From the NCBI RefSeq assembly GCF_008704395.1, contig NZ_CP023695.1:7192001-7256000 (forward strand): a DNA stretch of 64,000 nt, in the 5' to 3' direction. Source of the DNA: Streptomyces alboniger. GTDB taxonomy: Bacteria; Actinomycetota; Actinomycetes; Streptomycetales; Streptomycetaceae. The position numbers and the translations under genes were made by a program. Positions 1-64,000 of this stretch are shown one piece after another (within the stretch, counting starts at the first letter, position 1; every line of letters begins with the position of its first letter). The notes under the pieces were generated by a model that saw nothing but the letters and a program-made list of their open reading frames with translations, made no database searches and was not told where the DNA came from.

Positions 1-1
1 C

Positions 2-298
2 CAGGGCGCGGCGATCAGCCTGGCGCTGCTGTTCATCGTGCAGCGCGCGCCCGACGCCCGGCACGCCGCCCAGCTCTCCAGCATGTCCCAGTGCTTCGGC
101 TACATCCTCGCCGCGACCGGGCCGACCGTCCTCGGCGCCGTCCACGACGCGTCGCACAGCTGGACCGTGCCGCTCGTCCTCCTGCTCGCCCTGCTCGTGC
201 CGCAGGTCGCGGTGGGCCTCGGGGCGGCCAGGGACAAGCACGTGGCGGGCGTCGGCCGAGCCGGGCGAGCGCCGGGGCCGGGACCTGGCATCGCCTGA
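2..298 (+). CDS. MFS transporter (CynX/NimT-like), C-terminal fragment
   Basis: Open from the left edge of the window, so only the last 98 residues are seen and the start is missing. Three hydrophobic stretches (about residues 3-14, 30-48 and 54-76) match the last three helices of a 12-helix major facilitator. The text around QCFGYILAATGP is typical of the CynX/NimT branch, which moves small organic anions such as cyanate or nitroimidazoles. The substrate cannot be told from this piece. The tail is a soluble Gly/Pro/Arg-rich stretch. The next gene starts 73 bases downstream on the same strand. Confidence 0.75.
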   Translation, partial: QGAAISLALLFIVQRAPDARHAAQLSSMSQCFGYILAATGPTVLGAVHDASHSWTVPLVLLLALLVPQVAVGLGAARDKHVAGVGRAGRAPGPGPGIA

Positions 299-371
299 GG
301 CGGGCTCGGGCAGGATGCCCCCGGTGCGGTTTCCTCACGGCGCACCACGGCGGATCGAGAAGGGTGCGGCA

Positions 372-1229
372 ATGACGGATTCGGCCTCCGGGCGGCTCGT
401 GGTCTCAACGGCGACGCTCGACGACTGGCGTGTGGTGACGGGGTGGGCGGCGGACGAGGGCTGGAACCCCGGCCTCGGCGACGCCCCCTCGTTCTTCGCG
501 CAGGACCCCGAGGGGTTCTTCATCGGGCGCGTCGACGGCGAGCCCGTCTCCGCGGTCTCGGTGGTCAACTACGGGGAGAGCTACGCCTTCCTCGGCTTCT
601 ACCTCGTCCGGCCCGACCGGCGCGGCCGCGGTTTCGGCCTCGCCACCTGGCGTGCGGGCCTCACGCACGCCGGGGGCCGGACCGTGGGCCTGGACGGCGT
701 GCCCGACCAGCAGGACAACTACCGCCGCTCCGGCTTCGCCCGGGAGTACGGCACGCTGCGCTACATCGGCCCGCTCGCCGCCGCCGACGCGCCGGACCGG
801 CATGTGCGTCCCGTCGAGGCCGCGGGACTGAAAGCGCTTCTGGCGTACGACGGTTCATGCCTGCCCGCGGACCGGCCGCGGTTCCTGGAGAGCTGGCTCG
901 CCGCCCCCGGCCATCGCGCCCTCGCCCGCATCGTCGACGGCAGACTCACCGGGTACGGCGTGCTGCGGCCGGGCCGGGACGCCCTGCGCGTCGGGCCGCT
1001 GTTCGCCGACACGCGCGCCGACGCCGAGGCGCTCCTGGACGCGCTGGTCATCGAGGCGGACGGCGCGCCCGTCGCCATGGACGTGCCCGAGTCCAACGCG
1101 CAGGCGGTCGCGCTCGCCGAGGCCCGCGGTATGAAGCCCACGTTCGACACGGCCCGCATGTACACCGGGCCCACCAGGGAGTTCGCCAAGGACCGGGTGT
1201 TCGGGGTCACGTCGCTCGAACTGGGCTAG
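372..1229 (+). CDS. GNAT family N-acetyltransferase with two acetyltransferase-like halves
   Basis: A 285-residue protein. The N-terminal half (about residues 10-145) is a GNAT domain with the acetyl-CoA loop PDRRGRGFGLA at residues 81-91. The C-terminal half resembles the second GNAT-like domain (Acetyltransf_18) found in YitH-type proteins. I placed the start at ATG 372 because GAGAAGGG lies just upstream; an in-frame extension to 315 has no ribosome site and an implausible sequence. It probably acetylates a small amine or protein in the cytosol; the substrate is unknown. It stands alone and is followed by a strong terminator. Confidence 0.85.
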   Translation: MTDSASGRLVVSTATLDDWRVVTGWAADEGWNPGLGDAPSFFAQDPEGFFIGRVDGEPVSAVSVVNYGESYAFLGFYLVRPDRRGRGFGLATWRAGLTHAGGRTVGLDGVPDQQDNYRRSGFAREYGTLRYIGPLAAADAPDRHVRPVEAAGLKALLAYDGSCLPADRPRFLESWLAAPGHRALARIVDGRLTGYGVLRPGRDALRVGPLFADTRADAEALLDALVIEADGAPVAMDVPESNAQAVALAEARGMKPTFDTARMYTGPTREFAKDRVFGVTSLELG

Positions 1230-1255
1230 GGCCTGTCCGGACTGCGCGAAAGGCG

Positions 1256-1294
1256 GCGCCGCGGGTCGGGGACCTGGTCCCTGACCCGCGGCGC
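1256..1294. terminator. strong bidirectional hairpin terminator
   Basis: A perfect 12-bp stem (1256-1267 with 1283-1294) encloses a smaller GGAC/GTCC stem and a short loop. It lies between the acetyltransferase and the convergent antitoxin gene, so it can stop transcripts from both sides. It has no T-tract, as is usual in Streptomyces. Confidence 0.75.
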
Positions 1295-1339
1295 TCGGGA
1301 GTACGCGGGCTCAGCCGTCCGGAGCGCGGGCGGCTGCCG

Positions 1340-1531
1340 TCACCGCTGGGGAGGCTCCTGCCCGCGGTCACCGCCGAGCTGGTCCCTGAGCTTGTCCTGA
1401 GCGGTGTCGACCTGACCGCTGTACTTGCCCTGGGTCCTGTCGTCGACGAAGTCGCCGGCCTTGTCGATGCCCTGGCCGGCCTTGTCCTCGTGGCCCTTGA
1501 GCATCTGCTTGAGCTTGTCCATCACAGACAT
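1340..1531 (-). CDS. MT0933-type antitoxin family protein
   Basis: A 63-residue, highly charged, helical protein beginning MSVMDKLKQMLKGHEDKAGQ. It matches the MT0933 antitoxin family (PF14013) in length and in the pattern of K/D/Q-rich helices containing GIDKAGD and GKYSGQ. The family was named from a proposed Mycobacterium toxin-antitoxin pair, but Streptomyces members usually stand alone. No toxin-like partner lies beside it: the neighbours are an acetyltransferase and a GH3 glucosidase. The role is therefore uncertain; it could be a general stress or CsbD-like protein. GGAGGCCGAGGATGTCTGTG precedes the start on the minus strand. Confidence 0.8.
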   Translation of the reverse strand: MSVMDKLKQMLKGHEDKAGQGIDKAGDFVDDRTQGKYSGQVDTAQDKLRDQLGGDRGQEPPQR

Positions 1532-1595
1532 CCTCGGCCTCCTTGGTGTGAGCCGTCGCTACCAGCATGGGGTCACATCGGCCGCACCGCATCCG

Positions 1596-1631
1596 GGGCC
1601 GCCCCGGCACGCTCGGGCGCCGGGGCGGCCC
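1596..1631 (-). terminator. terminator of the GH3 gene
   Basis: A 12-bp perfect stem (1596-1607 with 1620-1631) with a 12-base loop, starting 5 bases after the GH3 stop codon on the minus strand. Confidence 0.7.
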
Positions 1632-1635
1632 TCGC

Positions 1636-3948
1636 TCAGGTGATCGTCAGCCGCCTCCTGGCCTCGGCATCGGAGCCGGCGCCGACATAGATGTCCACCG
1701 CGCCCTCCTCGACGCGGAACTCCCCGTCCCGGGCGTTCGTCCAGAAACCGAGATCGTCGGCGCCGATCCGGAAGCGGACCGTCCGGGACCTGCCGGGCTC
1801 CAGCGTGACCCGGCGGAACCCGCGCAGCCTGCGCACCGGCTGCGCGATGCTCGCCGCGAGGTCATGGACGTACAACTGCACGACCTCGTCGCCCGCGCGG
1901 TCCCCGGTGTTCGTGACGCTCACCGCCACCTCCAGGGTGTCGCCCTCGCGCAGGGCGTCCGCGGGGATCCGCTCGCGGCTCAGACTCGGCTCGCCGATCT
2001 CGAACGCCGTGTAGCTCAGGCCGTGCCCGAACGCGAACTGCGGGCCCGGGGGGAGATCCAGGTACTTCGACGTGTACTTGTTGTCCGGGTCGTAGGGGCG
2101 GCCCGTCGACTCGTGGTTGTAGTGGATGGGGATCTGTCCGACCGCGCGGGGGAACGACACGGGCAGCTTGCCGCCGGGGTTCACCTCGCCGAACAGGACG
2201 TCGGCGATGGCGTTCCCCGCCTCGAGGCCCGGGTGCCAGGCCTCCAGCACGGCAGGGGCGGAGCCCAGCCACTCGCCCACGGTCAGGGGGCGGCCGTTGA
2301 CGAGGACGACGACGAACGGCTTTCCGGTCGCCGCGACGGCCGCGACCAGCTTCTCCTGCCCGCCGGGCAGGCCGATGTCGCTGCGCGCGGCGGCCTCGCC
2401 GCTCATCGAGGGCGGCTCGCCGACCACGACGACCGTGACATCGGCCGACCTCGCGGCGGACACGGCCTTCGGGATGCCGCCGGTGTCCTCACCCTCGGGG
2501 TCCACACCCCGGGCGTACGTCACCTTCGCGTCCGGCGCCGCACGCCTGACCGCGTCCAGGACCTTCACGGAGGGGTACTTCTTCACGGCCGCGGGGAACG
2601 ACCACGTACCGAGCAGGTCGTCGGAGTCGCCGAACGGGCCGACGACCGCGATGGACCTGACCGACCGCTTCAGCGGGAGCGTCCCGCCCTCGTTCTTCAG
2701 GAGCACCATCGAGCGGGCGGCGCTGTCGCGGGCCGCCCGGTGCGCCGCCGGGGTCGGTCCTTCGACGGCGGCGCCCTCGTCCACGTACGGATCATCGAAG
2801 AGCCCGAGATCGGCCTTCAGGCGCAGGACGCGGGCGATCGCGTCGTCGAGCCGCTCCTCGCTGATCCTCCCCTCGCGGAGGAGCCTCCTGCCGTTCTTGA
2901 GCAGGTGGGTGCTGGTCATCTCCATGTCGACGCCCGCGTTCAGGGAGAGGCGGGCCGCCGCCGCGCCGTCCTCGGCGAAGCCGTGCGGGATCAGCTCCTG
3001 GACGCCGGTCCAGTCGCTGACGACCAGGCCGTCGAACCCCCACTCCTCCTTCAGGATGTCGGTCAGGGTGTGGGTGTTGCCGTGCCCGGGGATGCCGCCG
3101 ATGGTGTTGAAGGAGGCCATCACCGTGGCCGCGCCCGCGTCCAACGCCGCCTTGAACGGCGGGAGGTAGAGACTGCGCAGGCGTGACTCCGAGACGTCCA
3201 CGGTGTTGTAGTCGCGCCCGCCCTCCGCGCCGCCGTAGGCGACGAAGTGCTTGGCGCAGGCGGCGACGCGGTCCTTCGCGCCGTACCCCGGTGAGCCGGT
3301 CCCGCCCGGCTCACCCTGGTAGCCCCGCACCTTCGCCGCGGCGAACGCCGACGTCAGGTAGGGGTCCTCGCCGTTGCTCTCGGCGATGCGGCCCCAGCGC
3401 GGCTCGTGCGTGACGTCCATCATCGGCGAGAACGTCCAGTGCACGCCGTTCGAACGGGCCTCCTTCGCCGAGACCTCGGCGTCCGCCTTCGCCACGTCCG
3501 GGTCGAAGCTCGCGGCCTGCGCCAGCGGGATCGGGAACGTCGTCCAGAAGCCGTGGATGACGTCGAGCCCGAAGAGCAGCGGAATGCCGAGCCGGGACTC
3601 CTCGACGGCGATGCGCTGCAAGGCGTTGGTGGTCTTCGCGCCGTGGATACTCAGCACCGAACCGAGCCGCCCCGCGCGGGCCGCGTCCTCCACGTCCTTC
3701 GTGGCACCGCCGCCGGGACCGGTGTCCCAGGACCACGGGAGCTGCTGGAGCTGGCCCAGCTTCTCTTCGACTGTCATACGGTCGAGCAGTCCCTTGATCC
3801 GGTGCTCGTGGCGGGTGGCCGCGCGCCCCGTACGGCCGGGCGCGGCGTCGGCGATGCCCGCTCCCGCCGCTCCGGCGGCGACCGCCGTGCCCGCGACCGC
3901 CGTGCCACCGATCGCGGACAGCAGAGTACGCCTTCGTACATCACGCAT
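1636..3948 (-). CDS. exported glycoside hydrolase family 3 beta-glucosidase (BglX-like)
   Basis: A 770-residue enzyme with a Tat signal (RRRTLLSAIGG at residues 5-15, cleavage near residue 36), so it is probably folded in the cytosol and exported or envelope-bound. The GH3 N-terminal barrel has the conserved KHFVAYGGAEGGRDYN (233-248) and the nucleophile Asp312 in GLVVSDW. The second domain follows (about 390-620), and a fibronectin-III-like domain closes the chain (about 680-765). The domain order and length match BglX. The expected reaction is release of terminal beta-glucose from oligosaccharides. It is divergent from the ABC exporter at 4126 and has its own promoter-like sequence. Confidence 0.92.
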   Translation of the reverse strand: MRDVRRRTLLSAIGGTAVAGTAVAAGAAGAGIADAAPGRTGRAATRHEHRIKGLLDRMTVEEKLGQLQQLPWSWDTGPGGGATKDVEDAARAGRLGSVLSIHGAKTTNALQRIAVEESRLGIPLLFGLDVIHGFWTTFPIPLAQAASFDPDVAKADAEVSAKEARSNGVHWTFSPMMDVTHEPRWGRIAESNGEDPYLTSAFAAAKVRGYQGEPGGTGSPGYGAKDRVAACAKHFVAYGGAEGGRDYNTVDVSESRLRSLYLPPFKAALDAGAATVMASFNTIGGIPGHGNTHTLTDILKEEWGFDGLVVSDWTGVQELIPHGFAEDGAAAARLSLNAGVDMEMTSTHLLKNGRRLLREGRISEERLDDAIARVLRLKADLGLFDDPYVDEGAAVEGPTPAAHRAARDSAARSMVLLKNEGGTLPLKRSVRSIAVVGPFGDSDDLLGTWSFPAAVKKYPSVKVLDAVRRAAPDAKVTYARGVDPEGEDTGGIPKAVSAARSADVTVVVVGEPPSMSGEAAARSDIGLPGGQEKLVAAVAATGKPFVVVLVNGRPLTVGEWLGSAPAVLEAWHPGLEAGNAIADVLFGEVNPGGKLPVSFPRAVGQIPIHYNHESTGRPYDPDNKYTSKYLDLPPGPQFAFGHGLSYTAFEIGEPSLSRERIPADALREGDTLEVAVSVTNTGDRAGDEVVQLYVHDLAASIAQPVRRLRGFRRVTLEPGRSRTVRFRIGADDLGFWTNARDGEFRVEEGAVDIYVGAGSDAEARRRLTIT

Positions 3949-4007
3949 GCGTTCGCCTTCTTACCTCGGGAGGGGGATAACTTCTGTGGTGGCCACAAGA
4001 GTTGAAG

Positions 4008-4038
4008 CGAAAGTACGTTTCGGATACACGCGGGTCAA
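4008..4038 (-). promoter_or_regulatory. likely promoter and operator of the GH3 glucosidase gene
   Basis: Read on the minus strand, TTGACC (4033-4038) is followed after 17 bases by TACTTT (4010-4015). A short palindrome, CGAAA-N5-TTTCG (4008-4022), overlaps the -10 and could be a repressor site. The spacing supports the promoter. The operator is a guess from symmetry only. Confidence 0.5.
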
Positions 4039-4087
4039 CAGACGCGGCAGGGGTGGGGGCGGGAGGGTGAAGCGGGTGGGTGAACCC

Positions 4088-4118
4088 TTGACCTCAAGTT
4101 TGGTTGAGGTCATACCGT
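4088..4118 (+). promoter_or_regulatory. SoxR/MerR-type promoter with 19-bp spacer, driving a leaderless exporter mRNA
   Basis: TTGACC (4088-4093) and TACCGT (4113-4118) are separated by 19 bases, the over-long spacing typical of MerR-family targets. The spacer region contains the inverted repeat ACCTCAA-N6-TTGAGGT (4091-4110), which closely resembles the SoxR box core CCTCAAG...TTGAGG. The -10 ends only 7 bases before the ATG at 4126, so the transcript should start at or next to the start codon. No merR or soxR gene lies in this window, so the regulator acts from elsewhere. Confidence 0.75.
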
Positions 4119-4125
4119 TCGTCCC

Positions 4126-6009
4126 ATGAGCATGGAAACCACCGCCTGGGTCCAGCTGCACAGCGTCATGAACGCCCAGCAGGACCGCCGCCCCTTCGCC
4201 CGAGCCACGCTGCGCCGCATCGGCGCCTTCGCCCGGCCCCACCGCCGACGCATCTGGCAGTTCGTGATGCTCAGCGTCGTCACCGCGCTGCTGGCCGTGG
4301 CGACCCCCGTACTGGCGGGCGGGGTCGTCGACGCGATCGTCGACGACGCCGACTCCTCGACGGTCGTGCGCTATGCCCTCCTGATCGCCGCCATCGCGCT
4401 CGCCGAGGCCGGACTCGGGCTGCTGAGCCGCTGGCTGTCGGCGAACCTCGGCGAAGGCCTCATCCTCGATCTGCGGACCGCCGTCTTCGACCACGTCCAG
4501 CGCATGCCCGTCGCGTTCTTCACCCGCACCCGCACGGGCGCGCTGGTCAGCCGCCTCAACAACGACGTGATCGGCGCGCAGCGGGCCTTCAGCAACACGC
4601 TCTCCGGAGTCGTGGGGAACCTCGTCACCCTGCTCCTCACGCTCGCCGTCATGCTCACCCTCTCGTGGCAGATCACGCTGCTGGCACTGGTACTGCTCCC
4701 GGTGTTCGTCGTCCCCGCTCGCCGCATGGGGGCGAAGATGGCCGGGCTCCAGCGGGAGGCCGCCCACCACAACGCCGCCATGGGCACCCGGATGACCGAG
4801 CGCTTCTCGGCCCCCGGCGCCACCCTGATCAAGCTCTTCGGCCGGCCCGGCGACGAGTCCGCCGAGTTCGCCGCGCGGGCCCGCCGGGTGCGCGACATCG
4901 GCGTACGCACCGCCATGGCGCAGTCCACGTTCATCACCGCGCTCACACTCGTGTCGGCGCTGGCGCTCGCCCTGGTCTACGGACTCGGCGGGTACTTCGC
5001 CCTGGCGGGGACGCTGGAGGCGGGTGCCGTCGTCTCGCTCGCGCTGCTGCTCACACGGCTGTACGCACCGCTGACGTCCCTGGCGGGGGCGCGCGTCGAG
5101 GTGATGAGCGCCCTCGTCAGCTTCGAGCGGGTCTTCGAGATCCTCGACCTGAAGCCGCTCATCGAGGAGAAGAAGGACGCGGTGCCCGTCCCCGAAGGCC
5201 CCGTGGCCATCGAGTTCGAGAACGTCCGCTTCGGCTACCCCGCCGCCGACAAGGTCTCCCTCGCCTCCCTCGAAGAGGTCGTCTCGCTCGACACCCGCGG
5301 CGGCGACGAGGTCCTGCACGGCCTGTCGTTCCGCGCCGAGCCCGGCCAGACCGTCGCGCTCGTCGGCTCCTCCGGAGCGGGCAAGTCGACCATCGCGCAA
5401 CTGCTGCCACGGCTGTACGACACCGACGAGGGGACCGTGCGCATCGGTGGCGTCGACGTACGCGACCTGACCGCCGACTCCATGCGGGCCACCCTCGGCA
5501 TGGTCACCCAGGACGGCCACCTCTTCCACGAGTCCGTCCGCGCCAACCTGCTCCTCGCGAGGCCCGAAGCGACCGAGGACGAACTCTGGGACGTGCTGCG
5601 GCGCTCCCGGCTCGAAGACCTCGTACGCTCCCTGCCGGACGGGCTCGACACGGTGGTCGGCGAGCGCGGCTACCGGCTCTCCGGCGGTGAGCGGCAGCGG
5701 ATGACCATCGCCCGGCTGCTCCTCGCCCGCCAGCGGGTCGTCATCCTCGACGAGGCGACGGCCCACCTCGACAACACCTCGGAGGCCGCCGTCCAGGAAG
5801 CCCTCGGCGAGGCCCTCGCGGAGCGCACCGCCGTGGTGATCGCCCACCGGCTGTCCACGGTGCGCTCCGCCGACCTCATCCTCGTCGTCGAGGCGGGCCG
5901 GATCGTGGAGCGCGGCACGCACGAGGAACTGCTCGCGCTGGAGGGGCGGTACGCGGAGCTGTACCGCACACAGTTCGCCAAGGGGGCGCAGGCGGTGGGG
6001 GCGGTATGA
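4126..6009 (+). CDS. ABC exporter half-transporter (fused membrane and ATPase domains), SoxR-box controlled
   Basis: A 627-residue type IV ABC exporter that probably works as a homodimer in the membrane. Six transmembrane helices lie within about residues 45-315. The ATPase domain has Walker A GSSGAGKST (414-422), signature LSGGERQRM (518-526), Walker B VVILDEAT (538-545) and the switch histidine in IAHRLSTVR. About 22 extra residues (376-397) interrupt the start of the ATPase domain. The start is set by the leaderless promoter. In S. coelicolor one of the few SoxR targets is an ABC transporter gene (SCO7008), and this gene may be its counterpart. If so, it exports redox-active compounds or their products. 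That assignment is inference; the exporter class is clear. Confidence 0.93.
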   Translation: MSMETTAWVQLHSVMNAQQDRRPFARATLRRIGAFARPHRRRIWQFVMLSVVTALLAVATPVLAGGVVDAIVDDADSSTVVRYALLIAAIALAEAGLGLLSRWLSANLGEGLILDLRTAVFDHVQRMPVAFFTRTRTGALVSRLNNDVIGAQRAFSNTLSGVVGNLVTLLLTLAVMLTLSWQITLLALVLLPVFVVPARRMGAKMAGLQREAAHHNAAMGTRMTERFSAPGATLIKLFGRPGDESAEFAARARRVRDIGVRTAMAQSTFITALTLVSALALALVYGLGGYFALAGTLEAGAVVSLALLLTRLYAPLTSLAGARVEVMSALVSFERVFEILDLKPLIEEKKDAVPVPEGPVAIEFENVRFGYPAADKVSLASLEEVVSLDTRGGDEVLHGLSFRAEPGQTVALVGSSGAGKSTIAQLLPRLYDTDEGTVRIGGVDVRDLTADSMRATLGMVTQDGHLFHESVRANLLLARPEATEDELWDVLRRSRLEDLVRSLPDGLDTVVGERGYRLSGGERQRMTIARLLLARQRVVILDEATAHLDNTSEAAVQEALGEALAERTAVVIAHRLSTVRSADLILVVEAGRIVERGTHEELLALEGRYAELYRTQFAKGAQAVGAV

Positions 6010-6094
6010 GGTGTGGAGCGGCCGTGGCCGGACGTCCACCAGGAGTTCATCGTTTCCCCACCAGCCTCACGCCCTCCCGTGAGAGAAACCCCCC

Positions 6095-7312
6095 ATGTGT
6101 GACGACGAGTTGATACCGCCGAGCGCGGACATGACGGAGGAACAGTGGCTGCGGGCGGACCCGGCGCTCGCCGAAGGGCCGGTGGGGGAGCGGGTCCGGG
6201 AGATGCGGGCGCCCCGGCGGCGGACCGTGCTCGGCGGGGTCATGGCGGGCGCCGCGGCGCTGGCGGCCCTGCCGGGCGGCACGCAGGCCCCGGCGGCCGC
6301 GGCCACCGCGCCCACCGGCAAGTTCCCCCTGCCGACCGGTCCCGGCCGGTCCGGGGAGTACACGGTGCTCCTCACCGGCGACGCGGGTACGGGCGAGGAG
6401 GCGCAGCACGCGGTGGCCGCGGCGGCGCGGGAGATCTGCCGCGTCCAAGGGGTCGGTCTCGCGGTCGGCCTCGGCGACAACCTCTACGAGAACGGCCCCG
6501 AGTCCGCCGACGACTCGGAGTTCCGCACCAAGTTCGAGGAGCCCAACTCCGGTGTGGACGTGCCCTGGTTGATGGTCCTCGGCAACCACGACTGCTCCGG
6601 GCTGATCCCGGGCAGCGGCGGCGACCCCTCGCGCGGTGACCGCGAGGTCTCCTACGCCAAGGGGTCACCCCGCTGGTACATGCCGAGCCGCTACTACAAC
6701 GTCACTCTGCCCGCCGCCGGTCAGGGCGATCCGCTGGTGGAGTTCTTCGCCATCGACACCAACCCCGTCTCCTCGTACGTCGCCCAACTCGACCCGTACT
6801 ACCGGTGGAACGGCCCCTATATGCGGGAGCAGCGCCGCTGGCTGGACAGTGCTCTCAAGGCCTCGCGGGCCCGCTGGAAGATCGTCCTCGGCCACCACCC
6901 GTACCTCAACAACGGCAAGCACGGCAGCGCCGGTTCGTACGACGGATTCGTGATCGGCCACTACACCAGCGGCATCCACCTCAAGGAGCTGTACGAGGAG
7001 GTGGTGTGCGGGCGCGCCGATCTGATCCTGTCCGGGCACGACCACACCCTCCAGATCCTGGAGCCGACCACTCGTACCGGAGGCACCCGGCAGATCGTGT
7101 GCGGGGCGGCCTCCAAGGCCGGCGACGGCAAGGCCCACTTCGGTCACCCCGCCACCTGGCAGAACTTCTCCGACCACGGCTTCATGGTGCTGAAGGTGTC
7201 CGAGCGGGCGATGACCGTGGACGCGTACACGGTCGACATCGCCACCCGCAGGGCCCGCCTCGCGCACAGCGTCCGTACGGCGGCCGGGCGCGAGGTCCTC
7301 AGTCGAGGGTGA
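6095..7312 (+). CDS. Tat-exported metallophosphoesterase (purple-acid-phosphatase-like)
   Basis: A 405-residue protein. After a polar leader, RRRTVLGGVMAGAAALAAL (about 40-60) forms a Tat signal. All calcineurin-type metal motifs are present: LTGDAGTG, GLGDNLYENG, VLGNHDCSG, LGHHPYL and LSGHDHTLQ. The layout resembles secreted acid phosphatases of the ACP5 type, so it probably hydrolyses phosphate esters outside the cytosol. The first 38 residues before the twin arginines are unusually long for a signal peptide. A later start would remove them but I see no better ribosome site. It follows the exporter by 85 bases and overlaps the convergent dehydrogenase gene by 14 bases. Confidence 0.87.
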   Translation: MCDDELIPPSADMTEEQWLRADPALAEGPVGERVREMRAPRRRTVLGGVMAGAAALAALPGGTQAPAAAATAPTGKFPLPTGPGRSGEYTVLLTGDAGTGEEAQHAVAAAAREICRVQGVGLAVGLGDNLYENGPESADDSEFRTKFEEPNSGVDVPWLMVLGNHDCSGLIPGSGGDPSRGDREVSYAKGSPRWYMPSRYYNVTLPAAGQGDPLVEFFAIDTNPVSSYVAQLDPYYRWNGPYMREQRRWLDSALKASRARWKIVLGHHPYLNNGKHGSAGSYDGFVIGHYTSGIHLKELYEEVVCGRADLILSGHDHTLQILEPTTRTGGTRQIVCGAASKAGDGKAHFGHPATWQNFSDHGFMVLKVSERAMTVDAYTVDIATRRARLAHSVRTAAGREVLSRG

Positions 7313-8348
7313 TGACGACCTTGATGTCGTCGTCCTGCTCGGTGAACGCCTCCGCGGCGCGCTCCAGGGGGACGCGCCTGGTGATCATCCGTTCCAGCCA
7401 GGCGCGGTCCGCCTTCGCCAGCGCCTCGGCGCCCTGGCGGTAGTGGCGGAGGTTCGCGTTGACCGAGCCGACGACCACGTCGTTCTCCAGGACCAGGTCG
7501 CGGTTGATCGAGCCGGCGTCCACCGACAGCCGCCGTCCCGCGGGAGAGACACCGGTCAGGCACACGACGCCGTACGTCGCGGTGCCCGCCATCGCCTCGA
7601 TGACGACGGGGCCCGCGCCGGTGGCCTCGATCACCACGTCGGGGCGGAGTGCGGAGGTCACCTCGGCGATGTCCTCGCTGTGGTACGTCGCCCCGAGGCC
7701 CGCGACCAGGTCCGGCTTCGGCCCCCGGGTGACCCGGTCGAGCACGTGTACGTCCAGACCGCGCTGCACGCCGAGCAGCGCCGCGAGCAGGCCGATCGGC
7801 CCCGCCCCGGTGACCAGCACGCGCCGCGGGTCGAACCAGGCGCGGCCGCCGACCCGCTCCACCTGCTCCCACGCCTTGGCCACCACGCTGGTCGGCTCCA
7901 GGAGCACCCCGACCGTCTCCAGGCCGGGGTCGAGCCTGACCGCGTAGTCGCTCTCCACGGTCCAGGACTCGCTCGCGTAGCCGTGGCGCTCCTTGATGCC
8001 GCGCTCGGTGTAGCGGCCGTTGCGGCACATGTCGAACTCGCCGCGCGCACAGGCGCCGCACGGCCGCGGGTCGGGGCGGCGAACCACCCCGACCACCAGA
8101 TCACCGGCCGCGAACCCGCTGCCCGAGGGTGCCTCACGCACCCGGCCGAGCGACTCGTGGCCGAGGACCAGCCGGTCCTCGCCGGGCGGCGCCCACCCGT
8201 ACTCGCCCGCCGCGATCTCCTTGTCGGTCCCGCACACCCCGGCCGCCAGCCCGTCCACCAGCAACTCCCCGGCGCCGGGCGCCGGTTCGGGCATCTCACG
8301 CACCTCAAGGGAACGGGCGGTCGAAGGACGGACGGTAACGGCACGCAT
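7299..8348 (-). CDS. glucose 1-dehydrogenase-like zinc alcohol dehydrogenase
   Basis: A 349-residue medium-chain dehydrogenase. The catalytic zinc ligands lie in AGVCGTDKE and LGHESLG. A reduced structural zinc cluster (PRPCGACARGEFDMC) follows. The nucleotide-binding motif is VTGAGPIGLLAALLG. The long C-terminal half ending in DDDIKVVITLD fits the glucose dehydrogenase C-terminal family first described in archaeal glucose dehydrogenases. The likely reaction is NAD(P)-dependent oxidation of glucose or a related sugar to the lactone. It could also act on other polyols. It is read convergently with the phosphoesterase and lies 20 bases downstream of the amidase gene on the same strand, so the two may be cotranscribed. 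Confidence 0.85.
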   Translation of the reverse strand: MRAVTVRPSTARSLEVREMPEPAPGAGELLVDGLAAGVCGTDKEIAAGEYGWAPPGEDRLVLGHESLGRVREAPSGSGFAAGDLVVGVVRRPDPRPCGACARGEFDMCRNGRYTERGIKERHGYASESWTVESDYAVRLDPGLETVGVLLEPTSVVAKAWEQVERVGGRAWFDPRRVLVTGAGPIGLLAALLGVQRGLDVHVLDRVTRGPKPDLVAGLGATYHSEDIAEVTSALRPDVVIEATGAGPVVIEAMAGTATYGVVCLTGVSPAGRRLSVDAGSINRDLVLENDVVVGSVNANLRHYRQGAEALAKADRAWLERMITRRVPLERAAEAFTEQDDDIKVVITLD

Positions 8349-8368
8349 GGCGACTCCTGGTCAGATCC

Positions 8369-9964
8369 TCATCGTGGCCCACCGGACCCGAGCGTCGGCA
8401 GATAGCGCGGCGCCCGCCAGGCCTTGAGCCGGTGCTCGACCGCGGCCCCCAGCGACAGCAGCTCGGCATCCTGGCGGTCACCGGCCATCAGGAGCAGGCC
8501 GACCGGCAGTTCGTCCACGGACCCGGCGGGCACCGAGAGGGACGGATATCCGGCGACGGCCGCGGGGGTGGAGGACGGGATGACGTCGTTGTCCCCGCGT
8601 GCGCAGTCGGTCGTCCAGGCGGGCGGGTTGGTGGGTGCGGCGATGGCGTCCAGGCGATGGCCGGCCATGGTCTCGTCGATGGAGCGTCGGGACAGGTCCT
8701 TCAACTCGGCCCGCATCGCACGGTACTTCGGGTCGGTGGTGGGCGGCGCGGCGAGGGCCTGCTCGAACAGCTCCTGGCCGGCGAAACAGGACCGCTCCTC
8801 GGGATGGGCGCGGTTGAACTCGATCAGACCGGCGAGGTCCCGGGGCCCTTCGCGCGTACCGAGGTAGGCGTCGATGTCGCGGTGGAACTCGCTGAGCAGC
8901 GCCGGGAATTCCAGCTCGGCGAGCCGCGCCTGGTAAGGGGGTGTCACTTCGACGACCACGGCCCCCGCCTTGCGCAGCTCCTTCGCCGTACGGGTCATCA
9001 CCGCGTCCACGTCCGGCCCGAGCGAGGGCAGGCGCCACAGGCCGATCCGCTTGCCGCGCAGGCCGGTGCCGAGTCCTGCCGCCGCGCCCCTGGCCGGGAG
9101 GCCCTCGCTCAGCACCGAGAACGTGAGCGCGGTGTCGGTCACGTTGCGTGCCATGGGTCCGGCCGTGTCCTGCTCGGCGGAGATCGGCGCCACGCCCGAC
9201 TGGCTGACCAGGCCGAGGCTGGGCTTGTGCCCGACGACGCCGTTCATCCCGGCCGGGCACACGATGGAACCGTCCGTCTCGGTGCCGATCGCCACCTGCG
9301 ACAGCGACGCGGCGAGCGCGGCCGCCGAGCCGGAGGAGGAGCCGCACGGATTCCGGTCGAGGACGTAAGGGTTGTTGGTCTGCCCGCCGACCGCCGACCA
9401 CCCCGATGTCGGTTTCGCCGCACGGAAGTTGGCCCACTCGGACAGATTGGCCTTGCCGAGGATCACCGCGCCGGCCTTCCGCAGCCGGGTCACCAGCGCG
9501 GCATCGGTGCGGGGCGGGCTCCCGGCGAGCGCGAGCGACCCGGCCGTCGTCGGCATGTCGCGCGTGTTCACGTTGTCCTTGATCAGCACGGGGATGCCGT
9601 CCAGCGGCCCGAGGGTCTTGCCGCGCCGGTGCCTGGCGTCACTGGCGGCCGCCTGGCGCAGGGCCGTCGGGCTCGTACGCAGCACCGCGTGGATCTTGGG
9701 GTCGACGTTCTCGATCCGCCGCAGATAGGCCCGGGTCAGCGCCGACGAGGTCAGCGAACCGTTCGCCATGCGTGTCTGTAACTCCGGGATGGTCACGGTG
9801 TCGAGGTCGACGCCGGGCGCGTGCGGCGACCCGCTCGGTGGCGACGCGCTGTCGGCGCCGGACCCGGCGGCTCGCGCACCCGCGTCGGGTACGCCTGTCA
9901 GAAGGGACCCCGCGACAAGGGCGGCGGTCATTGCGGCCATGCTCCTCTTCTTCCCCATGCGCAT
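8369..9964 (-). CDS. secreted amidase (amidase signature family)
   Basis: A 531-residue amidase-signature enzyme. The Ser-cisSer-Lys elements are visible: the lysine in GIPVLIKDN, and the Gly/Ser-rich core around CGSSSGSAAALAAS followed by GTETDGSI. I start it at ATG 9964 because MRMGKKRSMAAMTAALVAGS then gives a normal Sec signal (cleavage near ARA); a longer frame to 10069 adds a Pro/Arg-rich stretch that looks non-coding. No clear ribosome site supports either choice. It resembles GatA-like stand-alone amidases that cleave aliphatic or peptide amides. The leader puts it outside the cell. Confidence 0.85.
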   Translation of the reverse strand: MRMGKKRSMAAMTAALVAGSLLTGVPDAGARAAGSGADSASPPSGSPHAPGVDLDTVTIPELQTRMANGSLTSSALTRAYLRRIENVDPKIHAVLRTSPTALRQAAASDARHRRGKTLGPLDGIPVLIKDNVNTRDMPTTAGSLALAGSPPRTDAALVTRLRKAGAVILGKANLSEWANFRAAKPTSGWSAVGGQTNNPYVLDRNPCGSSSGSAAALAASLSQVAIGTETDGSIVCPAGMNGVVGHKPSLGLVSQSGVAPISAEQDTAGPMARNVTDTALTFSVLSEGLPARGAAAGLGTGLRGKRIGLWRLPSLGPDVDAVMTRTAKELRKAGAVVVEVTPPYQARLAELEFPALLSEFHRDIDAYLGTREGPRDLAGLIEFNRAHPEERSCFAGQELFEQALAAPPTTDPKYRAMRAELKDLSRRSIDETMAGHRLDAIAAPTNPPAWTTDCARGDNDVIPSSTPAAVAGYPSLSVPAGSVDELPVGLLLMAGDRQDAELLSLGAAVEHRLKAWRAPRYLPTLGSGGPR

Positions 9965-10075
9965 CAGCGCACTACACGGACAGCGTCCGGCGCAAGGGGG
10001 GCGCGGGCCGATGTGCGGCGGGCGGGGTTGCCCGTGCGCCGGCCCGTCCGTCCCCGGCCGGGGGTCCACGGCCGG

Positions 10076-10106
10076 GTGTCCACGGCGGCGGGACCGCCGT
10101 GGACAC
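10076..10106 (-). terminator. hairpin terminator after the Rho-N-like gene
   Basis: A perfect 13-bp stem (10076-10088 with 10094-10106) with a 5-base loop, located 45 bases past the stop of the minus-strand gene at 10151-10477. A second, weaker GC-rich inverted sequence lies directly beside it. Confidence 0.75.
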
Positions 10107-10150
10107 CCCGCGCTACCGCAGCGCTCGCCCGGTGTTCGCTCAGCGTCCGG

Positions 10151-10477
10151 TCAGCGGCCGAGTGCCTTCTTCAGCTGTTGCTTGTTCATCGACGAGCGGC
10201 CGTCGATGTTCTTCTTCTTGGCCTCTTCGTACAGCTGGTCCTTCGTGGGGCCCTGGGCGCCGCTGTGCGAGCGCTCCCCGCCGCGCTGCGACGCGGACTT
10301 CGGGTCCTTCGTCGACGTCCTGCTCGCGGTCTTGGACTCGCCGGAACGGGCCCGCTCCTTGTTGACCGTCCGGGCCGCGATCTCCTTGGCCCGGCTCGTG
10401 GAGGCTCCCCGGTCCTCGGCGCTCTCCTTGATGTGTTCGTACTGACGCTCACGCTTGTTGCTGGATCCAGCCGGCAT
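10151..10477 (-). CDS. small basic protein with Rho-N-like C-terminus (plasmid-stabilisation-type)
   Basis: A 108-residue, strongly basic and hydrophilic protein. The last 35 residues (PTKDQLYEEAKKKNIDGRSS and beyond) form the helix-extended-helix pattern of the Rho termination factor N-terminal (SAP-like) domain, a nucleic-acid-binding fold. Similar Streptomyces proteins are often labelled plasmid stabilization protein, without proof. GAGGTCACC precedes the ATG. It has hairpins on both sides, so it is probably a monocistronic gene for a DNA- or RNA-binding accessory protein. Confidence 0.75.
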   Translation of the reverse strand: MPAGSSNKRERQYEHIKESAEDRGASTSRAKEIAARTVNKERARSGESKTASRTSTKDPKSASQRGGERSHSGAQGPTKDQLYEEAKKKNIDGRSSMNKQQLKKALGR

Positions 10478-10496
10478 GGTGACCTCGCTTTCTCAT

Positions 10497-10528
10497 GGCC
10501 ACCGGACACGGTGCGTGCTCCGGTGGCC
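10497..10528 (-). terminator. hairpin between the SDR gene and the Rho-N-like gene
   Basis: A perfect 10-bp stem (10497-10506 with 10519-10528) with a 12-base loop, lying 53 bases past the SDR stop on the minus strand and 20 bases before the next start. It is probably the terminator of the dehydrogenase-SDR unit. Confidence 0.6.
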
Positions 10529-10581
10529 TCCTTTCGGGCATGTCGCCCAGTTTCGGCCCCCCTTGCGCCCGGACATCGGGC

Positions 10582-11595
10582 TCACCCTCTCGGGGTGTCC
10601 CGGTCCCGCTCGTTGTATGCGTCGGCGGCCCTTTCGTTCAGCGCGCTCCCGGCCCGCTGGACGGTGCCGGACACCGGTCCGCGCGGCGGGTCGATGTCCT
10701 TGCCCGCCCGCATTCCCTGGGGGTGGGCGGGCGCGCCGGGCAGGAACCGCGCCGCGACACCGCTCAGCCGCGTGGTCGTCGCCGGGGCGATCCCGTGCGC
10801 CAGCCCGGCCGCGCGCGCCCCGGGGGTCAGCACGAGCCGGGCCCGGCGCCGGACGGTGGCCCGCACGATCCGCTCGGCGGCGCGCTGCGCGTTCATCGAC
10901 ACCAGCGGTGCGCCCGCCAGCGTGGAGAACCAGCCGTACTCCTGGGTCCGCGCGCCGCCGAACTCGGCGTGCAGATGGGACCCGGTGCGCATCAGACCGG
11001 GATAGACAGCCGTCACGCTCACCCCGGACCCGGCCGTCTCGGCCCGCAGCCCCTCCGCGAGCGTGCCGACCGCCGCCTTGGCACACGCGTAGGGCAGCAG
11101 GTGCGGGACGCCGAGGAGACCGCCCACGGAGGAGATGAGCGCCAGCCGCCCGCCGCCCGGGCTGTCCCTGAGGTAGGGGAGGGCTTCCAGCGCCGTGTGC
11201 AGGGCGCCCTGGAAGATCGACCGCATCGCGTCGTCGAAGTCCTCGGCCCGCAGGGACTCCAGCGGAGCGACCTGGATGATGCCCGCGTTCGCGATGACGA
11301 GATCGACGCCGCCGCAGTCGCCGTCGGCGGAGGCGAACAGCTCCCGCACCTCCGCTTGCTCCCGTACGTCGCAGACCGCCGTACGCACCCTCGCCCTCGG
11401 CTGCCGGTGGAGCAGCTTGGCGCGGGCCCGGTCCAGTTCCCGGCCGTCACGCGCGGCGAGCGTGACCGCGCAGCCCCGGGACGTCAGCCGGTCCGCCATG
11501 AGCAGGCCGAGGCCGCGCGACCCGCCGGTCACGACGGCCGACCGCCCGCTGAGATCGTCGGTGGCGCGGCCGCGGGGAGCTGATGCCTGACGCAC
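10582..11595 (-). CDS. SDR family oxidoreductase with long C-terminal tail
   Basis: A 337-residue classical short-chain dehydrogenase. The cofactor motif is VVTGGSRGLG (about residue 22), followed by ANAG and the catalytic SSVGG...YACAK. After the catalytic domain comes a basic, disordered tail of about 60 residues. I chose GTG 11595 because AAGGAG lies six bases before it. The frame stays open much further upstream, but that part overlaps the alcohol dehydrogenase gene and a short tandem repeat. It is 95 bases downstream of the zinc dehydrogenase on the same strand, so the two probably form one unit for oxidation or reduction of an unknown carbonyl substrate. Confidence 0.85.
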   Translation of the reverse strand: MRQASAPRGRATDDLSGRSAVVTGGSRGLGLLMADRLTSRGCAVTLAARDGRELDRARAKLLHRQPRARVRTAVCDVREQAEVRELFASADGDCGGVDLVIANAGIIQVAPLESLRAEDFDDAMRSIFQGALHTALEALPYLRDSPGGGRLALISSVGGLLGVPHLLPYACAKAAVGTLAEGLRAETAGSGVSVTAVYPGLMRTGSHLHAEFGGARTQEYGWFSTLAGAPLVSMNAQRAAERIVRATVRRRARLVLTPGARAAGLAHGIAPATTTRLSGVAARFLPGAPAHPQGMRAGKDIDPPRGPVSGTVQRAGSALNERAADAYNERDRDTPRG

Positions 11596-11640
11596 TACGG
11601 ACTCCTTGGTTCGCTCGGCACGACTTCCTCGGCGCTCGGT

Positions 11641-11690
11641 GTGGCTTCGGTGTTCGGCGTGGCTTAGGTGTTCGGCGTGGCCTCGTTCGG
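11641..11690. repeat. 18-bp tandem repeat, about 2.6 copies, between two dehydrogenase genes
   Basis: Unit GTGGCTTCGGTGTTCGGC occurs at 11641-11658 and, with one change, at 11659-11676, then decays. It fills the gap between the alcohol dehydrogenase stop and the SDR start. I see no function for it. Confidence 0.7.
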
Positions 11691-12875
11691 TCACGGTCGG
11701 AGAAGTGTCTTGATCATGTTGTCCTCCTTCGCCTGGAACGTCTCGTACGCCTTGGGGCCCTCCTCCAGAGGGAGGTGGTGGGTGGCGAACCCGTCGACGC
11801 CGAGCGGATCCTCGTCCGTCAACAGCGGGAGGATGTCGTCGACCCAGCGCTTGACGTTGGCCTGACCCATGCGCAGCTGAAGCTGCTTGTCGAACATCGT
11901 CAGGAGCGGCAGCGGATCCGCGGCCCCGCCGTAGACACCGGAGAGCGAGATCGTGCCGCCGCGGCGGACGATGTCGATCGCCGCGTACAGGGCACCCAGA
12001 CGGTCGACGCCCACCTTCTCCATCACCTTGGCACCGACGGCGTCGGGCAACATCCCCACGCCCCACTGCGCGGCCTTCACCAGCGGCGCGCCATGGGCCT
12101 CCATGCCGACGGCGTCGATGACGGCGTCCGTGCCGCGGCCCTTCGTCAGGTCGCGCACCGCCTCGCCGATGTCCTTGCCGTGACGGCGCAGGTCCAGCGC
12201 CTTGACGCCGTCGCGGGACGCCCGGCTCAGCCGCTCGGGCACCAGGTCCACGCCCACCACCAGGCTCGCCCCGCGGTGCAGCGCGATACGGGCGGCCATC
12301 GCGCCGATCGGCCCCAGACCGAGCACGGTCACGGTGCCGCCGGGCGGGATCGCGGCGTACTCCACCGCCTGCCACGCGGTGGGCAGCACGTCGGAGAGGT
12401 AGACGAACCGGTCGTCGGGCGGCCCCTCGGGGACCTTGATGGGAAGCGTGTTGCCGAAGGGCACCCGCAGCAGCTCCGCCTGCCCGCCGGGCACCTGCCC
12501 GTACAGCTTGGTGTAGCCGAAGAGTGAGGCGCCCATGCCCTGCTCGCGGTTCTGCGTCGTCTCGCACTGCGAGTGCAGCCCGGTATCGCACATGAAGCAG
12601 TCGCCGCACGAGACGTTGAACGGCACGACGACCCGGTCGCCCACCGCCAGCTCCGTCACCCCGGAGCCGATCTCCTCGACGATCCCCATCGGCTCGTGAC
12701 CGAGGATGTCACCGGCGTCCAGATACGGCCCCATCACCTCGTAAAGATGCAGGTCCGAGCCGCAGATGCCCGTGGACGTCACGCGGATGACGATGTCGGT
12801 CGGTTCCTTCAGCACAGGGTCCGGCACGGTCTCGACCCGTACATCGCGCCTGCCGTGCCACGTCAGTGCCCGCAT
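11691..12875 (-). CDS. zinc-dependent alcohol dehydrogenase (formaldehyde/threonine dehydrogenase-like)
   Basis: A 394-residue medium-chain dehydrogenase. Catalytic zinc ligands are in TGICGSDLHLYE and LGHEPMG. The structural zinc cluster is complete (CGDCFMCDTGLHSQC). The Rossmann motif is TVLGLGPIGAMAARIAL. Length and layout fit the glutathione-independent formaldehyde dehydrogenase-like branch. ATG 12875 has GAGGAGAGAG just upstream. An in-frame extension to 13040 is not supported. It is the first gene of a two-gene unit with the SDR. Its substrate is not evident. Confidence 0.9.
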   Translation of the reverse strand: MRALTWHGRRDVRVETVPDPVLKEPTDIVIRVTSTGICGSDLHLYEVMGPYLDAGDILGHEPMGIVEEIGSGVTELAVGDRVVVPFNVSCGDCFMCDTGLHSQCETTQNREQGMGASLFGYTKLYGQVPGGQAELLRVPFGNTLPIKVPEGPPDDRFVYLSDVLPTAWQAVEYAAIPPGGTVTVLGLGPIGAMAARIALHRGASLVVGVDLVPERLSRASRDGVKALDLRRHGKDIGEAVRDLTKGRGTDAVIDAVGMEAHGAPLVKAAQWGVGMLPDAVGAKVMEKVGVDRLGALYAAIDIVRRGGTISLSGVYGGAADPLPLLTMFDKQLQLRMGQANVKRWVDDILPLLTDEDPLGVDGFATHHLPLEEGPKAYETFQAKEDNMIKTLLRP

Positions 12876-13165
12876 GACTCTCTCCTCGCGGCGGCTGTTG
12901 GTTCGCAAGCCGCGTGGTTCAGCGGCTTCTGGCGCGCGGGTTCCCCGGCGCCGTGGCCTCATGCGAAGGCGACCGGCCGGCCGCCCTTCGTCCCCGGCGA
13001 CGTGTCCCTGGCGACGCGTATTCGCCCCCAGCAAAGCCACATCGGTGTGAGCCTGCCAACAGCAGCAGTGCGTTCGGGTGTTGCGTAGGCTTGGGGCGTT
13101 GGGTGTGAAGACCGCCCTTGACCCGCTGAACAGTGGGCAGGGAGCACGAATCCGGGAGTTCCTCG

Positions 13166-13594
13166 ATGCTGCGCACCATGTTCAAGTCCAAGATCCACCG
13201 CGCCACGGTGACCCAGGCCGACCTGCACTACGTGGGATCCGTCACCATCGACGCGGACCTCCTCGACGCCGCCGATCTCCTGCCCGGCGAACTCGTCCAC
13301 ATCGTCGACGTCACCAACGGCGCCCGCCTGGAGACCTACACGATCGAGGGCGAGCGCGGCAGCGGTGTCATCGGCATCAACGGCGCGGCCGCGCACCTGG
13401 TCCACCCCGGCGACAAGGTGATCATCATCAGCTACGCCCAGGTCGAGGACGCCGAGGCACGGGCGCTGAAGCCCCGGGTCGTGCATGTCGACGAGGCCAA
13501 CCGCATGGTGGCCCTCGGGGCCGATCCGGGCGAGGGCGTGCCGGGTGACCCGGAGAGCGTGAGGAGCCCCCTGAGCCTCTCCCGGCTCGGGTGA
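13166..13594 (+). CDS. panD: aspartate 1-decarboxylase
   Basis: PanD makes beta-alanine from aspartate for pantothenate and coenzyme A synthesis. The 142-residue proenzyme begins [20 protein letters not shown] and has the self-cleavage site in HYVGSVTID, where the serine becomes the catalytic pyruvoyl group. The conserved INGAAAHL loop is also present. I start at ATG 13166; an in-frame ATG at 13133 gives an unlikely leader. The C-terminal extension (about the last 25 residues) is longer than in E. coli, as is common in actinobacteria. The next gene starts 4 bases after the stop, so translation is probably coupled. Confidence 0.95.
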
Positions 13595-13598
13595 CGGA

Positions 13599-14342
13599 GT
13601 GGTGAAGCTGGGGCTGCTGCATACGTCGTCCGTTCATGTCCCCGTCTTCGACGGGCTGCGCGACGCGCACCATCCGGGTCTTGAGCTGCGGCACCACGTG
13701 GTGGAGTCGCTGCTCGAACGGGCTCGGGCGGAGGGGCCGGACGCGGTCACCCCCCAGGTGCGGGCCGCTCTGGTGGCGGCCGGGGAAGGGGCGGCGGCCG
13801 TGTTGTGCACGTGTTCCACCATCGGGGGCGTTGCCGAGGCGCTGGGGCCTGAAGTGGGGGTTCCTGTGGTGCGGGTCGATCGGCCTATGGCGGCTGCGGC
13901 CGTCGCTGCCGGGGCGTCCGGCGGCGGGGCGCGTGTCGGCGGGCCGCGTGTCGGCGGGCCGCGTGTTGTCGTGCTGGCCACGGTCGAGTCCACCCTGGGG
14001 CCTACCGTGGCGTTGATCGAGGAGGAGGCGCGCAAGGCCGGGCGGGAGGCCGTGGTGCGGTCCGTCGTGGTGGACGGGGCGTGGGAGCGGTTCGCGGCGG
14101 GGGACTCGGAGGGGTGCCTCGCGCTTGTGGCGCGGGCGGTCTCCGATGTGCGGGACGCCGACGCCGACGCGGTCGTGCTGGCGCAGGTCTCCATGGCGGG
14201 GGCGGAGCGGCTTGTTCCGGCGGGAGCGGTGCGGGTGTTCTCCAGTCCTCGGGTGGGGCTGGAGGCGGCGGCCGCGGTTGTTGCGGCGGCGTGGGGTGGT
14301 GGGCGGGCGCCTGTCGTGGGTGGGGCGCCTGGAGTCGTGTAG
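13599..14342 (+). CDS. aspartate/glutamate racemase family protein, second catalytic Cys absent
   Basis: A 247-residue protein of the Asp/Glu/hydantoin racemase superfamily. The first catalytic cysteine region is present (VLCTCSTIGG, about residue 70). The second site reads VVLAQVSMAG, where racemases normally have a cysteine. A two-base racemase mechanism is therefore unlikely unless another residue substitutes. A duplicated RVGGPRVGGPRV stretch interrupts the middle. It begins with GTG-GTG only 4 bases after panD, with little room for its own ribosome site, suggesting coupling to panD. It may act on aspartate or a related acid; the true reaction is unknown. Confidence 0.75.
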   Translation: MVKLGLLHTSSVHVPVFDGLRDAHHPGLELRHHVVESLLERARAEGPDAVTPQVRAALVAAGEGAAAVLCTCSTIGGVAEALGPEVGVPVVRVDRPMAAAAVAAGASGGGARVGGPRVGGPRVVVLATVESTLGPTVALIEEEARKAGREAVVRSVVVDGAWERFAAGDSEGCLALVARAVSDVRDADADAVVLAQVSMAGAERLVPAGAVRVFSSPRVGLEAAAAVVAAAWGGGRAPVVGGAPGVV

Positions 14343-14400
14343 GACCGGCGGTGCGTGGGGGTGCCCGTCGCGCCTTCGGTCGAGGGTGGGGCGGGGCCGC

Positions 14401-14488
14401 GGCGGTATGTCCGTCCTCGCCATCTTGGCGTCGGCGCCTTTTCGCTGTGCCGGAGCTGCTCCACTGTGCTCCGGGCGGACATACCGCC
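14401..14488. repeat. palindromic intergenic element with 13-bp perfect ends
   Basis: GGCGGTATGTCCG (14401-14413) is repeated inverted at 14476-14488. The 62 bases between hold further short inverted pairs, and outward symmetry continues imperfectly for about 20 more bases. It lies in the 384-base gap 14343-14726, which has no convincing gene. It could be a small non-autonomous mobile or REP-like element, or a large RNA hairpin. Confidence 0.6.
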
Positions 14489-14726
14489 ACGTCCACTCCG
14501 GTCTCGACGGCGGCCTCGGGCCGGTGGGGGTCCTCCTCCGCCCGGCTCGCGGGCTGGCTTCTGGCCGCGGGGCGGTGGGGGCGTTCCCTCGGTCTCGTTC
14601 GCGGCCGCGGGGCGTGGGCCGACTGACGTAGCCGGGGGCGTGCTCCGGCAAATGGTGTCAGGCTTGGGGGCGGGGGTGTCGGGTAGGCGGGGGTGGAGCC
14701 GACGAAACACTGGCTGGAGGATCGTC

Positions 14727-14912
14727 ATGACCCATCCGTTCCCTGATCCCGTACCGCCGGGGCCCCTCCCGGAGCCGGGACCCTTCCCGGACCCGGACCC
14801 CGTGCCGCACCCCGAGCCGAGGCCCGCGCCGGAGCCGTCGCCCTCGCCGATCCCCAAGCCTCCGGGTCCCGAGCCGGTGCCGCCCGAGCCTCAGCCGGGG
14901 CCGCTGTCCTGA
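14727..14912 (+). CDS. small proline-rich PxP-repeat protein
   Basis: A 61-residue product made almost only of Pro, Glu, Asp, Gly and Ser, with a regular P-(D/E)-P-x-P pattern and no signal peptide or membrane segment. The start is well supported by CTGGAGG six bases before ATG 14727, and a strong hairpin follows the stop. Similar short proline-rich products occur in other Streptomyces, but I know no function. It is likely disordered. The base composition alone could mimic such a protein, so the coding call rests on the ribosome site and the terminator. Confidence 0.6.
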   Translation: MTHPFPDPVPPGPLPEPGPFPDPDPVPHPEPRPAPEPSPSPIPKPPGPEPVPPEPQPGPLS

Positions 14913-14923
14913 CCGTGGTGTGC

Positions 14924-14951
14924 GGGGGCGGGGCCTGCGTGCCCCGCCCCC
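14924..14951 (+). terminator. hairpin terminator after the proline-rich gene
   Basis: A perfect 11-bp stem (14924-14934 with 14941-14951) and a 6-base loop, 11 bases past the stop codon. Confidence 0.75.
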
Positions 14952-15107
14952 TCCCGGACGGGCGTATGGCTGAGGCATGCGGCTTGCCTTCAACGGCCTT
15001 GCGGGGAGCGGGCGTTCGATGGAGGTGTACTGCTTCCGCGATCACGAGGGCGGTGGTCCCTACCAGCGAGGAATCCAACTGCGGTGGCTCCAGGGCTTGT
15101 TTAAGGG

Positions 15108-16432
<1,325 letters not shown>

Positions 16433-16456
16433 GGCCGTGGCGCCGCCCCGGGCGTC

Positions 16457-17482
16457 CTACGATCCGATGCGCTCGCGGCGCCTGGAGTGCCGGTGCGGGA
16501 CCCCGCGGTGCGCCCGCGCCGCCACCGTCGGCTGGGCCGGAACGGCGGGCAGCGCCTCGGGGGTGAGGCGCGGCTCGGCCACGGTGGGCTCCGGCCGTAC
16601 GGGTGGCGCTTCCCGGACCGCGGGACACGGATCGGGTGCGGTCGACGTCTCTCGCGCGATCCGCTCGGTGGTCAGCAGGATCAGGCCCCCGGCCGCGACG
16701 ATGCCGCAGCCCAGCGCCAGGACGGTGCCCGTGGCGCCGTAGCGGAAGGTTTCTTCGAAGAGGGTCAGGCCGACCGCCGCCGCCACGACCGGGTTCACCA
16801 CGGTCACCGTCGACAGCGGCGCCGCGAGCCCCGCGCCCCGGTAGGAGGCCTGCGAAAGCAGCACCCCGGCCGCCGCGAGCACGGCGATGACGGCCAGGCT
16901 CGGGAGCTGCCGGACGAGCGCCACATCCCGCTCCCAGTCGACGGCCACCGTCTTGGTGAAGACCGAGGCGATGCCGAAGGCCGCGCCGGCCGCGCAGGCC
17001 AGCAGCACGCTGCGCACCACGGGGTGCCGGTGCACCGCGTGCGCCGCCACCATCAGGGCGAGGACGCCGCCACCCGTGACCAGGCCCAGCATGAGGCGTT
17101 CGGCACTGTCCAGGGACTGCGGGCCGGACGCCGAGGTGAGCGAGAGGAGTCCGGCGAGCCCCACCGTCGCCATGATCGCGCCGCGCCACGCGGTGGCCCC
17201 GGCCCGGCGGCGCACGAACACGGCCGCCATCGGCAGGGCGAAGACGATGGTCAGGGCGCCCAGCGGCTGGACCAGACTGAGCGGGCCGAAGGCGAGCGCC
17301 ACCACGTGCAGAAGCGCGCCGAGGCCGTTCAGCGCGATCGCGGTCCACCAGGCGCCGCGGTGCAGCGGCGCGTACCGCTGGTCCGGCGTGGTCGACGCCA
17401 CCCGCTCCTGGAGGATCGCCCCGCCCGCGTACGCCACGGCGGAGACGAGGGAGAGCAGCACGGACAGCGCGAGGGCACTCAT
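16457..17482 (-). CDS. DMT/EamA family membrane transporter
   Basis: A 341-residue protein with about nine or ten hydrophobic helices (residues 3-290) and a cytosolic Pro/Arg-rich tail of about 55 residues. The spacing of helices and the repeat of two five-helix halves fit the drug/metabolite transporter superfamily (EamA domains). The substrate is unknown. The start at ATG 17482 is preceded by GGAG five bases away; the frame is open further but the upstream stretch belongs to the divergent promoter region. It is convergent with the Rpf gene, with only 24 bases between stops. Confidence 0.82.
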   Translation of the reverse strand: MSALALSVLLSLVSAVAYAGGAILQERVASTTPDQRYAPLHRGAWWTAIALNGLGALLHVVALAFGPLSLVQPLGALTIVFALPMAAVFVRRRAGATAWRGAIMATVGLAGLLSLTSASGPQSLDSAERLMLGLVTGGGVLALMVAAHAVHRHPVVRSVLLACAAGAAFGIASVFTKTVAVDWERDVALVRQLPSLAVIAVLAAAGVLLSQASYRGAGLAAPLSTVTVVNPVVAAAVGLTLFEETFRYGATGTVLALGCGIVAAGGLILLTTERIARETSTAPDPCPAVREAPPVRPEPTVAEPRLTPEALPAVPAQPTVAARAHRGVPHRHSRRRERIGS

Positions 17483-17719
17483 GAGGTGCTCCGCGGCGTG
17501 CGGTGCGTCCGGTGGTCCCGGCGAGGCGAACGGTCGGCTTCCATGGTTACAACGATGCCGCTTGAATCGCCTCACGTCGTCGTACCTGAGCAGGCAATCG
17601 CTCCTACTACCGATGGAGTACGGCCCCCACCGCGTCCTCCCCAGGGCGGGGTACCCCCTAGGGGCAGAGGAGGAGACCCCGGGGCACGCGGCCGCCGGGT
17701 GGCTTGCTGTACTGCTCTG

Positions 17720-18454
17720 GTGACTACCCGTATCAACCTGGCAGAACTGGCATCCGTCGGCGGCTTCTTCGCCCTCCGCACGGGGCCCGCGCCCGGCGCC
17801 GCCGCGCCGTTCACGCAGGTGTACGCACCCCCGGCCGAAGCCGGCCCGGACCCGCTGACCCTCCGCGTGCGGAAGGTCGCAGGGCGGCTCGGCGCCCCCG
17901 AGGACCGTATCGCCGTGTCCGTGGCCCAGCTGGGGCTCGCCGCCCGGCTCTGGTCCGTGGGGCTCGGCTCCGCTGCGCTGTACGGCGCGGTGCCCGACCT
18001 CGATCTCGCCCAACTGCGCTGGGACGCCGACGGCACCTCGCCCGACGACCTGTGGCTCGGTGACGTACGCCTGCTGCCCGCCGACGCAGGGACCGTGCGG
18101 GACGTCGTGCAGCACGGCCATCTCGCGCCGCTCGCCGACGCGTTGCGCTCCCGGTACCGGATCTCGGCCGGGCTGCTGTGGGGCAACGCGGGCTCCGCGC
18201 TCGCGGGCGCCGCGCGCGAACTGCACGGCTGGGCGGCGCGGGAGGGACGCGCGGACGTGGGGGCCAGGGCCCTGGAACTGGCCGCCGCGCTCTTCGACCA
18301 CCCCGACCTGCGCGACACCGGCACCCTGCGCGGCACGGCCTTCCGGCGCCGCAGCTGCTGTCTCTACTACCGGTGCCCCGGCGGCGGCGTATGCGGCGAC
18401 TGCTGCTTCGAACGACCGCCCCGGCGCTCTTCCCCCGGGGCGTCGTCTGGGTGA
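17720..18454 (+). CDS. (2Fe-2S)-binding protein, FhuF-like
   Basis: A 244-residue cytosolic protein ending in the cysteine cluster CCLYYRCPGGGVCGDCC. This matches the C-terminal [2Fe-2S] site of the ferric-siderophore reductase FhuF family. The body is Ala/Leu-rich without membrane segments. FhuF-like proteins release iron from siderophores by reduction, which is the best guess here. GTG 17720 is the first start after the divergent promoter region and has no ribosome site; the message may be leaderless. No siderophore genes lie nearby. The glycogen synthase gene starts 47 bases further on. Confidence 0.83.
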   Translation: MTTRINLAELASVGGFFALRTGPAPGAAAPFTQVYAPPAEAGPDPLTLRVRKVAGRLGAPEDRIAVSVAQLGLAARLWSVGLGSAALYGAVPDLDLAQLRWDADGTSPDDLWLGDVRLLPADAGTVRDVVQHGHLAPLADALRSRYRISAGLLWGNAGSALAGAARELHGWAAREGRADVGARALELAAALFDHPDLRDTGTLRGTAFRRRSCCLYYRCPGGGVCGDCCFERPPRRSSPGASSG

Positions 18455-18501
18455 CCATGAGGGAGCGCGGCCGACATCAGGCGGACGACGGAGGGTTCTG
18501 C

Positions 18502-19680
18502 GTGAAAGTGGGACTGCTCACCCGGGAGTACCCGCCCGACGTGTACGGCGGCGCGGGTGTCCATGCCGAGTTCCTCGCCCGGGAGTTACGCTCCCTCGTC
18601 GACCTCGACGTGCACTGCTGGGGCAGGGGGACGGGCGAGGGCGCGGCCGAGGGGCTGACGCGCCACCGGCCCTGGCCCGCGCTCGACGGAGCCAACGACG
18701 CGCTGCGCACCTTCTCCGTGGACCTGGCGATGGCCGCCGCGCTCGCCGGGCGCGAGCTGGTCCACTCCCATACCTGGTACGCGAGTCTCGCGGGCCACGT
18801 CGGCAAGCTCCTGCACGGCATCCCGCACGTGATGACCTCGCACTCCCTGGAGCCCCTGCGCCCGTGGAAGGCCGAGCAACTGGGCGGCGGATACGCCCTG
18901 TCGGGCTGGGCCGAGCGCACCGCCGCCGAGTCCGCCGACGCGGTGATCGCGGTCTCCGGCGCCATGCGCGAGGACATCCTCGCCTGCTACCCCGCCGTCG
19001 ACCCGGCCAAGGTCCACGTGGTGCACAACGGCATCGACACCGAGCTGTACCGCCCCGACCCCGGCACGGACGTCCTGGAGCGGCTCGGCATCGACCCCGC
19101 GCGCCCCTACGTCCTGTTCGTCGGGCGCATCACCAGGCAGAAGGGCGTACCCCATCTGCTGCGCGCGGCACGCGAGTTGGACAGTAGCGCTCAGCTCGTG
19201 CTGTGTGCGGGAGCCCCCGACACCCCGGAGATCGACGCGGAGTTCCGCGTGCTCTTCGAGGAGCTGAGCCGGGGCCGCGCGGGCGTCCACTGGATACCCG
19301 AGATGCTGCCGCGCCCCGAGGTCGTCCAACTCCTCACCCACGCCACGGTGTTCGTCTGCCCGTCGGTGTACGAGCCACTGGGCATCGTCAACCTGGAGGC
19401 GATGGCGTGCGGTACGGCCGTCGTCGCCTCGCGGGTCGGCGGCATCCCCGAGGTCGTACAGGACGGCGTGAGCGGGCTGCTCGTCCCCTACGAGCACAAG
19501 GACCCGGAGGGCTTCGAACGCGACCTCGGGCGGACCCTCGACGAACTGCTCGCCGACCCGGCGCGGGCCGGGGCGATGGGCGCGGCCGGACGGCGGCGCG
19601 CCCTCGGCGAGTTCGGCTGGGACGCGGTCGCCCGGCGCACGGTCGAGGTGTACGAGGAGATCCTGCACGCCGACAGATAG
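18502..19680 (+). CDS. glgA: glycogen synthase (actinobacterial GlgA/GlgM type)
   Basis: A 392-residue GT4-type glucosyltransferase. It opens with KVGLLTREYPPDVYGGAGVH, and the donor site includes LFVGRITRQKG and the closing motif PSVYEPLGIVNLEAMACGT. Actinobacterial members are labelled glycogen synthase; the mycobacterial homologue GlgM makes maltose-1-phosphate from ADP-glucose, so either role is possible. The start GTG 18502 has GGAGGG six bases before it. It is followed by glgC after a 47-base spacer with a short repeated sequence, so the pair makes and uses ADP-glucose for glycogen or alpha-glucan. Confidence 0.92.
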   Translation: MKVGLLTREYPPDVYGGAGVHAEFLARELRSLVDLDVHCWGRGTGEGAAEGLTRHRPWPALDGANDALRTFSVDLAMAAALAGRELVHSHTWYASLAGHVGKLLHGIPHVMTSHSLEPLRPWKAEQLGGGYALSGWAERTAAESADAVIAVSGAMREDILACYPAVDPAKVHVVHNGIDTELYRPDPGTDVLERLGIDPARPYVLFVGRITRQKGVPHLLRAARELDSSAQLVLCAGAPDTPEIDAEFRVLFEELSRGRAGVHWIPEMLPRPEVVQLLTHATVFVCPSVYEPLGIVNLEAMACGTAVVASRVGGIPEVVQDGVSGLLVPYEHKDPEGFERDLGRTLDELLADPARAGAMGAAGRRRALGEFGWDAVARRTVEVYEEILHADR

Positions 19681-19727
19681 CCGACAAGGCCGACATGGCC
19701 AACAAGGCCGACAGGTAGGGGGCTGGT

Positions 19728-20945
19728 ATGCGCGGTGGACCTTCGGTGCTCGGAATCGTGCTCGCGGGCGGGGAGGGGAAGCGGCTGATGCCGCTCACCG
19801 CCGACCGGGCCAAGCCGGCGGTCACGTTCGGCGGGACGTACCGCCTCGTGGACTTCGTCCTGTCCAATCTCGTCAACGCCGACATCCTGCGCGTCTGCGT
19901 CCTCACCCAGTACAAATCGCACTCCCTGGACCGGCACGTGACGACGACCTGGCGCATGTCGAGCCTGCTCGGCAACTACGTCACGCCCGTGCCCGCCCAG
20001 CAACGGCTCGGCCCGCGCTGGTATTTGGGCAGCGCCGACGCCATCCTCCAGTCGCTCAACCTCGTCCACGACGAACAGCCCGACTACATCGCCGTGTTCG
20101 GCGCCGACCACGTCTACCGCATGGACCCGCGGCAGATGCTCCAGCAGCACATCGACAACGGCGCCGCCGTGACCGTCGCCGGGATCAGGGTGCCCCGCGC
20201 CGACGCGTCCTCCTTCGGTGTCATCACACCCGCCCGCGACGGGACGCGCGTCGAGAGCTTCCTGGAGAAGCCCACCGATCCGCCGGGCCTCGCGGACGCC
20301 CCGAACAAGGTCTTCGCCTCCATGGGCAACTACCTCTTCACCACGAAGACCCTCGTCGACACCCTCCAGCAGGACGCCGAGAACGAGGACTCGGCGCACG
20401 ACATGGGCGGCTCCATCCTGCCGATGCTCACCGAGCGCGGCCTCGCCCAGGTGTACGACTTCGACGGCAACCACGTCCCCGGCGAGACCCCGCGCGACCA
20501 CGGCTACTGGCGTGACGTGGGCACCCTGGACTCGTACTACGACGCCCACATGGACCTGATCTCCGACCACCCCGTCTTCAACCTGGACAACCGGCGCTGG
20601 CCGATCTACACGCATTCGAGCGGCCTTCCGCCCGCGAAGTTCTGCGCGGGCGGGATAGCGGGCGAGTCGATCGTCAGCCCCGGGTGCGTCATCCGCGGCC
20701 AGGTCACCCGCTCCGTCCTCTCGCCCGGCGTGACCATCGAGGAGGGGGCGGTCGTACAGGGCTCGGTGCTGCACGACAACGTACGCGTGGGGCGGGGCGC
20801 GGTGGTGCGCGGCGCCGTCCTGGACAAGAACGTCGACGTGCCGCCCGGGGCGACCATCGGCGTCAATCCGGAGCGTGACGAGGAGCTGTACACGGTGTCG
20901 CGGAACGGAGTGATCGCGCTGGGCAAGGGACAGCTGGTCCAGTGA
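19728..20945 (+). CDS. glgC: glucose-1-phosphate adenylyltransferase (ADP-glucose pyrophosphorylase)
   Basis: A 405-residue enzyme that makes ADP-glucose from glucose-1-phosphate and ATP, the committed step of glycogen synthesis. The nucleotidyltransferase motif is [20 protein letters not shown] (residues 8-27). The catalytic-metal region GADHVYRMD and the sugar-site FLEKP are present. The C-terminal left-handed beta-helix (about 290-400) carries the usual hexapeptide-like repeats. The length is standard. It lies directly behind glgA on the same strand. Confidence 0.95.
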
Positions 20946-20962
20946 GCGCGCGGGCCGCGAGT

Positions 20963-20992
20963 TTGGTAGTGGGCGCCGGAGCTACGTAAAGT
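20963..20992 (+). promoter_or_regulatory. promoter of the zinc-ribbon SDR gene
   Basis: TTGGTA (20963-20968), an 18-base spacer and TAAAGT (20987-20992). This predicts a leader of about 60 bases before the ATG at 21061, with the -10 close to the vegetative consensus. Confidence 0.55.
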
Positions 20993-21060
20993 TCCGCTTT
21001 TGGGAGCTTCCGCGGACGGCCAGGCACGCCGCGGCACGGAATGACACGAGGACAGCGGCG

Positions 21061-22539
21061 ATGACGGTGACAGACGAAAGCCAGGAGGAGACCGTCGCGT
21101 ACGGTCCCGGCATCGACCCGGACCGTCTCGCCGTCTGCCTCAGCGTGCTCGACGAGCTGGACAAACTGGACGTCGACCACCCCGACGCGATCGCGGTCCG
21201 CCGTGCCACGGCCGGGATCTACCGCACGGTGAAGCAGCGCCGCCGCCAGGAGCGCCGCGCCGCCAAGACCGCCCACGACCGGGCGGTCACCGAGGCCACG
21301 GCCACCGGTTCCGCCGACCGCATCGACGACGAGACGGCGGGCGTGCTGCCCTCCTCCTCGGCGAAGGGCGAGATCGCGGGGATACTCCAGCGCCCGCGCT
21401 CCTGCTACACCTGCAAGACGCGGTACGTCGAGGTCGACGCGTTCTACCACCAGCTCTGCCAGAACTGCGCCGCCGAGAACCGCGCCCGCCGCGACGCCCG
21501 CACCGACCTGACCGGCAAGCGCGCCCTGCTCACCGGCGGCCGCGCCAAGATCGGCATGTACATCGCGCTGCGGCTGCTGCGTGACGGCGCGCACACCACC
21601 ATCACCACGCGCTTCCCGAGCGACGCGATCCGCCGCTTCAAGGCCATGCCCGACAGCGACGAGTGGATCCACCGCCTGAAGATCGTCGGCATCGACCTGC
21701 GCGACCCGGCCCAGGTCGTCGCGCTCGCCGAGTCGGTCGCCGCGGAGGGCCCCCTCGACGTACTGATCAACAACGCCGCGCAGACCGTACGCCGCTCCCC
21801 GCAGGCCTACAGCGAACTCGTCGCCGCCGAGTCCGCCCCGCTGCCCGCCGGGGAACTGCCCTCCTCCGAGGTGATCGGCACCTTCGGCTCCGGCGCCGTG
21901 GCCGCGCTGCCCGTCCCCGGCGGCGGCGCGCTGACCGCCGCCGACGTCACCGGACTCGCGCTGGTCACGGGCTCGGCGTCCCTGGAGCGCATCGCGGCTG
22001 GTACGGCCATCGACGCGGGTGGCCTGGTGCCCGACCTGCACGACACCAACAGCTGGATCCAGACGGTGGAGGAGGTCGGCCCGATCGAGCTGCTCGAAGT
22101 CCAGCTGTGCAACTCGACGGCGCCGTTCATCCTCATCAGCCACCTGCGTTCCGCCATGGCGGCCGCCGCCGCGGCGAACGAGGACGGCCGCGCGTACGTC
22201 GTGAACGTCTCCGCCATGGAGGGCGTTTTCGGCCGCGGCTACAAGGGCGCGGGCCACCCGCACACCAACATGGCCAAGGCCGCCCTGAACATGCTGACCC
22301 GCACCAGCGCGCAGGAGATGTTCGAGAAGGACCGCATCCTGATGACCGCGGTCGACACCGGCTGGATCACCGACGAGCGTCCGCACCCCGACAAGATGCG
22401 CCTGGCCGAGGAGGGCTTCCACGCCCCGCTGGACCTGATCGACGGCGCGGCACGCGTCTACGACCCGATCGTCCGCGGCCAGGCCGGCGAGGATCTGTTC
22501 GGCGTCTTCCTCAAGGACTACGCGCCCGGTAAGTGGTAG
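21061..22539 (+). CDS. atypical SDR oxidoreductase with N-terminal zinc ribbon
   Basis: A 492-residue, three-part protein. Residues 1-100 are a charged helical region. Residues 111-138 form a zinc ribbon with two CxxC pairs (CYTC and CQNC). Residues 150-490 are a short-chain dehydrogenase fold (LLTGGRAKIGMYIAL, then NNAAQT). An insertion of about 100 residues precedes the catalytic region. There the serine is present (NVSAMEG), but the usual YxxxK reads TNMAK, so the catalytic tyrosine is replaced by threonine. It is widespread in Streptomyces under the generic SDR label; the reaction is unknown. It has its own promoter and terminator. Confidence 0.83.
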   Translation: MTVTDESQEETVAYGPGIDPDRLAVCLSVLDELDKLDVDHPDAIAVRRATAGIYRTVKQRRRQERRAAKTAHDRAVTEATATGSADRIDDETAGVLPSSSAKGEIAGILQRPRSCYTCKTRYVEVDAFYHQLCQNCAAENRARRDARTDLTGKRALLTGGRAKIGMYIALRLLRDGAHTTITTRFPSDAIRRFKAMPDSDEWIHRLKIVGIDLRDPAQVVALAESVAAEGPLDVLINNAAQTVRRSPQAYSELVAAESAPLPAGELPSSEVIGTFGSGAVAALPVPGGGALTAADVTGLALVTGSASLERIAAGTAIDAGGLVPDLHDTNSWIQTVEEVGPIELLEVQLCNSTAPFILISHLRSAMAAAAAANEDGRAYVVNVSAMEGVFGRGYKGAGHPHTNMAKAALNMLTRTSAQEMFEKDRILMTAVDTGWITDERPHPDKMRLAEEGFHAPLDLIDGAARVYDPIVRGQAGEDLFGVFLKDYAPGKW

Positions 22540-22553
22540 CAGGCGTGCGGGGG

Positions 22554-22576
22554 CGGGCCGCGTGACGGGCGGCCCG
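22554..22576 (+). terminator. terminator of the zinc-ribbon SDR gene
   Basis: An 8-bp perfect stem (22554-22561 with 22569-22576) and a 7-base loop, 15 bases after the stop, with partial pairing continuing outside. Confidence 0.65.
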
Positions 22577-22703
22577 CGCACCCGAACGGCTCAACGTCCA
22601 CCCCTGTCACCTGCGCCCCTGTGGCCCCAGGCACCCGGCCGGGGCTTCGGTGTCCGGAATTTACCCAGCCTTGAGCTTCCATCGAGCACGGCCGCGCTCA
22701 TTT

Positions 22704-22716
22704 GGTTAACCTAGGT
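22704..22716 (+). promoter_or_regulatory. two overlapping palindromes upstream of the 57-residue peptide gene
   Basis: GGTTAACC (22704-22711) overlaps ACCTAGGT (22709-22716), and a -10-like TAACCT lies across them. They are in the 325-base gap 22540-22864, otherwise only holding the SDR terminator. The position fits an operator or promoter about 150 bases above the peptide gene. There is no matching -35. Confidence 0.35.
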
Positions 22717-22864
22717 CGAACGGGTGGCCACGAGAGATCCACAAACGTCTCTCGGCCACCCCGGGGACTGGCCGGCGACCACGGCCGCGGTCCCGCCAGA
22801 CACCGGCGCCACCGCGACCGAACTGCCCTTGGCCTTTCCGTTACGCGACACAAAGGAGTGCGCG

Positions 22865-23038
22865 GTGGCACCAGAACTGACGAAGCAGGAGAAGCGACCG
22901 GCGGAACGCGGCGGCGAGCGGGCCGGTAGACCCCCCAAGCTGCGCAACCTGGAGGCATGGGCCAAGGCGGCCCCCATCCGGCTGGCGGGCTACGAGGACG
23001 ACCTCGCCGAGCCGCACATCCTCCCCGGTATCGACTGA
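22865..23038 (+). CDS. 57-residue peptide of unknown function
   Basis: The first 24 residues are rich in Lys, Arg and Glu. The rest reads RNLEAWAKAAPIRLAGY and then an acidic tail EDDLAEPHILPGID. There is no signal peptide, membrane segment or cysteine. AAAGGAG lies six bases before GTG 22865, and a strong hairpin follows the stop, so this looks like a real single-gene transcript. A longer frame from 22724 exists but lacks a ribosome site. The two-part layout (charged N-part, distinct acidic C-part) would suit a small binding protein or a modified-peptide precursor, but no modifying enzyme is adjacent. I do not recognise it. Confidence 0.65.
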   Translation: MAPELTKQEKRPAERGGERAGRPPKLRNLEAWAKAAPIRLAGYEDDLAEPHILPGID

Positions 23039-23070
23039 TCGGTACCTCTCCGGTCCGTCCGCTTCGCCCC

Positions 23071-23098
23071 GTGCCCCCTGCCTCTCGGCGGGGGGCAC
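23071..23098 (+). terminator. terminator of the 57-residue peptide gene
   Basis: A perfect 8-bp stem GTGCCCCC/GGGGGCAC (23071-23078 with 23091-23098) with a 12-base loop, 32 bases after the stop. Confidence 0.7.
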
Positions 23099-23244
23099 AG
23101 GCGTTTCGGGGAGGCCCGTTCCCGATGGCGTGGCGGGCGGGCCGGTGTTCCCCGCGGCGCGAGCGGCCGTCCCCTCCACGGCCGTCCGCCCCCGTCGCCA
23201 TCTCACGCCAGTACCCAGCAGGGGCCGGGAGATTCACGCGGACG

Positions 23245-23273
23245 TTGACAGATGGGGAGCCGGTGACTGTAAT
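23245..23273 (+). promoter_or_regulatory. near-consensus vegetative promoter with a long leader
   Basis: TTGACA (23245-23250), a 17-base spacer and TGTAAT (23268-23273). The transcript should start near 23280, leaving about 225 bases before the next annotated start at 23507. The gap 23039-23506 otherwise holds a terminator and a possible short upstream frame. Confidence 0.65.
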
Positions 23274-23307
23274 GGGGCGCGTGCCGCGTGGCGCCGACCA
23301 AAGAGAA

Positions 23308-23397
23308 GTGGGCAGGTCGGCGATCGGGCGAGCACCTTCACTCAAGGACGACGCCGATGAACACGTCGTGAGTTCACACCCCAGGGCCTTCGCCTGA
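23308..23397 (+). CDS. possible 29-residue leader peptide in a long 5' leader
   Basis: A GTG-started frame of 30 codons behind AAGAGAA, beginning about 28 bases after the expected transcript start. The product begins MGRSAIGRAPSLKDDADEHV and has no recognisable features. It could be an upstream regulatory frame for the gene at 23507, or chance. The purine-rich stretch just before the GTG is the only support. Confidence 0.25.
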   Translation: MGRSAIGRAPSLKDDADEHVVSSHPRAFA

Positions 23398-23506
23398 TCC
23401 GCGCGTCTTCGCGCGCTCCTCGTCACGCCCTCTTCGCGTGGCGCTCCCTCACCTTCACCGCGCTCGACGCGGTTCCTGACACCCTGTACGGAGATCTGAC
23501 ACCGTC

Positions 23507-24433
23507 ATGCCCACACCCTTCAACCAGTCCGTCATCGAGGAGTTCCGCGCCCGCGGCGGCAAGGTCGGCGGCCCCTTCGAAGGCAGCGAACTCCTCCTGC
23601 TCACCACCACAGGCGCGCAGTCCGGCAAGGAGCACACCACCCCCCTCGGCTTCGTCCGTGACGGCGGGCTGATCCTGCTCGTCGGATCGAACATGGGCGC
23701 GCCGCGCCACCCCGACTGGTACCGCAACATCCTGGCCCACCCCACGGTGACCGTGGAACTGGGCACCGCCACCTTCGAGGCGATCGCCGTCCCCGCCGAG
23801 GGCGAGCGCCGCGACCGGCTCTTCGAGCGCGTGGTGGCCGCCGAACCGGGATACGGCGACTACCAGACGCAGACCAGCCGGACCCTGCCGGTCATCGTCC
23901 TGGAGCGCCCCGCGCACGCGGCGGACATCCCCGAGGAGGCGGCGAGCCTCGCGGACAAGATGGTCCAGGTCCACCTCTGGCTGCGCGGCCAGCTCACGCA
24001 CGTACGCGACGAGACCGAGGCGTACTTCGAGGCGCTCGCCGCGCACCGCGGGCCGGGGGCGCCGCCGGCGCCGGGGCTCGGCCTGCAGATCCGCCAGCAC
24101 TGCCTGGCCTTCTGCGACGCCCTGGAGTTCCACCACACCAGCGAGGACGCGCACCTCTTCCCGGTGATGGCCGGTCACCACCCCGAGCTGCGTGAGACCT
24201 TCGACCGCCTCGCCGAGGAACACCGTGCGGTCGCCCGTATCCAGGGCGAACTCGCCGCGCTCCTGGCGGACGTCCACGGCACGCACCCCGAGCGGTTCCG
24301 CGCCGAACTGGCCCGAATGACGGACGAGTTGACCCGGCACCTCGACTACGAGGAGGCATCGCTCCTGCCGCTGCTCGCCGAACTGCCGTGGCCGCCCGGG
24401 CCGCCGACCGGGGAAGGAGAGCGCCGCCACTGA
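23507..24433 (+). CDS. deazaflavin-dependent nitroreductase-like domain fused to hemerythrin domain
   Basis: A 308-residue two-domain protein. Residues 1-140 match the DDN/split-barrel family of F420-dependent (or flavin) nitroreductases, with TTTGAQSGKEHTTPLGFVRD and GAPRHPDWYRNI. Residues 145-300 form a hemerythrin-like four-helix bundle with histidines placed to bind a di-iron centre (H-LWLRG, CDALEFHHTSED, EEHRAV and RHLDYEEASLLP). The fusion suggests an electron-transfer or oxygen/NO-sensing enzyme. It is preceded by a long leader. Its 3' end overlaps the convergent ligase gene by 88 bases. Confidence 0.88.
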   Translation: MPTPFNQSVIEEFRARGGKVGGPFEGSELLLLTTTGAQSGKEHTTPLGFVRDGGLILLVGSNMGAPRHPDWYRNILAHPTVTVELGTATFEAIAVPAEGERRDRLFERVVAAEPGYGDYQTQTSRTLPVIVLERPAHAADIPEEAASLADKMVQVHLWLRGQLTHVRDETEAYFEALAAHRGPGAPPAPGLGLQIRQHCLAFCDALEFHHTSEDAHLFPVMAGHHPELRETFDRLAEEHRAVARIQGELAALLADVHGTHPERFRAELARMTDELTRHLDYEEASLLPLLAELPWPPGPPTGEGERRH

Positions 24434-25539
24434 CGCGGGCTCACGGCCGTGCGGTCGGCCAGGTCGTCGACGACGTCGCGCAGGCTGCCCGCACGGGCGT
24501 GGACGGCGCGTTGGCGCTCGGCGCCGCCGCCGTGTGCGATGAGGTGCCGCAGGACCGCCGTCACCCGGGGGAGTTCCCCGCGCTCCGCCAGGGCCGGCCG
24601 GGCGTACGCGAGAAGCTCCCGGAGCCGGTGCGAGGTCGGCACGAGGCGGTGGGTCCGCGGATCGAGGCTGTGCCCGGTCAGACCGTCGCGGGCGCACCGC
24701 CAGTACGCGGCGCGCAGCAGCGCGTCGTCCATGGCGGGTCCGGGGTCCCCGCGGCGCACCCGCTCCAGCGCCTGCACGACCAGTGCCCGTACGAGGACGG
24801 CGAAGGCCGCCGCCTCCTCGACGGACGTGGGGACGTCCATCGCCCTGATCTCCACGGTCGGCAGGTGTGCGCACGGCCGCACGTCCCAGTACAGCGAGCG
24901 TTCACCGAGGGTCGCGCCGGTCTCCCGCAGCGCGGACGCGAGCGCGTCGTAGTGGGCGGCCGAGGAGAAGTACGGCGGCGGGCCCGCCACGGGCCACCGC
25001 GTGGCCCCCAGGGTCCGCCAACTGCAGTAGCCGCTGTCTCTCTCGTCCCAGAAGGGCGAGTTCGCCGCCATCGCCACCAGGACGGGCAGCCACGGCCGCA
25101 GATGGTTGCTGACCAGGACGGCGTGGTCCCGGTCGGGGACCTGGACGTGCACGTGGAGCCCGCAGAAGGCGAACGTGTCGTACAGCGACCGGAACGTGGC
25201 GAGCTGGGCGAGGTAGTGGGCGTCGCCGTTGAGCGGGATCGGCGCCCGCATGCCCAGCAGCGGAGTGCCGGAGGCGACGGGCCGCGAACCCTCGCCCGCC
25301 GCGGCGGTGGCCACGGCGCGGCGTACCCGCCGCAGCTCCTGACGCAGCTCCCCCAGAGTCCCGCAAGGGGGTGTCCTGCCCTCCACCTGGTACCGGGACG
25401 CCTCGCCCGTGACCAGGTCCCCTAGCTCCGGCCTGGCGCGAGCCAGGACCCGCGGCGCCGCCGCGACGACCGTGCGCTGTGCGGTGTCGACGAGGAAGTA
25501 CTCCTCCTCGACACCGACGGTGGGGGAGTGGTCCGCCAT
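24346..25539 (-). CDS. carboxylate-amine ligase of the YbdK/GCS2 family
   Basis: A 397-residue GCS2-family enzyme (glutamate-cysteine-ligase-like). It starts with the conserved TVGVEEEYFLVD. The middle has CGLHVHVQVPDRD and the ATP/metal-site glutamate region VEIRAMDVPTSVEEA. Such proteins join an amino acid carboxylate to an amine and in E. coli show weak gamma-glutamylcysteine synthesis. ATG 25539 begins at MADHSPTVGVEEEY and has AAGGA upstream; an earlier frame to 25647 is Arg-rich and unlikely. The C-terminal 50 residues are weakly conserved in type, and their codons overlap the convergent hemerythrin-fusion gene. Confidence 0.88.
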   Translation of the reverse strand: MADHSPTVGVEEEYFLVDTAQRTVVAAAPRVLARARPELGDLVTGEASRYQVEGRTPPCGTLGELRQELRRVRRAVATAAAGEGSRPVASGTPLLGMRAPIPLNGDAHYLAQLATFRSLYDTFAFCGLHVHVQVPDRDHAVLVSNHLRPWLPVLVAMAANSPFWDERDSGYCSWRTLGATRWPVAGPPPYFSSAAHYDALASALRETGATLGERSLYWDVRPCAHLPTVEIRAMDVPTSVEEAAAFAVLVRALVVQALERVRRGDPGPAMDDALLRAAYWRCARDGLTGHSLDPRTHRLVPTSHRLRELLAYARPALAERGELPRVTAVLRHLIAHGGGAERQRAVHARAGSLRDVVDDLADRTAVSPRQWRRSPSPVGGPGGHGSSASSGRSDASS

Positions 25540-25669
25540 GTGCCGTGTCCTTCCGCCGACGCGAGCGCGCATGCCCGTCCACTTTCCTCGCCCGAGGGGC
25601 CGGCTGCGACCCCGCGCACCCGGCCGCATGACCTGTTCCCGACCCATGGGCCGCCCCGCGGGCCCGGAC

Positions 25670-26722
25670 TCAGGCCCCGCGCACCGGCCCCGTGCTCTCC
25701 CGCTCGATGAGCCGGGGCAAGGGAACCTGCACGGTGGCCGCCGGGCCGTCGTCCAGGAGGGCGAGCAGTTCGCGGGCGGCGGTGCGGCCGAACGCCACGG
25801 TGTCCCGGGAGAGGGCCGTCAGCCACGGGTGCACCATGCGGCACAGCGCCGAGTCCTCCCAGGCCACGACCGACACGTCGTCCGGAACGACGAAACCCAG
25901 CGACGAGGCGGCGGCCACCCCGGCCACGGCCATCACGTCGTTGTCGTACACCAGGGCGGTCGGCGGCTCGGCCGCCTCCAGGACGCGCCGGGTCACGGCG
26001 GCGCCCTCCGCGTCGGAGTAGTCGGTCGGCACCGAACGCACCCCGGATAGGCCCCGGCTCGCAGCCTCGGCGCTCAGGGTGCGCATGCGGCGCTCGGTGT
26101 GCGCGAGCCCCTCCAGGCCCGCGATGTGCACGATGCGGCGGTGCCCGAGCGCGTGCAGGTGGCCCACGACCGACGCCATCGCCCCCGCGTCGTCCGCCCA
26201 CACCGTGGAGAGGCCCGCGTGGCCCGCGTCCGGGTCGGGCACGCCGCCCGTCACCACGGCGGGCAGCCCCAGCTCGTCGAGGAGCGCGGGCCGGGGGTCG
26301 GCCGTACGCGGGTCCACCACCAGCACGCCGTCCACCCGGTGCTCGGCCCACCAGCGGCGGTAGACCGCGCACTCGGCCGCCACGTCCTCCACGACCTGGA
26401 AGAGCAGCCCCAAGTGCCGCTCGGCCAGGACCTCCTGGACCCCGGAGATCAGTTGCAGGAAGAACGAGTCGACGCCCAGCGTCGCGGCGGGCCGCGCCAC
26501 GACCAGGCCCACCGTCGCCGAGCCCTCGCCGGACAGGGCACGCGCCGCGGTGCTGGGCCGCCAGCCCAGCTGCTCGGCGACCCTGCGCACCCGGTCGCGG
26601 GTGATGTCGGAGACGCCGGGCCGGTCGTTGAGCGCGAAGGAGACGGCGCTCTCGGAGACCCCGGCCCGGCGCGCGATGTCCTTCATGGTCGGCCGGCGTG
26701 CCGGTGACCGCTTGCCTTGCAC
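25670..26722 (-). CDS. LacI family transcriptional repressor of the sugar/mannoside locus
   Basis: A 350-residue regulator. The LacI helix-turn-helix lies at about residues 13-60 (TMKDIARRAGVSESAVSFAL), followed by a periplasmic-binding-protein-like effector domain. GTG 26722 has AAAGGGG ahead of it; an earlier in-frame ATG exists at 26785 but overlaps the operator and -10. It is divergent from the sugar-binding protein gene at 26991, and two operator-like palindromes lie above its own start. It probably represses itself and the transport and hydrolase genes until a sugar, perhaps a mannose or gluco-oligosaccharide, binds. Confidence 0.92.
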   Translation of the reverse strand: MQGKRSPARRPTMKDIARRAGVSESAVSFALNDRPGVSDITRDRVRRVAEQLGWRPSTAARALSGEGSATVGLVVARPAATLGVDSFFLQLISGVQEVLAERHLGLLFQVVEDVAAECAVYRRWWAEHRVDGVLVVDPRTADPRPALLDELGLPAVVTGGVPDPDAGHAGLSTVWADDAGAMASVVGHLHALGHRRIVHIAGLEGLAHTERRMRTLSAEAASRGLSGVRSVPTDYSDAEGAAVTRRVLEAAEPPTALVYDNDVMAVAGVAAASSLGFVVPDDVSVVAWEDSALCRMVHPWLTALSRDTVAFGRTAARELLALLDDGPAATVQVPLPRLIERESTGPVRGA

Positions 26723-26750
26723 CCGTAGCCCCTTTCGTGGCGCCCGCATA

Positions 26751-26764
26751 CTAAAGCGCTTGAG
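26751..26764. promoter_or_regulatory. LacI-type operator O2
   Basis: CTAAAGCGCTTGAG, centred on the palindrome AAGCGCTT typical of LacI-family sites. It lies downstream of the repressor's own -10, inside its leader. Confidence 0.65.
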
Positions 26765-26774
26765 CGACCAGACT

Positions 26775-26788
26775 CTAAAGCGCATTAG
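26775..26788. promoter_or_regulatory. LacI-type operator O1
   Basis: CTAAAGCGCATTAG, a second copy of the operator exactly 24 bases from the first. It covers the -10 of the repressor promoter, which fits autorepression. Confidence 0.65.
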
Positions 26789-26810
26789 TCATTCACCGCA
26801 AGACTCTCAA
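26782..26810 (-). promoter_or_regulatory. promoter of the LacI-family repressor
   Basis: On the minus strand TTGAGA (26805-26810), 17 bases, then TAATGC (26782-26787), overlapped by operator O1. Confidence 0.6.
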
Positions 26811-26878
26811 CACAGCCGTCTGACCTGGGGTGTTGGTGGGGAGATGGCGGGATCTTCGATATCGGTCTATCAAATCCA

Positions 26879-26908
26879 TTGACTTTGTACGGCGGTTGGA
26901 TGCAGGGT
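26879..26908 (+). promoter_or_regulatory. promoter of the binding-protein operon
   Basis: TTGACT (26879-26884), 18 bases, CAGGGT (26903-26908). No clear copy of the AAGCGCTT operator overlaps it. The divergent operators lie about 90-130 bases upstream, so repression of this promoter would need looping or a more diverged site. Confidence 0.45.
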
Positions 26909-26990
26909 CTGCCTCGGCGTGGCTCGCGCGGCTCGGACGGCCGTGGCCATCGCCGTCTCGCGCTGGGCCGAGCAAAGGAGCCGTTTCACC

Positions 26991-28289
26991 GTGCGTATCT
27001 CCCGTATCTCCCGCAGAGCGGTCGCCACCGGCGCCGTCCTCGCTGTCCTCCTGCCGCTGAGCGCCTGCGGCGACGGAGGTGACGGCGGCGGTTCCACGGA
27101 CGCGTCGGGCAAGATCGAAGGCAGGATCACCTTCCAGACCTGGAATCTGAAGGCCAACTTCAAGCCCTACTTCGAGGGTCTCGTCGCCGAGTTCGAGGAC
27201 AAGTACCCCGGCACCGACGTCAAGTGGGTCGACCAGCCCGGCGAGGGCTACGCCGACAAGATCAGCGCCGACGCCGCCGCGGGCACGCTGCCCGACGTCG
27301 TGAACGTCTCGCCGGACCTGGTCGCCCCGCTCGCCAAGGCCGGCCTCGCCCTCGACCTCGACAAGGCCGCGGGCAAGTACGAGAAGGAGTACCTGCCCGG
27401 GGCCTGGAAGAGCCATCAGATACCGGGCACCGAGGGCACGTACGCCTTCCCCTGGTATCTGAACACCGGGCCGCTCTTCTACAACAAGCGCCTCTTCAAG
27501 GAGGCGGGCCTGGATGAGAACAAGCCGCCGAAGACGTACGGCCAGCTCTTCGACCAGGCGGTCCAGCTCGCGAAGAAGAGCGACGGCAAGGTGGCCACGC
27601 TCGCCAACGTCCCCACCATCGAGGACTTCGGGCGCTACGGCGTACCGCTGATGAACAAGGAAGGCACCGGCTTCACCTTCAACGACGCCAAGGGCGTCGA
27701 ACTCCTCACCGAGTACAAGAAGTTGTACGACGCCAAGGCGCTGGACGGACAGGCGCTGACCGCGACACCGGAGTCGACCGGCAAGAAGTTCCTCACCGAG
27801 GCCGTCGCCATGAACCCCGGCAGCGCGCTCGACCTGGAGAAGTTCAAGAAGGAGGCGCCGAAGCTCTACAAGAACATCGGCATCACTCCGCAGATCAGCA
27901 GCACCGGCAAGGACAACATGTACGTGATGGGCGTGATGGTGAACGCCCGCACCAAGCAGACGCCCGCCGCCGTCGCCTTCGCGCACTTCGTCACCGACGC
28001 CAAGCACCAGATGGAGTTCGCCAAGAAGGTCGCGATCTTCCCCAGTACGCAGGGCTCCCTCGACGACCCCTACTTCACCAAGCAGGACGGCAAGGAGGAG
28101 ACGCGGGTCCGCATCGCCGCCGCCAAGTCCATCAGGACGGCGGTGAACTACACGCCCGTGCTCTTCAGCGAGCAGATGAAGGTCGAGCTGCGCAATGCGG
28201 TCGCCAGGGCGCTCCAGGGCAAGGAGAGTCCCGAGGAAGCGCTTGACAACGCTGTCAAGCAGTGTGACCGGCTGCTGAAGCAGAGCTGA
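26991..28289 (+). CDS. sugar ABC transporter substrate-binding lipoprotein (CUT1)
   Basis: A 432-residue lipoprotein. A basic signal peptide ends in the lipobox LSAC (about residue 24), then a Gly/Asp linker and the SBP1 fold (FQTWNLKANFKPYFEGLVAE, VNVSPDLVAPLAKAG, YAFPWYLNTGPLFYNK). It captures an oligosaccharide outside the cell and hands it to the two permeases downstream. GTG 26991 has AAAGGAG 10 bases away. The last codons contain a perfect 8-bp inverted repeat (28241-28260) with rare CTT and GCT codons. Confidence 0.93.
   Translation: MRISRISRRAVATGAVLAVLLPLSACGDGGDGGGSTDASGKIEGRITFQTWNLKANFKPYFEGLVAEFEDKYPGTDVKWVDQPGEGYADKISADAAAGTLPDVVNVSPDLVAPLAKAGLALDLDKAAGKYEKEYLPGAWKSHQIPGTEGTYAFPWYLNTGPLFYNKRLFKEAGLDENKPPKTYGQLFDQAVQLAKKSDGKVATLANVPTIEDFGRYGVPLMNKEGTGFTFNDAKGVELLTEYKKLYDAKALDGQALTATPESTGKKFLTEAVAMNPGSALDLEKFKKEAPKLYKNIGITPQISSTGKDNMYVMGVMVNARTKQTPAAVAFAHFVTDAKHQMEFAKKVAIFPSTQGSLDDPYFTKQDGKEETRVRIAAAKSIRTAVNYTPVLFSEQMKVELRNAVARALQGKESPEEALDNAVKQCDRLLKQS
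28241..28260. repeat. 8-bp inverted repeat inside the 3' end of the binding-protein gene
   Basis: GCTTGACA and TGTCAAGC flank a 4-base loop. The left arm runs into AAGCGCTTGA, ten bases identical to the centre of operator O2. It may be an RNA hairpin that protects the abundant binding-protein message, or an intragenic repressor site. Confidence 0.55.
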
Positions 28290-28330
28290 GCGCCGGCCCC
28301 GTGCCGAGCCATGACCAGGGAACGACAGCC

Positions 28331-29229
28331 ATGAAGAGCAGCACCCGCACCAGTACCGTCCGGATCAGACGCCAACTGCCCACCAGTCCCTGGCTGTTCG
28401 CCGCCCCCGGGCTCGCGGTCGTCGCCGTCTTCATCCTCTATCCGTTCGTCAGCACGCTGAACAACTCCTTCACCGACAAGAGGACGTTGATCCCCGGCGA
28501 GTACGTGGGCCTCGCCAACTTCCGGGAGCTGCTGCACGACGACATGTTCTGGATCGGCCTGCGCAACAGCACGCTGTACGTCCTCGTGGTCGTGCCCGCG
28601 CTCGTCCTGCTGCCCCTGCTGCTGGCGATGCTCGTCCAGAAGCACATCCCCGGAATCACCTTCTTCCGGTCCGCCTTCTACACCCCGGTGGTCGCGTCCA
28701 TCGTCGTGGTCGGCCTGATCTGGGTGTGGATGCTGGACGAACGCGGCTTGGTCAACGCCGTCCTGGAGGCGGTGGGCGTCGGCAAGGTCGGCTTCCTCAG
28801 CGACCAGTGGCTGCTGCTGTTCAGCGCCATGGCCGTCACGGTCTGGAAGGGCCTCGGCTACTACATGATCATTTACCTCGCGGCGCTCGCCAACGTGCCG
28901 CGCGAACTGCACGAGGCCGCCGCGGTCGACGGCGCGGGTGCGGTGCGCCGCTTCTTCAGCGTCACCGTGCCCGCCGTCCGCTCCACCATGGTGCTCGTCG
29001 GCGCGCTCTCCTCGGTCGCCGCCTTCAAGGTCTTCTCCGAGGTCTATCTGATGGCGGGGCCCGCCGGAGGGCCCGCGGGCGAGGACACCACGCTGGTGAT
29101 GCTGGTGCAGCGCACGGGCACCGGTCTGACGGGCCGGGTCGGCTACGCGTCGGCCATCTCCGTCGTCGTCTTCGTCGTCACCGTCGCGCTCATGCTGCTC
29201 GTGCTGCGCGCGGACCGCAAGGAGGACGC

Positions 29230-29233
<4 letters not shown>
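28331..29233 (+). CDS. sugar ABC transporter permease 1 (MalF type)
   Basis: A 300-residue membrane protein with six helices. The BPD transport motif facing the ATPase is visible as ELHEAAAVDGAGAVRRFFSV (about residue 196), the EAA loop of CUT1 permeases. It starts at ATG 28331; an in-frame start at 28301 is possible but less likely. The stop overlaps the start of the next permease (GTGA), so they are translated together. Confidence 0.93.
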
Positions 29234-30144
<911 letters not shown>

Positions 30145-30180
30145 ACCCGCGCTGCCTCCCCCCCCCGGACTTCCCCGGGC

Positions 30181-30220
30181 TTCTCCGAACTTCTCCGAAC
30201 TTCTCCGAACTTCTCCGAAC
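30181..30220. repeat. four exact 10-bp tandem repeats before the GH-A hydrolase gene
   Basis: TTCTCCGAAC is repeated four times without error, with degenerate copies on both sides (about 30161-30250). The unit equals one turn of the DNA helix. It lies between permease 2 and the next gene, 43 bases before the TTG start. Confidence 0.85.
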
Positions 30221-30262
30221 TTCCCCGGACCGTCCCGGATTTCTCCAGAACCAGGATCCGCA

Positions 30263-31516
30263 TTGCTTTCTCCAGCGCCTTCGGGCACGCCGCGCTTCGG
30301 CGCCAACTACACGCCCAGCCAGGGGTGGTTCCACCACTGGCTCGACTTCGACCTCGACGCCGTGCGCACCGACCTCGACGCGCTCGCCGCCCTCGGCCTC
30401 GACCACGTGCGGGTCTTCCCGATCTGGCCCTACTTCCAGCCCAACCGCGCGCTGATCCGCCCGCGCGCCGTCGATCAGCTCGTCCAGCTCGCCGACGCCG
30501 CCGCCGAGCGGGGCCTCGACGTCAACGTCGACGGCCTCCAGGGGCATCTGTCGAGCTTCGACTTCCTGCCCGCCTGGACCCAGACCTGGCACCGGCGGAA
30601 CATCTTCACCGACCCGGACGTCGTGGCCGGGCAGGCCGACTACCTGCGTACGCTCGCCGCCGCGCTCGCCGACCGGCCCAACTTCATCGGCATGACCATC
30701 GGCAACGAGATCAACCAGTTCTCCGCGGGGCCGCACCCCGACCCCGACCGCATCACCGCCGAGCAGGCCGACGCCTGGCTCACCACCGTCCTGGCCGCCT
30801 GCGAGGAAGGCGCTCCCGGCAGGCTCCACCTGCACGCCGAGTACGACGCCGCCTGGTACCAGGACGACCAGCCCTTCACCCCGGCGCAGGCCGCCCGGCT
30901 CGGCGGTGCCACCGCCGTGCACTCCTGGGTCTTCAACGGCACGGCCCAGCGCCACGGGCGCACCGGCACGGCGACCCGTACCCACGCCGCGTACATGATC
31001 GAGCTGGCCAAGGCCTGGGCCCTCGACCCGCGCCGCCCCGTCTGGCTCCAGGAGGTCGGCGCGCCCGCGCCGCTGATCCCCGCCGAGCACGCGGCCGCCT
31101 TCACCGAGGAGACCATCGAGGCCGCGCTCGACTGCCAGGACGTGTGGGGCGTGACGTGGTGGTGCTCCCACGACGTCTCACGCGACCTCGCGGACTTTCC
31201 TGAACTGGAGTACAGCCTCGGCCTGTTGACCAACGACGGACGGGTCAAGCCCGCGGGGGAGGCCGTCGCCCGCATCGCCGAGGAGCGGCGCGGGCGTACG
31301 TACGCGCCGGCACCCCGGGCCACCGCGCTCGTCGTGGACGAGGCCCTGTCGCGGCGCTCGGCGTGTGCGCCGGGGGGAGCGGTGTTCGAGGCGTACGTCC
31401 GCCTCGTGGCGCAGGGGGTGCGGCCCGCGGTCGTCCTCGCCGGACGGGTGGCGGACGCGGAGCATCTCGCCGCGCGCGGCATCTCGGAAGTGGTCTCACC
31501 CGAGGAGGTCGGCTAG
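30263..31516 (+). CDS. clan GH-A glycoside hydrolase (GH5/cellulase- or mannanase-like)
   Basis: A 417-residue TIM-barrel hydrolase without a signal peptide, so it acts on imported oligosaccharides in the cytosol. The general acid/base glutamate is in GMTIGNEINQF and the nucleophile in PVWLQEVGAPA. WGVTWWCSHDVSRDLADFP lies near the last strand. I choose TTG 30263 because AGGA lies six bases before it and it fits the conserved RFGANYTPS start. It follows the permeases in the presumed operon and precedes an alpha-mannosidase. Beta-mannosidase, beta-glucosidase or galactanase activity are all possible. Confidence 0.83.
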   Translation: MLSPAPSGTPRFGANYTPSQGWFHHWLDFDLDAVRTDLDALAALGLDHVRVFPIWPYFQPNRALIRPRAVDQLVQLADAAAERGLDVNVDGLQGHLSSFDFLPAWTQTWHRRNIFTDPDVVAGQADYLRTLAAALADRPNFIGMTIGNEINQFSAGPHPDPDRITAEQADAWLTTVLAACEEGAPGRLHLHAEYDAAWYQDDQPFTPAQAARLGGATAVHSWVFNGTAQRHGRTGTATRTHAAYMIELAKAWALDPRRPVWLQEVGAPAPLIPAEHAAAFTEETIEAALDCQDVWGVTWWCSHDVSRDLADFPELEYSLGLLTNDGRVKPAGEAVARIAEERRGRTYAPAPRATALVVDEALSRRSACAPGGAVFEAYVRLVAQGVRPAVVLAGRVADAEHLAARGISEVVSPEEVG

Positions 31517-31551
31517 GCCGGTACGACCTCGGCAGATCGCGCTTCGCGCTC

Positions 31552-31574
31552 GTCCTCGAACGCCGGACGGGCTG
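31552..31574 (+). repeat. Streptomyces-type dispersed intergenic sequence (GTCCTCGAACGCCGGACGGG)
   Basis: This stretch closely resembles a motif I recall as very common between Streptomyces genes (GTCCTCAAACGCCGGACGGG...). It contains the inverted pair CGTCC...GGACG. It lies in the 85-base gap before the alpha-mannosidase and may be a degenerate terminator or REP-like sequence. Confidence 0.5.
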
Positions 31575-31601
31575 TAACCCCTCACCCTCGGGAGAACCCC
31601 C

Positions 31602-34600
31602 ATGCATGACGACCGCACCCTTGTCGAAGCCCGGCTCAAGCGCGTTCTGGACGAGCGCGTCAGGCCCGCCGTGTATCCCGCCTCCGTGCCGCTCGACGTC
31701 GCGGTGTGGAACGCGCCGGGCGAGCCGGTACCCGTCGCCGAAGGGCTGGCCGCCGAGCCCGTGCCGACCGCTGTCGGGGAGCGGTGGGGCGCGCCCTGGG
31801 GGACCAGCTGGTTCCGGGTCAGCGGGACGGTGCCGAAGGAGTGGGCGGGCCGGACCGTCGAGGCGGTCCTCGACCTCGGCTTCGACGAGAACATGCCGGG
31901 CTTCCAGTGCGAGGGCCTCGTCTACCGCCCCGACGGCACCCCGGTGAAGGGCCTCAACCCGCGCAACCAGTGGGTGCGCATCGCCGCCCCCGCCGAGGGC
32001 GGGGAGGAGGTGCGGCTGCACATCGAGGCCGCCTCCAACCCCGTCATCCTCGACTACCACCCCTTCCTGCCCACCCGGTTGGGCGACAAGGAGACCGCAG
32101 GCAGCGAGCCGCAGTACAAGCTCGCGCGCATGGACCTCGCCGTCTTCGACGAGACGGTGTGGCAGCTCGTCATCGACCTGGAGGTACTGGGTGAGCTGAT
32201 GAGGGAGCTGCCCGAGGACTCGGGGCGCCGCTACGACATCGTGCGCGCGGTCGGCCGCGCGCTGGACGCCGTCGACCTCCAGGACGTGAACGGCTCGGCC
32301 GCCGCGGCCCGCGCCCTGCTCGAAGGCGTGCTCAGCACCCCCGCCGAGCCGTCCGCGCACCGCATCAGCGCCGTCGGCCACGCCCACATCGACTCCGCCT
32401 GGCTGTGGCCGCTGCGCGAGACGGTGCGCAAGGTGGCGCGTACGACGTCGAACATGACCGCGCTCATCGAGGACGAGCCCGACTTCGTCTTCGCCATGTC
32501 CCAGGCGCAGCAGTGGGCGTGGATCAAGGAGCACCGGCCCGAGGTGTGGGCGAAGGTCAAGAAGGCGGTCGCCGACGGGCGGTTCGTGCCCGCGGGCGGC
32601 ATGTGGGTCGAGTCGGACACGAACATGCCGGGCTCCGAGGCGATGGCCCGTCAGTTCGTGCACGGCAAGCGGTTCTTCCTCGACGAGTTCGGCGTGGAGA
32701 ACGACGAGGCGTGGCTGCCGGACACCTTCGGCTTCGCCGCGGGACTGCCGCAGATCATCAAGGCGGCGGGCTCCAAGTGGCTGCTGACGCAGAAGATCTC
32801 CTGGTCGCAGACCAACCGCTTCCCGCACCACACCTTCAACTGGGAGGGCATCGACGGGACGCGGATCTTCACGCACTTCCCGCCCGTCGACACCTACAAC
32901 TGCTCCATGAAGGGCAGCGAGATCGCCCATGCGGCGAAGAACTTCAAGGACAAGGGTGTCGCCCGGCACTCGCTCGCACCCACCGGCTGGGGCGACGGAG
33001 GCGGCGGCACCACCCGCGAGATGATCGCGAAGGCGGCGCGAATGCGGGATCTGGAGGGCTCCGCGACCGTTCGGTGGGAGACGCCGGAGCAGTTCTTCCA
33101 GAAGGCCGAGGCCGAGTACCCGAACGCTCCCGTGTGGGTCGGCGAGCTGTATCTGGAACTGCACCGGGCGACCCTCACCAGCCAGGCCGGCACCAAGCAG
33201 GGCAATCGCCGCAGCGAGCACCTGCTCCGGGAGGCGGAGCTGTGGGCGGCGACGGCCGCCGTACGGTGTGCCGAATTCACGTACCCCTACGAGCAGTTGG
33301 ACCGTATCTGGAAGACGGTGCTGCTCCACCAGTTCCACGACATCCTGCCCGGCTCGTCCATCGCCTGGGTGCACCGCGAGGCCCGCGCGACCTACGCGGC
33401 GCTCGCGCGGGAGCTGAACGGCATCATCGAGGCGGCTCAGCGTGCCCTCGCCGGTGAGGGCACCGACGAGCTGGTCTTCAACTCCACCCCGCACGCCCGC
33501 GATGGCGTGCCCGCGGGCGGCGCCAGGACCGCGGCGGTCGGCGGACGGTCGGCGATCGAGGCGCGCGCCGAGGGGGGCTTCGTCCTCGACAACGAATTGC
33601 TGCGGGTCGAGATCGACGCGCGGGGACTGGTCGTGTCCGCGTACGACCTCGTCGCCGACCGCGAGACCGTAGCACCCGGAGCGGCGGCGAACCTGCCGCA
33701 ACTGCACGCCGATTTCCCGAACATGTGGGACGCGTGGGACGTGGACGAGTTCTACCGCAACACCGTCACCGACCTCACGGAGGCGGACGAGGTCACCGCG
33801 GGTGAGGGCGCGTCGGTCCGGGTCGTGCGCGCCTTCGGTGATTCGCGGCTCACGCAGGTCCTGTCGTTGGCGTCGGGCGCGCAGCGGCTCGACATCGACA
33901 CCGAGGTCGACTGGCACGAGACCGAGAAGTTCCTGAAGCTCGCCTTCCCACTGGACATCCACGCGGAGCGGTACGCCTCGGAGACCCAGTTCGGGCACTT
34001 CTACCGGCCCACGCACACCAACACGAGCTGGGAGGCAGCCAAGTTCGAGGCGTGCAACCACCGCTTCGTGCACCTGGAGGAGCCGGGCTGGGGGGTCGCG
34101 CTGGTCAACGACTCGACGTACGGCCATGACGTGACCCGGGCCGTCCGCGGCGACGACGAGGGTACGACGACGACCGTCCGCGTCTCGCTGCTGCGCGCCC
34201 CGCGCTTCCCCGACCCCGAGACCGACCAGGGTGTGCACCGCTTCCGGCACGCGCTGGTGCCGGGCGCGGCGATCGGCGACGCGGTGCGCGAGGGGTACCG
34301 CATCAACCTGCCCGAGCGGCGGGTGAGCGGCGGCTGCGAGGTGACGCCACTGGTCACGGTCGACAACGACGCCGTGGTGGTCACGGCGGTGAAGCTCGCC
34401 GACGACGGCAGCGGTGACGTCGTCGTCCGCTTCCACGAGTCACGCGGCGGCCGCGCGAAGGCGACGCTGACGGCGGGCTTCCCGGCGGCGGACGTCACGG
34501 TGACCGACCTCCTGGAGCGCCCGCTGGACGAGGTGGCGGCGCCGGAACTGACGGGGGACGCGGTGTCGGTGAAGCTGCGGCCGTTCGAGCTGGTGACCCT

Positions 34601-34625
34601 GCGGTTCGGACGGCGGGTCGGCTAG
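31602..34625 (+). CDS. GH38 alpha-mannosidase
   Basis: A 1007-residue cytosolic enzyme of the usual bacterial length. The GH38 catalytic domain has the zinc-site SAVGHAHIDSAWLWPLRE (about residue 250) and the nucleophile aspartate in GGMWVESDTNMPGSEA (about 332). The middle three-helix domain and C-terminal beta domains follow (about 520-1000). It removes alpha-mannose from oligosaccharides, so the locus probably imports and breaks down mannose-containing glycans such as yeast or plant mannan fragments. ATG 31602 has GGGAG upstream. Its 3' end shares 16 identical bases with the 3' end of the preceding gene. Confidence 0.95.
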   Translation: MHDDRTLVEARLKRVLDERVRPAVYPASVPLDVAVWNAPGEPVPVAEGLAAEPVPTAVGERWGAPWGTSWFRVSGTVPKEWAGRTVEAVLDLGFDENMPGFQCEGLVYRPDGTPVKGLNPRNQWVRIAAPAEGGEEVRLHIEAASNPVILDYHPFLPTRLGDKETAGSEPQYKLARMDLAVFDETVWQLVIDLEVLGELMRELPEDSGRRYDIVRAVGRALDAVDLQDVNGSAAAARALLEGVLSTPAEPSAHRISAVGHAHIDSAWLWPLRETVRKVARTTSNMTALIEDEPDFVFAMSQAQQWAWIKEHRPEVWAKVKKAVADGRFVPAGGMWVESDTNMPGSEAMARQFVHGKRFFLDEFGVENDEAWLPDTFGFAAGLPQIIKAAGSKWLLTQKISWSQTNRFPHHTFNWEGIDGTRIFTHFPPVDTYNCSMKGSEIAHAAKNFKDKGVARHSLAPTGWGDGGGGTTREMIAKAARMRDLEGSATVRWETPEQFFQKAEAEYPNAPVWVGELYLELHRATLTSQAGTKQGNRRSEHLLREAELWAATAAVRCAEFTYPYEQLDRIWKTVLLHQFHDILPGSSIAWVHREARATYAALARELNGIIEAAQRALAGEGTDELVFNSTPHARDGVPAGGARTAAVGGRSAIEARAEGGFVLDNELLRVEIDARGLVVSAYDLVADRETVAPGAAANLPQLHADFPNMWDAWDVDEFYRNTVTDLTEADEVTAGEGASVRVVRAFGDSRLTQVLSLASGAQRLDIDTEVDWHETEKFLKLAFPLDIHAERYASETQFGHFYRPTHTNTSWEAAKFEACNHRFVHLEEPGWGVALVNDSTYGHDVTRAVRGDDEGTTTTVRVSLLRAPRFPDPETDQGVHRFRHALVPGAAIGDAVREGYRINLPERRVSGGCEVTPLVTVDNDAVVVTAVKLADDGSGDVVVRFHESRGGRAKATLTAGFPAADVTVTDLLERPLDEVAAPELTGDAVSVKLRPFELVTLRFGRRVG

Positions 34626-34715
34626 GCCGGTGCCCGGCGCGCTCCCGTGTGACGGCAGGGCCTCCGGCGTCAAAATCCGCCCGGTCGCCCTCGTGATCGC
34701 GCCGTCACGCCGTGT

Positions 34716-36143
34716 CTACGGCTTCCGAGCCGGGGCGGCGAGCCTCGTCGGCGGCAGGAACTCGCGGACGTATCCGCGCTTCCAGCACGCTCCCGTGTCA
34801 CGCAGCTCGCGCCAGGTCGTGTACTGGTAGCGGTACAGCCGGGCGCGGATGTACACCGGCGGGGACTCGGGAGGGAACGGCGAGCGGCGCAGCAGTCGCA
34901 GCGTGTCGCGGTCGCCGTCCAGGAGGCGCTCGACCATCGGGCCGAACCACGAGCGGGCGTAGGCGGGGGAGAGCCCGGCGAACCACATCATCCAGTCCAG
35001 CCGCAGATGGTACGGGGCGAACTGGCGCGGCCAGTGCCGCAGGTCGCCGGGCTTCCCCTTGAACTCGTAGGGGAGCCATTCGGAGTCCTCGCGGGGGTGG
35101 GGGTCCGCCGTGCCCTCCACGACGACCTCCTGGCGGACACGGCTGACGCTGCCGAACGCGCCGTACGCGTTGACGAGGTGCAGCGGGTCGAACGAGCGGT
35201 TCATGACCTGGCGCCGGGACAGCAGATTGCGCACCGGGCGGTAACTGAGCGCGAGGAGCAGCACGGTGACGGCGATGACCAGCACCTCGTACCAGAGCGG
35301 GGCGGGCGCGAACCGCGACGGAGTGCGCCAGGCGGAGAAGTCCACGGCGGTCACCGCCACCACGACGGTGATCCAGTTCAGCCAGGCGAAGTTGCCGGAC
35401 AGGACCAGCCACAGCTGGGTCACGATCATCAGGAGGGCCGCGACCGTCGCCACCGGCTGCGGGGTGAACAGCAGGAAAGGCACCGCTAGTTGGGTGACGT
35501 GGTTGGCCGCGGCCTCCATCCGGTGCACGGGCCTCGGGAGGTGGTGGAAGAACCAGCTCAGCGGCCCCGGCATCGGCTGCGTCTCGTGGTGGAAGTACAG
35601 GCAGGTGAGTTCGCGCCAGCACGCGTCGCCGCGCATCTTGATCAGCCCCGCGCCGAACTCCACGCGGAAGAGCACCCACCGCAGCAGGAAGAGGATCAGA
35701 ACGGGCGGCGAGACCTCGTCGTTGCCGAGGAAGACGGCGAGGAAGCCCACCTCCAGGAGCAGCGACTCCCAGCCGAAGCCGTACCACGTCTGCCCCACGT
35801 TCACGATGGAGAGACAGAGCGCCCACGGGATCAGCCACAGCAGCATCGCGCCCCACAGCGGAAGCAGACCGTCGGCGCCCGCGAGCAGCGCCACCGCCAC
35901 CGCGCACCCCGCCCACGCGCAGAACGCGAAGAACCGGTCCGAATAGTGGAGCTGGAACAGGCTCGGAGCCCGCCCGAACGGGACGCGCTCCACATACCGC
36001 GGCACCGGCAGCATCCCGCGTTCCCCGATCAGCGCCCGGAACTGGAGGGCGGCCCCCAGGAATGCCACCAGATAGAGCGCGGCCAGGGCCCGCTGGAAGA
36101 TCAGCCGACTCAATCCGTACGCGTCCGCCGTGAACCACTCCAC
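34716..36143 (-). CDS. lipase maturation factor family membrane protein
   Basis: A 475-residue polytopic membrane protein of the LMF1/LMF2 family. It opens with GLSRLIFQRALAALYLVAFL, has about six to eight helices in the first 330 residues, the conserved LLLEVGFLAVFLG and KMRGDACWREL...YFHHETQPMP, and a C-terminal domain with ADPHPREDSEWLPYEFKGKP and APYHLRLDWMMWFAGL. The animal homologue helps lipases fold in the ER; the bacterial role is not established. I start at GTG 36143; a longer frame to 36239 would run into the divergent promoter. Confidence 0.87.
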   Translation of the reverse strand: MEWFTADAYGLSRLIFQRALAALYLVAFLGAALQFRALIGERGMLPVPRYVERVPFGRAPSLFQLHYSDRFFAFCAWAGCAVAVALLAGADGLLPLWGAMLLWLIPWALCLSIVNVGQTWYGFGWESLLLEVGFLAVFLGNDEVSPPVLILFLLRWVLFRVEFGAGLIKMRGDACWRELTCLYFHHETQPMPGPLSWFFHHLPRPVHRMEAAANHVTQLAVPFLLFTPQPVATVAALLMIVTQLWLVLSGNFAWLNWITVVVAVTAVDFSAWRTPSRFAPAPLWYEVLVIAVTVLLLALSYRPVRNLLSRRQVMNRSFDPLHLVNAYGAFGSVSRVRQEVVVEGTADPHPREDSEWLPYEFKGKPGDLRHWPRQFAPYHLRLDWMMWFAGLSPAYARSWFGPMVERLLDGDRDTLRLLRRSPFPPESPPVYIRARLYRYQYTTWRELRDTGACWKRGYVREFLPPTRLAAPARKP

Positions 36144-36265
36144 GCCACCATTGTGACGCCGGGCGAGCCGCTTCGGCTTGCGAGGCGCCCCGGGCCCCCG
36201 CAGACAATGACGGAACCCCCTGCGGACAGAGCGGGGCACATGACCCGGCTACAGCGGGAGAACCC

Positions 36266-37423
36266 GTGCGCGCACCCACCAGGACCTACGCGATGACCTT
36301 CGCGATATCCGTGGCCCTCGCGGTCGCGGGCTGCTCGGGGGACGGCGGCGAGAACACCGCCGGAAGCGGCCGCGAACTGTTCATGCAGCCCGTCGCCGCG
36401 CAGGGCCCCGACCCGTTCACCGACTCCACCGCGAAGACCGCCGCGAGCCCGCCGCCCGTCACCCGTTCGCCGCAACCCTCGCCCACCGGGTCGGCCACCC
36501 CGCAGGGCACCCGCTCCCTGTCGGGCGGTACACCGGGCCTGTACGGCGGCACGCGCTCCGCCGGCAGCTGTGACGTCGACAGGCAGGTGCGTTTCCTCAC
36601 CGCCGACCAGGCCAAGGCCCGGGCCTTCGCGCAGGTGTCCGGCATCGACCAGGCGGCGATACCCGGCTATCTGCGCGGCCTCACGCCCGTCGTGCTGCGG
36701 GCCGACACCCGCGTGACCAACCACGGCTTCCGCGGCGGTTCCGCGACCGGCTTCCAGTCCGTCCTTCAGGCGGGTACGGCCGTCCTGGTCGACGACCGGG
36801 GGCTGCCGAGGGTGCGCTGCGCCTGCGGGAACCCCCTGAAGCCGCCGGTCGCCTTCAAAAGCACGCCCCGCCACAACGGCCGTCCCTGGAGCGGCTATCA
36901 GCCGGCGCGCGTGGTCGTGGTGACCCCGGCGCCGCAGCCGATCGTCACCATCGTCATCGTGAACATCGTCGACAACACCTGGATCGAGCGGAAGGTCGGC
37001 GACGAGCACGGCCACAAGGACCGCGTGACCAAGCCGCCGGTGCCGCCGACCCCGCCCCCCACCGACCCGGACGACTCCCTCGACCCGGACGAGTCCCTCG
37101 ACCCGGACGAGTCCGTGGACCCGGACGAGTCCGTGGACCCCGACAAATCCAAGGACGAGGAGGACACCCCTGGCCCCACGGAATCCGACCGTGACTCCGA
37201 CCGGAGCCAGGACCCCGGCCACGACCAGCCGGACGAGGACGTCACCCCCGAAGATCCCGGCACCACGCCGTCCGACTGTCCGAGCCTGTCCCCGGGCACC
37301 GGCACTCCCGAGGAGCAGTCCTCGCCGCTGCCGCCCGGCTGCGAACCGCAGGTGGAGCCCGACGACCCCTATCTGTCCGAGAACCCCCTCTCCGACAGCG
37401 ATCCGGGCACCTTCGACAGCTGA
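36266..37423 (+). CDS. DUF6777-type lipoprotein with acidic hexapeptide repeats
   Basis: A 385-residue secreted lipoprotein. The signal ends in the lipobox VAGC (residue 23). The DUF6777-like region (about residues 98-195) has VRFLTADQAKARAFAQVSGI and two cysteines in VRCACGNPLKPP. A hydrophobic strand (QPIVTIVIVNIV) follows. The tail is disordered and acidic, with four (L/V)DPDES-type hexapeptides at residues 272-295, then Asp/Glu/Pro/Ser-rich text. DUF6777 proteins are common in Streptomyces and have no known role. GTG 36266 has CGGGAG six bases away. It is divergent from the lipase-maturation-factor gene. Confidence 0.82.
   Translation: MRAPTRTYAMTFAISVALAVAGCSGDGGENTAGSGRELFMQPVAAQGPDPFTDSTAKTAASPPPVTRSPQPSPTGSATPQGTRSLSGGTPGLYGGTRSAGSCDVDRQVRFLTADQAKARAFAQVSGIDQAAIPGYLRGLTPVVLRADTRVTNHGFRGGSATGFQSVLQAGTAVLVDDRGLPRVRCACGNPLKPPVAFKSTPRHNGRPWSGYQPARVVVVTPAPQPIVTIVIVNIVDNTWIERKVGDEHGHKDRVTKPPVPPTPPPTDPDDSLDPDESLDPDESVDPDESVDPDKSKDEEDTPGPTESDRDSDRSQDPGHDQPDEDVTPEDPGTTPSDCPSLSPGTGTPEEQSSPLPPGCEPQVEPDDPYLSENPLSDSDPGTFDS
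37079..37150 (+). repeat. four 18-bp coding repeats ([LV]DPDES)
   Basis: Units at 37079, 37097, 37115 and 37133 encode LDPDES, LDPDES, VDPDES and VDPDKS. The DNA copies are nearly identical, so the array is recent and could change length. Confidence 0.85.
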
Positions 37424-37424
37424 C

Positions 37425-37467
37425 CGGGCCCCGGCCGCGCGCCCGATCGGGCAGGGGGCCGGGCCCG
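37425..37467 (+). terminator. compound terminator after the DUF6777 gene
   Basis: An outer stem of 11 bp with one bulge (37425-37436 with 37457-37467) holds an inner perfect palindrome GCCCGATCGGGC (37441-37452), directly after the stop codon. Confidence 0.7.
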
Positions 37468-37843
37468 CGAATCAGTCAAGTGGCCGCCGGCGGGGCCACG
37501 CCGATCGGGCCAATCGTTCCCCGGCCCCCGTGTCGCTGTCGCCCCAACCGTCACCACCGTCTATCGGGCCGACTCGCAACCGCGTTCTGAAAAGCCGTTG
37601 AATTCACTCATCAGGCATATGTGCGCGAGTTCTCGCCGCATATGGAGTGGGGACGTCCGATTGTTTCGGGCGTGGCGCATTCGCGACGGTAATAAGATGG
37701 CATCGCGTCAAATAGCGCTGGTGATTGATTTTCAGATATGGCAGAGTCGACGCACGGGTGGCAGGTCAAGTCAGGGGAATTGATCCAGCTGGCCGTCCGG
37801 CCGGTCAACGATCAGCCGTCAGGCACGGGGGAGAAGTCGGCTC
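37468..37843 (+). other. AT-richer intergenic region upstream of the LAL regulator
   Basis: About 375 bases with clearly lower GC than the rest, especially 37590-37760 (many AAT, TTG, CAT and ATATG runs). No convincing gene is seen; one 61-codon frame from 37598 lacks a ribosome site. The region probably holds the promoter and binding sites of the large regulator that follows. Confidence 0.5.
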
Positions 37844-40732
37844 ATGGACTTGGTGGAACGTGGTGACGAATTCTCGATCATGGAAAGCATGCTCGACTCG
37901 TGCGCGGCCGGGCATGGCGGAGTCCTGCTGGTAAGCGGCCCGGTGGCCAGCGGCAAGACCGCGCTCCTGCGCGCCTTCGGCGGCCGTGCGACCGCCGCCG
38001 GAGCCCTGTACTTGCAGGCCACGGCGTCCGAGGCGGAGAGCGACCTGCCCCTTGGGGTCATGGGGCAACTGCTGCTGGGCGCCGGACTCCTCGGCGCGGA
38101 CTCCCGGCGCGCGGCCCGCCTCCTCGGCCTCGTCGCGGACGCCGCGCAGTCACGAGGGCAGGACGCACTGCCCGCTGTCGCGATGAACGAGATTCCCGAG
38201 CTCTGCGGGATTGTCCTCGAAAAGGCCAGGGAAAGTACCGTGGTGCTCGGCATCGACGATGTGCACCACGCCGACAGGCAGTCCTTGGAATGCCTCCTCT
38301 ACCTGGCCCGCCGACTCACCGTCAGTCGCGTTCTGGTCGTGCTGGGGGAGAACAGCGGCTTTCTGACCGCTAATACGCGACTGCGCGTCGATTTGCTGCG
38401 CCTTCCCGGATGCCGCAATATCAGGCTCGGGCCTCTCCAGCGGCAAGGAGTGGCCGAAATGATCTCGGGATTCGGTGAGCCCGGGCGGCGGACGCGCAAG
38501 CTCGTCACACAGCTCCACCAGCTGGGCGGCGGCAGCCCGCTGCTGACCCGGGCGCTGATCGAGGACCACCGCACCGCGGGTGCCGCAGGCGAACCCGGTG
38601 CCGACCTGGTGCCGGGCGAGGCGTTCGTACAGGCCGTCGCGACCGCCCTGTACCGCAGCGACCTCGCCACACGGCGCACCGCCTGGGCGCTGGCCGTGGC
38701 AGGCCCCGACGTGCCGCTCGCCGAGCTGGTGGAAGTCCTCGGCGGCACCCGGGAGTCCCTCCACCGCAGCCTGCGCGCGCTGAACGACGCGGGCCTTCTC
38801 GACGCCGGGTGGTTCCGCCACGACGCAGGCCGCACCGCGGTCCTCAGAAGCATGGACCCCGCCGACCGCAGCCGCCTGGAGACCCGCTGCGCCCAGGTCC
38901 TGCACGAGCACGGCGCGACCGCGACCGTCGTCGTCCAGCACCTGATGGCGGCCGGGACCGTGGACGCCCCCTGGGCGCTGCGCACCCTCATCGAGGCCGC
39001 GGACCGGGCCCTCGCCGACGACGAGGTCGACCTGGCCCTCGCCTGTCTGCGGGTCGCCCGCGACTCCCGCACCGACTCCCGCCAGGCCCTGGAGATCCGG
39101 GCCGCGCTCACCCGCGCGGGCTGGCGGGTCAACCCCTCCAGCGTCGCCCAACACCTGCCCGAACTGTTCGCGGCCGCGCTGGACGGCCGCCTCGGCACCC
39201 GCGACGCCGACGAACTCGTCGGTCACCTCCTCTGGTTCGGCCACGTTGAACGGGCCCTCGACGTGCTGCGCGCCGCCGAACAGCACGGCACGTCCGGGCG
39301 ACCCGGGTCCGGCACACCCCACTGGCACGACTGCCCGCGCCGCTGGATCACGTACGCCTATCCGGGACTCCCCGCCGCCACCCGTGCCTGCCTCGGCGAC
39401 GACCCCGAACACCGGACGCCGGAGCACGCCGCCCCCGAGCACGCCCCGTGCCGGGACCGCAGCCCCCACCAGCGGGCGGCGAGCCTGATGAAGGCCGTAT
39501 TCCACGGGCCGCACGGCGCCGCGGGCGCGGACGGCGAGGTGGTCGTCAGGGCCGAGCAGATCCTCCAGAGCACCCGCCTCGACGACAGCACCCTGACGGC
39601 GCTCCTCGTCGCGCTGAACTCCCTGGTCCTCGCCGACCGGCTGGAGGCCGCCGCCTTCTGGTGCGAGACCCTCCTGCGGGAGGCCGCCGGGCGGCGCGCC
39701 CCCATGTGGCAGGCGCTGCTCGCCTCGGCCAAGGCCCGCGTCGAACTGCGTACGGGCGCGCTCGCCGCCGCCGAGGAGTCGGCGCGCGCGGCGCTCACCC
39801 TGGTCCCCGCCGACGGCTGGGGCGTCGCCGCGGCCTCGCCCCTCGCCACGTCCGTGTACACCCTGACCGCCATGGGCCGGTTCGACGAGGCGGCCGGCCG
39901 GCTGACCGTCCCCGTCCCCGACGCGGCGTTCCGGACACCCGACGGGCTGCTCTACCTCCGCGCCCGCGGCCACTACTACCTCGCGGCCGGGCGCCCCTAC
40001 GCCGCACTCGACGACTTCCTCACCTGCGGGGATCTCATGACGCGCTGGGGGCTCGACCTGCCCGCGCTCGTGCCCTGGCGCACGGACGCCGCCGAGGCCC
40101 ATCTGTCGCTCGGCGACACCGACCACGCCCGGGGCCTGGCCGAGGAACAACTGGCCCTGGTGGGGCGGAGCAACGGCTGGGCGCGCGCCGCCTCCCTGCG
40201 GGCGCTCGCGAGCACCCTGAACGCCGGGCACCGGCCGCCGCTGCTCGGCGAGGCCATAGAGATCCTGCGGGACCGCGGCCACCGGCTCGAACTGTCCAGA
40301 GCCACCGACGAGTTGGCACGGGCCCAGCGCGAACTCGGCAAGAGCGGCCAGGCGCGCGCCCTCGCCCGCAAGGCCCAGCAACTGGCCGCGGAGTGCGGCC
40401 TGCCCGTGCCCCCGGCGCGCGCCGCCGACGCCCGCGGGCCACATCCCGCCGAGCAGCCGTGGTCGTCCGGGAACCGCCGACATCCCGACGAACTCAGCAA
40501 CGCCGAACTGAGAGTGGCCACGCTCGCCGTCCGCGGCCACACCAACCGCCAGATAGCCGACAAGCTCTGCATCACGATCAGCACCGTCGAGCAGCACCTG
40601 ACCCGCGCCTACCGCAAGCTCGACGTCCAGCGGCGAGCCGACCTCGCGGCGAAGCTCAGCCCCCTCGCGGGAGCGGGTGAGCGCGCGGCACCCGCGACGC
40701 ACGACGCGTGGGACCGGCTGCACGTGGGCTAG
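37844..40732 (+). CDS. LAL-type (large LuxR) transcriptional regulator with AAA ATPase domain
   Basis: A 962-residue regulator of the MalT/LAL class. An N-terminal ATPase has Walker A GPVASGKTALLRAF (about 28-41) and a Walker B-like VVLGIDDVH (about 133). A long helical TPR-like middle follows. A LuxR helix-turn-helix (about 885-945) reads LSNAELRVATLAVRGHTNRQ, then IADKLCITISTVEQHL. LALs commonly switch on secondary-metabolite or sugar genes. It starts at ATG 37844 behind GGGGGAGAAG and is followed by a hairpin and a two-component system. Its target is not evident. The middle region contains a Pro/His-rich, weakly ordered stretch (about 515-545). Confidence 0.93.
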   Translation: MDLVERGDEFSIMESMLDSCAAGHGGVLLVSGPVASGKTALLRAFGGRATAAGALYLQATASEAESDLPLGVMGQLLLGAGLLGADSRRAARLLGLVADAAQSRGQDALPAVAMNEIPELCGIVLEKARESTVVLGIDDVHHADRQSLECLLYLARRLTVSRVLVVLGENSGFLTANTRLRVDLLRLPGCRNIRLGPLQRQGVAEMISGFGEPGRRTRKLVTQLHQLGGGSPLLTRALIEDHRTAGAAGEPGADLVPGEAFVQAVATALYRSDLATRRTAWALAVAGPDVPLAELVEVLGGTRESLHRSLRALNDAGLLDAGWFRHDAGRTAVLRSMDPADRSRLETRCAQVLHEHGATATVVVQHLMAAGTVDAPWALRTLIEAADRALADDEVDLALACLRVARDSRTDSRQALEIRAALTRAGWRVNPSSVAQHLPELFAAALDGRLGTRDADELVGHLLWFGHVERALDVLRAAEQHGTSGRPGSGTPHWHDCPRRWITYAYPGLPAATRACLGDDPEHRTPEHAAPEHAPCRDRSPHQRAASLMKAVFHGPHGAAGADGEVVVRAEQILQSTRLDDSTLTALLVALNSLVLADRLEAAAFWCETLLREAAGRRAPMWQALLASAKARVELRTGALAAAEESARAALTLVPADGWGVAAASPLATSVYTLTAMGRFDEAAGRLTVPVPDAAFRTPDGLLYLRARGHYYLAAGRPYAALDDFLTCGDLMTRWGLDLPALVPWRTDAAEAHLSLGDTDHARGLAEEQLALVGRSNGWARAASLRALASTLNAGHRPPLLGEAIEILRDRGHRLELSRATDELARAQRELGKSGQARALARKAQQLAAECGLPVPPARAADARGPHPAEQPWSSGNRRHPDELSNAELRVATLAVRGHTNRQIADKLCITISTVEQHLTRAYRKLDVQRRADLAAKLSPLAGAGERAAPATHDAWDRLHVG

Positions 40733-40869
40733 CCGGCGGGACCGACGGAGGAGGACCACGGTTGTCGTTTCTACGCGGCGGACGGTCACACCGCGGTCCG
40801 AAGAGCTGTGACCGCCGTGGCCCGGGCCCCGGCAGTACGCTTCCGGCAGTCCGGGCGGCCGAACACCGA

Positions 40870-40897
40870 AGCCCGCCACGGACGCCCGTGGCGGGCT
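40870..40897 (+). terminator. 12-bp hairpin just upstream of the response regulator
   Basis: A perfect 12-bp stem (40870-40881 with 40886-40897) and a 4-base loop. It ends 5 bases before the ribosome site GAGGGG of the response regulator. It is the probable terminator of the LAL gene, but it could also affect access to that ribosome site. Confidence 0.65.
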
Positions 40898-40913
40898 CGG
40901 CGAGGGGTGGACG

Positions 40914-41567
40914 ATGAGGGTCTTGGTGGTCGAGGACCACGCCGAGCTGGCGCAGTCGGTGGCGCGGGTGCTGCGCAGGGAAGGGATGGCGGTGGACGTC
41001 GTCCACGACGGACTCGACGCCCTGGAGCGCACCTCCGTGGTCGACTACGACGTGGTCGTGCTCGACCGTGACCTGCCCGGCGTGCACGGGGACGAGGTGT
41101 GCAGAAAACTGGCCGAACAGCCGTTGCAGGCCCGGGTGCTGATGCTGACCGCGTCCGGCACGATCGCCCACCGCGTGGAGGGCTTCAGCCTCGGCGCGGA
41201 CGACTACCTCCCCAAGCCGTTCGCGTACGCCGAGCTGGTGGCCCGCATCCGGGCGCTCGCACGGCGCTCGCAGCCCGCGCTGCCGCCGGTCCTGGTCCGG
41301 GGCGACCTGAGACTCGACCCGGCGCAGCGCGTCGCCTCGCGTGCCGGGGAGCGACTGCCGCTCACCCCCAAGGAGTTCGCGGTCCTGGAGTACCTGCTCG
41401 CCGCCCAGGGCCGGGTCGTGTCGGCCGAGGAACTCCTGGAGCGCGTGTGGGACGAGGCGACGGATCCGTTCACCACCACCGTCAAGGCGACGATCAACCG
41501 CCTGCGGCCCAAGCTCGGCAACCCGCCCGTCATCGAGACCATTCCTCGGGGCGGCTACCGGATTTGA
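40914..41567 (+). CDS. OmpR/PhoB-family response regulator
   Basis: A 217-residue regulator. The receiver domain has the acidic pocket VVEDH, the phospho-acceptor Asp in DVVVLDRDLPG (about residue 48), and the conserved lysine in LPKPF. The winged-helix output domain (about 125-215) reads LTPKEFAVLEYLLAAQGRVV and FTTTVKATINRLRPKLG. The sensor kinase follows 7 bases downstream, so they form one two-component system. Confidence 0.95.
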   Translation: MRVLVVEDHAELAQSVARVLRREGMAVDVVHDGLDALERTSVVDYDVVVLDRDLPGVHGDEVCRKLAEQPLQARVLMLTASGTIAHRVEGFSLGADDYLPKPFAYAELVARIRALARRSQPALPPVLVRGDLRLDPAQRVASRAGERLPLTPKEFAVLEYLLAAQGRVVSAEELLERVWDEATDPFTTTVKATINRLRPKLGNPPVIETIPRGGYRI

Positions 41568-41574
41568 GGGACCC

Positions 41575-42858
41575 ATGCGCCTGCCCTCGCTCGCCGCCCT
41601 GGCACCCGCGACCCGGCGCCGCCCGACGCCCCGGCGGGTGGGCGTACGTCTGACGCTGCTGTACGGCGGGCTGTTCCTGGCCTCCGGGGCGATCCTGCTC
41701 GCGATCACCTATCTGCTCGTCGCGAGGTCATCGGGCGGCGACGTCCTCGTCGGGGGCGCGGACGGCGAACTCCTCACCGGGCCGGGCGACGGCGTCCCCG
41801 TCGACGAGGGCGTCCCCGGCGCCCGGGGCCCCGTACCGCCCGGCGACCTGGCGGGGCAACTGCGCGAGCAGGCGTCCCGCCAGCGCCGGGCCAACCTGCG
41901 GCAGCTGCTGGTCCAGTCGGGGATCGCGCTGGCCCTCATGGTGGTCGTCTCGGCCGCGCTCGGCTGGCTGATCGCCGGGCGGGCCCTGCGCCCGCTGCGC
42001 ACGATGACCGGCGCCATCCAGCGCATCTCCGCCCACAACATCCACGAACGGCTGGCCGTGCGGGGCCCCGCCGACGAGCTGAAAGTCCTCGCCGACACCG
42101 TCGACGGGCTCCTCGGCCGGCTCGACGCGGCACTGGACTCCCACCGGCGCTTCGTCGCCAACGCCGCCCACGAGCTGCGCACCCCGCTCACCCTGGAACA
42201 CGCGCTGCTCGAAGAGTCGCTGATCGACCGCGAGGCCACCGCGGAGTCGTTCCGGGCGAACTTCGAGCGGCTCCTCGCGATCAGTGAACAGCAGGCACGC
42301 CTCCTGGAGTCGCTGCTCACCCTGTCCAGCAGCCAGCGCGGCCTGGACCACAGGGAACCGCTGGACGTCTCCCTCATCGCCGAGTGGGTCCTGCACGCCG
42401 CGCGCCCGGAGATCGAGCGCCGGGGCCTGCGCGCCGAGCCGGTGATCGGCCCCGCGCCCGCCGTCGGCGACCCCGTGCTCGTCCAGAACCTGATGGCCCA
42501 CCTCGTGGACAACGCCGTACGCCACAACACCCCCGGCGGACACCTGGAGATCGCCACGCGCACCCGGGGCGGGCGCGCCGTCGTCACGGTGGCCAACTCG
42601 GGGCCGCCGGTGCCGCCCGAGCAGGTGGAGCGGCTCTTCGAACCCTTCCAGCGGCTCGGCCGCACCGCGGGCGAGGGCCATGGACTCGGTCTGGCGATCG
42701 TCCACGCCGTCGCCGTCGCCCACGGGGCCGACATCAGCGCGCGGACCCGCACGGGAGGCGGACTCGCGGTGGAAATCGCCTTCCCTCCGCCGCCGGACCA
42801 CCTCGGCGGACAGGGAATGGATATTGCGCAGTTGGACGACGGCACGGGACTTCGTTGA
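41575..42858 (+). CDS. two-component sensor histidine kinase
   Basis: A 427-residue membrane kinase. Two helices (about 24-46 and 119-142) flank an extracytoplasmic loop of about 70 residues rich in Gly, Asp and Pro. A HAMP domain follows, then the H box FVANAAHELRTPL (about 200), and an ATPase domain with N box HLVDNAVRHNTPGGHL and G boxes GEGHGLGLAIV. ATG 41575 overlaps the short gap after the regulator. The signal is unknown. The small acidic Gly-rich sensor loop lacks a known sensor fold. Confidence 0.95.
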   Translation: MRLPSLAALAPATRRRPTPRRVGVRLTLLYGGLFLASGAILLAITYLLVARSSGGDVLVGGADGELLTGPGDGVPVDEGVPGARGPVPPGDLAGQLREQASRQRRANLRQLLVQSGIALALMVVVSAALGWLIAGRALRPLRTMTGAIQRISAHNIHERLAVRGPADELKVLADTVDGLLGRLDAALDSHRRFVANAAHELRTPLTLEHALLEESLIDREATAESFRANFERLLAISEQQARLLESLLTLSSSQRGLDHREPLDVSLIAEWVLHAARPEIERRGLRAEPVIGPAPAVGDPVLVQNLMAHLVDNAVRHNTPGGHLEIATRTRGGRAVVTVANSGPPVPPEQVERLFEPFQRLGRTAGEGHGLGLAIVHAVAVAHGADISARTRTGGGLAVEIAFPPPPDHLGGQGMDIAQLDDGTGLR

Positions 42859-42885
42859 GGAAAATCCGGGGCACTTCTACGGTGG

Positions 42886-42947
42886 TACGGCGAGTACGGC
42901 GAGTACGGCGATGAATCCCCCCGAACATCACCGAACGAATTCCGTTC
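42886..42947 (+). repeat. 9-bp tandem repeat and palindrome upstream of the DAHP synthase gene
   Basis: TACGGCGAG is repeated nearly three times (42886-42911). A palindrome GAACG-AATTC-CGTTC follows (42933-42947), and directly after it CGTTCA occurs twice nine bases apart. The 156-base gap between the kinase and DAHP synthase genes therefore looks regulatory. Confidence 0.55.
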
Positions 42948-43014
42948 AGCTCGTTCACATCATTGTGCTCCAGCCACTTATCCATGCACACGGGAAATCC
43001 CCGAGGAGGACCCC

Positions 43015-44067
43015 TTGGTCGTCGTGATGGCCCCGGAGGCCACACAGAAGGACGTGGACGCGGTCGTCGAACTGGTGCGTACGGCGGGCGGGGACGCATT
43101 CGTCAGCCGCGGCGTGACCCGCACCATCGTCGGTCTCGTGGGGGACGTGGACGCCTTCGCCGCCCTGAACCTCTCGCATCTGCGCGGGGTCCTCGACGTC
43201 GTGCGGATCTCGGTGCCCTACAAACTGGTCAGCCGCGAGCACCACGTCGACAGGACCGCGGTCACCGTCGCGGGCGTGCCCATCGGTCCCGACACCCTGA
43301 CCGTCATCGCGGGCCCCTGCGCCGTGGAGACCCCCTCGCAGACCCTCGCGGCCGCCCTGATGGCCAAGGCCGCGGGCGCCTCGCTGCTGCGCGGCGGCGC
43401 CTTCAAACCCCGCACGTCCCCTTACGCCTACCAGGGCCTCGGCGAGAGCGGGCTGCGCATCCTCGCCGACGTCAAGGCCGAGACGGGACTGCCGCTGGTC
43501 ACCGAGGTCATCGACCCGGCCGGCGTCGAACTGGTCGCTCCCTACGCCGACATGCTCCAGATCGGCACCCGCAACATGCACAACTTCGCCCTGCTCCAGG
43601 AGGTGGGCGCGGCCGGCATGCCGGTGCTCCTCAAGCGCGGCTTCGGCGCCACGATCGAGGAGTGGCTGATGGCCGCCGAGTACATCGCGCAGCGCGGCAA
43701 CCTCGACATCGTGCTGTGCGAGCGCGGCATCCGCACCTTCGAGACCGCGACCCGCAACACCCTGGACATCAGCGCGGTGCCGGTCGTCCAGCGCCTGTCC
43801 CACCTGCCGGTGATCGTGGACCCCTCGCACTCCGGAGGCCGCAGGGACCTCGTCCTTCCGCTCACCCGCGCCGCCCTCGCCGCGGGTGCGGACGGCGTCA
43901 TGATCGACGTACACCCGGACCCCGGAACGGCGCTGTGCGACGGCGACCAGGCCCTGACCCGGCCGGAGATCGCCGAGGTGGCCGACGCCGTCGCCCGGCT
44001 GTCGCCGCTGATGGGCCGCCTCCCCGCACGGCCGGTGGCCGAAGTGCGGGCCGGTAGGGGTGAATAG
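43015..44067 (+). CDS. aroF: 3-deoxy-7-phosphoheptulonate (DAHP) synthase, type I-beta with N-terminal ferredoxin-like domain
   Basis: A 350-residue enzyme that joins phosphoenolpyruvate and erythrose-4-phosphate, the first step to aromatic compounds. An N-terminal ACT/ferredoxin-like regulatory domain (about 1-75) precedes the barrel with VIAGPCAVET, LRGGAFKPRTSPYAYQG, MLQIGTRNMHNF, VLLKRG and the metal-site HLPVIVDPSHSGGRRDL. I start at TTG 43015 because GAGGAGGA lies four bases away; the next ATG (43027) is too far. Streptomyces usually make primary aromatics with a type II enzyme, so a type I copy beside a StrR-like regulator may serve a secondary pathway. Confidence 0.93.
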   Translation: MVVVMAPEATQKDVDAVVELVRTAGGDAFVSRGVTRTIVGLVGDVDAFAALNLSHLRGVLDVVRISVPYKLVSREHHVDRTAVTVAGVPIGPDTLTVIAGPCAVETPSQTLAAALMAKAAGASLLRGGAFKPRTSPYAYQGLGESGLRILADVKAETGLPLVTEVIDPAGVELVAPYADMLQIGTRNMHNFALLQEVGAAGMPVLLKRGFGATIEEWLMAAEYIAQRGNLDIVLCERGIRTFETATRNTLDISAVPVVQRLSHLPVIVDPSHSGGRRDLVLPLTRAALAAGADGVMIDVHPDPGTALCDGDQALTRPEIAEVADAVARLSPLMGRLPARPVAEVRAGRGE

Positions 44068-44468
44068 GGGTGGCGGAACCTGTGAGTGAGCTATTAGTGA
44101 GGGGTACCAGCGCCGAAAGGGCGTTGTTAGGGTAAGTGTGTCCGGTCGGCGGGGAATTTCCCCCACGATCGCACATTCGACGGAATGTTCGGCCCGGTTC
44201 GTCAGGTGAGGTCGGCCTCATCGGATGAGGGAATTCGGCGGGGGCGCACGACTGCGCGCCGCACCCCTTTGCCGCACCATCCGGGAGAACACGTCGTGCA
44301 ATCCGGGAGAACGACGTCTGCGGTGCGCGCAGCGCATTCATTTCAGGGGCCCTCGACGAAGGGCGGATGCGTACGGGACGCAGCCCACGCGGCGATGTGG
44401 TGAGAGCCGTCCAGTGTGCCGGGGGACGCGCATCCACGGGGGACATCAGAGCTTGAGGGGGAGTTGAG
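44068..44468 (+). promoter_or_regulatory. 400-base regulatory region upstream of the StrR-like gene
   Basis: No convincing gene. It holds a TAGGGT -10-like box (near 44129), the palindromes GGGGAA-T-TTCCCC (44151-44163) and ACATTC-GACG-GAATGT (44173-44188), and a direct repeat ATCCGGGAGAAC (44279-44290 and 44301-44312) with a 22-base period, two helical turns. A gene with such a long, symmetric upstream region is probably under several controls. Confidence 0.5.
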
Positions 44469-45446
44469 TTGGCAACACCTGGGCACGAACAGTTCGACCA
44501 ACTAATGGTCGTCGAAGTCGAGATCGGCTCGCTGTCGACGGCGGACTCACCGCGTACGTCCGGAGTGGACCCGGACCACGTGGAGGCGCTGGCGGTCGTC
44601 CAGACCCCGCTGCCGCCCATCACCGTGCACCGTCCCACGATGCGGGTCATCGACGGCCTGCACCGGCTGCGCGCCGCGGAGCTACGCGGTCAGCGCAAGA
44701 TCGCGGTGAAGTACTTCGACGGAGCCGAGGACGACGCCTTCGTCCTCGCCGTCGAATCGAACGTCACGCACGGCCTGCCGCTGACGACCGCGGACCGCAA
44801 GCGCGCGGCCGCACGCATCATCGCCACCCACCCGCAGTGGTCGGACCGGATGATCGCCTCGGTCAGCGGAATCGCCCCCGGCACCGTCGCGGACATCCGT
44901 CGGCGGGAGCCGGGCAGCGGAACGGGGGACGGCAGCCGGATCGGCCACGACGGCCGCGTCCGGCCCATCAACGGAGCCGAGGGGCGCAGGCTCGCCAGCG
45001 AGCTGATCGCCCAGAACCCCGGCCTGTCGCTGCGCCAGGTCGCCCGCGTCGCGTCCATCTCGCCGGAGACGGTACGGGACGTGCGCAACCGCATGATGCG
45101 GGGCGAGGACCCCGTGGTGCGGCGCGGCAGGCAGCCGGGCGGCGAGCACCGCGTCGTCGCCCCCCGCGTGCGCCCCTCGGCCGTCCCCGACAGGGACGCG
45201 GCCCAGGACCGTGCCGCCGCCGTCAAGCGCCTCAAGGCGGACCCGGCGCTGCGCTTCAGCGAGGTCGGCCGCACCCTGCTGCGGCTGCTCAACATCCACA
45301 CGATCAGCATGGAGGAGTGGGACCAGATCATCGACAAGGTGCCCCCGCACTGCCGGGGCGTCGTGGCGTACCTCGCCGGTGAGAGCGCCGAGATGTGGGC
45401 GGAGGTGGCGACGCGGATGCAGGGCAAGGTCGCCGAGACGGCGTAG
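44469..45446 (+). CDS. StrR-like pathway-specific regulator (ParB-like N-terminal domain)
   Basis: A 325-residue regulator. Residues 15-110 form a ParB/Srx-like domain (LPPITVHRPTMRVIDGLHRL, LAVESNVTHGLPLTTADRKR). Two helix-turn-helix segments follow (about 120-145 WSDRMIASVSGIAPGTVADI; about 180-205 LSLRQVARVASISPETVRDV). This order matches StrR, NovG and Bbr, which activate antibiotic gene clusters. TTG 44469 is chosen because GGGGGAG lies five bases before it. Close to the start the coding DNA contains the inverted repeat CGACCA/TGGTCG (44495-44511). The target genes are not evident here. Confidence 0.88.
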   Translation: MATPGHEQFDQLMVVEVEIGSLSTADSPRTSGVDPDHVEALAVVQTPLPPITVHRPTMRVIDGLHRLRAAELRGQRKIAVKYFDGAEDDAFVLAVESNVTHGLPLTTADRKRAAARIIATHPQWSDRMIASVSGIAPGTVADIRRREPGSGTGDGSRIGHDGRVRPINGAEGRRLASELIAQNPGLSLRQVARVASISPETVRDVRNRMMRGEDPVVRRGRQPGGEHRVVAPRVRPSAVPDRDAAQDRAAAVKRLKADPALRFSEVGRTLLRLLNIHTISMEEWDQIIDKVPPHCRGVVAYLAGESAEMWAEVATRMQGKVAETA

Positions 45447-45508
45447 AGCCCGGCGCCCGGCGCCCCGCGCCGCCGCTTCCCCCACATGCGCGCGCCGGGG
45501 GCTCCGCC

Positions 45509-45514
45509 TAGCGT
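45509..45514 (+). promoter_or_regulatory. -10 box implying a leaderless SpoIIE-phosphatase message
   Basis: TAGCGT ends 6 bases before ATG 45521, and there is no ribosome site, so the transcript likely begins at the start codon. No good -35 is seen. Confidence 0.4.
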
Positions 45515-45520
45515 GGCCCC

Positions 45521-47635
45521 ATGGACGCGGGTACCTGTGGGCACGACCCGACGGGGCACTGCCGCTGTGGACAGCCGGCCGGGGAGCCGGCCGGCTGCTT
45601 CATGGAGCTGTACGGGGCCGCGCTGCGCATGGGCTGCTTCGACTGGGACCTCGACACGGGCCTGATGCGCATGGACGCCACCGCCCACGAGGTCTTCGAC
45701 GTACGCCCCGACGAATACGACGGCCGGCCCGACAGCCTCGCCGCGCGCGTCCCGACCGCCGAGGCGCACCGCCTGGATGAGATCGTCTCGCACGCCCTGA
45801 AGGACGGCAGCCAGACCTACGGCGCCTACTTCCGGGTGCGCTGCCGGGGCGGCGGACTGCGCTGGACGCACACGAACGGCTGCATCCGGCGCGACGCCAC
45901 GGGCCGGCCCCGCCGCATCGTGGGCATCGTCAGGGACGCCACCCGCGAGCTGGGCGACAGCCCGCCCGTCGTACGCGAACGGGTCGACGAGGAGGCCGAG
46001 CGGCGCCGCACGACCAGCATCGTCCAGGGCACCACGGCGGCCCTGGCGCACGCCCGCACCGTGCAGGACGTCATCGACGTACTCAAGGACACCCACGGCC
46101 TCGCACACCTCGGGGCGTCGAACCTGGTCATGGGCCTGGTCGAGGCGGGGCGGATCCGTCTCGTCGCCGAGGGCCCCGTGGGCAGCTTCGTGCCGGGCAC
46201 CCGGGTGACCCGCATCGACGAGGAGTACCCGATGAGCGAGGTCGTGCGCACGCTCGCGCCGCGCTACATCGAGAGCGCCCGCGACTTCGCGGACTCCTAT
46301 CCGCTGCTGTGGCCGCACATCGCCGAGCTGGGCATCACCTCGGCCGCGTATCTGCCGCTGATCGCGCAGGCCCGGCCGATCGGCGCGCTCGGCCTGCTCT
46401 ACCAGGACAAGACCGGCTTCACCGTGGAGGAGCGCAACGTCCTGGTCGCCCTCGGCAGCAGCATCGCGCAGAGCCTCCAGCGCGCCATGTTCTACGAGCA
46501 GGAGAAGGACCTCGCCCAAGGCCTCCAGCAGGCCATGCTGCCGCGCACCATCCCCGGGGTGCCGGGCGCGGAGATCGCCGTCCGCTACCGTTCGGCGGCC
46601 CTCGGCCGGGACATCGGCGGCGACTGGTACGACGTGATCCCGCTGCCCGGCGGCCGGGTCGGCGCCGTCATCGGCGACGTCCAGGGCCACGACACCCACG
46701 CCGCCGCGGTCATGGGTCAGCTCCGCATCGTGCTGCGCGCCTACGCCACCGAGGGGCACACGCCCGCCACCGTCATGGCCCGCGCCTCCGGCTTCCTGCA
46801 CGAGCTGGACACCGAGCGCTTCGCGACCTGCCTGTACGCGGAGGCCGACCTGTCGACCGGCGTGGTGCAGTTCGTGCGAGCGGGCCACATCGATCCGCTC
46901 CTCCAGCTCGCTGACGGCTCCTGCCGCAGGGTGCCCGTCGACGGCGGCCTGCCCCTCGGCCTCTCCGCCGAGTTCGGCAGGCTCGACTACCCCGTCACCA
47001 CCCTCGAACTCGACCCGGGCCAGACCCTGTTGCTCTGCACCGACGGTCTCGTCGAAGTGCCGGGCGCCGACCTCGACGACGGCATGCAGGCCCTCTCCGA
47101 GCTGGCCGCCACCGGGCCCCGCGACCTGTCGAAGCTCGCCGACCGGCTCTGCGGCATCATCGACGGCCGGGGCGGCGACGACGACGCCGCGCTGCTCCTG
47201 CTGCGCCGCCGCATGATCGACGCGCCCCGCTCGGGAGGCCGCCTCCAGCAGCACGTGGCGCCGAGCGACCCGGAGGCGCTGGCCGAGGCCCGCCACATGA
47301 TCAGGGCCGCCGTGCGCGCCTGGGGAGCGGGGGAGCGCGCCGACGAGATCGAGCTGGTCGCCGACGAGATGATCACCAACGCGCTGATGCACACCGACGG
47401 CTCCGCGATCGTGACCCTGCGCGTCCTGACCGGCACCGACCGGAGGCTGCGCGTCGACGTCGAGGACTCCTCCAGCGCACTGCCGCGCCGCCGCGAGGCG
47501 GGCGAGGAGGGCGTGTCGGGCCGCGGTCTGCTGCTGGTGGACCGGCTCACGGACGTATGGGGTGTGGACGCGCGAGGCGGCGGCAAGTGTGTGTGGTGCG
47601 AGTTCATCGTGCCCGCCAGGAACGAACGGGCCTGA
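45521..47635 (+). CDS. PAS-GAF-PP2C (SpoIIE)-HATPase regulatory phosphatase
   Basis: A 704-residue cytosolic signalling protein. It opens with a Cys/His-rich motif (CGHDPTGHCRCGQ), then a PAS domain (about 30-145), a GAF domain (about 165-325), a PP2C/SpoIIE phosphatase (about 345-565; GRDIGGDWYDV, VIGDVQGHD, LLCTDGLVE, GRGGDDDAALLL) and an anti-sigma-like ATPase domain (about 585-700; ELVADEMITNALMHT, GRGLLLVD). It probably dephosphorylates anti-anti-sigma factors, and its own ATPase domain may bind or phosphorylate a partner. No anti-anti-sigma or sigma gene is adjacent. Confidence 0.9.
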   Translation: MDAGTCGHDPTGHCRCGQPAGEPAGCFMELYGAALRMGCFDWDLDTGLMRMDATAHEVFDVRPDEYDGRPDSLAARVPTAEAHRLDEIVSHALKDGSQTYGAYFRVRCRGGGLRWTHTNGCIRRDATGRPRRIVGIVRDATRELGDSPPVVRERVDEEAERRRTTSIVQGTTAALAHARTVQDVIDVLKDTHGLAHLGASNLVMGLVEAGRIRLVAEGPVGSFVPGTRVTRIDEEYPMSEVVRTLAPRYIESARDFADSYPLLWPHIAELGITSAAYLPLIAQARPIGALGLLYQDKTGFTVEERNVLVALGSSIAQSLQRAMFYEQEKDLAQGLQQAMLPRTIPGVPGAEIAVRYRSAALGRDIGGDWYDVIPLPGGRVGAVIGDVQGHDTHAAAVMGQLRIVLRAYATEGHTPATVMARASGFLHELDTERFATCLYAEADLSTGVVQFVRAGHIDPLLQLADGSCRRVPVDGGLPLGLSAEFGRLDYPVTTLELDPGQTLLLCTDGLVEVPGADLDDGMQALSELAATGPRDLSKLADRLCGIIDGRGGDDDAALLLLRRRMIDAPRSGGRLQQHVAPSDPEALAEARHMIRAAVRAWGAGERADEIELVADEMITNALMHTDGSAIVTLRVLTGTDRRLRVDVEDSSSALPRRREAGEEGVSGRGLLLVDRLTDVWGVDARGGGKCVWCEFIVPARNERA

Positions 47636-47655
47636 CGCGGGCCCGAGGGAGAACC

Positions 47656-48516
47656 ATGCCGGAACTGCCCGAAGTCGAGGCGCTGCGAGGCTTTCTGACG
47701 GAACATCTGGTCGGCCGCGCGATCGTCCGTGTGCTGCCCGTCGCGATCAGCGTCCTCAAGACGTACGACCCTCCGCTCACCGCCCTGGAGGGCCGCACCG
47801 TCACGGCCGTGACCCGGCACGGCAAGTTCCTGGACGTCGACGCGGACGGGCTGCACCTCGTCACCCACCTCGCCCGCGCCGGCTGGCTCCAGTGGAAGGA
47901 CCGGCTCCCCGACGGCACCCCGCGCCCCGGCAAGGGCCCGCTCGCGCTGCGCGTCGCCCTGGAGACGGGGGAGGGCTTCGACCTCACGGAGGCGGGCACC
48001 CAAAAGCGCCTCGCGGTGTACGTCACCGAGGCGCCGTCGAAGATCCCGGGCATCGCGCGGCTGGGGCCCGATCCGCTCGCCCCGGACTTCGACGAGGAGC
48101 GGTTCGCCCGCCTCCTCGCGGGTGAACGGCGGCAGATCAAGGGCGCGTTGCGCGACCAGGGCCTGATCGCCGGGATCGGCAACGCGTACAGCGACGAGAT
48201 CCTGCACGCGGCCCGCATGTCCCCGTTCAAACGGACGTCGAGCCTCACCGAGGAGGAGATCCACGGGCTGCACCGGGCTCTCCGGGACACGCTGACGGAG
48301 GCGGTGGAGCGTTCGCGCGGAGTGGCGGCGGGCCGTCTCAAGGCGGAGAAGAAGAGCGGGCTGCGCGTGCACGGCCGCACCGGCGAGCCGTGTCCCGTGT
48401 GCGGCGACACGATCCGGGAGGTGTCCTTCGCCGACTCCTCCTTGCAGTACTGCCCGACGTGCCAGACGGGCGGAAAGCCGCTGGCCGACCGGAGGCTGTC
48501 GCGGTTGCTGAAGTGA
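47656..48516 (+). CDS. Fpg/Nei family DNA glycosylase
   Basis: A 286-residue base-excision repair enzyme. It starts MPELPEVEALR with the catalytic proline and glutamate next to the initiator. The helix-two-turn-helix region reads QIKGALRDQGLIAGIGNAYS. A C-terminal zinc finger has CPVC...CPTC (about 247-270). It removes oxidised bases and cuts the strand. ATG 47656 follows GAGGGAGAACC, 20 bases after the phosphatase stop. Confidence 0.93.
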   Translation: MPELPEVEALRGFLTEHLVGRAIVRVLPVAISVLKTYDPPLTALEGRTVTAVTRHGKFLDVDADGLHLVTHLARAGWLQWKDRLPDGTPRPGKGPLALRVALETGEGFDLTEAGTQKRLAVYVTEAPSKIPGIARLGPDPLAPDFDEERFARLLAGERRQIKGALRDQGLIAGIGNAYSDEILHAARMSPFKRTSSLTEEEIHGLHRALRDTLTEAVERSRGVAAGRLKAEKKSGLRVHGRTGEPCPVCGDTIREVSFADSSLQYCPTCQTGGKPLADRRLSRLLK

Positions 48517-48547
48517 GGGGCGGCCGTAGGGGGCTCCTGGCCGGGGC

Positions 48548-48600
48548 GCGGCTCTCACGGACGAAGCGGCTCACGGCCGTAGCGGCTCTCACAGACGTAA
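48548..48600. repeat. degenerate 16-19 bp tandem repeat between convergent genes
   Basis: Three copies of a unit beginning GCGGCTCTCAC or GCGGCTCAC (48548, 48566, 48582). The last copy covers the stop codon of the minus-strand gene. No clear hairpin terminator is seen here. Confidence 0.6.
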
Positions 48601-49239
48601 CGTCACCAGCCGCTCCCCGTCCGTCGTCCGCACCTCGTAGCGGTCGGTCTGTCCCGGACGGAGGGCCGCCGCGGCCGGGATCTCCGCGGTCCTTCCGGGG
48701 GCCTTCCAGGTCGTGACGGTCCGCTCCGAGCCGTCCTTGCCGACGGCGACCAGCTCGCAGACCCGCGCCCGCGGCGCCGGGTCCCGCACGGTGAGCGCGA
48801 GATCCGTCCCCCAGGCGCGGTCGCGGGCCGTCAGCGTGGCGAGGACCCCGCTACGGGCGTCACGCGCGCTGACCCGCTCGGGCCCGGCCCCGGAGGCCGC
48901 CACAAGGGTCACGGCGGGCCCGCCGAAGGCCAGGGCGACGGCGAGGACGACGGCGCACAGCCGCCCTCCGCGCCGCACGGTGTGCAGTCGGCCGATGTCG
49001 CGCAGGGTCCGGTCCAGGAGCGCCGGGCCGGGCGCCGCGGGAGGCTCGGCGGTGCGGCCGTAGCCCTCCAAAGTGCGGCCGTAGCACTCCAACAGGCGTG
49101 CGGTTTCCTGGAGTTCGGCGAGCGTCAGGAGGCACGCGCCGCACTCCGGGAGGTGATCCTCGAACCGGAACGCGTCCGCCTCGTCCAGGACGCCGAGCGC
49201 GTAGGCGCCGGCGTCACGATGCCGCTCCAGGGACCTCAT
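48589..49239 (-). CDS. zinc-finger anti-sigma-factor-like membrane protein
   Basis: A 216-residue protein. The N-terminus has the zf-HC2 anti-sigma signature: the histidine in HRDAGAYALGVLDEAD, then HLPECGACL (H-x3-C-x2-C) at about residues 29-37. One transmembrane helix (about 92-115) is followed by an outer beta-rich domain of about 100 residues. Such proteins hold an ECF sigma factor at the membrane. No sigma factor gene is adjacent on either side, which is unusual. It could be an orphan or have lost its partner. Confidence 0.85.
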   Translation of the reverse strand: MRSLERHRDAGAYALGVLDEADAFRFEDHLPECGACLLTLAELQETARLLECYGRTLEGYGRTAEPPAAPGPALLDRTLRDIGRLHTVRRGGRLCAVVLAVALAFGGPAVTLVAASGAGPERVSARDARSGVLATLTARDRAWGTDLALTVRDPAPRARVCELVAVGKDGSERTVTTWKAPGRTAEIPAAAALRPGQTDRYEVRTTDGERLVTLRL

Positions 49240-49312
49240 GGCGTTCCTTACGGTGAGAGGTGTTGCCTGCCCTCCGGTACGCAGGGGACCGCCGAATCAT
49301 TCAAGGCCCGCG

Positions 49313-49828
49313 TCAGAACAGATGGATCGCCAGGTGTCCGAGGGGCAGCCCGAGCCGCCACGCGGGCGTCCACACCTTGGGCCCGTCCTCCTCCCCCGGC
49401 AGGGCGCCCCCGCCCGGCACCGCGTCCAGGTCGGGCGCGAGCAGCTCGGTCTCCTCCAGCCACCGCCAGGCCAGCTCGGCGAGGTCCAGATCGGAGTTCG
49501 GGGTGCCCGACACGGCGGCGTCCTCCAGGAGCAGGTCCATCCGCTCGCGCACCCACTCCTGCCAGATCTGGTCGTACTCCGTCAGGGAGAGCCAGGTCTC
49601 CAGCTGGGTGATCACCCGGATGCCGGACAGCTCGCCCCTGCTGTCCGACAGGAAGATCGTCAGGGCGAGCGCGTCGCGTCCGGCGCGGTACTCGAAGGAC
49701 GTGGGCGGCATCAGATCGCCGGTGCGCAGCAACTCGTCGGCGATGTACTCGGCGTACAACCACGCCATGGGCACGGCCAGTTCGCCGCCCTGGGGGTCTT
49801 CCGTGTTGCCTCTGCTCTCGTACTGCAT
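49313..49828 (-). CDS. conserved hypothetical protein, acidic, Trp-rich
   Basis: A 171-residue, soluble and acidic protein (many Asp, Glu, Trp and Leu) with no signal or membrane segment. Recurrent text such as VITQLETWLSLTEYDQIWQE suggests a helical repeat. A GGAGGAAGGCGGAAGCGG stretch precedes ATG 49828. It lies 73 bases above the anti-sigma-like gene on the same strand, so they may be cotranscribed. I do not recognise the family; a role in regulation of its neighbour is only a possibility. Confidence 0.7.
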   Translation of the reverse strand: MQYESRGNTEDPQGGELAVPMAWLYAEYIADELLRTGDLMPPTSFEYRAGRDALALTIFLSDSRGELSGIRVITQLETWLSLTEYDQIWQEWVRERMDLLLEDAAVSGTPNSDLDLAELAWRWLEETELLAPDLDAVPGGGALPGEEDGPKVWTPAWRLGLPLGHLAIHLF

Positions 49829-50122
49829 CCCGCTTCCGCCTTCCTCCGTTCCGTGCGCGTCACCGGCCTCTGGCCCGCCCCAATCCGGAACACGGATGAG
49901 GACAGCCGATTACTCCGAGGGGGTGCTGAGCAAGGCGCTTTACGGAGGCTTGACCCGGCCCCCGGTTTCCCCGCAGGTGAGCGGGTCCGTGTTGTTCGCG
50001 TCACAGGGCCTAATGATTTGACTCCCTTTCGGGGACTGGGTCGGCATTGGTCCTTGATTCATCGTTAACTCCGCTCATTCATTCATATGACCTGATTTCC
50101 CCCCTTTCACGGAGCCTGATCG

Positions 50123-51400
50123 ATGACGCAGCGCGCACCGCATGCACGGCACACAGGGACCCCACCCGCCCCACGTACCCCCTCGCCGGCCAGGAGGCGG
50201 CGACCGGCGGCCGCCGCCGCGACGGCCCTCCTGATGACCGGCACCGCCGCCTGCGCCGCGGAGCCGGACAGCGGCACCGACAAGTGGTACTCGGCGCGGA
50301 AGGCGTCACGAAGCGCCTCCTCCGGCCCGGGGCCGGCCCACTCCCCGGCGAGCGGCGGCGCGGCCGAGCGGCGCGGCTTCACCCTCGTCGCCTCCGGAGA
50401 CGTCCTTCCGCACTCCTCGATCATCCGCCAGGCCAGGGCCGACGCGGACGGCGACGGCTACGACTTCGGGCCGATGCTCGCCGGTGCCAAGCCCGTTGTC
50501 TCCAAGGCCGACCTGGCGATCTGCCACATGGAGACGGTGTACGGGGCCAAGGGCGACTACAGCGGCTACCCGGACTTCAAGTCCCCGCCCCAGGTGGCCC
50601 GCGCCCTCAGGGCCACCGGCTACGACTCGTGCTCCACCGCCTCCAACCACACCCTGGACGACGGTGCTGCGGGCGTGCGCCGCACCCTGGACGCGCTGGA
50701 CAAGGCGGGCGTCAAGCACGCGGGCTCGGCCCGCTCCGCTGCCGAGGACAGGAGACCGGCGTGGCTGCGGGCGGGCGGCGCCAAGGTCGCACAGCTCGCG
50801 TACACCTACGGCACGAACGGCTACCCGATGCCGAAGGGCAAGCCCTGGACGGTCGACCTGATCGACCGCGAGAAGATCGTCGCGGACGCCCGGGCGGCGC
50901 GGAAGGCGGGCGCCGACGTGGTCGTCGTCAGCCTGCACTGGGGCACGGAGTGGCAGACCGCCCCCGACCGCCGCCAGCTGCGCCTCGGCAAGCAGCTCAC
51001 CGGTTCACGCAAGAAGGGCCGCCCCGACATCGACCTGATCATCGGCACGCACGCGCACGTTCCCCAGGCGTACGAGAAGGTCAACGGCACCTGGATCATC
51101 TACGGCATGGGCGACCAGATCGCCGGAAGCATGATCAACCACGACGGCGACCACGACCCGCGCGGCAACCAGAACTCCATCGGCCGCTTCACCTTCGCGC
51201 CACCGGCCACGCCGGGCGGGCGGTGGAAGGTGAGGAAGGCCGAGTTCGTCCCCATGTGGTTCGACACGGGCGAGGGCCGCGTCGTGAACCTCAACGCGGC
51301 GCTGCGGCGCGGGGCGGACGTACGCGAGGTGCGCGACCGGATCCGCCGGGTCGTCCTCAGCCGGGGCGCGGCCGAGGACGGCCTGGTGATGGGCAGGTAG
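50123..51400 (+). CDS. CapA/PgsA-like metallophosphatase-fold lipoprotein
   Basis: A 425-residue secreted lipoprotein. The N-terminus is long and basic, then TALLMTGTAAC gives a lipobox-like end at about residue 44. The CapA domain (about 86-345) has TLVASGDVLPHSS, LAICHMETV, CSTASNHTLDDG, VVVVSLHWGTEW and LIIGTHAHVPQAYE. CapA-family proteins act in poly-gamma-glutamate or capsule export, and homologues are common lipoproteins in Streptomyces. The role here is unknown. ATG 50123 has CACGGAG upstream. It is convergent with the amino-acid permease, six bases apart. Confidence 0.87.
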   Translation: MTQRAPHARHTGTPPAPRTPSPARRRRPAAAAATALLMTGTAACAAEPDSGTDKWYSARKASRSASSGPGPAHSPASGGAAERRGFTLVASGDVLPHSSIIRQARADADGDGYDFGPMLAGAKPVVSKADLAICHMETVYGAKGDYSGYPDFKSPPQVARALRATGYDSCSTASNHTLDDGAAGVRRTLDALDKAGVKHAGSARSAAEDRRPAWLRAGGAKVAQLAYTYGTNGYPMPKGKPWTVDLIDREKIVADARAARKAGADVVVVSLHWGTEWQTAPDRRQLRLGKQLTGSRKKGRPDIDLIIGTHAHVPQAYEKVNGTWIIYGMGDQIAGSMINHDGDHDPRGNQNSIGRFTFAPPATPGGRWKVRKAEFVPMWFDTGEGRVVNLNAALRRGADVREVRDRIRRVVLSRGAAEDGLVMGR

Positions 51401-51406
51401 CGCGCG

Positions 51407-52831
51407 CTACTCGACGGGGTTCCGCTCCGCCTTCGCCAGCTCCGACTTCCGGTAGGAGTACCCGAAGTACACCAGCAGGCCGACCGCGAACCACACGGCG
51501 AACCGCACCCAGGTCTGCCACTGGAGGAACGTGATCAGCCAGATGGAGAAGACGACCCCGACCGCGGGCACCACCGGCATCCCCGGGCAGCGGAAGGTGC
51601 GCGGCAGTTCGGGCCGCTTGTACCGGAGCACGATCACCGCGACGCACACCACGACGAACGCCAGCAGGATGCCGATGTTGGTCAGTTCGGCCGCCTCGCC
51701 GATCGGCAGGAACCCGGCGATGGCGGCCGAGGCGAACCCGACGATCCACGTCACGCGCGTCGGCACGTGCCGGGTCTCGTGCGTCTTCGCGAACCACTTG
51801 GGCAGCAGGCCGTCACGGCTCATGGAGAACCACACGCGCGTGACGCCCAGCATGAACGTGAACATCACGGTGAGGATGCCGATGATCGCGCCCACCGCGA
51901 TGACATCGGCGAGCCCGCCGAGCCCGACCGCCTTGAACGCGCTGGAGAACCCGCTCTCCGGGTCGATGTCCTTGTACCCCTGCATACCGGTGAGGACCAG
52001 GCACGCGAGGACGTACAGCACCATCGAGACGGCGAGGGAGTAGAGGATCGCCTTCGGCATGTGGCGCTGGGCGTCCTTGGACTCCTCGGCGGCCGTGGAC
52101 ATGGCGTCGTAACCGAAGACCGCGAAGAACACGGTCGCCGCACCCGTGAACGCGCCGCTCACCCCGAAGGGGAAGAACGGCTGGTAGTTGCCGGTGTTGA
52201 CGTGGAAGAACCCCACGCCGATCACCAGCAGCACGACGAGGACCTTGAGGACCACGACGACCATCTCGAAGCGCGCCGCGTTCTTGATGCCGAGGGTGAG
52301 CAGATACGCGATGAGCAGGCACAGCAGCGCCGCGAAGAGGTCGACCCTGTGCCCGTCGCCGGTGCCCGGCGCGCCCAGCATCCACGCGGGCAGCTCGGCG
52401 CCCATGTCGTTGATCAGGAAGTTGAAGTAGCCGGAGATGCCGATCGCGACCACCGCCACGATCGCCGTGTACTCCAGGAGCAGGTCCCAGCCGATGAACC
52501 ACCCGGCCAGCTCACCGAGGACCACATAGCCGTACGTGTACGCGGATCCGGCCTTCGGGATGAGACCCGCGAACTCGGCGTACGAGAACGCCGCCGCGGC
52601 GCTCGCGACACCGGCGATCAGGAACGAGACCAGGACCGCGGGCCCGGCCTTCTCGTTGGCGACGGTGCCCGCCAGCGTGAAGATGCCGGCGCCGATGATG
52701 CCGCCGACACCGATCGCCGTGAGCTGCCAGAGCCCCAGCGAGCGGGCGAGCCCGCCGCCCGCCTCCGTCTCCTCGATGTGTTCGATGGGCTTGCGGCGCA
52801 GGATGCCCTGCCCCATCCGGAGTCCCGCCAT
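51407..52831 (-). CDS. APC-family amino acid permease (cationic amino acid transporter type)
   Basis: A 474-residue, 12-14-helix permease. The N-terminus has the APC motif LTAIGVGGIIGAGIFTLAG and EFAGLIPKAGSAYTYGYVVL. VFFAVFGYDAMSTAAEESK lies in the middle. The family imports amino acids with protons; the YfnA/CAT-like layout suggests a basic or neutral amino acid. ATG 52831 is preferred over 52876 because GAGGTGGAG lies just before it. Confidence 0.9.
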   Translation of the reverse strand: MAGLRMGQGILRRKPIEHIEETEAGGGLARSLGLWQLTAIGVGGIIGAGIFTLAGTVANEKAGPAVLVSFLIAGVASAAAAFSYAEFAGLIPKAGSAYTYGYVVLGELAGWFIGWDLLLEYTAIVAVVAIGISGYFNFLINDMGAELPAWMLGAPGTGDGHRVDLFAALLCLLIAYLLTLGIKNAARFEMVVVVLKVLVVLLVIGVGFFHVNTGNYQPFFPFGVSGAFTGAATVFFAVFGYDAMSTAAEESKDAQRHMPKAILYSLAVSMVLYVLACLVLTGMQGYKDIDPESGFSSAFKAVGLGGLADVIAVGAIIGILTVMFTFMLGVTRVWFSMSRDGLLPKWFAKTHETRHVPTRVTWIVGFASAAIAGFLPIGEAAELTNIGILLAFVVVCVAVIVLRYKRPELPRTFRCPGMPVVPAVGVVFSIWLITFLQWQTWVRFAVWFAVGLLVYFGYSYRKSELAKAERNPVE

Positions 52832-52951
52832 GAGCTCCACCTCTTCGCGGACGGCAGTCGGCTGATGGCGGATCATGATGGCCCAGGCCGCGCCCCGACG
52901 GAAGACGCCACACCCCTTGCGCGTGAGGGTTCATTCGCCGGTGGCCGGCGG

Positions 52952-53413
52952 TTACGGCACCACCGTGACGGGCCAGCGGCCCGCCTTCACCAGGCGGACG
53001 GCGACAGATCCGACGATGCGGTGGCCGGCCTGCTCGGAGGCGCCGACGACCACGGCGTCGGCCTTCAGCTCGTCGGCCGCGGAGACGAGACCGCTGTAGG
53101 GATCGCCACGGAAGGTGTGGAACTCCCATCGGACGTCGAATATGTCCTTCACCCGCTCGGCCGCCTCCCTGATCTCCGCGATGAGCCCTTCGGCGATCTC
53201 GTCCGTGGTCTCGGCGACCGGGGCGCCGAGCGCGGCGCCCGCCGCGAGCACCGGCTGGACATAGACCACGGCGAGGAGGGCGTGCTGGCGCCGGGCAAGG
53301 CCACCGGCATATGCCGCGGCCCGCAGCGATGAATCGGAGCCATCGACTCCGACGACGATCACCTTGGGCCCGTCGGTACCGCGTTCGAACTGGTGGGACT
53401 GGTCTTCGCTCAC
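52952..53413 (-). CDS. universal stress protein (UspA family), single domain
   Basis: A 153-residue cytosolic Usp. It has VIVVGVDGSDSSLRAAAYAG at the start, and the ATP-binding G-x2-G-x9-G-(S/T) motif in VVGASEQAGHRIVGSVAVRL. GTG 53413 is taken as start because the preceding TAACCT box lies 7 bases upstream and no ribosome site is seen, so a leaderless message is likely. It may support dormancy or stress survival. It lies between the permease and the divergent lysX. Confidence 0.85.
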   Translation of the reverse strand: MSEDQSHQFERGTDGPKVIVVGVDGSDSSLRAAAYAGGLARRQHALLAVVYVQPVLAAGAALGAPVAETTDEIAEGLIAEIREAAERVKDIFDVRWEFHTFRGDPYSGLVSAADELKADAVVVGASEQAGHRIVGSVAVRLVKAGRWPVTVVP

Positions 53414-53528
53414 GCCCGTGAGGTTAACGGAGGCGGGCCGCGCCACTGCGGGCAGGCAGGCGGCCGACCCCCTGGCCCTCCCGCTCCCGGCCCCGGTTCC
53501 TCGGCGCGCGCCGAGGCGGGGGGCTTCT

Positions 53529-53534
53529 TAGAGT
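53529..53534 (+). promoter_or_regulatory. -10 box of a leaderless lysX transcript
   Basis: TAGAGT matches the vegetative -10 consensus and ends 7 bases before ATG 53542, so this ATG, not the in-frame GTG at 53536, is the likely start. Confidence 0.55.
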
Positions 53535-53541
53535 CGTGCCC

Positions 53542-56500
53542 ATGAGTGTCGCCGAGGAGAACGCCGAGGCCGCAGGGCCGACCGGGCCGGCGCGGCCCCG
53601 CGGTCGGTTCCTCGCCCGCGTCCCGGAGGGCTTCGCCGCCTTCTTCGGCGCCCTCGGCGTCTTCTGCGCTGTCGTCGCGCTCATCCCCGCGTTGCGCCGC
53701 CTCCTCATGCCCGTCATGCGCTTCCTGGAACTCGTCACGGTCCCGGTCAGCGCGAACCTCGCGTACGCCGTCTTCCTCTTCCTGCTCGCCGCCGCGACCG
53801 CCGCCCGCAAGAAGGTCACCTGGTGGCTCGTCGTCATCTACCTGGCGCTGCTGCTCGCCTTCGACGTGCTCGGCGCGGCACTCGGCTACTGGGCCGAGTC
53901 GCTGCCCTCCTTCGTCGTCTGCGGCATCGCCTTCGTGCTGCTGATCCTGGCCCGCAAGGAGTTCTCCGCGGACTCGCGGCGCGGCGCGCTCTGGCGGGCC
54001 GTCGCGGTGCTGGCCGGGGGCCTCGGCGTCGCCGTCCTGGTGGGCTGGGGGCTCGTACAGCTGTTCCCCGGCAGCCTGCCCCGCCACGAGCGCCTGCTGT
54101 GGGCGGCCAACCGCGTCTGCGGCGGACTGATCCACGGCCACGAGTACTTCCACGGCGCCCCGCCGCGCCCCCTGTTCTTCTGGCTCGGCCTGTTCGGCGC
54201 GCTCGCCCTCCTGAACGCCGCCGCCACGCTCTTCCGCTCCCAGCGCATGGAAGCCGCCCTGCACGGCGACGAGGAGCCCCGCATCCGCGCGCTCCTCGGG
54301 GCGTACGGGGAGCAGGACTCGCTCGGCTACTTCGCCACCCGGCGCGACAAGGCCGTCGTCTTCTCACCCAGCGGCAAGGCCGCCGTCACCTACCGCGTCG
54401 AGGCCGGGGTCTGCCTGGCCAGCGGCGACCCCGTGGGCGACCGCGAGGCCTGGCCGCACGCGATCGGCGCCTGGCTGGACGTGGCCCGGCGGTACGCCTG
54501 GGCCCCCGCCGTGATGGGCGCCTCCGAGGACGGCGCCACCGCGTACGCCCGCTGCGGGCTCGGCGCGCTGCAACTGGGCGACGAGGCGATCCTGCACGTG
54601 GCGGGCTTCGACCTGGACGGCCGGGACATGCGCGTGACCCGGCAGGCCGTTAACCGTGTACGCCGCACCGGCGCCACCACCCGCGTCCGCCGTCACTCCA
54701 CCCTCACCGACGAGGAGATGGAGGAGATCATCGACAAGGCCGACGCCTGGCGGGACACCGAGACCGAGCGCGGCTTCTCCATGGCCCTGGACCGCCTGGG
54801 CGACCCCGAGGACGGCGACTGCCTCCTCGTCGAGGCCCTCGACGCCGACGGCAGGCTCCTCGCCCTGCTCTCCCTCGTCCCCTGGGGCAAGGACGGCGTC
54901 TCCCTCGACGTGATGCGCCGCGACCGCACCGCCCCGAACGGCGTCATGGAGTTCATGGTCGCCGAACTGTGCGCCGCGGCACCGAAGTTCGGCGTGCGCC
55001 GCATCTCCCTCAACTTCGCTGTGTTCCGCTCGGTCTTCGAGGAGGGCGGCCGGATCGGCGCGGGACCGGTCCTGCGCCTGTGGCGCAAGCTGCTGCTGTT
55101 CTTCTCCAAGTGGTGGCAGCTCGAAGCGCTCTACCGCTCCAACGCCAAGTACCACCCCGAGTGGTATCCGCGCTTCATCTGCTACGGCGACAGCGGCGCC
55201 CTCGCCCGCATCAGCCTGGCGTCCGGCATCGCCGAGGGCTTCGTCTCCGTACCGTCCCTGCGCAAGCTCTGGGGCAAGGGCCACCACAGGCCCCGCGGCG
55301 TGGCCCGGCCCGCCACCACCGAGGGCCTCCCCTCGATCGCCGCGCTCGGCCTCGCGGGGCAGGGCGGCACGGCCGACGCCGACCCCGCCTCGAAGCTTGC
55401 GGACCAGATCCGCGTACGCCACCACAAACTCGACCGGCTGCGCGCCGAGGACACGGACCCCTACCCCGTGGGCCTGCCGCCGCCCACCCATCAACTGGCC
55501 TCCCTGAACCGAGACATGACGGGCGCACAGGTCATGGTGGCGGGGCGCGTCATGCTCGTACGCGACTTCGGGGGTGTCGTCTTCGTCGTGCTGCGCGACT
55601 GGTCGGGGGACCGCCAGCTCGCCCTCACCCGTGCGACGACGGGCACCGGCCTGCTCGACCGCTTCACCGCCGGCATCGACATCGGTGACCACATCACGGC
55701 CACCGGCACGGTCGGTACGAGCGACAAGGGTGAGCTGACCGTCTTCGTCACCGACTGGCGCCTCTCCGGCAAGTGTCTGCGCCCGCTGCCCGACAAGCGG
55801 CGCGGCCTGACCGACCCCGAGGCGAAGGTGCGCCGCCGCTATCTCGACCTGGTGGCGAGCCCCGGCGCCCGCGAGGTGGTCCGGGCCCGGTCCGTCGCCG
55901 TGCAGGCCCTGCGCCAGGGCCTGTTGGACCGCGGCTACCTGGAGGTCGAGACGCCGATGCTCCAGCAGATCCACGGCGGTGCCAACGCCCGTCCCTTCAC
56001 CACGCACATCAACGCCTACGACCTCGATCTCTACCTGCGCATCGCACCGGAGCTGTATCTGAAGCGGCTCTGCGTCGGCGGCATGGAGAAGGTCTTCGAG
56101 ATGGGCCGCACCTTCCGCAACGAGGGCGTGAGCTACAAGCACAACCCCGAGTTCACGATGCTGGAGGCCTACCAGGCCTTCGCCGACTACGACGTGATGC
56201 TCGACCTCACCCGCGAACTCATCCAGGGCGCGGCGACCGCCGCCTTCGGCGGACCGGTGGCGTACAAGGACGGCGTCGAGCACGACATCTCCGGGCCCTG
56301 GCCGGTGAAGACCGTCTACGGCGCGATCTCCGAGGCGCTCGGCGAGGAGATCGACGCGGACACACCCCTGGCGGCCCTGCACCGGCACTGCGAACGGGCC
56401 GGCGTCCCCCACACGGCGGAAGACGGCCGCGGGGACATCGTCCTCGAAATGTACGAACGCCTCGTCGAGGAGCGGACGAAGCTGCCCACCTTCTACAAGG

Positions 56501-56838
56501 ACTTCCCGACCGACGTCTCCCCGCTCACCCGCCAGCACCGGGCCGAACCGCGCCTCGCCGAACGCTGGGACCTCGTCGCCTTCGGCACCGAACTGGGCAC
56601 TGCCTACTCGGAGTTGACCGACCCCGTCGAGCAGCGCCGCCGCCTCACCGCGCAGTCGCTCCTGGCCGCCGGGGGAGACCCGGAGGCCATGGAACTGGAC
56701 GAGGACTTCCTCGACGCCCTGGAGTACGCGATGCCGCCCACCGGAGGCCTCGGCATCGGCGTCGACCGGCTCGTCATGTTCCTCACCGGCCTGACCATCC
56801 GCGAGACCCTGCCCTTCCCCCTGGTCCGCCGCGTCTGA
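53542..56838 (+). CDS. lysX: bifunctional lysylphosphatidylglycerol synthase / lysyl-tRNA synthetase
   Basis: A 1098-residue fusion. The N-terminal half (about 1-580) is MprF-like: about seven membrane helices, then a GNAT-like transferase domain that moves lysine from tRNA to phosphatidylglycerol ([20 protein letters not shown] near its end). The C-terminal half (about 610-1098) is a class II lysyl-tRNA synthetase with an OB fold ([15 protein letters not shown]), motif 2 ([20 protein letters not shown]) and motif 3 ([16 protein letters not shown]). The fusion is known from mycobacterial LysX and gives resistance to cationic peptides. The start follows from the leaderless promoter. Confidence 0.96.
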
Positions 56839-56925
56839 CGGTCCGCCGCGTCTGATCGGGTGCTTTCGGGGGCCGCCCCGGTGTTGGTGATCCGCGCCGG
56901 CCCGCGGCCGTGCGACGGATTAGTC

Positions 56926-57771
56926 ATGAAAGACGATCAGCTGACGCCAGGGCGCCGGATCGTGCTCCGCGCCGCGGCGGCACTCGGCATCGCCGCGACC
57001 GCCGGATGCGGGGCCACGGACCGCCCGGCCGCCCCCGGACCCACCGTGCCCAGCGGCGCGCCCGCCGGGGGCCCGCCGGCCGTCCGCGCCCGCAAGCCCT
57101 CCACGTACCGCCTCCAGCCCATGGCGGGATACGGCCCTCCACGCTCCGCACGCGCCCTGCCCCGGGTCCGCAAGGCGCCGATCCTGCGCCTCGACGGACA
57201 CGACCACTCGATGGTGCTGACCTTCGACGACGGGCCCGACCCCCGCTACACCCCGCCCATCCTGCGGACGCTGCGCAGGTACGGCGTCCGCGCGATGTTC
57301 TTCGTGTGCGGGGAGATGGCCGCCGAGAACCCGGACCTGCTGCGCGAGATGGCCGACGACGGGCACCTGATCGGCAACCACACCTGGAGCCACCCGCTGC
57401 TGCCCAAGCTGAAGCGTTCCACGATGCGCGAGCAGATCGAGCGCACCTGCGACGTCATCGAGGACGTGACCGGCGAGCCTCCCGAGTGGTTCCGGGCCCC
57501 CTACGGCGCGTGGAACCGCAACGCCTTCCAACTGGGCGCCGAGCTCGGCATGGAGCCGCTCGCCTGGACCGTCGACACCCTCGACTGGACCGAACCGGGC
57601 GCGAGGAGCATCGTGCGGCGCGTTCGCGCGGGCGCGGGCCCCGGGGTCGTGGTGCTCTCGCACGACGCCGGCGGCGACCGCTCGGGCACCGTCGACGCCC
57701 TGCGCACCTACCTCCCGGACCTGCTCGAATCCGGCTACGGCATCACGGTGCCGAGCCGCTACACGGTGTGA
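56926..57771 (+). CDS. secreted polysaccharide deacetylase (NodB domain)
   Basis: A 281-residue exported protein. The N-terminus has GRRIVLRAAAALGIAATAGC, a twin-arginine-like leader ending in a lipobox-like cysteine. The NodB domain has the metal-site VLTFDDGPDP, the histidine pair HTWSHP and the catalytic base region WFRAPYGAWN, ending in LSHDAGG. It removes acetyl groups from peptidoglycan or another sugar polymer. An earlier in-frame start at 56860 exists, but ATG 56926 gives the proper leader. It lies just downstream of lysX and convergent with the sortase gene. Confidence 0.92.
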   Translation: MKDDQLTPGRRIVLRAAAALGIAATAGCGATDRPAAPGPTVPSGAPAGGPPAVRARKPSTYRLQPMAGYGPPRSARALPRVRKAPILRLDGHDHSMVLTFDDGPDPRYTPPILRTLRRYGVRAMFFVCGEMAAENPDLLREMADDGHLIGNHTWSHPLLPKLKRSTMREQIERTCDVIEDVTGEPPEWFRAPYGAWNRNAFQLGAELGMEPLAWTVDTLDWTEPGARSIVRRVRAGAGPGVVVLSHDAGGDRSGTVDALRTYLPDLLESGYGITVPSRYTV

Positions 57772-57799
57772 GGCGCCCTTCGCCCGCCGGGCCCGTGCG

Positions 57800-58489
57800 T
57801 CAGCGCACGGCGGTCAGACGGGCGAAGACGACGACGTTCCCGTCATAACCGGACTGCTTGGAGAAACCGCCGCCGCAGGTGATGACACGCAATTCCGGAG
57901 TCCCGCCGTTTCCGTAGACCCGCTTTCCGGGGAAGTTGTTCTTGTCGAACACCTCAATGCCGTAGATCTTGAAAATCGCGGTTTTCTTGTCCCTGCGCCG
58001 CACCTCGACCTGATGTCCCTTCTTCAGGGAACCGAGGCCGTAGAAGACGGCGGGGCCCTGCTGGTTGTCCACATGGCCGACGACCACGGCCGTGCCCTGC
58101 TCGCCCGGCGAGACGGCGCCCGTGAACCAGCCGGCGAGGTTGGGGTCGTCGGGCGGCGGCGCGTCCACCCACCCCTCCGAGTCCAGGCCCACCGCCATGA
58201 CCGGCGCGTCCACCTGGATGCCCTTGATGCGGACGCGCTCGGCGGGCGAGAACGTCAGCGGCGCGGGCGCGTCGCGCGCCGCGTCGTGCTCCAGGTCCGC
58301 GGCCGCGGCGGACGCGGGCTGCGGCGGCCCCACGTCGAATTCTCCCGATCCGTTGCGGATCAGCGCGAGGCCGGTCAGCAGGACGAGAGCCATCACGCCC
58401 CACGGGGCGCGCTTCTTCTGCTTTTCGTCCTCCTGGAAACCCTGGGAATCCTGAAATTCGAACTCGTCGGCCGGATGGGACGAAGGCAT
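57800..58489 (-). CDS. class F sortase
   Basis: A 229-residue membrane transpeptidase of the actinobacterial class F. A cytosolic tail of about 28 residues (FQEDEKQKKRAPWG) leads into one helix (about 29-44), then a linker and the sortase beta-barrel. The catalytic set is present: His in VVVGHVDNQQ, Cys in VITCGGGF and Arg in VVVFARLTAVR. Class F sortases attach proteins bearing C-terminal sorting signals to the cell wall. No LPXTG protein is next to it, but two envelope proteins with a shared unusual tail lie 0.3-1.2 kb away. AGGGGATAGAGA precedes the ATG. Confidence 0.94.
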   Translation of the reverse strand: MPSSHPADEFEFQDSQGFQEDEKQKKRAPWGVMALVLLTGLALIRNGSGEFDVGPPQPASAAAADLEHDAARDAPAPLTFSPAERVRIKGIQVDAPVMAVGLDSEGWVDAPPPDDPNLAGWFTGAVSPGEQGTAVVVGHVDNQQGPAVFYGLGSLKKGHQVEVRRRDKKTAIFKIYGIEVFDKNNFPGKRVYGNGGTPELRVITCGGGFSKQSGYDGNVVVFARLTAVR

Positions 58490-58822
58490 TCTCTATCCCC
58501 TCTCAACGCGGCGGGCGCGCCGCGTCCGTTGCGCGTACGAGAACGCTAAGCGCGGGGCGCGCGGCGTGCGAAAGGGCGGGAGCGAACGGGTGGCGCCCCG
58601 GCCCGGTGCGCCATCCGAGTCGCCCGCGGACAGGAAATTTCTGACGGTCCGTGACCTGCGGTGATGTCCGCTCGCGCGGACGCGTCTCGGCGTGTCGTCT
58701 CACCAGGACGGCCGATCCCCGAAATGCGGCCCCGCGCCCGGCATCTGAGGGTCTGACTGGGAGGCGCTCTCGCCGATCGACCGGGGACGGTACCCCCGGG
58801 GCGCCTTCCGCGGAGGATTGCC
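58490..58822 (+). other. 333-base divergent intergenic region between the sortase and secreted-protein genes
   Basis: It holds a 7-bp inverted repeat CGCGGCG/CGCCGCG (58507-58524) close to the sortase start, AT-rich patches around 58632-58645, and the ribosome site GCGGAGG of the next gene at its right end. I see no gene and no clear -35/-10 pair. Confidence 0.4.
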
Positions 58823-59329
58823 ATGCGTACTTCTCGTATGCGTACCACTCGTGCCCTCGCGGTGGCCGCCGCGGCAGGCGCGGTCGTGGGGCTCGCCGCC
58901 CCGACCGCGTCCGCGTGGGCCGACCCGACCAACCTCGTGGCGATGCCCAGCGTGATCCCGCGGGGCGGGCACCTGACGGTCACCGTCGACGGCTCGTCCT
59001 GCCAGAGCGGCGGCAAGATCACCTCGCATGCCTTCCCCGACACGAACCTGCACCCCATCCCCGGCGGCAGCACGTCGAGCGCCACCGCGGTCGTGCACAA
59101 GCACGCGACGCCGGGCGCGTACGACATCACGGCCCACTGCGGCGGCAAGACCCTCACGCGCCCGGCCGCTTTCACCGTCATCCACGGCGGTGTGCGCGGT
59201 GGCTTCGGAGGCAGCGCGCACTCGGGGGCGACCGGCACGGACATCGCGATCGGCGGCGCTCTGGTGACCGCCGCGGTGGTCGGCGGCGGCGTGTTCTGGA
59301 TGCGCCGCCGGTCCGAGAACCGCGCCTGA
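58823..59329 (+). CDS. exported membrane-anchored protein A (candidate sortase neighbour)
   Basis: A 168-residue protein. A signal peptide (about 1-33) is followed by a small beta domain of about 90 residues with two cysteines in DGSSCQ and AHCGGK. The C-terminal tail reads VRGGFGGSAHSGATGTD, then a helix from IAIGGAL to FWMRRR. There is no LPXTG-like motif. The tail is laid out like the paralogue at 59455 (see there). It is convergent with that gene and separated by a 20-bp hairpin. Both may be substrates or partners of the class F sortase. The beta-domain function is unknown. Confidence 0.83.
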   Translation: MRTSRMRTTRALAVAAAAGAVVGLAAPTASAWADPTNLVAMPSVIPRGGHLTVTVDGSSCQSGGKITSHAFPDTNLHPIPGGSTSSATAVVHKHATPGAYDITAHCGGKTLTRPAAFTVIHGGVRGGFGGSAHSGATGTDIAIGGALVTAAVVGGGVFWMRRRSENRA

Positions 59330-59395
59330 CCCGCCGGGCGGCCCCGGCGCGCCCCCTTCCGCACCCCGGCCGCCCGCTTCGCGCACCGCACGTGA

Positions 59396-59443
59396 CACCG
59401 CCTCGCCCCCGGGACCTGGAGACGTCCCGGGGGCGAGGCGGTG
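59396..59443. terminator. 20-bp perfect hairpin, bidirectional terminator
   Basis: The stem pairs 59396-59415 with 59424-59443 around an 8-base loop, midway between two convergent paralogous genes. It is the longest perfect hairpin I saw in the window. Confidence 0.85.
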
Positions 59444-59454
59444 GCGGTGGCGGG

Positions 59455-60003
59455 TCAGGAATGGTTTTCGCCGGTGCGGCGCCGGGTCTTGTAGTAGGCG
59501 GTGGCGAGGGTGCCCAGGATCAGCGCGCCGCCGAGGGCGATCTCGTGCAGGTCGAGCCCGCCGAGGCTGCCGCCGATGCCGGCCTTGACGCCCTTGTTCA
59601 CCGGGTTCTGATGCTGGTTCTGGTGGTTGTTGTTGCCGTCGGGGCGGCCGGTGGCGATGGTGAGGTCCGTCTTGCCGGTCTCGCCCTTGCAGTCGAACGT
59701 CACCTCGTACATCGCGCCGGGCTTGGCGTCCCAGAACACCTGGGCCGTGGTGGACGACTGCCCCTTGGGGATGTGCGCGTCGTCGAAGATGCCGGAGGTG
59801 ACCTTGGTGTCGCCCTCGCAGCCGTCGACGCTGAGGGTGACCTGTCCGCCCGCGGCGATCGTGGAAGGGGTCACGCGGAAGCCGAACGAGGTGATGTTGT
59901 TGTTCGTCTCGTCGCCCCGGACGGTCGCCGACGCGGGCGGGACCGTGAGCGTCAGGGCGGTGGCGGTGAGCAGAGCGGCCGAAGCGACGCGTATCGCGCG
60001 CAT
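59455..60003 (-). CDS. exported membrane-anchored protein B (paralogous tail)
   Basis: A 182-residue protein with a signal peptide (cleavage near residue 27), a beta domain with two cysteines (VDGCEGD and FDCKGE), a His/Asn/Gln-rich linker (NNNHQNQHQN) and a C-terminal tail VKAGIGGSLGGLDLHE followed by a helix from IALGGAL to YYKTRRR. Protein A at 58823 has the same order: V(R/K)xGxGGS, about 8 residues, (D/E)IAxGGAL, helix, RRR, then EN. Its membrane helix and Arg tail resemble the end of a sortase signal, but the expected LPXTG pentapeptide is missing. ATG 60003 has GGAGG seven bases away. Confidence 0.85.
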   Translation of the reverse strand: MRAIRVASAALLTATALTLTVPPASATVRGDETNNNITSFGFRVTPSTIAAGGQVTLSVDGCEGDTKVTSGIFDDAHIPKGQSSTTAQVFWDAKPGAMYEVTFDCKGETGKTDLTIATGRPDGNNNHQNQHQNPVNKGVKAGIGGSLGGLDLHEIALGGALILGTLATAYYKTRRRTGENHS

Positions 60004-60226
60004 GGTGGATCCTCCGGGTCCCCGAGGAGCAGTCGCGGACCTTCTTCCGCTGACGCCTGAAATGCACCTCGATGCCGGAAACGCTAGGTATGCACCCTCG
60101 GGCCCGCGATCGGTGTCGTGCGAACGGGGCAATCCTGTCCGCCGGTCAGGGGAACGGGACGGCGCGGCGAACCGGCAGGCGTGCGTCCGTATGGCAGCGA
60201 GGCCCGGTGCCGGGTGGCCGCGGCTC

Positions 60227-60448
60227 TCAGCGCCGCGGCGGCTCGGGCCACACGTGAGGTCCGCCGCGCCACTCGACGAGGTGCGGGTCGTCGAGCGCGA
60301 TGTCGGCCTCGTCGAGCCCCGCGCGCCGCAGGAACTCCACCAGGTCGCGGTCGCCGTGCGCGACGCCGGCGTCCTGTCCGCGCACGGTGACCCGTCGGCC
60401 GCCGTCGGCGGCGGGCGGGTGGATGACGATCGGTGTCTGCCAGGCCAT
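60227..60448 (-). CDS. small conserved hypothetical protein (73 residues)
   Basis: A soluble acidic protein, MAWQTPIVIHPPAADGGRRV... containing GDRDLVEFLRRAGLDEADIA and ending in a Trp/Pro-rich stretch. I recall similar short proteins in other Streptomyces, with no known role. The longer in-frame start at 60520 is unlikely. It is read in the same direction as the beta-propeller gene, whose stop lies 79 bases upstream. Confidence 0.65.
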   Translation of the reverse strand: MAWQTPIVIHPPAADGGRRVTVRGQDAGVAHGDRDLVEFLRRAGLDEADIALDDPHLVEWRGGPHVWPEPPRR

Positions 60449-60526
60449 GGCACCAGGATGCGCCGGACCGGGGCGCGGCGCAGCACCGTTCACGGCCATC
60501 GGCCGCGGCCCGCCGCGCACGGGACG

Positions 60527-61678
60527 TCAGGCGTCGAGACGTTCCGTGTACGCCTCGGTCGGCGGGTAGGGGGCGGGGCTCGTCATGCCGGCCGACCAGA
60601 ACCCCGCGGTGCCGGGGACGGCTGTCACGTCATTGAGGTAGGGGGCCGTCGCCCCGCCCTCCGGGCCTCGGACGACGGTCCAGCCGGCGCCGTCCCTGCG
60701 CAAGTACGTACTGCGGCTCTGGTCCTGGTGATTCCAGCCCGATATCCAGGCGGCGCGGCCCTGCGCGTCGCCCGCGATACCGGTCAACGAACCGAGGGTG
60801 AAGCCTGGTTGCACCCGGGTCCACGCCGTACCGTCCCAGTGCGCCAGGGCGGGATTGCCGGGGCGCCCCGGCGGCCCGCCGACGCCGGCCTCGGTGCCCA
60901 CGGCCCATACGTCGTCCACGGCGGCCGCGTGCAGGTCGCCGATGCCGAGACGGGCGCCCGCGATCGGCGGCAGGACCGTCCAGGACCCGTTCCAACGGGC
61001 CACGAGCCCCCTCCAGCCACCACCCCAGGCCTCGTCGCCGCTCACCCAGACCTCGTCCGGTGTGCGCAGGACGATCCGGTACAGATTGGCACTCGCGACC
61101 GGCAGCGGGTCGAGCCAGCGCCATCGGCGGCCGTCTCCCAGCAGCAGCCGGGCCGCGCCGCCCCGGGTGCCGCAGATCCACACCCGCCGGTCGGGGCCGA
61201 CCGCCACCGACTCCAGCCGGACGCCCGGCTCGCCCCTGCCCGGGAACGAGGCCTCGCGCCAGGTGGTTCCGTCCCAGCGCAGCAGCGGGCTCGCGGTCCC
61301 GGAGGGGAGGCCCACGCTCCACGCGGCGGTGGAGCAGACTCCCGCGACATCGCTGAGGTGACCGGTGTAGTCCATGGAGGACAGGTCGCTCTTCGACCAG
61401 GTGCTGCCGTTCCAGACCATGGCCAGCGCCCGCGCCGGTGACGACACGGTCTGGTTCTCCTCGCCGACGGCCCAGGCCAGCCCAGGTCCGGCGGCGGCGA
61501 TACGGCGCAGCTGCGCTGCCGGGGTGCTGCCGGGCGCCGGGACCGCCCGCCACTCCTGCGTGCCCCGCCGGCCCTCTGACCGGCGAGGCACCGGCGCGTC
61601 GGCCTGAACCGGGCCCGAACCGAGAGCGACCCCCGAGAGCGCGCCGACCGCCCCCGCCACAAATCCTCTTCGTCTCAC
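60527..61678 (-). CDS. Tat-exported beta-propeller-like protein
   Basis: A 383-residue secreted protein. It begins VRRRGFVAGAVGALSGVALG, a twin-arginine leader. The mature part has six or seven repeats with the theme W-x-V/I-G...W-D/N-G-x-x-W (for example LAWAVGEEN, MVWNGSTWSK, LLRWDGTTWRE, VWAVGTEAG, AHWDGTAWTR), as in sialidase- or tachylectin-like propellers. No catalytic residues are obvious, so it may bind carbohydrate. GTG 61678 is chosen because AAGGGG lies six bases before it; an in-frame GTG at 61723 has no site. Confidence 0.8.
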   Translation of the reverse strand: MRRRGFVAGAVGALSGVALGSGPVQADAPVPRRSEGRRGTQEWRAVPAPGSTPAAQLRRIAAAGPGLAWAVGEENQTVSSPARALAMVWNGSTWSKSDLSSMDYTGHLSDVAGVCSTAAWSVGLPSGTASPLLRWDGTTWREASFPGRGEPGVRLESVAVGPDRRVWICGTRGGAARLLLGDGRRWRWLDPLPVASANLYRIVLRTPDEVWVSGDEAWGGGWRGLVARWNGSWTVLPPIAGARLGIGDLHAAAVDDVWAVGTEAGVGGPPGRPGNPALAHWDGTAWTRVQPGFTLGSLTGIAGDAQGRAAWISGWNHQDQSRSTYLRRDGAGWTVVRGPEGGATAPYLNDVTAVPGTAGFWSAGMTSPAPYPPTEAYTERLDA

Positions 61679-61770
61679 CGCTGGCCCCTTCCACGCGCGT
61701 TCCACTCGGGCAGGAGGAACCACCGTGAACCAGCGGCGTACGGACGACTAGCCACCCATGTGACAAACCC

Positions 61771-62535
61771 TCAGTCGCCGACCCCCGGGAACAGCGCCTT
61801 GAACGGTTCAGCCGTCGCCGCGATGCCTCGGCTGTACGGGGCGTCGAAGTCCCAGATGAGGAAGAGCAGGAAGGCGAAAAGCGCGGAGAAGAGGCCGGCG
61901 AGGAGCAGTTCGCGCGGTGTGCGGCGGATCTGGAGCGCGAAGATCATGCCGATCGTGACCAGGCCGCCGATGATCAGGCCGAACCAGACCACGCCCGGCA
62001 TGGTCGCCCCGACGCTGTCCGCGCGGGCGCTGCGCGCGTCGTCCGCGGCCGCCACCTCGTCGATCAGCGGTTGGTACGCCTGGGCCTCGAAGTCCGACTT
62101 CGGTTCGTAGTCGGTGACGTCGTGGCGGATCCGGGTGAGCAGATCGGAGCCGCGGTCGGTGAGTTCACCCCGGTCGGCCATGGCGTCCCACTCGGTGGTG
62201 ACGACATGGCCGACGTACGTGCGGACGTCGGCGCGAATACGGTCCCGGACGTCCTCCGGGTAGACCCGCGCCCGCTCCGAGATCTCGTGCAGCGCCTGGG
62301 CCTCCACCCGCACGTGCTCCTGGGCGGCGCCGCGCGCCTCCCAGACGCCCGCGATGGCGAGGCCCAGCACGATGGCGTAGACGACACCGATCATCATCGT
62401 CATGTACTCGATGACGTCCGGTGTCTCCGACGCGTCGTAGTCCGCGCCGGTTCTGCGGTGCCGCAGCAGCGTCACGACGAGCACGACACCGCAAGCGGCC
62501 GCCATCGCGAGGGTGAGAACAAGCCATTCCGACAT
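61771..62535 (-). CDS. DUF4239 (bestrophin-like) membrane protein
   Basis: A 254-residue membrane protein with four helices, two near each end (about 1-24, 42-64, 178-200, 208-230), and a soluble helical domain between. It matches the DUF4239 family, common in actinobacteria and distantly like bestrophin channels. The function is unknown. GGAGG lies five bases before ATG 62535. The start is 15 bases after the upstream proline-rich gene, so the two form an operon. Confidence 0.87.
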   Translation of the reverse strand: MSEWLVLTLAMAAACGVVLVVTLLRHRRTGADYDASETPDVIEYMTMMIGVVYAIVLGLAIAGVWEARGAAQEHVRVEAQALHEISERARVYPEDVRDRIRADVRTYVGHVVTTEWDAMADRGELTDRGSDLLTRIRHDVTDYEPKSDFEAQAYQPLIDEVAAADDARSARADSVGATMPGVVWFGLIIGGLVTIGMIFALQIRRTPRELLLAGLFSALFAFLLFLIWDFDAPYSRGIAATAEPFKALFPGVGD

Positions 62536-62550
62536 GGAGACCTCCGGCGG

Positions 62551-63147
62551 TCAGCGCGGGCGGAGCGCGGCGACGGCGAGAACCGCGGGCGCTGTGATGA
62601 GCAGGGTGAGCGAGACGAGGGACGGGCCGTCGCGCGGCGGCCGCTTGCGGGTCGGCGCGTTGTACGACGGATATGTCACGGATGGCGATGGCTTGGTTGT
62701 TCTGGTCGGGGTGGGGGGTTTGGGCTTGGGTTCGGGCTTGGGTTCGGGCGCCGACTTCGGAGCGAGTGCGGGCGGCGGGGGCGAGGCGGGCTCGACTGTC
62801 GGCCGCGGTTTCGGCGCGGGCGCTGGTGGCGGGTCCGGGGCCGGGGCCTCCGGAGGTGGCGGAGGGGGCGGCGGAGGCGGTGGGGGAGCGGGCGGCGGGG
62901 GCGGCGGGGGAGGCTTCGGCCGGTGCGTGGGCCCGGCCCAGCAGTTGGCGCCGTCACCCGCCACGGCCGTATGGCCGCCGCCCGAAGAACCGCCGCCCGG
63001 GCCGATCGACGCGTACGCGCAGCTGTCGGCCACGGCCCTTCCGGCGCCGGTGAGGGCGCCCAGGAGCAGCGCCATCGCCAGAAATGCCAACACGCGTGTG
63101 GCGAGGGGCGACAGGGCCCGCGAAGTTCCATGCACGACGGAGATCAT
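62551..63147 (-). CDS. polyproline-rich exported membrane protein
   Basis: A 198-residue protein: a signal peptide (about 15-40), a short domain with two cysteines (SCAYASIGPG and NCWAGP), then a long disordered stretch with runs of up to twelve or so prolines, Lys/Pro repeats (PKPEPKPKP), and a final helix (LVSLTLLITAPAVLAVAAL). It resembles wall-spanning proteins anchored at the C-terminus. Translation of such proline runs normally needs EF-P. The start at ATG 63147 is the best fit to a signal peptide; a GTG nine bases later is possible. Confidence 0.75.
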   Translation of the reverse strand: MISVVHGTSRALSPLATRVLAFLAMALLLGALTGAGRAVADSCAYASIGPGGGSSGGGHTAVAGDGANCWAGPTHRPKPPPPPPPPAPPPPPPPPPPPPEAPAPDPPPAPAPKPRPTVEPASPPPPALAPKSAPEPKPEPKPKPPTPTRTTKPSPSVTYPSYNAPTRKRPPRDGPSLVSLTLLITAPAVLAVAALRPR

Positions 63148-63380
63148 GGGCGCAGGGCGCCCCGCGCACGCGGGAAGCGCGCCCGAATGCCCCGAAGGGA
63201 TGAGGTGGTTATGGCGCGGGTTTGACGGCACGCGCCGCGGCCCCGGGCCCTCCCCACCGCGGACGCCGCGGAAAGAAATTCTTGGCCCCGTTGAACGCGA
63301 TGGTCGTCCCCGCCCGTACCTAGGGCCATGTGTGACGCAAAACGGCGCCACAACATCCAAGCGGACAGCGGGAGTTACAG

Positions 63381-64000
63381 ATGCGGCATCCAAGTGGGCG
63401 AGCCCCTCGGGCCGGGCGGAGCGCCTCGCTCGTAGCGACGGCTGCGGCTCTGCTGGCGTTGACGACGGCGTGCGGCCAGGAGAAGGGCGACCAGTCGCCG
63501 AATGGCCAGAACGTGGGCAACGAGGCGCCCGCGAAGGCCGACGGATACGGCGCGGGCGACGGTTACGGGGCGGACGACGGTGCCGTGGAGGGCGGGGCTG
63601 CCAAGGCGAAGGCGGCCGGACAGCTCGCCGTATGGGACAGCAAGAAGCTCGGGAAGGTCGTCACCGACAGCGAGGGCTTCACGCTCTACCGCTTCGACAA
63701 GGACACCGCCCAGCCGCCCAAGTCCAACTGCGACGCCGCCTGCCTGAAGGCCTGGCCGGCCGTGGCCGCCGACGGGGCCAAGGCGGCGCCGGGCGTCGAC
63801 GCTTCCCTGCTCGGCGAGGTGACCACCACGGACGGCACCAAGCAGCTCACCATCGACGGCTGGCCGATGTACCGGTTCGCGAAGGACGCCAAGCCCGGCG
63901 ACGCCAAGGGGCAGGGTGTGGGCGGAACTTGGTACGCGGCCGCCCCCGACGGCAAGAAGGCCTCGGCCGCGCCGGCCGAGAAGGCCCCGGAGGAGGCGGC
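63381..64000 (+). CDS. lipoprotein with Yx(F/W/Y)xxD repeats (Lipoprotein_15), 3' truncated by the window
   Basis: The first 206 residues are seen; the gene runs off the right edge. The signal peptide ends in the lipobox TTAC (about residue 31). A Gly/Ala/Asp-rich linker follows. Two repeats of the PF03640 family are visible: GFTLYRFDKDT, with CDAACLKAWPAV, and GWPMYRFAKDA, with WYAAAPDG. Such lipoproteins (COG4315-like) occur widely in Streptomyces and may bind metals or act in redox at the cell surface. GGGAG lies seven bases before ATG 63381. Confidence 0.88.
   Translation, partial: MRHPSGRAPRAGRSASLVATAAALLALTTACGQEKGDQSPNGQNVGNEAPAKADGYGAGDGYGADDGAVEGGAAKAKAAGQLAVWDSKKLGKVVTDSEGFTLYRFDKDTAQPPKSNCDAACLKAWPAVAADGAKAAPGVDASLLGEVTTTDGTKQLTIDGWPMYRFAKDAKPGDAKGQGVGGTWYAAAPDGKKASAAPAEKAPEEA

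Follow-up and report, generated by a model that had tools for sequence, protein, structure and literature searches.

Organization of the Locus

The window considered here is the whole analyzed stretch of 64,000 nucleotides, corresponding to bases 7192001–7256000 of the complete 7.96 Mb genome of Streptomyces alboniger. It harbors the gene of a class F sortase (57800..58489, minus strand), a presumed enzyme of 229 aa with an N-terminal membrane anchor followed by the sortase domain, and the genes of two presumed substrates, referred to below as protein A (58823..59329, plus strand; 168 aa) and protein B (59455..60003, minus strand; 182 aa), each featuring a signal peptide, a two-Cys Ig-like domain, and a tail apparently representing a variant of the GVDTG type. 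The sortase gene and the A gene point away from each other, and the A gene converges on that of B. As originally noticed, the two convergent genes are separated by a hairpin of 20 bp without mismatch (59396..59443, not assigned to a strand), whose 20-nt arms, 59396–59415 and 59424–59443, are 100% complementary. The folding energy of this hairpin is -51 kcal/mol (z -7.85), and it is probably a two-way terminator.

The Class F Sortase and Its Catalytic Residues

The sortase scored 205.2 bits with the profile NF033748, above the curated cut-off of 166, and 77.8 bits with PF04203. Its initial description as a complete class F sortase stands as far as the NF033748 match and the catalytic residues His139 (codons of Val137-Gly138-His139 at 58073..58081, minus strand) and Cys205 are concerned, but the slot of the usual catalytic Arg is occupied by Asn218 (the stretch encoding Arg201, the nucleophile Cys205, and Asn218 spans 57836..57889, minus strand). 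This slot contains Asn in 153 of the 159 class F sortases compared, and the Arg-to-Asn replacement in this class has already been reported in the available part of PMC6998099. At the same time, the position Cys-4 (Arg201 in the window) is Arg in 148 of the 159 enzymes (loci L045–L203) and Thr in the three class E enzymes of the window's genome; the available parts of the literature on class F sortases contained no statement on this residue. The Arg at Cys-4 might take over from the missing catalytic Arg, as if the arginine had moved to another strand. The predicted structure of the sortase (pLDDT 46.5) was set aside, and the relatives of class F found by sequence in the PDB were weak (5uus, E 0.2).

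A class F sortase match was present in 60 of the 61 sampled genomes of the host's family and exceeded the cut-off in 59 of them. In one locus (L194, contig C11 of genome G126), three such matches starting at 168, 874, and 2385 lie within 2.7 kb, the middle one being partial. A class F sortase of P. acnes reportedly acts on LPXTG-type peptides (work of Di Girolamo from 2019). In Actinoplanes missouriensis, deletion of all four class F sortases resulted in no phenotype, according to the available part of PMC13251363; since wall linkage of such proteins was unreported in that part, this result leaves a substrate model undecided.

Homology and Conservation of Proteins A and B

When read by eye, the sequences of A and B display signal peptides and closely similar tails, VRGGFGGS..DIAIGGAL..RRRSEN in A and VKAGIGGS..EIALGGAL..RRRTGEN in B, and LPXTG is absent from both. 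The original view of A and B as exported proteins with a common tail lacking LPXTG was thus borne out, and the architecture of a sorting signal (a motif, a helix, and a basic C-terminal end in an exported protein) is present in both. The putative sorting motif of A, GVRGG (residues 123–127; 59189..59203, plus strand), with the presumed scissile bond Gly126-Gly127, is followed by a membrane helix and an RRR stop-transfer element recognized by eye (59243..59311, plus strand). In B, the corresponding motif is GVKAG (residues 138–142; 59578..59592, minus strand), with the presumed scissile bond Ala141-Gly142.

The outer domains of A and B, initially considered to be different, turned out to be homologous: the two proteins align over their full length (hhalign E 1e-23), and the outer domains alone align with E 1.2e-15 and 44% identity over 64 columns, whereas none of 20 column-shuffled controls did better than E 0.068. 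Judging by this sequence homology, A and B are paralogous along their entire length, each with an Ig-like domain containing two cysteines. Hence, a tail common to these two proteins alone is explained by descent, and the tail becomes informative through the wider comparison across loci, beyond the A/B pair. B was modeled as an Ig-like sandwich of seven strands (core pLDDT 92–96) with a low-confidence tail helix; the fold search with the outer domain retrieved the common Ig-like sandwich only, and the resemblance to neocarzinostatin-like proteins is one of fold.

Among the homologues of A (120 listed of 569 found), all 120 possess Gly at P1 and Gly at P1′, and all 120 listed homologues of B (of 462 found) combine P1 Ala with P1′ Gly. 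The B homologues include proteins of S. venezuelae. The tail of A is strongly conserved overall, including the P1′ Gly and GxGG.

The synteny was analyzed in the best 80 of 110 loci with B homologues, all from Streptomyces. A class F sortase was encoded on the fetched stretch in 77 of these best 80 loci, and a convergent A was present in 56 of the 77, in line with the expected grouping of such genes beyond chance; B and the sortase occurred without a detected A in 21 of the best 80 loci (of 110), and 3 contained neither the sortase nor A. In this set, 52 of the 56 A proteins gave a P1 reading of Gly; among the 80 B proteins, the reading was Ala for 56 and Gly for 6, the remaining 18 being not cleanly readable by the pattern. 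This gene layout recurs in 5 of 18 genomes of the family (loci L058, L060, L064, L069, and L082). The 21 loci without a detected A suggest that B is the older partner and A the later duplicate. Thus, A probably arose by duplication of B, a direction we infer; loss of A is the alternative.

The Tail as a Probable Variant of a Cataloged Signal

The tail resembles the GVDTG sorting domain cataloged in NCBIfam as NF058571, likewise a C-terminal signal (44 positions). Protein A scored 25.6 bits with this profile, and 28.7/29.1 bits in the genome search, vs. the cut-off of 29; the profile search of protein B returned no match at E ≤ 1. At E ≤ 0.1, all 41 sampled A proteins and 16 of the 40 sampled B proteins matched. 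The best match to NF058571, at locus L158 (52.7 bits), resides beside a class F sortase and contains literal GGVDTGGG; in the alignment, its GVDTG corresponds to GVRGG in A and GVKAG in B, so literal GVDTG with P1 Thr is absent from the tails of the window. The tail of A and B appears to be a variant form of a signal already in NCBIfam and not wholly new. So far, no sortase paper on GVDTG was found by title, and such a signal is unnamed in the available parts of the literature examined (PMC13251363, PMC13293333, PMC5148588, PMC9520033, PMC8361268, and PMC6998099).

Association of the Tails with Class F Sortases

The search with NF058571, a profile independent of our data, detected 51 tails in 118 genomes of the host's class. 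At least 44 of the 51 have a listed class F sortase no more than 3 kb away, i.e., the tails are not found mostly away from these enzymes, the outcome that would have spoken against the original proposal; at least 37 of the 51 lie upstream of the sortase on the same strand within 1.5 kb. One further tail (genome G165) is adjacent to a class F sortase if its contig is circular. At the genome level, class F sortases at E < 1e-15 were present in 35/35 tail-bearing genomes vs. 65/118 overall (Fisher 3e-12), and the streptomycete G044 had neither a class F match nor a tail at the thresholds used.

In 18 genomes of the family, the profile A1 (E ≤ 1e-5) revealed 38 tails; for 26 of these, a class F sortase lay no farther than 3 kb away (0.15 expected), although this test is not independent because A1 was partly built from sortase-side tails. 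Seen from the sortases, an A1 tail was located within 3 kb of 21 of the 79 class F enzymes in these genomes. In 6 of the 18 genomes, A1 found nothing; one of these (G037) has nine full-length class F sortases. The class E control was negative: none of the 38 A1 tails fell within 3 kb of the 54 class E matches in the 18 genomes.

The window's genome possesses four class F sortases, each with a tail-type gene beside it; the tail next to the sortase at 2910138 was seen by eye and had no A1 match. Three further A1 matches in this genome (E ≤ 1e-7; loci L003, L004, and L022 at 4085824, 927988, and 292937) are situated away from class F sortases and are possible substrates acting at a distance.

Profile-Free Survey of the Motif

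Upstream ORFs with a C-terminal helix and a basic end were also sought without a profile in 159 class F loci. Of these, 79 came from the family (90 matches minus one broken 69-aa fragment and ten matches under 35 bits) and 80 from other families (109 listed non-Streptomycetaceae matches, 99 selected, 80 fetched). Such an ORF was found directly upstream of 118 of the 159 sortases (56/79 in the family, 62/80 in other families), some of the 118 being perhaps spurious, e.g., that of L127. The upstream tails share G-[GA]-[VPA]-x-[T/A/G]-G-x-G-G, with T in 80, A in 27, and G in 3 of the 112 sites accepted among the 118, and with P1′ Gly in all 112; P1 Gly is rare outside the A-type tails.

With the threshold set so that 1% of shuffles pass, a motif tail was located nearby in 107 of the 159 loci, leaving 52 sortases without one; with a looser setting that 6.6% of shuffles pass, the number was 122 of the 159. 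The 118 tails are not an independent sample with respect to the PWM and its threshold. Of 29 tailed ORFs situated more than 2.3 kb away in the family loci, 1 carries the motif at the stricter setting. Among 40 fresh loci, 31 showed a motif tail at the looser threshold and 9 had none.

The TG directly before the helix was considered as the site and rejected, the site conserved across loci being the upstream GVxxG. By comparison of the sequences, cleavage would occur inside GVxxG, about 12–15 residues before the helix. Another candidate regularity, the constant co-occurrence of divergent gene order with non-Thr P1, was weakened: it held in 15/15 cases of the main set, but these amount to 4 changes on the tree, and the fresh locus L302 combines divergent order with P1 Thr.

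The signals of class A and E sortases (LPXTG/LAXTG) share with the window tails a pentapeptide ending in Gly, a helix, and basic residues, and Pro at P3 is present in 23 of the 112 motifs of the class F partners. In contrast to LPXTG/LAXTG, these motifs mostly have Gly or Ala instead of Leu at P4; the window tails differ further in P1 Ala/Gly. Other differences are the conservation of xGG downstream of the site and the greater distance to the helix. The class E system of Streptomyces (SrtE1/2 with chaplins) is likewise an actinobacterial sortase system with cell-surface substrates (PMC5148588, available part); unlike the window tail type, the signal recognized by SrtE1/2 is LAXTG.

Covariation of the Sortase and the Motif

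Covariation was assessed in 119 sortase–tail pairs drawn from the 159 loci. L113 was left out for its doubtful ORF, L090 because Leu was read at P1, L107 because its motif was mis-sited, and another 37 loci because they had no motif tail. Val two residues before the catalytic His (His-2) was found in 30/40 pairs with P1 Ala or Gly vs. 12/79 pairs with P1 Thr (Fisher 1.7e-10), the lowest P among the sortase columns tested; the next column, adjacent to His-2, gave 7.3e-6. All 7 pairs with P1 Gly in the main set and both such pairs of the fresh set have Val at His-2, 61 of the 79 P1 Thr pairs have Ala or Leu there, and 10 of the 40 P1 Ala/Gly pairs lack His-2 Val. The window sortase (Val137-Gly-His139) carries Val at His-2, and all four class F sortases of its genome fit the pattern, with Ala beside VKTG and Val beside GVRGG/GVKAG, VRAG, and VEAG.

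On the sortase tree, the dependent model was preferred (LR 22.9, p 1.3e-4), ranking first of 69 traits of similar frequency; the runner-up trait reached LR 17.1, a sign of a phylogenetic background that should not be neglected. Support for the tree itself is weak (stars on 41 of its 156 inner branches), and in the independent-pairs test, supported branches supplied only 2 pairs; few independent changes underlie the covariation.

For the fresh loci, the prediction was fixed beforehand, and His-2 Val was found in 16/21 Ala/Gly vs. 1/10 Thr pairs (p 7.9e-4), many of these loci being close relatives. The fresh set comprised 36 loci picked by hand before their sequences were viewed, all from the latter half of the 61-genome family list, and 4 of 19 class-wide leftovers; it skipped the genomes of the 18 as well as some loci, mostly near contig ends, and its make-up departs from the 20 plus 19 announced beforehand.

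The P3 letter was considered as a confounder and does not account for the P1 effect. His-2 Val showed no association with P3 Val (p 0.13), P3 Ala (p 0.32), or P3 Pro (p 0.62), and within the P3 Val stratum it occurred in 23/28 Ala/Gly vs. 4/37 Thr pairs (p 4.8e-9). The effect is strong only within this stratum, being not significant within P3 Pro (p 0.6) or P3 Ala (p 0.063). The sortase column associated best with P3 Val was His-2 Leu (2.2e-5).

Structural data are available for related enzymes. In the S. pyogenes SrtA complex, the methyl of P1 Thr faces A140 and V206, and A140 (His142-2), the counterpart of Val137 of the window sortase, also touches P3 Pro (PMC9520033, available part); in models of S. 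coelicolor SrtE1, Ala249 (His251-2) packs against the P3 residue (PMC5148588, available part). These contacts place His-2 in the substrate groove, and His-2 may read both P1 and P3. A tunable S1 pocket can be proposed tentatively, in which His-2 would set the preference for Thr vs. Ala/Gly, several enzyme–substrate co-switches would have taken place, and the window enzyme would be specialized for small P1 residues and cut Gly-Gly in A, although we consider this scheme somewhat doubtful as yet. Cutting of Gly-Gly by a sortase was not found described in the available parts of the literature examined.

Interpretation and Alternative Explanations

Most probably, A and B are the cognate substrates of a class F sortase dedicated to them and bear the GVxxG signal in a small-P1 form matched by the enzyme pocket. 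This reading is based on computation, namely the association, the common motif, the homology, and the covariation; the cleavage, the position of the bond, and the wall linkage are what we infer from them. A and B would be exported and kept in the membrane by the C-terminal helix and RRR. The sortase would then recognize the GVxxG pentapeptide, the counterpart of LPXTG, about 12–15 residues before the helix and cut before its last Gly, i.e., GVKA/GIGG in B and GVRG/GFGG in A, the P1 Thr being replaced by Ala in B and Gly in A and matched by the Val at His-2 in the S1 site. The peptidoglycan of Streptomyces carries glycine on LL-diaminopimelate, and the new carboxyl end would be joined to a wall precursor, presumably via this glycine. 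The neighborhood, the class E control, and the enzyme–motif covariation lend support to the core of the original proposal, namely that class F sortases use a sorting signal other than LPXTG; the novelty of this signal is curtailed by the entry NF058571. Points that weigh against the two-substrate reading are the rarity of P1 Gly outside the A-type tails, the 52 of 159 class F sortases with no motif tail nearby at the stricter threshold, the tails lacking a sortase in their vicinity, the few independent changes behind the covariation, the missing phenotype in Actinoplanes, and the reported action of a P. acnes enzyme on LPXTG-type peptides.

The main rival explanation, though an unlikely one, is that only B is a substrate and A is a membrane-retained paralogue binding the sortase or B without being cleaved (a decoy, holdase, or regulator). 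It would accommodate the fixation of P1 Gly in A and P1 Ala in B across all 120 listed homologues of each, the near confinement of P1 Gly to A-type tails, and the 21 of the best 80 loci (of 110) in which B and the sortase dispense with a detectable A. At the same time, the whole tail of A, including the P1′ Gly and GxGG, is strongly conserved, and every P1 Gly pair (7 in the main set, 2 in the fresh one) shares His-2 Val with most P1 Ala pairs, which argues against an uncleaved A.

Less probable still, the tail could be a plain membrane anchor or assembly module, with the sortase acting elsewhere (perhaps on LPXTG-like proteins) and the neighborhood explained by shared regulation. The lack of literal LPXTG and P1 Thr in the window, the distance of 12–15 residues from the motif to the helix, and the tails without a nearby sortase are compatible with such a role; however, the motif turns up next to class F sortases in different families, none of the 38 tails is near class E, and a motif letter covaries with a substrate-pocket residue. 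A pilus-like arrangement, in which the sortase joins A and B covalently to each other or polymerizes them rather than attaching each singly to the wall, is very improbable: two paralogous Ig-like subunits do lie beside one sortase, and the top Foldseek match of B is a domain of a Clostridium perfringens pilus protein (E 4.9e-4), but the sortase is of class F, not class C, and VIA-align scores many unrelated Ig-like folds equally for B.

If A and B are cognate substrates, the locus bears on an enzyme class whose role is called unknown, or whose substrate is not given, in the available parts of PMC13251363, PMC5148588, and PMC6998099. The class F sortases of Streptomyces and Actinoplanes described there belong to the same class as the window enzyme; those parts name no substrate motif of theirs, whereas the window locus offers a putative one. 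According to the available part of PMC13251363, substrates in Actinoplanes were listed by LPXTG-like motifs, a procedure that would have missed GVxTG proteins. A class-wide motif, along with a pocket residue tracking the letter at the scissile site, makes the substrates of class F searchable and their specificity directly testable. Sortases of other specificities are also useful in protein ligation.

Flanking Genes

Several other genes surround the locus. A polysaccharide deacetylase gene (PF01522; 56860–57771, plus strand), convergent with the sortase gene and ending 28 bp from its end, is a possible wall-modifying neighbor. It is preceded by an ORF of 1100 aa (53536–56838, plus strand), which by eye resembles a fusion of a membrane lysyltransferase with a lysyl-tRNA synthetase. 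On the other side, the proline-rich ORF at 62551–63150 (minus strand) has a start resembling a signal sequence and, at its C terminus, a helix; four other genomes (L058, L060, L064, and L082) contain a gene similar to it at a distance of about 2.6–3.8 kb from the sortase, so this ORF may belong to a conserved neighborhood.
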